Positions 1 to 46,950 of a stretch of 46,950 nt of DNA are shown one piece after another. Made by a program: the position numbers and the translations under genes. Origin of the DNA: Cochliopodium minus (Eukaryota > Discosea > Himatismenida > Cochliopodiidae). The stretch is taken from positions 1-46,950 of the forward strand of contig JAMYWO010000263.1 in assembly GCA_024220525.1 (NCBI GenBank). Reading direction: 5' to 3'. Numbering within the stretch: the first letter of the stretch is position 1; each line of letters opens with the position of its first letter. Under the pieces are notes generated by a model. It was not told where the DNA came from and ran no database searches. It saw only the letters and a list, made by a program, of their open reading frames with translations.

Positions 1-527
1 TGATTGACTCATATTGTAAGCTATAAATTTATTCAAAATGCAACACCTATTACCTATTTATGCTATTATAATTGTGAAATGGACTTGCTCAACCCCCTCG
101 CAGACCGTGGGAACCAATATGCTTAAAATTCTTGATCTCTGTGGTAAAAGATGGAGTGCATGTGATAAAATAAATGTGCTTGCTAAAATTTTGGATGCGA
201 TGCCCCTTATGATCCAATTTTAATTTCTTAGAGGAAGCTGTAAAAAAAAAAAAAATTGAAGAAATCTAATTTTTATTTTATAATTTTGATTAAAAAAATT
301 CTTCACCAAAAATTTATTTATTTATTATTTTTTTTGAAAATAGGCTTCTAAAGATTTGTTTGAAGAGTTAGGAGTCAAACATGAATTAAAACCTTCTGAA
401 AAAGTTTTCGAAACAAAACTCCAACATGTGTTGCAAAACGGGACGTACATCAACAATTATTTAATTCACAAAATAAAATTTAAATTGCAGATTTAAACTA
501 ATTTCATTAATGCAAAAAAAAATGTAA
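1..527 (+). CDS. 3' end of an unidentified spliced gene (partial)
   Basis: Two terminal exons are well formed: 344-444, preceded by TAG, and 491-527, ending in TAA. They are joined by a 46 bp GT-AG intron with matching phase. They encode a charged tail containing DLFEELGVKHELKPSEKVF and ending in LISLMQKKM. An upstream exon probably ends at 239 (reading EEA, then GT), but no single frame stays open through 60-230. Protein-like stretches there (MDLLNPLADRGNQY, CDAPYDP, NFLEEA) lie in different frames, so either small introns or single-base breaks are present. The 5' end is outside the window. I do not recognise the family. It converges on the NAA20 stop 100 bp downstream. Confidence 0.35.
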
Positions 528-627
528 AAATTATTTTTAAGAAAGAATTGTTGAGATTTTGGTTTTTTCAATAGTAAGAAAAATAAAAAAAACTTTAAAA
601 AAAGAAATAAATTTTTTTGAGAACATT

Positions 628-1562
628 TTAATTAAATTCTAGCTCGTTGGGGTGTATGGGCTTTTTTAGGGGAACAACTGATTGCTTTCGAATATCTCGA
701 GCCAGAGCCTTCCTCATGTCATACGCGTCTTCATTGCCACCATAATAATTTATCACCTGCCTGTACACGATGTACCCAAACTTTTTGTACATTGTTATCG
801 CCACATTATTTGACCTTCTTACAAACAAATCCACAAAGTAACATTGATAATTTTCTGACAATGTTTCCCTTAAATTTATAAATTAAAAAAAAGTTAAAAA
901 GGAACATAAAAACCAAAAACGAAACTAAGATTAACATTTTTTTTATTTGAAAGGTTCTTACAAAATGTTCATGAGACCTGATGCAAGTCCCAATCTTCTA
1001 TATTCTGGTGCTACAGTGACAGCAGTTACATGCCTACATTTTTAAATATTAAGGAAATGAAAAAAATTGTTATTATTATTATTTTTTATTTTGATTGTGC
1101 TTTTTAATATTCAAAAAGCAAAGTCGAATGTTTCTTGCAATTTCTTTTGATTTTAATATTTAAAATATTTTTATTAAATTAAAAACATTATTTTGACATT
1201 TACCCATGCCATAATTCATTTTTTCCTTCTGTTTTACCCATTACTATATTTTAAAAGATATGACATGTTGATATATCCAAGAAAAATCTTTTTTATATTT
1301 CAATTCTTACTATATCCCATTGGTTTCTTATCATTTGATTCTGCCATATAAAATATATCTGGCCATTTTGCAAGATATTCGAGATAGAATCCATTATTAT
1401 ACTTTTAAATGGATTGAATATTAAGTGTTTAATTAATTTTGAGAAATTATAAAGAAAAGAAAAAAAATATTTTTTTATATTTACAGTTTCAGTCAATACA
1501 TCAAGATTTATATTGTTGAATGTAAAGAGATCATTGGGAGTGAATCTTCTTATTGTTGTCAT
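628..1562 (-). CDS. NAA20: N-alpha-acetyltransferase 20, NatB catalytic subunit
   Basis: Catalytic subunit of NatB, which acetylates the N-terminus of nascent proteins starting Met-Asp/Glu/Asn/Gln, at the ribosome. Exons on the minus strand are 1485-1562, 1311-1401, 1204-1243, 962-1033 and 628-868. All phases agree and give 173 residues, close to the usual 178. The start MTTIRRFTPNDLFTFNNINLD and LEYLAKWPDIFY are family signatures. The acetyl-CoA loop VAPEYRRLGLASGLM is followed by FVDLFVRRSNNVAITMYKKFGY and by EDAYDMRKALARD near the C-terminus. The gene is divergent from DRG1, with only 79 bp between the two start codons. Naa25, the auxiliary subunit, is not in the window. The identity is near certain. 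Confidence 0.95.
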
Positions 1563-1641
1563 TTTTTATTTTATGCCTTGTATTAAAGATGAAGAGAAAA
1601 ATATTAAAAAAAAAATCGTTGTATATCAAGTTAAAAAAAAG
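1563..1641. promoter_or_regulatory. divergent NAA20/DRG1 promoter interval
   Basis: The 79 bp between two head-to-head start codons must hold both 5' UTRs and both transcription starts, unless these lie inside the coding regions. It is A/T-rich with A-runs and no recognisable TATA box or other motif. Co-regulation is an inference from geometry only. Confidence 0.5.
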
Positions 1642-3500
1642 ATGACTACTCTCCAAAAGATCAAAGAAATAGAAGATGAGGTAAATTATTAAATTGGGAA
1701 GTTGAATCAAAATTATGAAAAGATCATACTTTAAAAAATCAAGAAATGATAGAATGTGTTTGATCCATTTGAATCATCTTAATCTCATAATATATTTTTC
1801 CTCTTCAAAATTAATTTTTCAATTATATTTTTTCAATTATAGATGGAAAAGACCCAGAAAAATAAAGCAACCAATTCACATTTGGGTATTTTGAAAGCAA
1901 AATTAGCAAAATTGAGAAGAGAAATCTTAGCACCAAAAGGGTAAATAAGAAGAAATAACAAAGAAAAAAAATTAAAAAATTTAAATTTTTTCAAAGATCT
2001 TTACATCATTAACATATCTTTCAATAAACCTTTTCTTTTATTTAAACTCATAATTACTCATTTGTCTATATTCTCATTATAATCTTCATTTATCTTTAAT
2101 TAGGGGTGGTGGAGGTGGAGGAGAAGGATTTGATGTATCCAAAACAGGAGATGCCAGAGTGGGATTAGGTAAATGCCTCCTTATAAATGATATTCCTTAT
2201 CACTAAATTAAATAGAGTTGTTTGATGGAATATACATTCTAATAATTATAATAATTCAATAATCTTTGTTTATATTTAATAGTATGACTTTAATCCTTAC
2301 AAATTATTTATTGAAGATCTCTTATAAACAAAAAAAAATCAAAATAATTAATATGATTCAACATTCTTGAATATAAATGGGAATATATCGAAATATAATA
2401 ACTAAACATACATAAAATCCTATTTTTATCATCTTGAAGCACCACATAATACATATTGAAAATTTTTTTGAGAGAATTTAATCTGCGCCATATAATTTGG
2501 ATCAATTTTTATATCTCAACAAAAGATACTATATAATTGATCAATGAGATCCAAATAATCATATTATCATTTGTATATGTTGATTAATATTGATCCTATT
2601 AACAATCATTTTTACTAACAAATTTTCATTGTAAATAAAATATGATTAAATCGAAAAGATAATTGATATAAATAAACATCCGCTTGATCAAAATCTATTC
2701 CTCTTCAAAAAAAAAAAAAAAAAGAAATTATTTTTTTATAGAAACAAAAAACCTTAATCTCATTTTAATTTTTATTTTAGTCGGATTCCCATCTGTAGGA
2801 AAATCAACCCTCTTAACAAAATTGACAGGAACAGAATCCGAAATTGCAGCGTATGAATTCACCACCCTCACCTGTATTCCTGGTAACGTCATCTACAAGG
2901 GTTCCAAAATCCAAGTCTTGGATCTTCCCGGTATTATTGAAGGTGCTAAAGACGGTAAGGGTAGAGGTAGACAAGTCATTGCAGTCGCAAGGTAAATTTA
3001 ATACTTCTTTTTTTTTTTCGATTTTTAATTTTTTTTATTTGTTTTTTTTATTGAATTTTTTTAATTTTTAATCAAATTTTTGTTGACAGTTTTATTTTTT
3101 TCACATTTTATTTTATAAATATCTTAATATATTTTCCATTTATTTTTGTTTATTTTTTTCACATGATTTTATTTTTTTCATATTATTATTTTAATATTTT
3201 TCTACATTTTTGTTTTATTTTTTATTAAATTTTTTATTTCATTTTTTCTTTTTTAAATCTTGATTTATTTTATTTTATTTAACTTTATTTATAGAACTTG
3301 CGATTTGATTTTGCTCGCTTTGGATGCTGCTAAACCTTTGACACACAAAAGACTCATTGAGTACGAATTGGAAGGGTTCGGGATCAGACTCAACAAGACC
3401 AAACCTAAAATCACCTTTAGTAAAAAAGAAAAAGGAGGTAAATAATTTTTTTATTATTATTATTTTTTTTATTTTATTTGTTTTTTTATTATTTTTATTA

Positions 3501-3531
<31 letters not shown>

Positions 3532-4740
3532 ATTTTTTATTTTTTATTTTTTATTTTTTTTTTTTATTTTTTATTTTTATTATTTTTATTATTTTTATTT
3601 TTTGTTTTTATTTTTTATTTTTTATTTTTTTTTTTTTTATTTTTTATTTTTTTATTTATTATTTTTTATTTATTTTGATATTTCATTTTTTATTTATTTT
3701 TTTTTATTTTATTTATTTTTTTTTCTCTTTAGGTATTTCCTTCACACATACAGTCACCCCAACCAAAATCGATTACGAAACCGTCAAGGCTGTTTGCCAC
3801 GAATATCGTGTCGCTTCTGCCAACATCGTCTTCCACGAAGATTGCAGTGTCGATCAATTGATTGATGTTATCGAAGGTAAAATTAAAAAAAATTAACCTA
3901 TTTTTATTTATTCATTTTTTTATTTATTTTTTTATTTTTATTCATTTTAATTATTTAACCATTTTAGATTTTTTTGTTCATTAATTTATTCTATTAATTA
4001 TTCTATTAATTATTTATTTTTAATTTTATTTTTATTTTTTTTTTATTTTTTATTTATTTTTTATTTTTTATTTTTATTCTTTTTTTTTTATTCTTCATTT
4101 TTATTTAATAATTTTTTTTTATTTTTTTATTTTATTTTATTTTTAATTATTTTTTTCTAGGTAACAGAGCATACATTCCTTGCTTGTACGTTTTGAACAA
4201 GATTGACGCAATCACCATGGAGGAATTGGAGATCATCTGTAAAATCCCTCACTACGTCCCTGTCTGTGCCCAACTCGAATGGAACTTTGACGAGCTCTTG
4301 GACAAAATTTGGAAGTATCTCGATCTCATCAGAGTGTAAAAAAATTTTTAAACATTATTTTTATTTATTGTTTTTTTTTATTATTAAAATTATTTTTTAA
4401 AAATTTTAATTTTATTTATTTTATTTTATTTTTATTTTTTTTTATAGATACACCAAACCAAAGGGTACCATCCCTGATTATTCTGCTCCTATCGTCCTTA
4501 GAAAGTCTGAATGTTCTGTCGAATTTCTTTGTAAAAGAATTCACAAAGACATTCTCAGAAATTTTAAATGTAAAAAAAAATTTTATTTTTATTTTTATTT
4601 TTTTATTTCATTTTGTTTTTTTATTATTTTATTTTTTAGATGCTTATGTTTGGGGATCTAGTGTTCGCCACTTTCCTCAAAGAGTAGGTAAGGATCACAT
4701 TTTGCACGATGAAGATGTCATCCAAATTGTCAGAAGATAA
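1642..4740 (+). CDS. DRG1: Developmentally regulated GTP-binding protein 1 (DRG1/Rbg1), Obg-family GTPase
   Basis: Translation-associated GTPase that binds ribosomes with its partner DFRP1/Tma46. Nine exons: 1642-1680, 1843-1940, 2104-2168, 2781-2991, 3295-3437, 3733-3876, 4161-4335, 4448-4569 and 4640-4740. All phases agree and give 365 residues against 367 in human. Visible features are the N-terminal helix [19 protein letters not shown], a poly-Gly stretch, the P-loop [10 protein letters not shown]3 [21 protein letters not shown]4 NKID, and a C-terminal TGS domain ending [11 protein letters not shown]. Glycine repeats and TKPKG.IPDY place it with DRG1; CIPG and GISF resemble DRG2, so a mixed ancestral character is possible. 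Introns are nearly pure T/A. It ends convergently with the dehydrogenase gene, 106 bp apart. Confidence 0.95.
3438..3732 (+). repeat. T-rich low-complexity intron of DRG1
   Basis: The intron is almost entirely TTTTTATT-type units on the sense strand, with no C over long stretches. Its translation yields artefactual Phe-rich open frames. It is the most extreme of several T-only introns in this gene (also 3877-4160). Confidence 0.85.
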
Positions 4741-4846
4741 ACATAATACAGAGAAGGATAATTAATTTTATTGCTGGGAAAAATGAAAAATATTTTAATT
4801 TAAATAAAAAAAAAAAGTATCAAAAAGAAATAATTTAATTAATTTT

Positions 4847-7271
4847 TTAAAGTTTTGAAGGAATCTTGTGAGAGTTTTTATTATTTTTGTTTGGTGGAGG
4901 ATGTCCATATTTTTCTCTGTTTTGTTCTATGAATTTGATTGTTTCAGTCAATGTTACTTTTGGATCACGAGGCTTGAATCCAATTTCTTTTTCAGCCAAA
5001 GAACTATCAAGATACTACAAAAAAAATCAAAAAATATAAAAAAAAATAAAAAAATATTTTGAAATTAAAACATGAAAATAAAAATATTATAAAAAATATT
5101 TACCCAATAACATGCTGCCATTTCTCCACGTACTGGATCAACGGAAGCTTCCCATTTTCCTTTTATTTTTCTGTTTACGAAATCCAAAACTCTAGCTCCA
5201 TTTCTAGCAATGATCCCTGGAATTACCAATCTTGGTTTCTTTGAAAATAAAAAAAAATAAAAAATAAATTGAAATAAATAATATAAATAAATAACTTTTT
5301 ACTTTTACACCTGATATTCTTTCAAATTCACTGAACAAATCGTACAAAGTCAAGTTTTTAGCACCTAACAAGTAAGTCTTTCCGTTGGCGATGTCTTTGT
5401 CCATGGAAGAGACAAAACAATCCGCAACATCTCTCACATCAACAAATGAAGCTCCTCCCTTTGGAATAAATGGAATTCTTCTATCCATAAACCTTTTTAA
5501 TAAATTAAAAAATTAAAAAAATTAAAATAAAAAATAAAAAATATAAAATAAAAAATAAAAATTAAAAAATAAATTAAAATAAAATTAAAAAATAAATTAA
5601 AAATTAAACAACTAAAAAAATAAAATAAATAATGAATAAATTAAAATAAAATAAAAAATAAAAAATATAAAATAAAAAATAAAAATTAAAAAATAAATTA
5701 AAATAAAATTAAAAATAAAAAATAAAAAATAAAAATAAAAAATTAAAAATAAAAAAATAAAAAAATAAAATAAAAAATAAAAAATAAAAAATAAAAAATA
5801 AATTAAAATAAAATTAAAAAAATGTAAAATAAAAGTTTTTTTACGATAAGATGGTGTGGGTGGATCTGAATCTGTAATCTTTGGGACCAAACATCATGGT
5901 GGGTCTCAGACAAACCAATTTCAAATTGTTTCTTTGTGCGAACTCGATGGCCTTTTGTTCTGCCAATATTTTGGAATGATAGTATGGCCAATCTGACAAA
6001 AAAAATCCAAAATAAAAATTATTTTTTCTTATTTTTTATTTTTTTTTACTATTATTATTTTTAATTCATTTAATTTATATTTAATATTTTATATTCTATC
6101 ATCATTTTTATTTTTATTTTTTTCATTATTTATTTTATTAGAAAATTTTTAATTTAATTTTATTTCTTTTATTATTATTTATTTTTTTATTTATTTTGGT
6201 TTATTTATTTTTATTTATTTTTATTTATTTTTATTATTTATTTATTTATTTATTTAGAAACCTTTTGCGATATCCAAACAGTATGGAGATTCATCGTCTG
6301 CGATGAAGGAATCAGTTCTTCCACAAGCAACTACTCCACTAGACGAAGCATAAACCACCTTGCACCTTTTAAAAAATAAAAAATAAAAAAAAAAAATAAA
6401 AATAAAAAAATAAAAATAAAAAATAAAAAATAAAAAAAAAAAATTTGAAATAAAAAAAAAATAAAAAATAAAATTTTTAAAAATAATGAATAAAAATCTC
6501 AAATAATTTTTATTTTTATTTTTACTTGTTTCTTTTGCTTCCATTACGTTTAAGGTTCCATCCAAATTGGTCTCGTAAACCTCCTTGGGAAGTACCTTGA
6601 ATGGATCACCACTCCTGCCAAATGATAAATTCCATGACATCCCTTTAAAAAAAATAAAATAAAATCAAAAAAAAATAAAAAAAAATAAAAAATGAAAAAT
6701 AAAATAAAAATAAATAAAAAAATAAAATGAAAAAATATAAAAATAAAAAAAAAATAAATAAATAATATAAAATGAAAAATAAAAATAAAACAAAATGAAA
6801 TATCAATGTTTAATAAAAAACATGTAATTAAAAATTATAAAAATTTAAATAGATTTTTTTTTGTTTTATTTTACTTTGGATGCACTAATGAGGGAACTAA
6901 TGTCAGTGACAGATCCTTTGACGTACTCCACTTTCTCAAAGTTTCTTCTGGTGCAGGCTCACTACGTATCAAACATCTCACTTTGTAATTTTTTTCAACA
7001 ACTTTCCCATTTTTTTTTAAAAGTTGGACGATGAAAAAAATAAATAAATTTATATTGTGAATGAAGGAATATTAAATTTATTGATTCCTATTTTATGAAT
7101 ATTAGAATGTATATATTCACCATAAATTTTTTTTGATGTTATTTTTGAATATTTCTTCATTATTATTTTTGTTGGATATACAGATTATATATTTGGACAT
7201 TATTTTACAATTTCAATGATATATAATCCAAGGAAGCCTGTTCCACCAGTGACCAAAAAAGTTTTTGACAT
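4847..7271 (-). CDS. NAD(P)-dependent 3-beta-hydroxysteroid dehydrogenase/NSDHL-like epimerase-family protein, with 5' frame breaks
   Basis: Extended short-chain dehydrogenase, probably acting on a sterol or similar 3-hydroxy substrate in the endomembrane. Exons: 7209-7271, 6875-7001, 6526-6642, 6262-6365, 5845-5992, 5303-5492, 5104-5238 and 4847-5014. The start MSKTFLVTGGTGFLG is the Rossmann motif. YASSSG precedes the catalytic YYHSK pair (Tyr-x-x-x-Lys). The substrate half reads LRPTMMFGP, FIPKGGASFVDVRDVAD and EIGFKPR. The last five exons are phase-perfect. Exons 2 and 3 each need two extra bases to keep one family-like frame, near 6990, 6940, 6549-6553 and 6526. This means base-calling errors or a decaying gene. 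The substrate cannot be told from sequence. Confidence 0.8.
5528..5715. repeat. 64 bp direct repeat, two copies, in a dehydrogenase intron
   Basis: Positions 5528-5591 and 5652-5715 appear identical, offset by 124 bp. A partial third copy of the last 28 bp lies at 5793-5820. Units are A-run/T mixtures inside the intron between the exons ending at 5492 and starting at 5845. This looks like local tandem duplication of low-complexity intron sequence. Confidence 0.7.
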
Positions 7272-7447
7272 TTTTTTTTTTTTTTTTTTTTTTGGGATCC
7301 CATTCTCTTCTATTCCCAAATCAATTACTCTGAAAGAAATGAATATCATTCTCCATCATTCCAAAGCAAGTGAAACATCTTGAAATAAGAAAATAAAAAA
7401 TTTTTTTATTCAAAAATTTCAACTGGTTAAAAGTATTTGGAGACAAG

Positions 7448-7666
7448 ATGGTTGAAATTGATTCAAATAACAAAATTAAAAGCAAAATATTCAACGTCAT
7501 TTTTTTGAAACTAAATAAAAACTTTAAAAACAAAAAAAAAATTTTACCTAAGTTGAAGATATTAAAGAATGATTCAAAATATCAAACTCGTCCCATTCAA
7601 ATCAAAAAACGCTTTTTAAACAAAATTTTGAACTTGAGCAAAAATTTTTTGGAAGACAATAATTAA
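7448..7666 (+). CDS. possible small basic protein (72 aa), unrecognised
   Basis: An uninterrupted 72-codon frame lies in the 504 bp spacer between two minus-strand genes. The product is Lys/Asn/Leu-rich with no cysteine, no signal peptide and no known motif. Composition this basic can arise by chance in A-rich DNA, since AAA and AAT dominate. An antisense frame (7321-7533) is equally open. The rest of the spacer (7272-7447, 7667-7775) shows only A/T tracts, including a long T-run at 7271-7294. Reality as a gene is doubtful. Confidence 0.25.
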   Translation: MVEIDSNNKIKSKIFNVIFLKLNKNFKNKKKILPKLKILKNDSKYQTRPIQIKKRFLNKILNLSKNFLEDNN

Positions 7667-7775
7667 GGTAATTTATGTATATTTATTTGAAGAGGCAACT
7701 TTGCTCAATATGAATCTTAAAAACTTAAAAAACAAAAAATAATTTTATAAAGTTTTATGAAAGAAAATTTTTTTT

Positions 7776-8955
7776 TTATAACTTATATTTGCAACAGTAC
7801 AACTTTACATTAAGATCATCACAATCACGAGGAATGTCGGAAATCTCCTCGACAAGGAAATGAGAGGAGAGTTTGCGGAAAAGTTTTTCCTCCAAGATGC
7901 AGTATCGAGGCTTATATGCGAGAAACAAACAGGTTTTTTTGGTGGAAAGGTTTACAATGGACTCGTACAGCGAATTCAAAGCGTATTCTCCGAAAATACA
8001 ATCTGCCGCAACCAAAACGTCTATTTCTCCTAATATTTTGTTGTAAAAATAATTTTTAAAAAAGAATAAGAATTTTCTTTTTTTGAATGTTAGTTTTGAA
8101 ATTTTTTATTGAAAATCATGATTTCTTTTTTTAAAATAGAATTTTTTTTTAATCTTTATTTATTTTTTACATTAAATATTTCTAATTTTCACTTTTTTTT
8201 TTAATCTTATTTTATTTTTTATTTAAACTTTTTAAAAATTTGTTCTTTCTTTTAATAAAATTTTTATTTAAATTTTGATTTTTTTAAAGTAAAACTTTTT
8301 TATTATTTTTTAAAAAAGTACCAGATTCGAAAAATAAATCGAAATTTTTCTTTTCTCCCCAAAAATGATCAGCCACCCAAATCTTTTTTCGATCAGTAAA
8401 CTCATTACGCTCCAAATTCTTATTAAGAATCTCCAAAACACTTTCTTGATCAGTCAAAATGACCTCCTTTGAACCCAATCTGCTGCAGATCATCCCCAAT
8501 AGTCCTATCCCACTTCCCAGCTCCAATACCTTTTTGTCTTTTATGGTTTCTAGGTTATTTTCGAAATATCTCGAAAGAACATAAGCCTTGATAAAAAAAA
8601 AGATTTTTTTTTTTTTTAATTTAAATATATTATTTATTTAATTTCTTTCTCTGAATTAAATTTTAAATATATTAATTTAATTTTCTTTAATTTTTCTTAC
8701 TTACACTATCCCATAATATAGATCCCAATTCCTATATCATTATCAATACAAATGAGATTATTTTGGAATATTTATTTTTTTACTCTATTTTTGTTTGTAT
8801 CTTGGAGTATAGTTATTTTCCCTGCTTTATCAAATGAATAGGTCTTTTCCTCTTCATTAGTATCGTTGATACTAGCCTTTGAATATTTCTATATAGAAAT
8901 TAAAAGAAAACAAATTATATTTTTGAAATTTATCAACCCATAAAACGAGATCCAT
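7776..8955 (-). CDS. METTL21-like class I SAM-dependent protein methyltransferase
   Basis: Likely lysine methyltransferase of the METTL21/FAM86 group. Exons: 8938-8955 (start proposed), 8784-8888, 8705-8731, 8322-8586 and 7776-8029. Phases agree and give about 222 residues. The mini-exon 8705-8731 encodes ELGSILWDS, matching the family LG..VWD segment before motif I. Motif I is VLELGSGIGLLGM, followed by an acidic loop LTDQESVLEILNKNL. Later come VLVAADCIFGE, where the family has the D(I/L)xY-type motif, and FLAYKPR. The first exon, joined by a 49 bp intron, is the weakest part. The target protein is unknown. The next gene upstream also looks like a methyltransferase, but the two proteins are not close copies. 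Confidence 0.8.
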
Positions 8956-9040
8956 TTTTTTTTATTTTTTTTTTTATTTTTTATAATTAAAAAATTGAAA
9001 AAAAAAAAGATATAAATTCTTTAATAAATAAATTTTTGTT

Positions 9041-10355
9041 TTAATTAATTGTGTCATTAACATTATTTTTATCTTCGTCTTTTTCTTTTTCTTTTCCAAT
9101 CTCGATTTGTTTTTCTCTAAACAATTTATTTTCCAAAACGAAGATTTTTCTGTTGTTGTATCTCATCTGAGATTTCTCATTTTCATTCAACCCCAAATCA
9201 ATGTCTTTTTCGTAGATTATTTCAATTTCAGGTACAAGTTTCATCAATCTGCTCATCTGTTTGGCAGCTCTATGGAAAGTTTTGCTGAATTCTACCCAAA
9301 AAAAAATATTTAAAAATTAAATTTAAAAATTAACATTAAAAAACTAATTAGTAAAGAAAATTTTGAAAAAATGAATATCAAAAAAATTACCAATAACAAT
9401 TTTTTTGCATCCCTTTACTACTTTTGTTAATTTGTCCCATCTTTTGAAAAAATAATTTTCTTTATTTATTTTAATTTATTTCATTTTTATTTTAAATTTT
9501 TTTTTTTATTTTTAATAAATTTGATATTTTTAACTTTATTATTTATTACCCAGGTTTTAACATCTTCAAATCCATACCCAAAATGACAATAGAATAATTT
9601 CCATTTTCAACGTCAAATTCTCCACAATCTTGAAATCTTTCACCAATGTATTGAATGTTTTCTTTTGTCTCGCTTTGAAAAACAGGATCAATTACTATCA
9701 ACTTTATATCTTTTTCTACAAAATTCGCCAATGAATTTAACCCACCTGTTGGACATTGAAAAATTTTAAATTTTTTTTTTGGAAATTATTTCAATTAAGA
9801 AAAAATTCACATCATTCTTTGAAAAAATATTTTATTTTCTTTTAATTTTTCTTTTTATATGTAAATATCTTTTAAATTTCATTTAATTTCATTTGAATGG
9901 AAACATTTAAGTTTTTTTTTTTTTTAGATTATGTAATGGATGATAGTTTGGTTATAGAAATGATGTTTTCCTTTATTAATTATTCATATCAAATTATACT
10001 CCGATAAAATATATTAATAATTTAACCTCCAATCTCTATTATGATTTTTTCATCTCCCAATAATTCCAATGCCATCCTTTGCCTATCATAATTTTGTTCA
10101 ATTTATTTGTCCAAATTCATATAAATCAATTTACTTTTTTGGATTGTTTGATAGAATTGTTGGTGATTGATATCATGATATCAAGACGGATAATGAAAGG
10201 GAGAATTAAATGTGAGAAAAAAATGAGAGATTGCAATTTGAATTAATAATCACCCTAACTGAAAATTGAGGAGTTTCCAAATAGAAAAACTTTCCACTGA
10301 CATATTTGCTGATGGTTGCATTGTATTTATTCAAAGAAACATTGTCTTTTTTCAT
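9041..10355 (-). CDS. putative class I SAM methyltransferase-like protein, 5' end unresolved
   Basis: Four joined exons are consistent in phase: 10027-10082, 9550-9745, 9391-9440 and 9041-9291. They read MALELLGDEKIIIEIGGGLN, which resembles motif I (E-x-G-G-G), then IKLIVIDPVFQ (beta-2 acidic end), YSIVILGMDL (motif-IV-like) and KCCK-like GCKKIVIGEFSKTFHRA. The C-terminus is Lys/Asp/Glu-rich. An upstream frame starting at 10355 (MKKDNVSLNKYNATISKYVS, then FFYLETPQFSV) looks coding. It cannot be spliced in phase to the rest: no AG lies between about 10230 and 10135, and the frame before 10082 meets one stop. Either an unusual intron or base errors intervene. The family is not firmly recognised. 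Confidence 0.5.
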
Positions 10356-10645
10356 TTTTTTTAATTTATAAATAATTAAAATAATTAATTTCCTTTTTTG
10401 ATCTTTTTTTTCTTAAAGTTTAATAATGTATCTTATACAAGTCTTCTTTGAGAGATTATTTAGTTTCAAACAAATTTTTTTGAACTTTAAAATATAAAAT
10501 ACAAAATAAAAACTTTGTTAAAAAGAAATTAAATCTTAGATTTGACTGTTTTTAAATCCAAAGTACAAAAAACAAATTGTTTTTAGAACTTTATTTAAAT
10601 AATTAAAAGCATTTAATTTAAATTCCATTATTTTCTATTAGTACA

Positions 10646-11564
10646 TCAAGACAAAATCCAAAAAATTTGAACATGATGAAAGTTAGGGCTCTCGAAAGTG
10701 GGTTTTGGATTGGGATACCACGCAAACTGGTAATCATTTTTATTTGTCTTCTCTTTAATTGCTTCGTCAATATCTTTATTGATGTTCAACTTCTTTACGT
10801 CAACTCCCTCACTATCAAAATACCTTTATGATTTAATTAATTAATAACATATGTAAAATTTATTCGATCACTCCAGTCTTTTTTTTATAAATTTAAATTC
10901 ACATTCTATTTATATTTTTTTATATAGAATGGATAGATGTAATTTCAACCTAAGAATTGATTATATCTTTATTGATTGATTAAAATTGAATGTGCATTAT
11001 TATAAAGGCAAAAGAATAATATTCGAAAATTTTTTTTTTATATTTTTACCACATACAATAATGCAATGTACCCAATGGAACATCATATGGAAATTTGTTC
11101 TCAACAAATCTCTTCAATTTATTCTCATTCACTATCGCCACCTTCTTGGGAAGATTATCGATCATCACTATCTCATATTTCTGATTGAAGAAATCAATCA
11201 ATACACTATCCTCCAAGCTCCTATATCTTTTTAACAATTGTTTGAAATAATCGTTCTTTTTTTCTAATATATCCTTTGTTGGCCTTACATTAGCTGGCCC
11301 AGGTATCCATGGATACATTTCATGACATTTGGTCAAACTATCTGCATCTTCTCCAATTCTATCTCTCAATAGAAATTTCTCTTTAACATTTTTCTTTTCC
11401 AAATTTGTCATATAATTTCGTGAATGATCTTGATGTGTAAATGATTGATTATATTTAGGATATATCTCTTTAAAATGCATGCATTTAAAGGATGGGAATT
11501 TTGATTTTATCTTCATTTTTTTTTTTTGAATCAATATTATCCTCTTTTTTTTTTTTCTGATCAA
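10646..11564 (-). CDS. DUF3605-like protein (Gig1-type), 230 aa
   Basis: Two exons, 11050-11564 and 10646-10823, joined TG/G to restore Trp, with stop TGA. The first ~45 residues are very basic and may be a targeting or nuclear segment. A later start, MKIKSKFPSF, is possible. The core WIPGPANVRPTKDILEKKN, then FPYDVPLGTLHYCMWYFD, and the end FAWYPNPKPTFESPNFHHVQ resemble DUF3605. In that family, as I recall it, an N-terminal basic part is followed by FPY...I.H.V.W and a terminal NP..L.S....H.H motif. Family members include the fungal GlcNAc-induced protein Gig1. The biochemical role is unknown. Assignment rests on motif recall, not on a search. Confidence 0.6.
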
Positions 11565-11629
11565 AGAATCTTATTTTGACAAACATTTGATTTTGAAAAC
11601 TAACTCAAACAAAAATTTCACTTAATCAT

Positions 11630-14600
11630 TTAATCCAGCAATTTAAAAGCCTTGTCATATTCTGAATCACTCAAAATTTGTTAAAATGTGATAGATAAAA
11701 AGAAATAATATAAAAATTTTCAAAAATGGTAAAGAAAATACTACCAGTATATTTTGAGTTTATATGTTACCTATTGGTTTCCTTTTGTGATTTTTTACAC
11801 ATTCTACCTTTCTCAAAACGAAATTTCATTGTGTTGTCGAATATATTTTGATTTTCTAGTTCGTGCTCACTAACTTTATTCATTTCTTCACCCACTCCAT
11901 TTACTTTACTCAAAATAAGTTCTTCCATTCTTTCAATAAAACTGCCTTTCTCCTGTTTTGATAAAAAGGAAAAGTTATGTAAGAGATTTTCCAAAGCTAG
12001 TTTGTTTTTTTTTGAAATGTCTTCTTTTTGTTTTGATTTTGGAATTTCGAATCTTTCCAAAAGGATTGTTTCAAGAACATTAGTTTTGCAACCAAAATTA
12101 AAGATTTCTTGGTATTCATCAATACATTCCTTGTAAATGCGTTCATTTTTATCTTTTTTTTCAACGAGGAGGTGAAGGGATAGAATCTCGATCAAATGAT
12201 TGAGAAATCTTATTTCTTCCAAAAGGAGGCAAGTATCCATCCAAGCAAAAGATATTCCATGAGAAGAAGGTTTTTGTTTCAAATTAAAGAAAGAGCAAAT
12301 GGAAGAGAAAGAAGCCCAATCATGTCTCTTTTGAATAGAGTAACCTCCTACTATTTTGGTTAAACTTGGGAGAAAAGGTCTCACAGTATCTGAAATTTGA
12401 AAAGATAAATTTTTGGGATAAAAACCATTCCCGCTGTAATCAAAGTCTATGAGTTTAGAATGACCATTTTCGAGGAAAAGAATATTTCTGAGCCTAATAT
12501 CTCCATGTCCCTTGTACTTTTGATGTAATAACTTGATTTGAGGAATGAGATTCATCAAATGTTTGACCGTTGTGGGAGAATGTGAACCAGGCATATAATC
12601 ATAAGAAATAAAAGATAATTTGTTTTCAACAAGAATTTTTACTTTGAGATTTTCAAAATTTTCTTTCATGTGTAAATAAGCTAAAGGGGATCTCTTGTAA
12701 TGGTCTCTATTTGATGTGTCTGTATAATCGAAAGCTTTGATCACCCTTTTAATTGGATCTTTTTTGCCAATGTCGAAGGAGCCTATAGCTACATTTTCCC
12801 CCATTAAATACCACGTTTTGAAATAAGAAAAGTTTTTGTTATAAAAATCATTGATGCTTGTCATACAGTGTATTACTCTCGACAAACTCTCCTCCATTTT
12901 CAAAGGATCATAGCATTCTTCTATTTTGTACTGATTAGTGATTTTATCTTTTTCAAATAAAACATAAAACTTTAATTCTTTGAGATCTCCCCCTTTTTTG
13001 TATCTATTGTTATTATTGTTATTATCATTATTATTATTACTGTTATTGTTTTTTTTATTTTCATAGTTATTATCATTTCCAATGCTAATGGATCCCATTT
13101 GATCTGTCAGAATACTAATTTCAGAATTTTTAGAACCAGACTTTTGATTAGATTCAGAATTAGATTTTGTGTTAGATTGAGAAGTAGAATTTTTAGAATT
13201 AGACTTTATGTTAGATTGAGAAGATTGAGAAGAAGAGTTTTTAGAATTAGGTTTTGTGTTAGATTGAGAAGTAGAGTTTGATTTTTTATTTTTAAGAGGA
13301 GTTTGATCACTTTCCACCAAGTATTCACAACAAGCAAAAGCAGGAAAGGAATAAAGGGATATTTGAGAAAGAATGTTGACATAAGCAGCGTTCTGGTACA
13401 ACTTTGTTATTTTTTCGAAACCAAACTCAAAGAAAGAAGAAATTATTTCTTTGTTATGTGTATAAGGTGGAGGGAAAGTGTAACAAGTGATGTCTGTATT
13501 GCAATACGCTTCTTTCTGAGTACAATTTTTGAAGCTATTTAATCGATTCACGTTGAAAAAGCCGTCTTGGTGGCGGAAGTGACCAGGAAAATACTTGTTT
13601 AAATTGGATGCAGCCAATGAAGAATATCTATTTTCATATTCCTTACAATCTTCATATCCAACTACCCCCAACCCTTTCACAAGATCATTTGCACATCGCT
13701 TGGCATTCTCAGAGGGAACCTCGTAGTAGAATTCCAACACCTTGTGAATCATCATGTGGCTCATCATTGTGGTTACTTTCAGCTTTATTTCTTTTGTTTT
13801 TTCAGTGAAACTGTTGGGTGCTTGTTTTATAACATTTAAATGTTTTTTAATGTAATCCGAAGAAGTAAGATCACTTTTTTCTGTTGATGTGTTCTTTTTT
13901 GAAAAGAGAAAGGGTTAAATATAAACTCACAAAAAAATTTTATCTTTTTTTTTTGAAAAAATATACCAGTTTAGGCCCATCAATTTTCTGGAAAAATGAA
14001 TAAAATTTTAAAAGAAAAAGCCAATGAATTTTTAAAAAATATTTGCCTCAATTTCTTCTAAAATATATTTGTTAGAATTTCCCGTGAAACCCATTTTCAT
14101 CAATTTCTTCATTGTTATTTCTTTTAAATCATTCCTGCGGAAACAATCCTCTTCTATAAATTTGAATATATATTCAATTCTAATTTCTTCCTTCAATTGA
14201 ATATTGGAAAAGAAATCAAACAGGTATTTAAATAAAGGATCCTCTTTAATAAATAAAAAGAAATGAAAAAATTTTTGATTAATTTAGATATTATAATACA
14301 TCAATAAGAATTACCTCTATATATTTTCTCCAGTAATTTCGTTAATTCGTAATTTTTAACAATTTTAGACAAAATATTTTTATCAACCCTTTTCAAATCT
14401 TCCAAATTATAAACCCCAATCTTTTGAAAATTTGAAAGCAACTTTCCTAAATGTAAATTCTCCAAAAATGTGTCTAATGTATCTTTTTTTGTTTCTTGAA
14501 GATTGGTGTTATTTTCTCTATTCGTGTTCTAATATATTTAGGTAATTAATTATATAAAGTAAAAATGAGTGTTGAGGATTCAATTCAAGATTTTTGAAAC

Positions 14601-15244
14601 TTTAATAAAAAATTATCACATATTGAGTATAGGTGAAAGTTAATAAATGAATAAATGTATTATTGTGGTTTCAAATTATTGAATTGACAATATCATTATT
14701 TTGTTGAGGATAAATAATTATGAAAATAGGATGATATTGTTTAATTTATGAGAAAATAATTTTATCACCTGCTGAATCACCTGAATCTGTGGATTTAGGA
14801 TCTTATTCTTAATAATAAATATTATGTGAGAAAAAATAAATATCAATTGTATATTAGAAGATATCTCTACAATATTGAGATTAATGATTTTTTTAATAAC
14901 TAGATATTCAAAAAGAAAAAAAAAATTTCTCTTTATGTTTCATGTTTCCTTTTATTATATACAATTTACATTAAAATTACCATATCAATGAATATTTTCA
15001 ATTTGTCCAGTTTGAATAATTCTTCCCATTCCATTTCATTTATAATTACGAAACCTATTCCCTCTTCCTTATACTTTATGATATATTCACCAGATTTCAG
15101 TTGTCGTATTTTCTCTATCTCTTTCTTTAGATCTTCTAATTTATCATTTTTAACATATATTACATCAAAAGTATTGCAATCATCATTTTCTATATCTTTT
15201 GAAACATAAAACTTTTTTTTCATTTTTTTTTTTTTTTTCTTCAT
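11630..15244 (-). CDS. Multidomain signalling protein: ubiquitin/PB1-like, SAM, SAM, Asn/Ser linker, kinase-like domain
   Basis: Seven exons are proposed: 14981-15244, 14769-14807, 14315-14528, 14047-14243, 13967-13987, 11771-13893 and 11630-11669. All phases agree, giving about 965 residues. Residues 12-80 (FDVIYVKNDKLEDLKKEIEK, then YIIKYKEEG and NEMEWEEL) resemble a PB1 or ubiquitin fold. About 118-170 (DTFLENLHLGKLLSNFQKIG) and 175-237 (DLKEITMKKLMKMGF) look like SAM domains. Residues 450-545 are Ser/Asn repeats. HGDIRLRN near 708 and LIDFDYSG near 728 match the kinase catalytic and metal loops, with DFD in place of DFG. This resembles kinase-like domains of Crinkler-type proteins. One intron is GC-AG. 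The two smallest exons and the last exon are the least certain. Confidence 0.65.
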
Positions 15245-15808
15245 TGTCAATAAATCAAAACATCATATAATTATCAACATAAGTAATTAAGTGAATCTAA
15301 TTTGAATTTTGTTCTGGAAATTATTTTTAATTAATTTTTTTCAAAAAAAATTTGGATACTTTTTTATCCTTTAATTTGTCATCAAAAAGATGCAAAGTTT
15401 AGGCAGAACAGAAGGGTCAAATTGGAATATGGGTCTTTCTAATTTCATTGACGAAGTGGAAGAGCCAGTACTGAGAAACCCGAGAATTGGGTACATCTAT
15501 CTCAAGAAAAGAAAAAATATACTCAGGAGGAAGATTTTTATTGTGGCGATTGAAAAAACTTACACAAATTTTTGAGTTTTTAGTACTGCTGTAACTTCCT
15601 TTGTTTTTTACAAGTAAACTGTATACTTATACGGTGAATACGACGAATTATTAAAATTCGAAAAAATTGCGTCAAATTGAGAAACTTCAGACCGGTTTGA
15701 TTAAAATGTTCATCTTTCATGATAATTTTAAATTTCCAATAAATTTATCAAATATAGCAAAAAAAAAAATAAAAATGAAAAAAATTTGAAAATAAAAATT
15801 AAAAAGAA
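15245..15808. other. spacer between divergent genes
   Basis: AT-rich spacer of 564 bp holding presumed promoters of the SAM/kinase-like gene (-) and the peptidase gene (+). Besides the short frame at 15390-15575 it contains only A/T tracts. I see no RNA gene or repeat. The 15576-15720 part has somewhat more G+C than typical spacer but no open frame. Confidence 0.5.
15390..15575 (+). CDS. possible short or remnant coding segment, 61 aa
   Basis: The frame starts MQSLGRTEGSNWNMGLSNFI and runs to a stop, with base composition richer than the flanks. From about 15460 the +1 frame looks more protein-like (ENWVHLSQEKKKYTQEEDFY followed by CGD and TGA). A single-base break would join the two halves. 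It could be a decaying gene fragment. It has no recognisable domain. Confidence 0.3.
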   Translation: MQSLGRTEGSNWNMGLSNFIDEVEEPVLRNPRIGYIYLKKRKNILRRKIFIVAIEKTYTNF

Positions 15809-16312
15809 ATGGAGAAATTCAAATCAGCAAAGGGATCAAAGTTATGGAATGATAAAGATCCAATCACAATCAAGAAAGATATCAAAGTGATCAAACAAAA
15901 ATCATCAGAATGCGTTCCCACAACACTAGCGATGATCACAGAAACAACACCAGATAAATTTTACCATGTAAATTCACAAGAACCTATCACATGGTCAGAT
16001 GCATTGAAAGAATATGGAATGAAATTGGCCTATTGTAACCTAGATTTCAGAAAATTAATGTTTTTTGCTGAAGAATTGATCAGTTATGATGGATTATTTT
16101 TATTGAGTGTCTATTGCGATAATTTGGAAAGCATAGGGAGTGATCCTAACAAATCTGGATGGATATGTGGATCACATGTTTTCGCATTGCAAGGATCTAC
16201 TGTTTATGATGCACTTGGGGACTCCCATCCTCTCATGGAATCGAGATATCTTGAACATTATGTCAAAAGAATTTTTAGGGTTGTACATGCAAAATATAAA
16301 AGAGGAATCTGA
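15809..16312 (+). CDS. Peptidase C39/papain-like cysteine peptidase, intronless, 167 aa
   Basis: Single uninterrupted frame, unusual in this intron-dense window. Cys35 in SSECVPTTLAMITE is placed like the catalytic cysteine of C39-like and papain-fold peptidases. His123 in WICGSHVFALQG and Asp134 in VYDALGD complete a plausible Cys-His-Asp triad. There is no signal peptide and no ABC transporter domain, so it is a stand-alone cytosolic domain, like the small papain-like cysteine protease genes of bacteria. The lack of introns and the prokaryote-like architecture make acquisition by horizontal transfer plausible, but codon use is AT-rich like its neighbours. The substrate is unknown. Start is the first ATG, preceded by an A-run as elsewhere in the window. 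Confidence 0.7.
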   Translation: MEKFKSAKGSKLWNDKDPITIKKDIKVIKQKSSECVPTTLAMITETTPDKFYHVNSQEPITWSDALKEYGMKLAYCNLDFRKLMFFAEELISYDGLFLLSVYCDNLESIGSDPNKSGWICGSHVFALQGSTVYDALGDSHPLMESRYLEHYVKRIFRVVHAKYKRGI

Positions 16313-16459
16313 AAGATTAATTTTTGAAATGATGTTTGAATTAAAAAAGAAAATTTGTATTTGGATTGGAAATTTCCATATTTTCGAAAATGAGTTTCAA
16401 ATTCTTTTGTTCATTTTTTTTAACTCAAAAGAATTTTAATTTCTTTCAAATAAAAAAAA

Positions 16460-18770
16460 ATGCAGATGATTAATACAAACAAGAACATGAATATACAATC
16501 ATATGGATTGGGGTAAACGATTGATTAAAATATTAATTTTGTTTATCAAATTGGAAAACTTCGATAATTAATTTTTGTTTATATCTCGCAGATCAGGGAG
16601 ATATTGCAATATATTGGATTATCAAAATGGAGAATTAGATATTCCACTCAACACAAATATAGTCAGATGGAAGCATAAAGACGATACATTCATAAGAGAC
16701 AAGGTGCTATTCAGCAAAAATGATATAATCACAGTTTTGAAACTCACAAGAGACAACTCTAGAATAATCATCGCAACTAACCCTGGAAACATTTATCTCT
16801 GCGACAGAGAATACAAAGAGTTGAGTTCTATATCCTTAGGAAAAGAAAGATGCTTGCATTTGTCAATAAATAACACAGGTATTTACCGATATAAACCTGC
16901 TTATCTTTTTACTTTAAATTCTTCTTTTTTTTTAAAATTAAAAATTGATTAGGAGATAAATTGTTGATTGTTTGCGAAGGATATGGTGTAATTCATTTAT
17001 CATTTAATTTTTATAAAAAATTTATGTTTTGCAAATTTACTTTCATAATGAGGAATAAAAAAAAAAAATTAATTAGAAAAAGATATTGAAACAACAATTC
17101 CTTTATTAAAATAATTTAATCTATTAATAAAAAATCCAATTAAATTTCACAAAGTGATATTTATTGAATTATTAATTTTTAACAATTTTTATTTTCTTTA
17201 AATTAATTAATTAAAAAAAAAAATTTTTCTAAAATAGGGACAAGTTACACTTGCAAACATTGTTGATGACGAAATAAAAATAGTTAAAAGCATAAGTCCT
17301 TCTAACTACATTTTCGGAGAATTTTCTGAAAAGGAGGAGATTATTCTCATTGAGGAAATTCAAACTAAAGTGGAAAGCAAAACGGTGGTTACCACCAACA
17401 TTTGTTTGTTCGACACTTCATTAGAATTGAAATCTAAAAAAGTTGATTTCTTGGATTATCATGCCTTCATCATCGCTAACAAAAATGATATTCAAACAAA
17501 TCAAGGCAAAATAAAATCTAAAAAATAAATTAATATAAAAATTTAATTTAATGATAAAAATATAAAAAATTATTTAAAATTTTATTGATAATCGAGAAAT
17601 TCAAATAAATATAAAAATCTAAATCGAATTTTTTTTATTTTATCTTTTTAAAGTGGCCATTTCTACTTCAAGTGAAACAGTTGTATTTGTTGACATTCCT
17701 TCCCTTTCTGCTTCACACAAAGTGAAAACTCCAGTGGTGGGATACATTAAATGTATGTTGTGGAATGATAACACTATTGTGGTTCCTTCTGACAATGGAG
17801 ATGTGGTGGAATGTGACATGGAAGGAAATGTCCTAAGAAAAGTGATTACTGGTAAAAAAAGTTTCAAAAATATACCAAAAATAAACTTAATTTATTAAAT
17901 ATATTAAAAAAAATTAATCCATAAATTTGATTGATAAAAAAAATTTTTATTAAATTAAAATTTTAAACAAAAAATTAAATTAAAAATTTAATGAACCAAA
18001 AAAATTTTATTATTTAATAATATTTGGCAAATATGAAAAAAAATTTTTTAAAGATTGTTCAAATATTTATTACATGGGTTGGCATGAAAAGGGAAAGAAA
18101 ATTTTGGTGTTTTCTCCTGAAGCTTTGATGTTGGTGGATTTGCAAGAAGGAACCATCATTGCCAAAAAAAGCTACTATGGACTAAGTTGTGTGGGTGTTT
18201 GCGTGGGATCTGTAGGAGTTGTTGCAGGTAATTATTTAACAAAAAAAAAAATTATTTAATTTATTTAATTTATTTAATTTATTTTATTTATTTAATTTAT
18301 TTAATTTATTTAATTTATTTAATTTATTTAATNAAATAAAAAATAAAAAATAAAAAATAAAAAATAAAAAATAAAAAATAAAAAATAAAAAATAAAAAAT
18401 ATAAAAAATATAAAAAAATATAAAATATGAAAAATAAAAAATAAAAAATAAAAAAATAAAAAATAAAAAATAAAAAATAAAAAAATAAAATAAAAAAATA
18501 TTTTTGTTCAATTTAGAATACATTTCTTGTGCATTTCTTACAATTATTGGAAACTTCTTTTCGATCATTTTCACAGTATTGGTCAACATTTTCGCAGGCA
18601 AAAACGGACAAATGAAAAACTCTTTTTTGTATATGTGTTCTTCTATGTCTGTCTGTTTCCTCGTTTTGTTCATTTATTCCGTCACAGGACCAAATTACAG
18701 GAGGTACAACCTAGAGTTGGAGAAACAACAGGGAGAGTTTAAAAAAATGGTGTTTGATAAAATAAATTAA
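16460..18770 (+). CDS. Beta-propeller-like (WD40/quinoprotein-type) membrane protein, 422 aa
   Basis: Seven exons: 16460-16512, 16592-16878, 16953-16987, 17238-17505, 17654-17851, 18054-18227 and 18517-18770. All phases agree. Repeated propeller-like blades can be seen: DNSRIIIATNPGNIYLCDRE, GDKLLIVCEGYGQVTLANI, NTIVVPSDNGDVVECDMEGN and KKILVFSPEALMLVDLQEG. The last exon encodes two hydrophobic segments (about 342-364 and 375-397) and a charged tail. The architecture (cytosolic propeller, C-terminal membrane anchor, ~420 aa) recalls Sec12/PREB, the Sar1 exchange factor of the ER, but no diagnostic motif is seen and Sec12 has one anchor. The intron at 17506 has a GC donor. The gene converges on the Sec7 copy, 97 bp apart. 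Confidence 0.65.
18228..18516 (+). repeat. AATTTATTT / AAATAAA low-complexity intron with an N
   Basis: The intron of the beta-propeller gene begins with repeated TTTAATTTA units to 18332, then a single N at 18333, then AAATAAAA units to about 18498. Composition flips from T-rich to A-rich exactly at the N, so the halves are roughly inverted complements. This may be a hairpin-forming tract or an assembly join. Confidence 0.8.
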
Positions 18771-18867
18771 AAATATTAAAACTGTTTTTTTATTAATTAT
18801 TTTTTTTAGTTAATTTTTCATTATTTTATTTTTTTAATTTTTAATTAAAATTTATTTCTTTAATTTT

Positions 18868-20339
18868 TTATTTTTGAAATTTTGAGAAGAACATGTTTGA
18901 AAAGATTTTCTTTATCAATACCTTTGGTAATCTTGTTTTATAGTTTTGAAAGAAAAGATACAATCGAACACATTGCTTTCTTTTTTCACTATCAAGTAAA
19001 TGGACAGGAGAATTGTCATATTGAAGAGAATTGGCGACATTAAGACAAGAGATTCTTCGGATAAACTTTTCCCGCAAAAATTCACTCAAAAAACAAATGT
19101 CAAACTTGTGAACCCACTCATTATTTTCAATGCAAAATATCTTTAAACCAAACAAACTGATAACTGAACGGTAATTATCAAAAAAAAATTTCTTGATAAA
19201 GTATTTTTTCAAAGACAGCCCTGTAATTTTTAAAATCGGAATGGGGGAGATTTTAGGTTTTCTTACAGGACAAATTGGAGAGAAAAAGAGATGAGAATCT
19301 GTCAAATAGAAGAAATGTTGATAGTACTCTTCATCTGAAATAGTGAAAGATTTGTTTTTCTTCTTAAGTACTTTAAAGTCTTGTTCTAACAAACGTTGGT
19401 TTCCTTCCCTCATTAAAAATCCGAACGAAAAGTCTTTTACAGTACATAAAAAATTGTAAGAATTCATCACATTCAGTGGGAAAAGATAAAGTTCAACATA
19501 AAAGGAATTAAGTGTTTCTTTGCTTAATCGGTCCTTTTTTTATAATAAAATTTAAAAATATTTAAAAATAAATGAGAATAAATTGAATGAAAAATAAAGA
19601 AAAAAATTTTTACGTTCGTACTGAAATAATGTTGTTTACTAACTTGATTAGACCTTTTGCTGAAACATTGATTCAAAGTAAAGAACCAAAAAAACCCCAA
19701 AAAAAGTTCGTCATTACATTTAAAGATTGATCCCTGAACATTTTCTGATTTTTCAAAATTGATCATATAACATTCTAATAGTCGATTGAATTTTTCTGAT
19801 TTAAAATAAAATTGATAAATTTTTAAATAAAACATTATTTTATAAAATTAATAATATAAAATTAAATTAAATTTAATATTATTTCAATTTATTTTCAAAG
19901 ATTCTTTTAAAGATCCAAATTTATACCTTGATTTTTTATATTCAATTTTGATAGCCATTCCCTATAACATAAAATAGGATCTTTGTCTTTTTCATGGTGG
20001 AAATGATTGAAAAATTTTTGAATTAACTTTTTATTTTCCTCCAAAAATAAATACTGGGTGATCTGCTCTTCCTTTAAATTGTAATGGTTATGAAATAAAA
20101 AAGAGGAGAGATCCCCATCATATTCATCAAGATATTCCTCTTTATTCTCTTCAGAATGCTTGATTATATCTGTCAAATTATTTTTCTTCTCCTCAATTAA
20201 ATCGAGTATTTTTTGATTTAGTGTTTTCTTTTCTATTTCTTTTTCTATAGGATGGATCTTTGAGAGGAAGAAATCTATTCCACAATTCATTTTCTTCAAT
20301 TTCTGGAATATCAGGTGTTTTTGGGATATCGTTTCCCAT
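18868..20339 (-). pseudogene. Sec7-PH Arf exchange factor paralogue, frameshifted and lacking the catalytic glutamate
   Basis: Tandem copy of the next gene with the same three-exon plan: 19927-20339, 19614-19795 and 18868-19533. The first ~270 bp are nearly identical to the sister copy, but near 20249 it reads TATAG where the sister has TATATAG. The 2 bp loss breaks the frame after codon ~31. Downstream the Sec7 and PH parts stay open and recognisable: FLFHNHYNLKEEQIT, then FFTLN, then the PH-like start GFLMREG and FYLTDSHLFFS. At the position of the glutamic finger (LPNEARQID in the sister) it has IKNQEKFN, so exchange activity should be lost. It ends with the LPKVLIKKIF tail. Either a pseudogene or a collapsed dinucleotide in the assembly. 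Confidence 0.75.
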
Positions 20340-20444
20340 TTTTTTTAATTGTTTATTTTTTTGTTTTTATATTTTATTAATATTATTGTTTTTTTTTTTT
20401 TGATTTTAAATTTTTTCAGTGAAAAATTTTTTTAAAAATACATT

Positions 20445-22038
20445 TTATTTTTGAAAAAACAAAATAGAAAAGATTTTCTTTATCAATACTTTCGGTAATC
20501 TTGTTCTAGAGTTTAGAAAGAAAAGATACAAACGAACACATTCTTCTCTTTTAAGAGGATGAAGTGAATAAACAGGAGAAGTGTCAAATCGAAGGGAATT
20601 AAAAAGATTAAAAGTTAAAAGTTTTTCAAGAAAATTCTCTCTAGATAAAAGATTCAAAAAACAAATGTCAAACTTGATAATCCATTTGTAATTTTCAAAA
20701 GAAAACACTCTCAACACAAAAAAGTTGATTTTGCTCTGTTTAGAAAACTGAAATTCGATTTCAAAAGAGTTGAAACACAAATTAGAAACGTTTAAAATTG
20801 AAATGGGAGAATTTTTGGGTTTTCTTAAAGGAGAAGTTGGAGAGAAAAAAAGATGAGAATCTGTCAAATAGAAGAAATGTTGATAGAACTCTTGATCTGT
20901 GACAAGATCTGAAAAATTTTTCTTTTTTAGAATGGAGAGGTCCTGTTCCAACAACTCTCTTTTTCCTTCTCTCATTAAATATCCAAAAGAGTATATTTGG
21001 ATGCTTTTGTATATTTCGTAGTCTTTGAGAAATGTGAGTGGAAACAAAAACGATTCCACATAAATATTGAGCAATAACTCCTTATCGTAATCTTTTCCTT
21101 CATTCTATTTTTAAAAATAAAGTTAAAAAAAAAAAAAATAATAAAAAATAATAAAAAAATATAAAAAATAAAAAATAATAATAAAAAAAATTTAAAAAAT
21201 AAAAAAAATAAAAAAAATAAAAAATAAAAAAAATAAAAAAAATGAAAAATAAAAATAAAAAATAATAAAAAATTAAAAATAAATAATCAATAAAATAAAT
21301 AAAAAATAAAAAATATATAAAATTTAAATGTTATACAGATCCTATCAACATTTTTAAAAATGCCTCTTTGTTCATTTTTTTCTGGATTCTCAAGTCAATA
21401 TCTAACATGATGAAAGAATAGAGAATGGTGTAATATGCATCTCCGCTTGAGAAATAAAAATTTGATTGATTTTCAGAGACGAATCTCAACGAAAGTGATT
21501 CAAAGAAGTGATCTATTTGTCGGGCTAAGTAAAAAAAAAATTAAATTAAATTAAATAATATCGAGACGTGTGTTTTATAAAATTAAATAATGATCAAATG
21601 ATAACTCATAACTGATATAAACCAACCTTCATTTGGCAATTTCAATTTTGAAAGTAATTTTCTCAGACATAATATTATATCTAAATCTTTGGTCGAGATT
21701 TGATGGACATATTCTTTCAACTTCTCTCTATTATTGAATTTTATCAGATAATTGGTGATCTGCTCTTCCTTTAAATTATAATGGTTATGAAATAAAAAAG
21801 AGGAGAGATCCCCATCATATTCATCAAGATATTCCTCTTTATTCTCTTCCAAATGCTTCATTATTTCTGTCAAATTATTTTGCTTCTCCTCAATTAAATC
21901 GAGTATTTTTTGATTGAGTGTTTTCTTCTCTATTTCTTTTTCTATATAGGATGGATCTTTGAGAGGAAGAAATCTATTCCACAATTCATTTTCTTCAATT
22001 TCTGGTATATCGGGTGTTTTTGGGATATCGTTTCCCAT
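20445..22038 (-). CDS. Cytohesin-like Arf guanine-nucleotide exchange factor (Sec7-PH), 419 aa
   Basis: Exons 21627-22038, 21337-21524 and 20445-21104, phases consistent. Sec7 domain at about 28-200: IEKKTLNQKI, DGDLSSFLFHNHYNLKEEQI, then LSKLKLPNEARQIDHFFESL, which carries the catalytic glutamic finger (Glu in LPNEA, split by intron 1). It continues with GDAYYTILYSFIMLDIDLR and KMNKEAFLKML. A PH-like domain starts at GYLMREGKRELLEQD and contains FYLTDSHLFFSP and ISILNVSNL. This is the family arrangement for membrane-recruited Arf activators. The C-terminal 45 residues (SPVYSLHPLKREECVRLYLF, then RTRLPKVLIKKIF) form an F-box-like tail shared with the RCC1 protein at 28477-30653. It lies directly downstream of the F-box/SPRY gene on the same strand. 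Confidence 0.85.
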
Positions 22039-22173
22039 TTTTTATTTATTATTTTATTTTTTTATTATTTTATTTTGATCAAATTTGAATAAAATAATAA
22101 AAAAGATTATAAAAACTAATAAAACAAATTTTAATCTTTTTTCTTCTTTCCTCTTTTTTTTTTTTTTTCAAAG

Positions 22174-25065
22174 TTAAATATCACTATCAGTACAAAAAAA
22201 TTTTCCTATTCTGACAAAATCTTTGGTGTAAGTCTGAGAAACAACAAGACGGACACCATTCTTCGGATTCAAACGGCTGATGTCCAAAGACTTTTGGGCA
22301 GACTTATTATCGTTGGATTCGATGATAAATCTGTTGGAAATAAGGTCAATGGTGAGTGAAAGACTCATCACTTTTCCTGATCCAAATTCTCTTGCAACCA
22401 CTTTTCGTTTCAAAAAAAAAAAAAAAAGAATTTATATTATTGATTATTAATTGAAAAAATAAATTATGAAAATATGAAAAAAATAACAATAAAAAAATTA
22501 TTACTTCCACTTGCATTTCCAGCATGACAGTATGAACTATTCATTTTTGTTATTGAGATTTGGATTAAATTATAAAAGAAAAAGAATAATTAGAAAAATG
22601 GTTTTTACTTCCAATCAGAATAATCCGCTGTTGCAACACCTAAAGAAAAATATTGATTTTAATATTATCAAAAATATCAATAATTAAAAAAAATAAAATT
22701 TAAAATCATTTTTAAATTGAAATAAAAAAAAAAAAATTTATATTTTTCTTTTTACCAAATGTGAAATGTCCAGCATGCTCTGTATAATAAGAAACATCAA
22801 CATAAAATATTTTTTTTCCAAAAAAAATGTTTTTAGAAACAGCAGTCTTTGTTTGATTGTGTCCTCGATACTGTATAGTGCTGCTCTGTATGATATTGAA
22901 AAAAAGGCGGTTGTTATTGTTGACGCTCCATTCAAAATGGGTTTGGAATTTGAGGTAGATGTAGTACTTGCTGAACATATTTTCTGATTCGTCCAGATTG
23001 AGTTGTTTGCAGAAATAATCCACGTCTTCTTCTTGGACGTAGCCACATTGGTTGAAAACTTGATTCTTCCATACTACTTCAGAGATTTCCTGTTGAAATA
23101 TAAAATAATTTTAAATAAATTTGATGAAAATTTTAATTATTTTATTATATTGTTATTTTTTTGTTTTATTTTTATTTAATTATTTTTTCATTTTATTCTT
23201 ATTTTTTTTTCTATAAATGTATTTATTTATTTATGTTTTTTGAAAATTAAAAATATTTATTATTAAATTTTTGATTCTTTTATTTTTTTGTTACACACTA
23301 TTTTTGATTATTTTTTTATAATTATTTTATTTAATAATTATTTAGTTTTTTTTTTTTCCATTGAAAAAATTACCGATGAAACAATGATCATAAAGAAGAA
23401 TGTATTGACACTAGTAAGTCTGATAAGAGTTTTGAGATCAGCTTGTAGTAAGATGCTCATGAGGATTTTAGTAGGCAGCCTCTGAAAGGGCTCCTCATCG
23501 AAACCCTTTTTATTGTCGAACACTCTCAACAATTTCTCATATTTTTTGTCGACTTTCTTGTAGCTTTTGAATGTGAGTTTTGTGATCTCCAACGAGTCAT
23601 TTTTGTACGTTTGAGAAACTGCCAACCTTAATCTTTTTTTTAATCAAACAAAAGCAAACATGAAATAATTTTTAAAATTATAATATTTTTGAATTTAAAA
23701 ATGTTTTTTATTTTAAATTTTTATCTTATTAAATTTTTAATTAAAACTATACATTTATTTTTATTTCAAAAATCTCAATTTATTATTAAAATTTCAATTT
23801 ATTTTAAAATATTTATTTTTTCAAATACATTTTTTATATTTTAAAGATTTTTTTACCCATTTGCAGGAACCAAGTTTACCAAGTCAAAATTTCTTACATT
23901 GTTAGGATTGTCAAAATCGTATATTGATATTTGATTTTCCAGTAAATCCAAAATTATTTTCAATTTGATTAATCTTTTAGATCCAAAATAACTTGCAATT
24001 ACTTTTTTGTATAAAATCAAAAAAATAAAAAATCAATAAATTAATAAATAAGAAATAAATAAAAAACTTTTACTTCCTTTTCCAGTTCCAGTGTGGCAAT
24101 AGCTACTAAAATTGTCAAAATCTTCTTTTACAACACCTTTTTAAATTGAAATTTTACAAATTTTGAAAAAAAAAACAAGAATTCATTGTTGCTTAATATT
24201 TTAAAACAAAAATAATTGATATAAAAAATTTTTAATGATGATTTTCTTTGGATTTTTTATTTATTAAAAATTTTGATTATATCTTTTTCAATAATTTACA
24301 CTAATTCTTTTTTATTTTTTTATTACCTATGGTGTAATGATTAGGATGTTCGGTATAATAACAGACATCCAAATAATAAACTCTGGGTCCTTTAAATATA
24401 TTTTTAGAGACAATAGTTCTCGTCTGAGAATTGGCGATATACTCTGCCTTGTTGTTCTTCGGAAAAGAAAAATTTTTCGCTTCTCCCTTCTCTTTGTCCC
24501 ACTCAAAGTTGTTGAGATACTTGAAGTAGATGAGATATTTGTTCATCTTCTTCTCCAACACATCTAGTTGTGCCTTTTGAAGGAAATCTTCGATTAGATC
24601 TTCTTTGATGCTTTCTTTTGTGTCCAGATATCTTTGTATCATGCATTTCCAGATCAAGGAGGCTCCTGATGAATCTATCAGGAATTTGAAGAAGAATTTA
24701 TTCAGCCTGCTTATCACTGCCAGATCCTTTGCTTCCAGATAGGAGATGATATGCGTAATTATTATCTTTGGGAATTTTTCTATCGCTGATGAGGCCACCA
24801 CTTTATCCCATTGAAGGAATATTTTCGAATATATCTCTATCTTTTTCTTTTCTGATTGCCTCAATTCACTCCGCTTTGATATCTCGTGATATTTTCTTTT
24901 CTGTAGTTTATGTTATTTGAATATATAGGTGATAAAACATATTGTATACTATATAATTTTGTTTTGATGCAGTATAATACTGAAATATATATTCTTTTAT
25001 GGAGGAAATATATTTTCTTTTTTAATCATAAAAAGGAGTATTGTTTTTACAAAAAATTCAAACAT
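22174..25065 (-). CDS. F-box/SPRY/F-box/SPRY tandem-module protein, 557 aa
   Basis: Nine exons: 25051-25065, 24327-24900, 24074-24136, 23857-24001, 23374-23626, 22756-23089, 22609-22639, 22505-22536 and 22174-22400. All phases agree. F-box 1 near 46-90 (IEKFPKIIITHIISYLEAKD) is followed by a SPRY-like domain (SKNIFKGPRVYYLDVCYYTE, SSYCHTGTGKG, LVPANGLAVSQTY). Then F-box 2 (RLPTKILMSILLQADLKTLI) and a second SPRY (SKNIFFGKKIFYVDVSYYTE, SYCHAGNASG, LNPKNGVRLVVSQTY). F-box proteins of this kind recruit substrates, through SPRY, to SCF ubiquitin ligases. The junction exon 23374-23626 holds the end of SPRY 1 and the start of F-box 2, which supports one fused gene. The 15 bp first exon is the least certain. 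Confidence 0.8.
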
Positions 25066-25536
25066 GATATCCTATTTCAATATATACTTCAGTTAATGAT
25101 CAACCAATCTATGTCACAATTTTTTTTTTCGAATCCTCTTTGAAAATTCTCAATTATTATTTTAAAGGGTTAAAAAATGCAACAATCCTTTGTTTATCAA
25201 ACCATTAGGTGATGAATGGGGCAAATAATAAAAAAAAAATTTGGAATTAAATTTTGAAAACATATCTCCCAATTTGAAGAATACTTTAATAATATCAACC
25301 TCCTTTACTATTTACTATTAAAGTAAATATCAATCTTTTACCACAATTTTCGAAAATAATTAATTGTTATTTCATTTCAAAGAACAAAATCTATCGAAAT
25401 TAAGATTTTGAAATGAAGGTTTGATTAAAATTCTAAATTGATTATTTGAATTTAGTGGAAAATAGGCTTTATAAAAATAAACAAAATAAAAAAAAATAGA
25501 TATTCTAATTTTGAACCCAATATAAAAAAAAAAAAA
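25066..25536. promoter_or_regulatory. divergent spacer between F-box/SPRY gene and CCT7
   Basis: 471 bp of A/T-rich DNA between two divergent starts. Short open frames occur (24910-25143, 25372-25554) but look random. A 12-A run directly precedes the CCT7 start codon. No clear promoter motif or RNA gene is visible. Confidence 0.4.
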
Positions 25537-28063
25537 ATGAGTCATTTTCTTCAACCAACCATCGTGCTTTTAAGAGAAGGTACCGATACAAGCCAAGGTA
25601 TCCCACAATTGGTAAGCAATATAAATGCATGCAGCACCATAGTGGAAGTATTGAAAACAACATTGGGACCAAGAGGAATGGATAAATTGATATATACACC
25701 AAATGGAAAAGCAACTATATCAAACGATGGTGCAACAATCATTAAATTATTAGATATTGTTCATCCTGCAGCACAAACTTTGGTAGAGATTGCCAAATCT
25801 CAAGATGATCAAGTTGGTGATGGTACAACAAGTGTTGTTATTTTGGCAGGTGAACTTTTGAATCAATGTAAAGAATTTGTTGAAGAAGGTGTTCCACCAC
25901 AAATCATTATTAAGGGTTTTAGAATGGCTTGTCAACTTGTAAGATATATTAAAAATATTTTTTTTGAATACTTAATTATTTCTCCCTTTTTTCATAATAA
26001 ATCAATACCCTATTAAAGCAATTTATCATTAAAAAAAATGATACTATTAAATAATCTCAAATATATCCTATAATAACATCTCAATTTAATATCCCTATCA
26101 TTTTTAAACCATTTTCCCTTTGTAGGCTATTCAAAAGATTAAAGAAATATCTGTTAAACAAGAAATACAAGATGAAAAGTAAGCAATAATTCCAAAATAT
26201 ATTGATTTCTTAAAAAATAAAATCCAAATTATAACAATATCATTCATGAAATCTTTAATTCATCAAATTATGGAACTCATCAAACAATTTATACTTCCAT
26301 GATAGACAATTTATCTTTCTTAATCCTATCTTTCAAAAATATTAATTATTATTTGATAGATCATTGAGAATTATGCTCGAAAGATGTGCATCAACATCTA
26401 TGAATTCTAAATTGATCAACAGTTACAAGGAGCATTTCTCAAAAATGGTTGTAGATGCAGTTCTCCATCTTGATTCTCACGATATGGACATCAAAATGAT
26501 TGGAATCAAAAAGGAGAAGGGAGGATCTTTGGGAGAATCTCAAATGGTTGAAGGAGTTGCGTTCAAGAAGACATTCAGTTATGCTGGATTCGAGCAACAA
26601 CCAAAGAAATTCGAAAATCCAAAGATTTTATTGTTGAATGTCGAATTAGAGTTGAAATCTGAGAAAGAAAATGCAGAAATCAGAATCAACGATCCTATTG
26701 AGTATCAATCTATCGTAGAAGCAGGTAAAACATCAAACTCCTTTTTAATTTTTTTTTCTTATTTATCTTTTCAATATGAAAATTGCTTTATAATTGACAA
26801 TTATTTCTCTTATTTTTATTGTGATAATGTATTGAAAATTTATCTATAAAAGATCGATAAAGGATAAATATTAATAAACATATAATGAATGGTTCTCTTT
26901 GATATCAAAGATTTCTTTTATTAACAATAAATAATTCTGATCTCTTTTTATGATCAATTAATTCGATTTAATCATTCTTTTCCTTTTATAGAATGGAACA
27001 TTATTTATGAGAAATTGGATAACTGCGTCAAAACAGGAGCAAAGGTCATCCTCTCCCGCTTGGCTATCGGAGATCTCGGAACCCAATACTTCGCAGACAG
27101 AGGCCTCTTCTGCGCAGGTCGTGTCTCCGGAGACGACTTGAACCGTGTCATGTACGCCTGCGGTGGGTCTGTCCTCACAACCACCAATGACATCAGAGAA
27201 GAATCTTTGGGTAGCTGCGGTGTCTTTGAAGAAAAACAAGTAGGTGCAGAACGTTATAACTTTTTTTCTGGCTGCAAACAAGCAAAGTCCGTCACTATCC
27301 TTCTTAGAGGTTGTGGTGAACAGTTTACTGACGAGGCTGAGCGTTCTCTTCACGATGCCATCATGGTTGTTCAACGTGCTCGTAAGTTCAACTCTTCTGT
27401 CGTTGCTGGGGGTGGTGCTATTGAGATGGAATTATCTAAATATTTGAGAGAATATTCCAGATCTATCGAAGGTAGTTTTTTTATTTTTTTTAATTTATTT
27501 TTTATTTTTACATTTTTTTTTATTTTTTGATTTTTTTTTTTTTAAATTTTTTTAAAAGGAAAACAACAATTGATCATTTCTCGTTTCGCTCAAGCTTTGG
27601 AAGTCATCCCTCGTACTTTGAGTGATAACGCTGGTTTTGATTCAACTGATATTTTAAATAAATTGAGATTTGAACACGCAAAAGGTAAAACTTTTTATTT
27701 TAATACATTTTTTTATTTTTTTGATTTTCATAATATTTTTATTTTTTTATTATTTAATATTTTTTATTTTTTGATAGGACCTGAAGGAAAATGGTTTGGT
27801 GTAGATATTAACAGCGGAGGTATCATTGACACTTTCAATACTTTTGTTTGGGAGCCTTCAATTGTTAAAATCAATTCTATCACTGCTGCAAGTGAAGCTG
27901 CTTGTTTAAGTAAATATTTTTTTTTGATTATTTTATTTTTTTAATTTTTTTTAATTTTTACAAAATGTTTTTTATTGTTGGATATTTTTTATTAATTTTT
28001 CCCCCTTTAGTTCTTGCTATTGATGAAACTGTTAAGAATCCTAAATCTGAAGACCCTAAATAA
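25537..28063 (+). CDS. CCT7: T-complex protein 1 subunit eta (CCT7), cytosolic chaperonin subunit
   Basis: Subunit of the eight-membered TRiC/CCT ring that folds actin, tubulin and WD40 proteins using ATP. Exons 25537-25938, 26126-26178, 26360-26724, 26992-27471, 27559-27684, 27778-27909 and 28011-28063 give 536 residues, near the usual 543. Family signatures: [30 protein letters not shown], the ATP motif [31 protein letters not shown], the second nucleotide motif [17 protein letters not shown], and [15 protein letters not shown]. The VLHLDSH and KKEKGG.L.ES..VEG.AFKKTF apical-domain segments are eta-specific. Exon 4 starts with a marked run of C-ending codons (27020-27240), unlike exons 1-3. 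All introns are GT-AG. Confidence 0.97.
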
Positions 28064-28476
28064 AATCTGTGCGAATCTATTCACCTTTCTTATTTTATTG
28101 AAATTAATTTAATTTTTTTTAATTTATAATTAAAATAAAAAATCATTTATTTAAATGACACTTCTTTCTTTATGGATATTGATTTTCTTGAAAAGAAGTT
28201 TTTTGATAAAATTCTGAATATAATAATGCATCTCTTACTCATTCTTTTGTTGATCTCTCACCAAAAATGAATAATCCCAATTATCGAAAAATAATTTCAT
28301 TAAGTTCCAAATAAGTTTTATACATCCAACAAAAAAAAACACTTCCTGTCTAAACATTATTGAATTAGAATATAAAAAAAAAATTTGAAAATATCAAGAT
28401 TTTATTTTATCCATAATTGTACAATTCATTCAAATTAGACAATAAACTTATTTTTTATACAATAATTTGAAATAAA
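28064..28476. other. spacer between CCT7 and the RCC1-repeat gene
   Basis: 413 bp, A/T-rich, between two plus-strand genes. It should hold the CCT7 polyadenylation region and the promoter of the RCC1-repeat gene. No open frame, repeat or RNA gene can be supported. Confidence 0.5.
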
Positions 28477-30653
28477 ATGATTCCTAATTCAAATTCATGT
28501 TTTTCGGGACATCACATCATTATGAATGGTATTTTATTTTAGATTTAAAAAAATTCTCTTTAAGATTAATTGCAAATTTTTTTGTTTTGAGAAAATGGGG
28601 ATGTTTTCTCTTTTGGAGCCAATTTTTATGGACAATGTGGAACAGGCGATAAAGAACTTAGAGCAGTTCCAACCTTCATTTTAAATAACCCTAATATTGT
28701 CTCCATTAAAATAGGTCGGATTCAATCATTTTATCTTGAAAGAAATGGAGATTTATACGGATGTGGTAAAAATAATTAATTAAATTTAATAATTTTCGTT
28801 TAATTTAATAAATTTTTATTTAATTTAATTAATTTTTATTTAATTCAATAAATTTTGATTTAATTCTCAAAAAAATTTATTAAAAAGTTTTTTTTTTTTT
28901 GACCTAAAGGAAGTAATGAATCAGGACAAATGGGAAAAACCAATACACCTTATATTCTAAATTTTTCTCATATATGCTCTAACGTTAAAAAAGTTTTTCC
29001 TACTCGTGATTTTACAATAATCCAGAAAAGTATATCAAAAATTTTTTTTTATGAAGTGTTTATTTAATAAAATTTAAATTTTTTGGATATTGGTAGATGA
29101 TGGGAAAATATATTTCAGTGGGGTGTGGGACAGTGCAAAAAAAATCAGTGATAGTTTTATTGAAATTAATATCGACGGTGTTTCATCTGTTTCATCTGGT
29201 CACGATTATTATTTATTTTTGAAAGGCAATTATATTTTTTACATTTTTATTTTAAATTATTTTTATTTTAATAAATTTATATTTTTTATTTTTAAAATTT
29301 ATTTTCATTTTTTTTTTTGTTAATCATTTTTTTTATTTTAGACAATGGAGAATTATGGGTGATGGGATCTAATAATTATGGAGGATGTGGATTTGGAAAA
29401 AATGTTTTAAATTTGGAAGAACCCACTCTCCTTATAAATGACAAGAATATTGTTTCTGTCATTTGTGGACAATACTCTTCTTTTGTACTTTTTAGTAAAA
29501 AAAATATTAAAATAAAAAAAAAATAAAAATAAAAATAAAAATAAAATAAGAATGCCTAAAAATAAAAAATAAAATAAAATTTGAAAAAATAAAAAATTAG
29601 AAATAAAAAGTAAAAATGAGAAAAAAAATATAAAAAATATAAAAAATAAAAATAAAAAATAAAAATTATTAAGTATTAATTTGTAGGAAATGAAAAGGGA
29701 AACACATTTTTGAAAAGGTTTGGATGTAATTTTCATGGGCAGTTAGGAACAGGGAATAACTCGGATGTTTATGGAATAAGTGATGAATTAGACACCTTTC
29801 CAAACATTTCTTCAGTTCATTGTGGAGCTTCCCATACTTTACTTTTGATGGATAATGGGGAGGTGTATGGTTGTGGCTATGGTCTTCATGGTCAACTTGG
29901 TGGAATTTCTAATCTTTACACTTTTACAAAGTTGTCTATTAATGATATTCAGTTCATTACCACTGGTTTTGCTAATTCTATGTTTATTAATAGTAGAATA
30001 ATTTTTAAAATCATTTAATTTTCTTTTTAAAATTTTGGTTTTTGTATTTGATTTGATTATTTGATCAGATTTTTAAAAATTTTTATTTATTTTTTATTTG
30101 ATTAGATTTATAAAGTTTTTTAAAAATTATTTTTCTTGGATGAAATTTTTTTTTAAATTTAATATTTGATTTCATTTGATTTTTAAAATTTTTTTTTATT
30201 ATTTATTTGATTTAAAAAGGTTTTTTAAAAATTTTTTTTCTGAAATATATAATTAATTTTTTGATTTTTTTTTAATTATTCTTATAAGAAAACAAAGAAA
30301 TTTTTGTTTGTGGAAGTGGAATTAATGGACAAATAGGAAATGGAACAAAAAATTTTTATAATTCAACTATTGAAAAGCTTTCTTTCCCAGATTTAAAATT
30401 AATTCATGGATATCATCTTTTTACTGTAAATTTGATTTGTTTTTATAAAATATTTTCAAAGAAAAAATTTCATCAAAAAATGTAGGAATGGTCACCTCAA
30501 CACCACAGTTCTTTTCCAAATAATTTCAAAGAAATGGTTCTTGCTTTTGTTCTTTGTTTAAAAAGAAAATCTAAAACCAGAATTTTTCCTTTCAAAATTC
30601 CCAAACCCATCCTCCATTTAATCCTTCATTTTCTTTCGATTTTTAAAATGTGA
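28477..30653 (+). CDS. RCC1-repeat beta-propeller protein with F-box-like C-terminal tail, 412 aa
   Basis: Eight exons: 28477-28528, 28592-28765, 28910-29029, 29097-29225, 29342-29494, 29687-29992, 30289-30425 and 30486-30653. All phases agree. RCC1 blades repeat the GH..ALxxNGxVxxxGxNxxGQLG pattern: GHHIIMNENGDVFSFGANFY, LERNGDLYGCGSNESGQMG, KDNGELWVMGSNNYGGCGFG, CGASHTLLLMDNGEVYGCGY, and EIFVCGSGINGQIGNGT. Six or seven blades are expected. The last exon encodes WSPQHHSSFPNNFKEMVLAF and IPKPILHLILHFL, a tail shaped like an F-box helix and related to that of the Sec7-PH proteins. The role may be as an adaptor or exchange-factor-like propeller; RCC1 catalytic residues were not identified. The donor of intron 4 is GC. 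Confidence 0.85.
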
Positions 30654-30704
30654 ATAATGATTTAAAAATTAATAAAATTTTATAATTAAAAAAAAATAAA
30701 AAAA

Positions 30705-31729
30705 ATGCAGAAAACACAAGTTTATTTTTCCCAAATATCTTTTTCTATCTTTTCTTATTATCTTTATTCTAATTATATAAGAAATTAGGCCAATCTCTCT
30801 TCAACAAGAACAATACTTTCTTCAAATCCATCATCAAATCTAAAGCTAATTTTTTCTCTATCAGAGCATATTCAACTGAAATTGATTATGAAGTACAAGA
30901 ACAAATTAAGCAGGTAAGAAAAAGAATAATATCAACTTATTAGGATTTATAAACAACAAAATAATTATAGACTGATGAGAATACAAATCTCTTCAAAATA
31001 AATCAATGGAAGGGAATATAATAATCCCTATTGATTCATATATGTGCCATATGAATCCATCTCTTTATACTTTTGAATTCATATTCATAATCAAACATAT
31101 ATTCATTGAATAGAATGAAAATACAAACAGTTGTTGATATGCTATCTGTTGTAAATAAAGAATAAATATTTATTATACTAATATCATTGTAAATATTTTC
31201 AATTAACTAGTTAATAGTGTTGAAAATCAAAGAATATTAAAATTTGTTAGAAAAAATGATCGAAAATAGGATTTATATATCAACATACACAAATGATTAA
31301 TTGGATTCATTGATCAATTTATAGCTTTGAGATAAAATTTCCAAATTAAAGCAAATATTTCAATTTACAAGAATTGATACATCCAAATAAAGATATAACC
31401 TCATATATTAAATAAAAATTTAGAGCGTAAATAAAAGCCCTGTGGTAGTATACATAAAGGGAGAGAAAGATCAGCCAATGTGTGGATTCTCCAAAGCAGT
31501 ATTACAAATCCTCAACAATGAGGGAGTAGAATTCGATTCCTACAACGTATTGGCAGACGATAGAGTGAGACAGGGTATCAAATCTTTCACTGATTGGCCC
31601 ACCATCCCTCAAGTCTTCGTCAAAGGTGAATTCATCGGCGGATGTGATATCCTCTTGCAAATGTACAAGGATGGATCTTTGTCCTCCCTCTTGAAAGAAT
31701 CTGGTGCTAAAATCAAAGAGCAAAAATAA
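30705..31729 (+). CDS. GLRX5: Monothiol CGFS glutaredoxin (Grx5/GLRX5 type), organellar
   Basis: Carries and delivers [2Fe-2S] clusters in the mitochondrial-type ISC pathway. Exons 30705-30719, 30782-30913 and 31424-31729 give 150 residues, close to human GLRX5 (157). The signature MCGFSKAVLQIL holds the single active-site Cys. It is followed by the glutathione-binding TIPQVFVKGEFIGGCDIL and a C-terminal LKESGAKIKEQK. The ~45-residue N-terminus (SLFNKNNTFFKSIIKSKANF) is basic and Ser/Asn-rich without acidic residues, as expected of a mitochondrial or hydrogenosomal presequence. The 510 bp intron between exons 2 and 3 is the longest nearby and contains no coding signal. The first 15 bp exon is tentative; the core is certain. 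Confidence 0.93.
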
Positions 31730-32071
31730 AAAAAAACTCCAATTCCACTTTAAAATTAAAAAAATTCTAAGTTATTATTCATCCTTCTTATTTTAATTTA
31801 AAAAGGAAAAACTAATTGGAAAGCTTGTGTTATCTTTCAAATCAAACAACATTCTTTTTGATTCAACCTTTATAAATTTTTATAATTTTGAAATTTGAAC
31901 TTTTGTTGCTACAAATTAAAAATTCTCTTTTATATATATGAGTGTATTCTTCATTTCAAAACGAGTTTAGGACTTTAAATTAACATTTGATGATCAATGA
32001 AATAAATATGAAGTAAAAAATAATAAAAAAAAAAATTGAGCTATTTTATCCTTTTATAGAGACTATATAAA
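31730..32071. other. spacer between glutaredoxin and PPP4R2-like genes
   Basis: 342 bp of A/T-rich DNA in a tandem plus-strand arrangement. It presumably contains the glutaredoxin 3' end signal and the PPP4R2-like promoter. No further structure seen. Confidence 0.5.
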
Positions 32072-33048
32072 ATGCAATTGGAAAAACCTAAAAACAATTA
32101 TGAATTTTCTGAAAAATATAAAAATTCATTGGAAGGTTCTTTCCACCCTTAAAAAATTAAAAAAATTTTGTCTAACTTTAATTAAATAAATTTTCACCAA
32201 TTATAATAACGACGAATAATAATGATACAGAATTTCATAAACAAGAAAAGAAATTAGTGAATGATGATCTCAAAAATATATTGAAACAAATATCTGAAAT
32301 AGGAATAACATGGTAAAAAAAATAGAGATTATCTGAATTAATTAGCGTATTCAGCTTATTTGGGGTCCATAACTTCAAGATATATTTCCTCCTTGATATT
32401 TATTTTATTTTACTTTATATAGTTATCCATGGAATTTGGTAAAGGGATTATTGATGCATTCAATAGATACGGTAAATAAATGCATATCATAAAATATTAT
32501 TAAAGAAAAGAATAAATGTGAGAATAAATTGACGTCAATTATTTATTGTTGTGAATATTCGTTAATCAATCTTATAATATTGGCCAAAATATCATAAAAA
32601 TACAAAAATAAAAACATAGTATCTTCACTGAAGAAATTTATTTGATATTCTTCCTTCAAACAATTAGAAAATAGATGAATATCAACAAAAATACAAAGAT
32701 TACGATGAAAAAAAGATAGTGGAGGAGAAAAAAGCGATTTTGAAAGAGCTAGAAAGCTTCAACGGCTGCCCCTTCACCCTCCAAAGGCTCTGTGAGTTGG
32801 TAATCACACCAGAGAGCTACTACAAGAACACTCGTAAGTATTTATTCGCCCTTTTGAAACTCGTCTCCATTACAGGAAAGTTGGAAGAGTTAAATCTCGA
32901 GGACTACAATAGGGAGGTCATTAAATTGTTGCAGGAGTATGAGAAGTTGGGCAAGATGAAGGTCAATGCTCCTATTGTTCCTCAGATTGATACTAACCAG
33001 CATTTTGAGGTTGAGACTAAAATTTCTATGGACACTACTGATGATTAA
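32072..33048 (+). CDS. PPP4R2: Serine/threonine-protein phosphatase 4 regulatory subunit 2 (PPP4R2-like), 191 aa
   Basis: Regulatory subunit of the PP4 phosphatase complex, which acts in DNA-damage and centrosome/nuclear functions. Exons 32072-32135, 32231-32312, 32423-32471 and 32668-33048, phases consistent. The family core is seen as EIGITCYPWNLVKGLLMHSI (family: TG.T.YPW..VK..L) and then ESFNGCPFTLQRLCELVITP, the PFT.QRLCEL signature. The next segment YYKNTRKYLFALLKLVSITG matches the helical part after it. The acidic, disordered C-terminus of animal proteins is replaced by a short tail ending DTTDD, so the protein is near the minimal conserved size. It converges on the ubiquitin protease gene 267 bp downstream; that spacer (33049-33315) holds only A/T tracts. 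Confidence 0.9.
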
Positions 33049-33315
33049 TTAAGGGAAACTCAAAAAAAAATTAATGAATGTTATTTCCTCTTTTTTTTCT
33101 TTTCAAACAATTTGAGGAAAAATAATTTTAAATAAAAAAAAATGTTTTAATACTTATAAAAATCAAAATAAAAAAATAAAAAATAAAATTTTTTTTTTTA
33201 AAATTAAAAGATTTTAATATTAATATTTATATATTTCAGAAAAAAAATTGTTGATTGTTTTGTTTGTTTGAAGAAGTCCTTGGTTTTCTTCTTGTTTCAA
33301 ACTATTTTTTTTTTT

Positions 33316-36300
33316 TTACAAATCATTATCATCATCCTGGAAATCCTCATAATCATTTCCATTATTATCAGAATCATCATCAGAATCAAGATTCAAGATC
33401 TGATAATCCTCCAAACATTCCCAAATCTTGGAGTTGTCATCCTACAAAGAAAATTAATTTTTAGTTTTAACAACTGAAATAATTTTTTTTAAATTCATTT
33501 TCATTAATTTAAATTTATTTTTATTTAAATCTAATTTATATTTATTTTTTATTTTTATTTCATTTTATTTTTTATTTTTATTTCATTTAATTTTATTTTT
33601 TTTATTTTTTTTACCTTCCAATAACCAACAAACTGATTAGACTTTGCCTCCCTGTTAAGAAAATCAGACAAAGAAACAACAAAATTGCTCTCCCTCTTCC
33701 TCTCCTCAAGAGCAGCAAACATCCCGCCAAGAACGACATCAACACGCTTCGTTTGGAAACTGTCCTCCAAGTTGAACAAGGCAGTGCTGGAGAGCCACAG
33801 GGAGTCGAACCTCGCCTCGCTTGAGTTTTTGATGGCGTGCGCTAGTGATTGGAGAATTACGTTTGAGTCCTTTGGTGACGCAAAGCAACGATGTGACAAG
33901 ATTCCTAAGTAAAATTAAAAAAAATAAAAAAAAATTAACAAATTTTAAAAAAAATGAAAAAATACTAATAAAAATTTCATAAAATTATGAAATACAATTA
34001 AATAAATAAAAAATAAAAAATAAAAAATTAACGATTTAAAAAAAAAATGATAAAAAATAAATAAAAAAAAGAGAAAGAAGTGAAAATAAAATATTTATTA
34101 AATTAGAGTTAAGGAAAATTGAAATTATTTTAAAGTCTTTACCCAAACCCTCCACAAAGGAGGAAACTTCTCGGCACAGCTTGTAATAAAAACTCTCGTG
34201 AGTAAGAAGAAACTCACACTCCCCAGGAATATCAAAAACTGTGCCATGAATCATTGTAGGAACTTGGTCCATTGATTTTCCTTTAAAAAAAAATTTTAAA
34301 ATTTTTATAAAAAAGTTTAAATTTGAAATTTTTTTAATTTTTAAATTTTTTAAATTTTTTAATTTTTTAATTTTTTAAAATTTTAATATTTAAATTTCAA
34401 TTTTAAAATTTTTTATTTTTTAATTTCTTTTATTTTTTAAGTTTTTAATTTTTTTTTTACCGTCACCTTTGTTCTTACAACAACACACGAGGTGGGTGAG
34501 AAGAGAAATGAGAGAAGAGTAGTCAGGATCCTTGTTTTTGTAGCTCATAGAGCTAGATATTGGTTTTCTGCTGTTGTGAGGGCTTTCCTTTCCTATTTCA
34601 AAAAATAATCAGTTTAAATCGATTTCATTCTTTATTTCATAATTTAATTCATTTGTTATTTTAATTGTTTTTATTTTTCGTTTAATAGAATTTTATTATA
34701 TTTTTTTTATATTTTATCATTTATTTATTTAATTTTTTTAATTTTTTTGATTTTTTTTTGATTTTTAAATTTTTTCATCATTTTATTTTATTTATTATTT
34801 TATTTTAAATATTTATTTTTAATTTTTAATTTACCTAAGTACAAATGAACGAGAGAACCAATTACGTTGTTTTGGATGAAGTAGTTGGCCAAATTGACAT
34901 GGAGAGTGGCCATTGTGTAAAACACAGAGAAGAAGTTGTGGAAATTGTACCTGTTTAAAAAAAATAAAAAAAAAATCAAATTAAACATATATTAAAAAAA
35001 ATAAAAAATAAAAAAAATAAAAGCAAATAAAAAAATAAACCAAATGATTAAAAAAAAAAATCAAAGAATAAAAAAAATCAATCAAAAAAAAAATCAAAAA
35101 AAATCAAAAAAAAATCAAAAAATAAAAAGAAAAAAATCAAAAAAAATAAAAATAAAAAATAAAAAAAATAAAAAGAATTTTTTTTTTTTTACCAATCCCA
35201 CGAAATGTCTTGCTTTAATACTTCAACCATAGTGTTGGCCAAACCAGAGATGTGACTGAAGAATTCTTCGTTGTTGGATTTGAAAATGACTTTCATGGCG
35301 AGGATGAGGAGGAAGGAGAGCATCTCTCTGGATTCTTGGCATCCGTTTTTGATGAAATAATAATACAATGTTCCTTTTTCCAAGAAGAACCTGATTTTTT
35401 CGAAAAAGAAATAAAAACAATAAGTAAATGATTCATAAAACAAAACAATAAAAATAAATGAAAAAATAAATAAATTTAAAAATTAATTTAAATAATTAAA
35501 TTCAATAAATAAATTTAAAAATTAATTTGAAAATTGCCGAAAAAAATATATATGATAGAAAAAAGATAAATACAAAAAAGATAATTAAAAACAAAATAAA
35601 AAATGTAAAATTTAAATAAAAAATAAAAATAAAAAATTGAATTAAAAAAATATAATTAAAATTCAAAATGAAAAAAAAAAATTTAAAAATTAAAAATTAA
35701 TTGCAAAAAAAAGTTACTTCAAAATATGTTCACTGACTCCTTCGTTGTGAGCCCACTTCTTGATTTTCTCGAAATAGATCTTGGCCTGAGACAAATCCTT
35801 GCAATGAATAACGACCTGCAAATAAAAGGAGACAATGACATTGACCAAAGGAACGTCATCCTCGCCCAACTCCTCCTTGCTAGCAAACTTGGAGTCAAAC
35901 AACTTGACGAGGAAATCAAAGTAGTGGTTGTCAAAGACCAAAAGTTCCGACTCAAAGTTAATGTTTGTCTCCCAAACTTCCTTGTAACATTTTTGCTTTT
36001 CAATGAGCTTCGGATCTTTCGCGGAAGTTTTAAAAACTTCCAATTTCAAGCTGTCGTTCTTATTTTCTCCGTTTTCCCCTTCTTTATTTCCGTTCTCGTT
36101 TTCTTTGTTGGTCTGCTGTTGTTGTTGCTTCTCGTCCATTTCATCCTTTGGCTCGAACCACTCCTCCCTCTGGTAGAAAAGCATGTAAGCACTGTTGGTG
36201 ATGTCTCTCTCCACTAAATTTCCATTGATTTTCTTTGAAAATTTTCCTCCAAAGCATTCTTCTTTAAGATTCTTTTTTTAAAAAAAATTAATAATTTAAA

Positions 36301-39300
36301 AAAAAAATAATCGTATTTAAATTTTGAACAAAACATATTTTTTGTTAATTACTTTTTGCTTAACAAAAGTTGTTTGAAAAAAAAAAGATTTTTTTACGTT
36401 AAAATTAAAAGGTCTGACAACTTCGTCATTAAACTCCAACCACTTCCCATTGACAGGCTCCTTGATGTAAGAATAATAATGGCCAGAGTCAGCAGTGGAA
36501 CCACGATGAACGACAACGCCCTTCAACTTGTACTGATAATAAGAGTCCTTGTGAAAAAAAACGTTGGTGTTCCCCTCCTTGAACTCAATCGCTTCCTCAG
36601 TGAACTGCTTCATGTTCAAATCCTCCGGGAACTGAAAATGTACGTTGAGTTTTTCTTTCTGCATGGTGTTGAAGTTGAAATCGAATCTTTTCAGGTGAAT
36701 GACGAGTACGTTGGGAAGAGTTTTGATGGTGGTTCGTTTGAGGGCGTTGACGTAGTCGCTACAGCCGTCACATTTGTACTTGTTTTCTCCCTCGAGCTTC
36801 TCTCCTTGGATGGAATCTTCCAAAGCATCTACCAAATTGTTTTTTTGAGAAACTTCGACGCTGAAAGTGTAGAAAAGCTCCTCTCGAGAACTCTTGTGTT
36901 GGCAGTCCTTGCTTTTGATCTGATTGGAATGGGCTCCCCTACAAAACTTTCTAAGGAACATCTTGTTGTCTGTGGGTTTGAGAATGGTGTCGATCTTGTC
37001 ACACAAAGTCTGGAAAAACTCTTGGGCGTCTTGTTGCACATAAACGTCAATAGGGTTCCCCTCGAAATCCTTGAAAGACTGGCAAAAGTTAGCAGGAGTG
37101 TAACCTCTCAACTTGGACTGATTAAGCGAAGTCATCAAAGTCTTCAGCTCATCAAACATCAAAATGTCTCCATCCATTCCATCCCCCGAATTGTCCTTAC
37201 TCTCCAACTCAGGAGGCTCAATACTAAGTAAAGTGTCCACCAAATTAGGAGTGGTGTACAACTGTTGCATCAGACTGTTCATGTAACAAGTCGAACCCAT
37301 GTTGTTCAATCCTACATATCCCTCCTTTGATTTTTCGTCGTTCAATGGCCAAATGCTGAAGTTTCTGTAAAAGTTGTTGAGTTGGTTCTCGCATATGAAA
37401 CGAGCAAGATCTTGCAAATCGTTTTCGTTGATTTCGCAAACGAGTCTGAGCAAAGCAAACGCCTCTCTCCTGCTTGTTTCGCTCTTGCATTTAGGAGGAC
37501 AATGTGTGCCATGATTTTCTAGAGTGGGATTACCAAATAAGCAAACACTGGTAAGTTCTTCAACTAAACCACTAAAAACAAAAAACAAAAAAAGAATAAA
37601 AATTGAAAAAAATGTTTACAAAAAATGTTGATTGTTAAAATATAATATTTGAAAGAAAATGAAGTGAAAATTTTAAAAAATTTTTTTTTTTACCTTTGAT
37701 TATCATTATTTCTAAATAATTTATCTACAAGTAAATACAAAATTTGGAGAATTCCTATCAACATCTCATCTGCTTCATGAGGCTTGCAGTTCTTGGGCTC
37801 GTTTATAGGAAGCTCCTTTAAAGTGGTGGAACAGTAAGTAAACAGGTCCTTGAGGTTGAATTTCTCGTAGTCGCTCTGCTCCAATCCGGACACGATCGCT
37901 TTGATCGACTGGAAGAAGTACAAAGACTTTGTTCTAAACTCTTGATCCAACTTTGGCAGGAAAGATAAAAGAGTGTTAAGGATGAAATCTCTCGTGTTTT
38001 TGTCGATAGAAATCAGTTCGTTTAAAAACATTTGTGTAGATTTTCTGATTTTAAACTCTTTTGATTGAAGGATCGAGTTGAAGATGAGATCAGATTTTGA
38101 TTTGAGGAGCTCTACGACCTTTTCGGAGAAGCCGCTTTGGGACTTCAATATAGCTACCAAAAATACATTGAGGACGTTGGAAGATACGTCTCCCAAAAGA
38201 TCCTCTGATTCCCCTGCCGTCTCTTTGACGCACAACTCAAACAAACCAAACAAAACTTTGAATTCTAAATTCCAATCAACTTTGATCAATCCATTCAAAT
38301 CTCTCAAAACCAAAGAATCTTACAAAAAAATACAATTTAAGTATTAAAAAAAAAGTCTTTTTAATATTTAGTTGATTTAAATATTGTTCTTGTTGTTTAA
38401 AAAGAATTAATTTTTTTTTACCTGTGTTCACAAAAAATATAATGAGAGTATTCAAACATGATGAAAAGATTTTCTTGTAAATTCTGGTGGGTTTAGAAGG
38501 TGACTTCAAAACCATTTCATCAAACTTTTCTTTCAAGCAGTCCAAGCCACCCGAAGTAATAAAAGAATGACACCAACTTTCATCCTGAAAACAAAATGTA
38601 AAAAAAAATTTAAAAAAATTTGAATAAATTAAAACAACAAAATAAATATTTTTTTAAAAAAAAGGTAAAAATTTTTTTACAGTTATTTCTGGGTTGGAGT
38701 TTATAATATTGGAGATGATATTTAGAGAATACAAAAATTTATATTCAGATTGCTGAAAAATGTCCTTCCAAGTAAAAGGAATACCAAATTCATCATCAGA
38801 ATCATCCATCTTCTTGCTAGAACCAAGATTCTCGATGCTTTTGAGGATGGAGTTGTTGTGAGGAAGCCTCTCGATGATTGACCAAGTCTTCTCCTTGACA
38901 GCAACGGAACTGTGATCCAAAAGCTGGTACAACTTGAAGAAATTTTGGGAAGAGGAAAAGATGGGGATGGGATTAGAATCTAGGTAAGGAGCAACGTTCT
39001 GAGGGCTGCCTACCAAAAAATAAATGGTGACGGTCTCTTTGATGAGGTAGCCCGCAAAAGAGAGGTTGTAATGGTTGGGATGGAAAAAGTTTGTTTTGTC
39101 GAAAGAAAAGTGGAGCGTTTCGAGATCTATTTTGATGAAATTAGCAAGCTTGACTCTCACTTCGTGAAGAGTATCACTCACTTGGGTAGTGTACGAAAAG
39201 TTTTTGGGGGAGTTGGCGTCTTGGAAGGTGATCGCCAAGCTGTTATTGTTTGGCCTGGAGTTGAGTGCGTCGTGGATGACGTCGGAGATGATGTCGAGAC

Positions 39301-42300
39301 ATTTGAGTTGGACGCTCTCGGTCACTTTTTCGTTGGTGAGTTGTTGGAAAAAAGAATCAACGGCAGATTTTCTAAAGTCGTGTAATTTAAGAGCAAAATG
39401 TTGATCAGGCTAAAAAAATAAAAAAAATTTTAAAAAAAATAAAAAATATAAATAAAAAAAAATGAAATATTTACATAGATTGAAAAAAGATTTCTAATAA
39501 AAGTTCTACAACTTTTAGAAATGAGATTACTCCCATTAAAATAAACATTCCAAATCACATCCATTCCACTAAGTTTGGAGCTTGACACGCTCACAGAAGA
39601 ACTCTTGTTGAGCACAAAAGTGTTTTCGTGGATGTTGTAGTGGAAAAAGATGTTCTCGATGGATTTGTAGACAGCCAAATTGATAGTAGAGTAATCCAGT
39701 TCAGACATTTTGGACAAGAAAAGATAACTTGTGAGCTCCTTGTCAATCCTCAAACAACTAGAGTTTTTGATCCATTCAAAAAATGAGTTGCTGTCGTTTT
39801 TCTCGTCAAAAGGTTTAAGAACAAATATCTCCCACAAAGAATCGAGCTGAGAACGAGAAATGGATGTTTTGGAAGAAGACAAGATGTATTCTAAGAACTT
39901 CAAGTTTGCTTTGATGTATTCAGAGTGTGTGTAGAGTTGGCCGGAAACTTTCATGTTGGGTACATCGTCTCCCATCTCCTTTAGACAGAGGATGTGGTAA
40001 TTTTTGAGTGAATTGATAAATGTGTCCAGTAGTCCCTCTTCCAACATAGTTTCAATAAATGTTTTGGAGTCTTGAAATGATCCTATAATGAAAAAAGTAA
40101 TTATTGAGTAAATAATAATAAAAATAATCAAAAATTGTTAATTAATTTGAAATATTTCATTATAAAAAAAAAAAAAAATTAAAATATTTTTTTACTTGTT
40201 ATTTTTTCGATTGTCACTAAAGATTGAACTACAGAGTCCCTATCAGTTTTAAGTTTCTCAATACACTTTCCCAAAAATTGAGAACGATAAGAAAGCTGAT
40301 TAGACTGAGAAAAAATAGTGCCAATTCGGTCAAGGGCATAATTGATGACTTTGACATCACCTCCCGCCTTAGTCTTTGAATCCTCCGTACAAAATTTCCA
40401 TAAAAGATCTAAACCAAATGATCCGCTTTTAGGTGTTGAGAAAGAATCAACCATTACAACACTTAGATATGCAATAAGGTCTAAAACGATTGTTTCTTTG
40501 ATTTGAGGTAGTTCAGATATTTGACGAAGGAACTCGTGGATAATTTCTATCGGAAGATACTTTGCAACAGACTTTATTGTTTCACATATTGAAGCTGCAA
40601 TGGCTTGATGTTTTCCCTTTTTTATTCCAATAAAAAATTAACAAAAATAAAAAATAAAAATTAAAAAATTAAATACAAGTGAAGAACAAATCATTGAAAC
40701 GTCCTTCTCTTTAAATTGGTAATTTTCAGCAAGAAACTTTATTAAATTGACAGACTTTGGAATCAGCTTCTCGTGGATCTTCTCCCCAAAAATTTCTTCC
40801 AACACTTTGCTCTCCAAAATCCAGCTCAATAGAGTTCTAATAAAATACAAAAATAATTCAATAAACAATTAAATAAATTCCAATTAAATGAGAATCTAAA
40901 TATTACTCTTCTGACATTGAAAAAACTAATTCTTCTTCTTTCATGTCCTCAATAGAAAATTTCTTGGAAGTGAAAGAATTTTTCTCGACAAGTTCGATGA
41001 TGGAGTTAATTCTCCCGAGCCCACACCACCTCTTTTCGATCACCGAACTTCTCAACTGTTTAACTGCAAACTTGAATTGAAAAGTGTCGGAAACAGAAGT
41101 GGCGATTTCTTCGGATTTTATTTTCATCAAAGCAAGTAACTCTTTCAAAAAACTGTCGACTGACTTTTCTTGAGTGTTTCTTAACTCATTGTCTGGAAGT
41201 TCGATCATGAAAGTGTGGCACAATTCAACAAGTTTGTCCACATATTCTACAATGAAATTTTCTACTAAAAGTACCCTCATCTATTTTACAAAAAAAAAAA
41301 AAGTTTCAATGAAACGAAAATAAAATGATAGAAATCAATCTTGAGAAAATTATATGATAAACAAAATGTTTGGTAAATATTATTCAACAAAGTTTTTCCA
41401 CTCTGAATAAAATGGGTTTAAACTTAACTCTATGAACAATTTTTAAAAAAATTTCTTTCTGAGGTTGAATTATTAAAAATTGTTTTACGACAGATATCCA
41501 AGATACTAAGTTTGTCAGAGAAGAAAAAGGAACAGACTTTGTTTCTTCTTTTTCTTTTTCGTTTTCTTGTGATTTAGGTTGTTTGAAATATTGATTGTCT
41601 TTGATGTACTTTTCCAAAATCTCCAAAATCGAATCAAATCCTTTTGATTTTCCAAAAAACTCGATGTTGTGAATCAATAATGGAGATACACTATAATCTT
41701 GCAATTGAGAATATATATTATCTTCATCAGAGACATCCTTATTTTTTGAGAATGAAATATAATCAAATGAATTTATATATATATTATAAATTTGTTGGTT
41801 GAATCAAAAATAATGAGTTAATAAATAAAATATTTTTCATATTTACTTTATATTTCAATGTTGCTGCGTAAAAATCAGATGAATGGTAGAATACGTATTC
41901 AAGTATTTCGGATATATCGATATTTCTCTTCAATATCAAATTGGGGAGCAGCGTCAATGCTTTATGTATCACATTTTGAACATTCAACACATTCTCTTTC
42001 TTTATTCTTTAAAAATTATTGATAAATTTATTATTTGATCGTTATAATAAATTGAGAGTTCATATTATAATTGATTTAAATTACTTTCTATTCAGGATTA
42101 TTTTGAATGCTGTTCTTATTTCAGGAATGAATTTCAAATTATCTTCTGTAAAATCTTTTTCCAAATTCTTTTCTATTTCTTCCAATTGAGTTTCTACTAT
42201 TTCTAAACCTTGGAGATATCCTTTTTCATCTCCTATGTTCAAATGATATAATTTGAAAATTTTAAATTTTTTCGAGTAATATTTGTTGGGTTGATTTTAT

Positions 42301-42389
42301 GGAAATATGATTTGAATAATCGAAAATTTGCTTTTTTATTTTGAACCTTTGGACATAATGAGAAAAATATTTTTCCAATCATATGACAT
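33316..42389 (-). CDS. USP9X/fat-facets-class ubiquitin carboxyl-terminal hydrolase, 2164 aa, 19 exons
   Basis: Large deubiquitinase cleaving ubiquitin from substrates. Exons: 42347-42389, 42085-42232, 41847-42006, 41402-41737, 40907-41280, 40677-40836, 40196-40616, 39475-40082, 38681-39409, 38422-38584, 37694-38318, 36398-37571, 35718-36271, 35193-35390, 34835-34950, 34461-34592, 34143-34280, 33615-33904 and 33316-33441. All phases agree. The first ~1250 residues are helical, armadillo-like, with a possible ubiquitin-like segment near ITFQDANSPKNFSYTTQVSD. USP domain: GLNNMGSTCYMNSLMQQLY (Cys ~1351), YVQQDAQEFFQTL, KYKCDGC, VLVIHLKRFDFN, then GVVVHRGSTADSGHYYSYI (catalytic His) and WLEFNDEVV. 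CFGGKF followed by NSAYMLFYQRE matches the USP9X insert. The C-terminus is acidic (DDDSD). The fifth intron donor choice (GTGGAA) is the one soft junction. Confidence 0.93.
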
Positions 42390-42804
42390 TTCTTGTTAAC
42401 TTTCCCAAATGACCAATACTTTTTTTTTTTATTTAATTATTTAGGCAAATATTTTTTCATATGTAACCAAAGATAGATTTGTCGAAAACGAAAATATAAA
42501 AATGTAAGAACATCATAATTACTACCCATTGAGTTGAATCTTTAACTCACCGGCCCTCTTTTTGTTCTAAATTTTAATATAAGCTTTAATTTCTTCGAAA
42601 AACCAAAGATGCTCAAATTAATAGAAAAAATGAAAAAATTTAAAAAAATAATCAAAGCATCAAAAGAAAGGTTGATAAAAGCTATTTTTTTTTATTTTTT
42701 TTTTATTTATAATATAAAATAATTGAATAATTAACTAAATCTCTTTTTGAAGAAAAGTAAATTTCTTTTCAACAAAAAGATTTTCCAATTTAAAGGTTGG
42801 TTGT
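42390..42804. other. spacer between ubiquitin protease and polyferredoxin genes
   Basis: 415 bp between two minus-strand genes, A/T-rich apart from a slightly G+C-richer patch near 42540-42560. No open frame or RNA gene can be supported. It should contain the promoter of the ubiquitin protease gene. Confidence 0.5.
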
Positions 42805-44203
42805 TCAGGCAGAAAAGATAGAACTTCCAGTGTTAGAAACAACGCAGTTACCGCAATGAATACAATTAGGAGAGGTGATGAAGGTATCATTGATATCATT
42901 TACTTTGACTCCAACTGGGCAAGTGTTGTCTAGAACAGAGTTGATATGATCCAAACTAGTGATAGCAGGGTTCTTCTTGACTTGGAAGAGGATTTTGTAT
43001 GCAGAGACAGATCCCAAAAGAGGACCAATTGGGCATACAAATCTGCAGAAGAATCTTGGAATGTAGAGGGATGGAACCTAGATATTGGAATAAAATAATT
43101 AATAAATGATGATTGAGGAAATTTTGAAGATATTGAAGAATTTATTGGAGATTATAGAATATTGAAAGTATAATCTTGTTTATTCTTTATAATGAATGTT
43201 AATAAATTAAAATTTGCTCTTACGATGAATGCAACGAGAGCAAATAATTTCAACCAAACATAAATTCCAGCAGTTGCAAAGATATTGTGTTTCCATACAA
43301 TCAACCATGGGATATAAGCAAACAAAGTACCAGAAGGAGAAAAGATAGAGAATGCACCATCAGACATTGCATCAATTGGGTTCTCATATGGATCAATAGT
43401 TCTTCTCAATCCAACCAATACAGATACAAAGAGAGATGCAACAAGGACAATCAAATTAAAATTTTTCAAAGAACTTTCAGTAGATGATGAGAGTTTTTTA
43501 GATTTTTTAAATGGTAAATAAGTGAGAAGATCCTTTTAACAGAAAGAAAAAAATTAATTTTATAAAGTGAGATTAAAGAATAGATTTGAGATTATTTATA
43601 ATTGATTGATATTCTTAAATATATATTTTGATTGAATCAAATTATATGATCTTAATATTATATTGATTAATCTTGAATTGTGACAAATGAGAGATTAACA
43701 ATTTTAATTTTTCTTACTTGTACGAGACCAATTGGACATGCCCATCCACAAAATACTCTCCCAACCAAAATTGCAGTCAAAAACAATACTCCAAGGGAGA
43801 GAAGTGGGAACAATCCCTTTGAAATTGTAAATTCTAAACTTTCATAACCTCCAATGGCAGTTGAGAAAGGAGCTTGTGTAGCATGGAGATATGGAACAAT
43901 AAATCCTTTATTTGTGATGTAATTGTTAATATTTATTTGTTATCTCGATCAGAATTATTTTTACCAGTAGATGAAAGTCCAAATAACTTTGCATTTAATC
44001 CAATGAATGCTACAATTTGAACAGCATGTCTTATCAAACTATTTTTATAAATCATTATTGTTAAATATTTTTTTATAACAGGCAAAATTTAAATTATGTT
44101 ACTTCAATGATCCATGAGACTATAATTCAAAAAGATTAGAATGAAAAGATGTTCAAAATATTTGTTTTTAAAAAAAGAGAATTTTAAAAAAAGAATTTAC
44201 CAT
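42805..44203 (-). CDS. NapH/NosR/YccM-like membrane polyferredoxin (4Fe-4S), 287 aa
   Basis: Membrane electron carrier of a prokaryotic type. Exons 44201-44203, 44103-44119, 43965-44038, 43718-43905, 43224-43532 and 42805-43077, phases consistent. Five or so hydrophobic segments are visible (QIVAFIGLNAKLFGL, FPLLSLGVLFLTAILVG, NLIVLVASLFVSVLVGL, FAYIPWLIVW, VWLKLFALVAFI). Two CxxxCP motifs, GRVFCGWACPIGLVQ and FFCRFVCPIGPLLG, are family hallmarks. A third cluster site is formed by NTCPVGV and CIHCGNC near the C-terminus. In bacteria such proteins pass electrons to periplasmic reductases. Here the partner is unknown, and an organellar or ER role is open. The start codon is the whole coding part of exon 1, followed at once by the intron. 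Confidence 0.85.
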
Positions 44204-44658
44204 CTTTAAATAAATATTTTTTTTATTTTTTTTTTTTTTTTTATATTTTTCTTTTCAATCACACGATTCCTGTATAAAATTGTATACTCATCCAACACAA
44301 CTCATTAAATATTTTAAAAAAAAAAGAAAGAAGAATAATAAAATTAAGTTGAAGAAAAAGAAGGAAATGGATAAACAAAAACAAAGGATGAAATTTTCAT
44401 ACCTTAACTTTATCAAATTCTAATCCAACTTTGTGAATCAATTCATTCAAAATATAAAGTGGATATATTTTAAAAAAAACCTTTATATTCAAATTTATCA
44501 AAGAATGAATAATATTTTAGAATTTTTCTCCATTTCCTTCGAGTTTTTATCAACAAGTATTGAGTATTATTTTGAAAAAATGTTGGATAAAATATTAAGA
44601 AAAAAATAAAAAAAAAAAGGATTGTTCAAAACATCAAATTAATAAAGGGATTTATAAA
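44204..44658. promoter_or_regulatory. divergent spacer between polyferredoxin and bystin genes
   Basis: 455 bp between divergent starts, with 15-17 base T-runs near 44217-44242 and A-runs near 44315-44340 and 44606-44620. Both promoters and 5' UTRs must lie here. No specific factor-binding motif is recognisable. Confidence 0.4.
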
Positions 44659-46309
44659 ATGAGTAGTAAAAAGAGATTATCATCAAATAAAAATGCTAAA
44701 CATGATCCATTATTTAAAGATGAGAATCAAATGGTGAATAAGAAAGAGAGGAAAAAAGTAGGAAGAGAAAAAAAGAGGGAAGAAAGAAAGGAAAACGAGA
44801 GTTTTATACCATCAGATCTTTCAGGAAAGATTTTGACCAATTTGAGAGCCCAACAACAAGAAAATGACGAGAATGTAAAGGACTTGAATGATATTGATGT
44901 GGAATTGTATGTAGATTTGGAAGAGGATGAAGATGAGCCAAATGAAAAAGATGAGAAGGAATATTCATTCAAACCGGGTGATTTCTTCAAAGAATTGAAT
45001 ATCGATTATGAAGACGAGAGGGCTTTGCACAATTTCATGAATAAGAGCAATTTCAATAAGAATACCTCCAGGACCATCAATGATATGATCTTGGACAAGA
45101 TCATGGAGAAAGATATCAAGAAGGACAATGGTGAGACTGGGGAGATGAATGATGAGGATGGAGAAACTGATGGAAAGAAGAGAATTGAAAAGAAATTCAA
45201 TGGAAAAGGTAAGGAATAAATTAAAATAATAACTTTTGATATATATGAATCTAAAACAATTTTCCTGTTGATGTATATACTATCATGAAATTTTTTTAAA
45301 AGCGGAAAATTAATATTATTTGAAATAATTTAAAATTGAAATTCAATATATTTAAATAATCAGGAATAAAAGTTTTCTAAACTTATTATTTCAACAAATT
45401 CATATTTTTTTTTAAAAGTGTTGCACGTGTATCAACAAGTAGGAAAAATTTTGAGCAAATACAAGAGTGGAAAGTTGCCAAAACCATTCACCATTTTGCC
45501 ATCATTGAGCAACTGGGAAGAAGTTATTTATTTGACTAACCCAGACGGCTGGTCTTTTTGTGCCACCTTCCAGGCAACCAAAATTTTCGCATCAAACTTT
45601 AATCCTCAAATGGCGCAAAGATTCTATAATCTCATTTTGTTGCCAAAGTTGAGACAAAATATTTTGGAAAACAAAAAATTGAATTATCATCTTTATCAAG
45701 CATTAAATAAGGCTCTTTTTAAACCTGCTGCATTTTTTAAAGGTAATTTAATTTTTTCGAATTTTAGTTTTTTTTTATCATTTTTTACAAATTCTTTTTG
45801 TATTTTATAAAGCTATTTTTTGATTTTGACTTTACTTTTAAACACATTCAGGTATTTTAATTCCATTGTGTGAAGAAGGAGACTGCACACTCAGAGAAGC
45901 AACCATCATTGGCAGCGTGCTCGCCAAAAAGTCGATCCCCGTCCTCCACTCCGCCGCAGCCCTCCTAAAAATCTCCCAAGTTCCCTTCTCCGGCGCCAAC
46001 TCCCTCTTCATCCGAGTCCTCCTCAACAAAAAGTATAGTTTGCCAGTCAAAGTTATTGATTCTGTCGTTGAACATTTCTTAACTTTTTTAAAGGACGAAA
46101 GAAAACTTCCTGTTCTTTGGCATCAATCTCTTTTGACTTTTGCTCAGAGATACAAGGTCGAGATCACCAGTGAGCAGAAGGAGGCTTTGAAGCAGCTCAT
46201 GAAGATCCACAACCATTATTTGATCACTCCTGAGGTCCGTCGTGAATTGTCCAATTCTAAGAATAGAGGTGATTTGAATGCTCATCAACTTCCTCTTTCT
46301 ATTAATTAA
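44659..46309 (+). CDS. BYSL: Bystin (Enp1), 40S ribosome assembly factor, 443 aa
   Basis: Nucleolar/cytoplasmic factor needed for pre-40S maturation and export. Exons 44659-45208, 45419-45742 and 45852-46309, phases consistent, 443 residues against ~437 in human. The N-terminal 180 residues are charged and disordered ([10 protein letters not shown], then [18 protein letters not shown]), as usual. The bystin domain begins at [20 protein letters not shown] and continues with [100 protein letters not shown] and [16 protein letters not shown]. The end is [15 protein letters not shown]. The first half of exon 3 is strikingly rich in C-ending codons. Identity certain. Confidence 0.97.
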
Positions 46310-46494
46310 AAAAAAATTATTTTTTATTTATAAACAAAAAAAACTTTTCTTTTAATCCTTTTGAAAAAAATTTACAAAATAAATTAAAAAAAATAAATCA
46401 TTAAATAAAAAAATAAAAACAAATAATGAGAAATTTAAAGTTTTCTTGAGACATTTGAAAATAGATATAAACAAGAAGGATTGGTACCCACAAT

Positions 46495-46950
46495 ATGTTG
46501 GATGATGATGATTCTATCCTTCATATGGATCAGTTTGGTGTGAGCATTCTTTTGGAAAATGAAAAGGATTCAATATTTTTTCTAAATGAGTTAAAAAAAG
46601 AGAATTTGAAAAATAGAAAAGAAGAAAAGAAAATTAAGCAGAATAAGAAAAGTCTTTTGAAAATAATGGATAACAAGATTTACTTATCTGGAAGAAATGA
46701 ATAATTTTGTTGTTGAAAGTACTGATAAATTACTTTCAATTGAAGAGTTTTACTCTTTTACAGAAGATTATAAAGAAAAGGAAAATGGAAAAGAACTAGA
46801 TATTTCCAAATCAGAACTTGATAAAGTTGATTTTTTGGAAATATTCTTAAAGATGTTCCCAAATTGCAAAAAAATTGATTCATCATTCACAAGAATATCT
46901 AGCACTTCTCTCCTCTTGATATTTAAAAAGATAGCAGAACATCAAGCTAC
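46495..46950 (+). CDS. 5' part of an unidentified gene, possible leucine-rich-repeat protein (partial)
   Basis: A frame from ATG at 46495 (MLDDDDSILHMDQFGVSILL, then a Lys/Glu-rich stretch, ending YLSGRNE) stops at 46704. Overlapping it, a frame from ATG at 46697 stays open to the window end (NNFVVESTDKLLSIEEFYSF, then VDFLEIFLKMFPNCKKIDSS and ISSTSLLLIFKKI). The last part has LRR-like spacing of Leu, Ile and Asn. One base fewer in the AAA at 46694-46697 would join both frames into one gene. No GT donor is available to do this by splicing. So this is either a base error or two starts. The product is not identified. Confidence 0.5.

Follow-up and report, generated by a model that had tools for sequence, protein, structure and literature searches.

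A predicted gene with two F-box/SPRY-like modules in one frame, and a second gene of the same layout, in Cochliopodium minus

Background

F-box receptors normally carry one F-box, and some of them act as dimers. Cdc4 and beta-TrCP are dimeric SCF receptors that dimerise through a D domain.

An F-box followed by a SPRY domain is the layout of FBXO45 which, according to a passage of PMC4359269, recognises its substrate Zeb2 through the SPRY domain, cannot enter the usual Cul1 complex and has Pam as its partner. Soybean provides a precedent for two F-boxes per protein: GmFBX505, named among 725 aligned soybean F-box proteins, is described as having two F-box motifs in a passage that is silent on SPRY and on doubled modules (PMC5412402). 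The terms 'two F-box', 'multiple F-box' and 'SPRY' are absent from the available portion of a Caenorhabditis F-box survey (PMC8665587). The first-pass annotation of the locus described here knew of no doubled version of an F-box/SPRY protein, and none was listed in our searches of open-licence PMC; for the F-box alone, GmFBX505 shows that doubling is not without example.

We report a predicted gene that joins two F-box/SPRY-like modules in Cochliopodium minus. The window, by which we mean the whole stretch of 46,950 nucleotides analysed (contig C262 in our numbering), is AT-rich. The genome searched comprises 44.65 Mb in 598 contigs.

Results and discussion

A single open frame joins two modules

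The doubled gene is predicted on the minus strand at positions 25065-22174, with nine exons encoding a protein of 559 residues. All introns are GT-AG and the splice phases are consistent. The exons, in order of transcription, are as follows.

Exon 1, 25051..25065, minus strand: MFEFF with the start codon, 15 bases, the weakest exon of the model
Exon 2, 24327..24900, minus strand: N-terminal helix, F-box 1 (from about residue 47), linker region and first strands of C-terminal domain 1
Exon 3, 24074..24136, minus strand: YCHTG block of C-terminal domain 1, flanked by intron positions common to the paralogs
Exon 4, 23857..24001, minus strand: IILDL strand region of C-terminal domain 1
Exon 5 (fusion exon), 23374..23632, minus strand: last strand of domain 1 (LRLAVSQTY), junction, N-terminal helix and F-box 2
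Exon 6, 22756..23089, minus strand: remainder of F-box 2, linker and first strands of C-terminal domain 2
Exon 7, 22609..22639, minus strand: VATADYSDW
Exon 8, 22505..22536, minus strand: NSYCHAGNASG
Exon 9, 22174..22400, minus strand: last strands of domain 2 (NGVRLVVSQTY) and stop

The GC content of the exons ranges from 0.26 to 0.42, save for exon 1 at 0.13, and that of the introns from 0.08 to 0.20. The MFEFF mini-exon is homologous to MFDFLKKKFNDY, the single-exon start of the second doubled gene described below, and this homology supports it. The exon borders of module 2 were re-derived by a splice-aware profile aligner that we wrote and trained on the two window modules, which scored 1447 and 1365, compared with 80 or less for 72 reversed sequences.

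Analysis of the sequence thus confirmed the predicted doubled gene, with two F-box/SPRY-like modules end-to-end in one frame. One gene with two homologous modules is what the first-pass annotation had proposed, and the joined frame, the consistent phases and the 34 % identity between the modules over 240 aa bear it out, with the length of the protein corrected from 557 to 559 residues. The exon given there as 23374-23626 does carry the last strand of module 1 together with F-box 2, but its acceptor lies at 23632. Acceptor 23626 was rejected as it drops two residues; we prefer 23632 because the resulting NGLRLAVSQTY restores the NG.RL.VSQTY match with NGVRLVVSQTY of module 2. Module 2 does have the additional intron noted for its YCHAG region. 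Module A of the second doubled gene has a phase-2 intron one codon from this position (after exon 7), suggesting that module 1 of the window gene may have lost an intron there.

One alternative explanation is that two separate tandem F-box/SPRY-like genes are joined only in appearance. Separate tandem copies do exist in this genome, where neighbours on C48, C451, C513 and C79 each start at a separate ATG (for C79, three of the four starts were seen), and if the 224-base intron were retained, module 1 would end after PANG. Against this, the last strand of module 1 and F-box 2 share one open frame in exon 5, a stop closes that frame just upstream, the first in-frame Met lies about 10 residues into F-box 2, and the layout of the exon recurs in the second doubled gene. 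A separate second gene would therefore lose about the first 10 residues of its F-box, barring an unseen 5' exon. On this sequence evidence it is unlikely that module 2 is a gene of its own, and we regard the explanation by two separate genes as very improbable.

A second gene shares the doubled layout

The layout of the window gene is found again on the minus strand of C190 (70428-67992), in a gene encoding a predicted protein of 547 residues that is 37 % identical to the window protein when aligned end to end. The two proteins have a common N-terminus (MFEFFKRKYHEI, MFDFLKKKFNDY), and in C190, too, the last strand of module A (FTKDMFEVKSF) lies in an exon that runs on into F-box B. The doubling in the window is thus not a one-off.

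Between the two genes, identity at codon positions 1, 2 and 3 is 0.52, 0.66 and 0.33, where 0.28, 0.31 and 0.26 are expected by chance. These values are similar in both C-terminal domains and lower in F-box 2 (0.36, 0.55 and 0.33), and the junction shows no conservation (7 % over 28 columns). The doubling appears genuine, old and retained. The reading as two genes is less strictly excluded for C190 than for the window, since intron retention leads there to a stop after AVTQT and the following exon starts with an in-frame ATG.

Single-module paralogs and tandem groups

When the same genome was searched at the protein level, module 2 gave 58 matches and module 1 gave 82, including weak ones with E up to about 0.3. 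From these, a script derived 56 F-box loci on 41 contigs; merging the intron-split pairs of C15 and C48 by eye would leave 54. Gene structure was read at the loci of the best 30 matches of each protein search and it is therefore conceivable that further doubled genes exist. The splice-aware aligner gave ten full-length modules, namely the two of the window, the two of C190 and those of six single genes (C2, C9, C48, C61, C99 and C472). At most of the remaining loci the match covered the F-box and linker.

The six single-module paralogs have the F-box, the linker, the C-terminal domain and two intron positions in common with the doubled genes. These are the phase-1 introns k173 and k194, present in all ten full-length modules (k173 is one codon off in C190 A and k194 one position off in C48). 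The paralogs differ in having one module, which in all six ends with a stop 3-5 residues past the homologous last strand, and in an F-box intron (k63) found in five of the six and in none of the four double modules. Of the ten modules, only the first module of each doubled gene has an intron towards the end of the C-terminal domain, and its place differs between the two genes (k243 and k251).

Seven groups of adjacent F-box loci on the same strand are present in the genome, of which two are fused (window and C190); such groups would be raw material for fusion. The tandem groups on C48, C451, C513 and C79 were considered as doubled genes and rejected on account of the separate ATG of their copies. 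The group on C215 (14742-11155, minus strand; loci L021, L022 and L063) is a possible case, with two near-identical F-box copies about 1.57 kb apart. By eye, the first looks decayed, with broken frames in its C-terminal part, and the second has an open frame without an in-frame Met, with an MGN start in another frame just upstream.

Repeats of the C-terminal domain of this family are also observed, at C75:147045-150544 (plus strand) and C19:66042-64611 (minus strand), loci L026, L027, L034, L020 and L029, and no F-box was seen in the stretch read. On C75 two copies of the domain are continuous in one frame and PQQ-rich stretches stand beside other copies. Among viral contigs, 69 stretches matched a pattern and none was confirmed as a relative.

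The doubled genes start with MFEFF and MFDFL. Many single-module genes start with MGN (loci on C15, C48, C50, C79, C180, C424, C451, C472 and C513), which we take to resemble a putative N-myristoylation signal, and other starts are found on C9, C61, C99, C27, C42 and C22.

Neighbouring genes in the window

The MGN start is also seen in the window at 22041-21583 (minus strand), in an ORF with a Sec7 domain (Pfam, 41 bits) that begins about 135 bases downstream of the doubled gene. Two further ORFs on the minus strand, 21104-20445 and 19539-18868, appear by eye to be paralogous to one another, and Pfam matches neither at E up to 0.01. Among the neighbours, at 25456-26016 (plus strand) and 37615-36317 (minus strand), are a TCP-1 chaperonin gene and one for a ubiquitin carboxyl-terminal hydrolase.

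Both modules contain F-box-like sequence

Pfam matches F-box in exon 2 (F-box 1) with 15.9 bits, under a cut-off of 20.5, and F-box-like in exon 5 (F-box 2) with 19.3 bits, under a cut-off of 24.3. At E up to 10, F-box-like matches all nine modules scanned, a set without C472, the best at 1.1e-4. A profile of the N-terminal part of the family, built from the ten modules, was compared to a small F-box alignment consisting of the eight best Pfam hits of this genome and two PDB stretches, and matched it with a probability of 97 and an E value of 6.7e-11 (score of 57.3, compared to 14.8 for the highest of 50 shuffles). The four best matches of the family profile in PDB are F-box/WD proteins (E from 0.027 to 0.21). 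Taken singly, module 1 matches the F-box with a probability of 93 and module 2 with 74. Despite Pfam scores below cut-off, these comparisons support the presence of an F-box in both window modules, as first proposed.

F-box 2 is thus weaker than F-box 1 by profile comparison and higher by Pfam. It is conceivable that one F-box works and that the second module serves as a scaffold, its SPRY-like domain widening or tightening substrate binding. The lower profile score of F-box 2, its QADLKTL sequence where most aligned members have a YL..KDL-like core, and the longer branches of the second modules in the ten-module tree would all suit this reading. The higher Pfam score of F-box 2 and the YLPVSDL core kept in F-box B of C190 point the other way. 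We consider a single working F-box a real possibility, though less probable than not; it would be a variant of our preferred explanation and not a competitor to it.

The C-terminal domain is probably SPRY

A SPRY domain in both modules had been part of the original proposal, and here the evidence is divided. Pfam SPRY matched none of the nine modules, and the eight chains that the family profile matched in PDB at E up to 10 include no SPRY chain. With hhalign, the C-terminal domain scores 17.84 against SPRY compared to 17.4 for the highest of 50 shuffles and, with more rows, 17.78 with two of 60 shuffles higher. As these scores are at the level of shuffles, we set the direct profile link to SPRY aside. 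The predicted fold of exon 2 alone has a mean pLDDT of 41.7, which is too low for use.

The link to SPRY comes instead from F-box/SPRY paralogs that bridge the two. On C337 the same F-box is followed 1.5 kb downstream, on the same strand and perhaps in a separate gene, by a Pfam SPRY match above cut-off (31.7 bits); weaker matches to SPRY, under the cut-off, lie on C15 and C169. Intermediates hand-joined from pieces of C513, C169, C15, C337 and C130 match SPRY with a probability of 96. The C-terminal domain scores 19.41 against the intermediates (one of 40 shuffles higher) and 18.98 against SPRY and intermediates together (17.89 for the highest of 60 shuffles). When 755 ORFs were compared with the C-terminal profile, the top two were a strand of C513 (E of 0.038) and C130 (E of 0.054), both in register and both earlier read by us as SPRY.

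Alternatively, the domain may be another beta-rich domain, making this an F-box protein of another class. The Pfam and PDB results and the shuffle-level scores would suit that explanation; the SPRY matches on C337, C15 and C169 and the in-register ORFs do not, and we judge it unlikely. With the paralogs as a bridge, we judge it probable that the C-terminal domain is SPRY.

Origin of the doubling

The ten-module tree unites the four double modules in one clade (100/100) and pairs window 2 with C190 B, the second modules, at 91/93. In the best topology window 1 and C190 A do not group as sisters. The four double modules also stay together (88/82) in a tree of the C-terminal domain that includes three SPRY-only copies. 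Constraining window 1 with window 2 costs 7.4 log units (p of 0.10) and C190 A with C190 B costs 6.5 (p of 0.10); the crossed constraints give p of 0.039 for window 1 with C190 B and 0.055 for window 2 with C190 A.

Could the two doubled genes result from independent doublings of related single genes? The trees that keep the modules of one gene together are not rejected, and the introns near the end of module 1 lie at differing places. The BLAST scores between genes are 195 bits for window 1 and C190 A, 157 for window 2 and C190 B, and 150 and 147 for the cross pairs; within genes they are 166 for the window and 149 for C190. By this measure (166 compared to 157 bits) window 2 is nearer to window 1 than to C190 B. 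However, the second modules pair in the best tree, the N-terminus is common to both proteins, and intron k63 is absent from all four modules. Independent doublings seem improbable to us.

Fusion of tandem genes followed by duplication of the fused gene would fit the layout, the tree and the positions of the stops in the single genes. Such a fusion is the simplest origin, and we infer it as the mechanism. The internal duplication initially suggested for the locus is upheld by the two homologous modules and can be refined: what was joined end to end would be whole single-module genes.

Conclusions

We hypothesize a fusion of two single-module F-box/SPRY-like genes that lay next to each other, head to tail. 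With the first gene deprived of its stop and the second of its start, the strand at the C-terminal end of module 1 would lead directly into the helix that begins module 2. A later copying of this doubled gene would have given those of the window and C190, in both of which the two modules appear to have been kept as coding sequence. The doubled protein would most likely be a substrate receptor of a Skp1-cullin ubiquitin ligase, with at least one F-box docking on Skp1 and the two SPRY-like domains binding two sites on one target, or two targets. Exon-level matches to Skp1 (6) and cullin (29) in the genome make such a role plausible. We consider this scenario as a whole, from tandem fusion and later copying to a Skp1-cullin receptor with two SPRY-like domains, to be reasonably probable.

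If both F-boxes work, one chain would bring two ligase arms and be a covalent counterpart of dimerising F-box proteins, in line with the bivalent receptor with two Skp1 contacts that the first-pass annotation suggested. This stronger form, a covalent dimer with two working F-boxes, two substrate domains and two Skp1-cullin arms that arose by tandem-gene fusion and was kept in at least two genes, is put forward tentatively and we hold it to be doubtful. If one F-box alone works, the gene would be a milder case of domain gain. Tandem copies followed by fusion are in either case a likely route to new layouts in a large F-box family, and a tandem encoded by a gene raises directly the question of whether two ligase arms per chain alter substrate range or chain building.

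Compared to known systems, the window protein resembles FBXO45, as far as the passage describes it, in the order of F-box then SPRY. The FBXO45 type has a single F-box followed by a single SPRY domain, whereas the window protein joins two modules in a single frame, and Pfam SPRY does not match its C-terminal domain. With GmFBX505, as presented in the soybean passage, it has two F-boxes per protein in common. The likeness to the dimers of Cdc4 and beta-TrCP is that two F-boxes and two substrate domains per complex would result; those receptors reach this state through D domains, while the window protein would do so, if it works in a dimer-like manner, within one chain.
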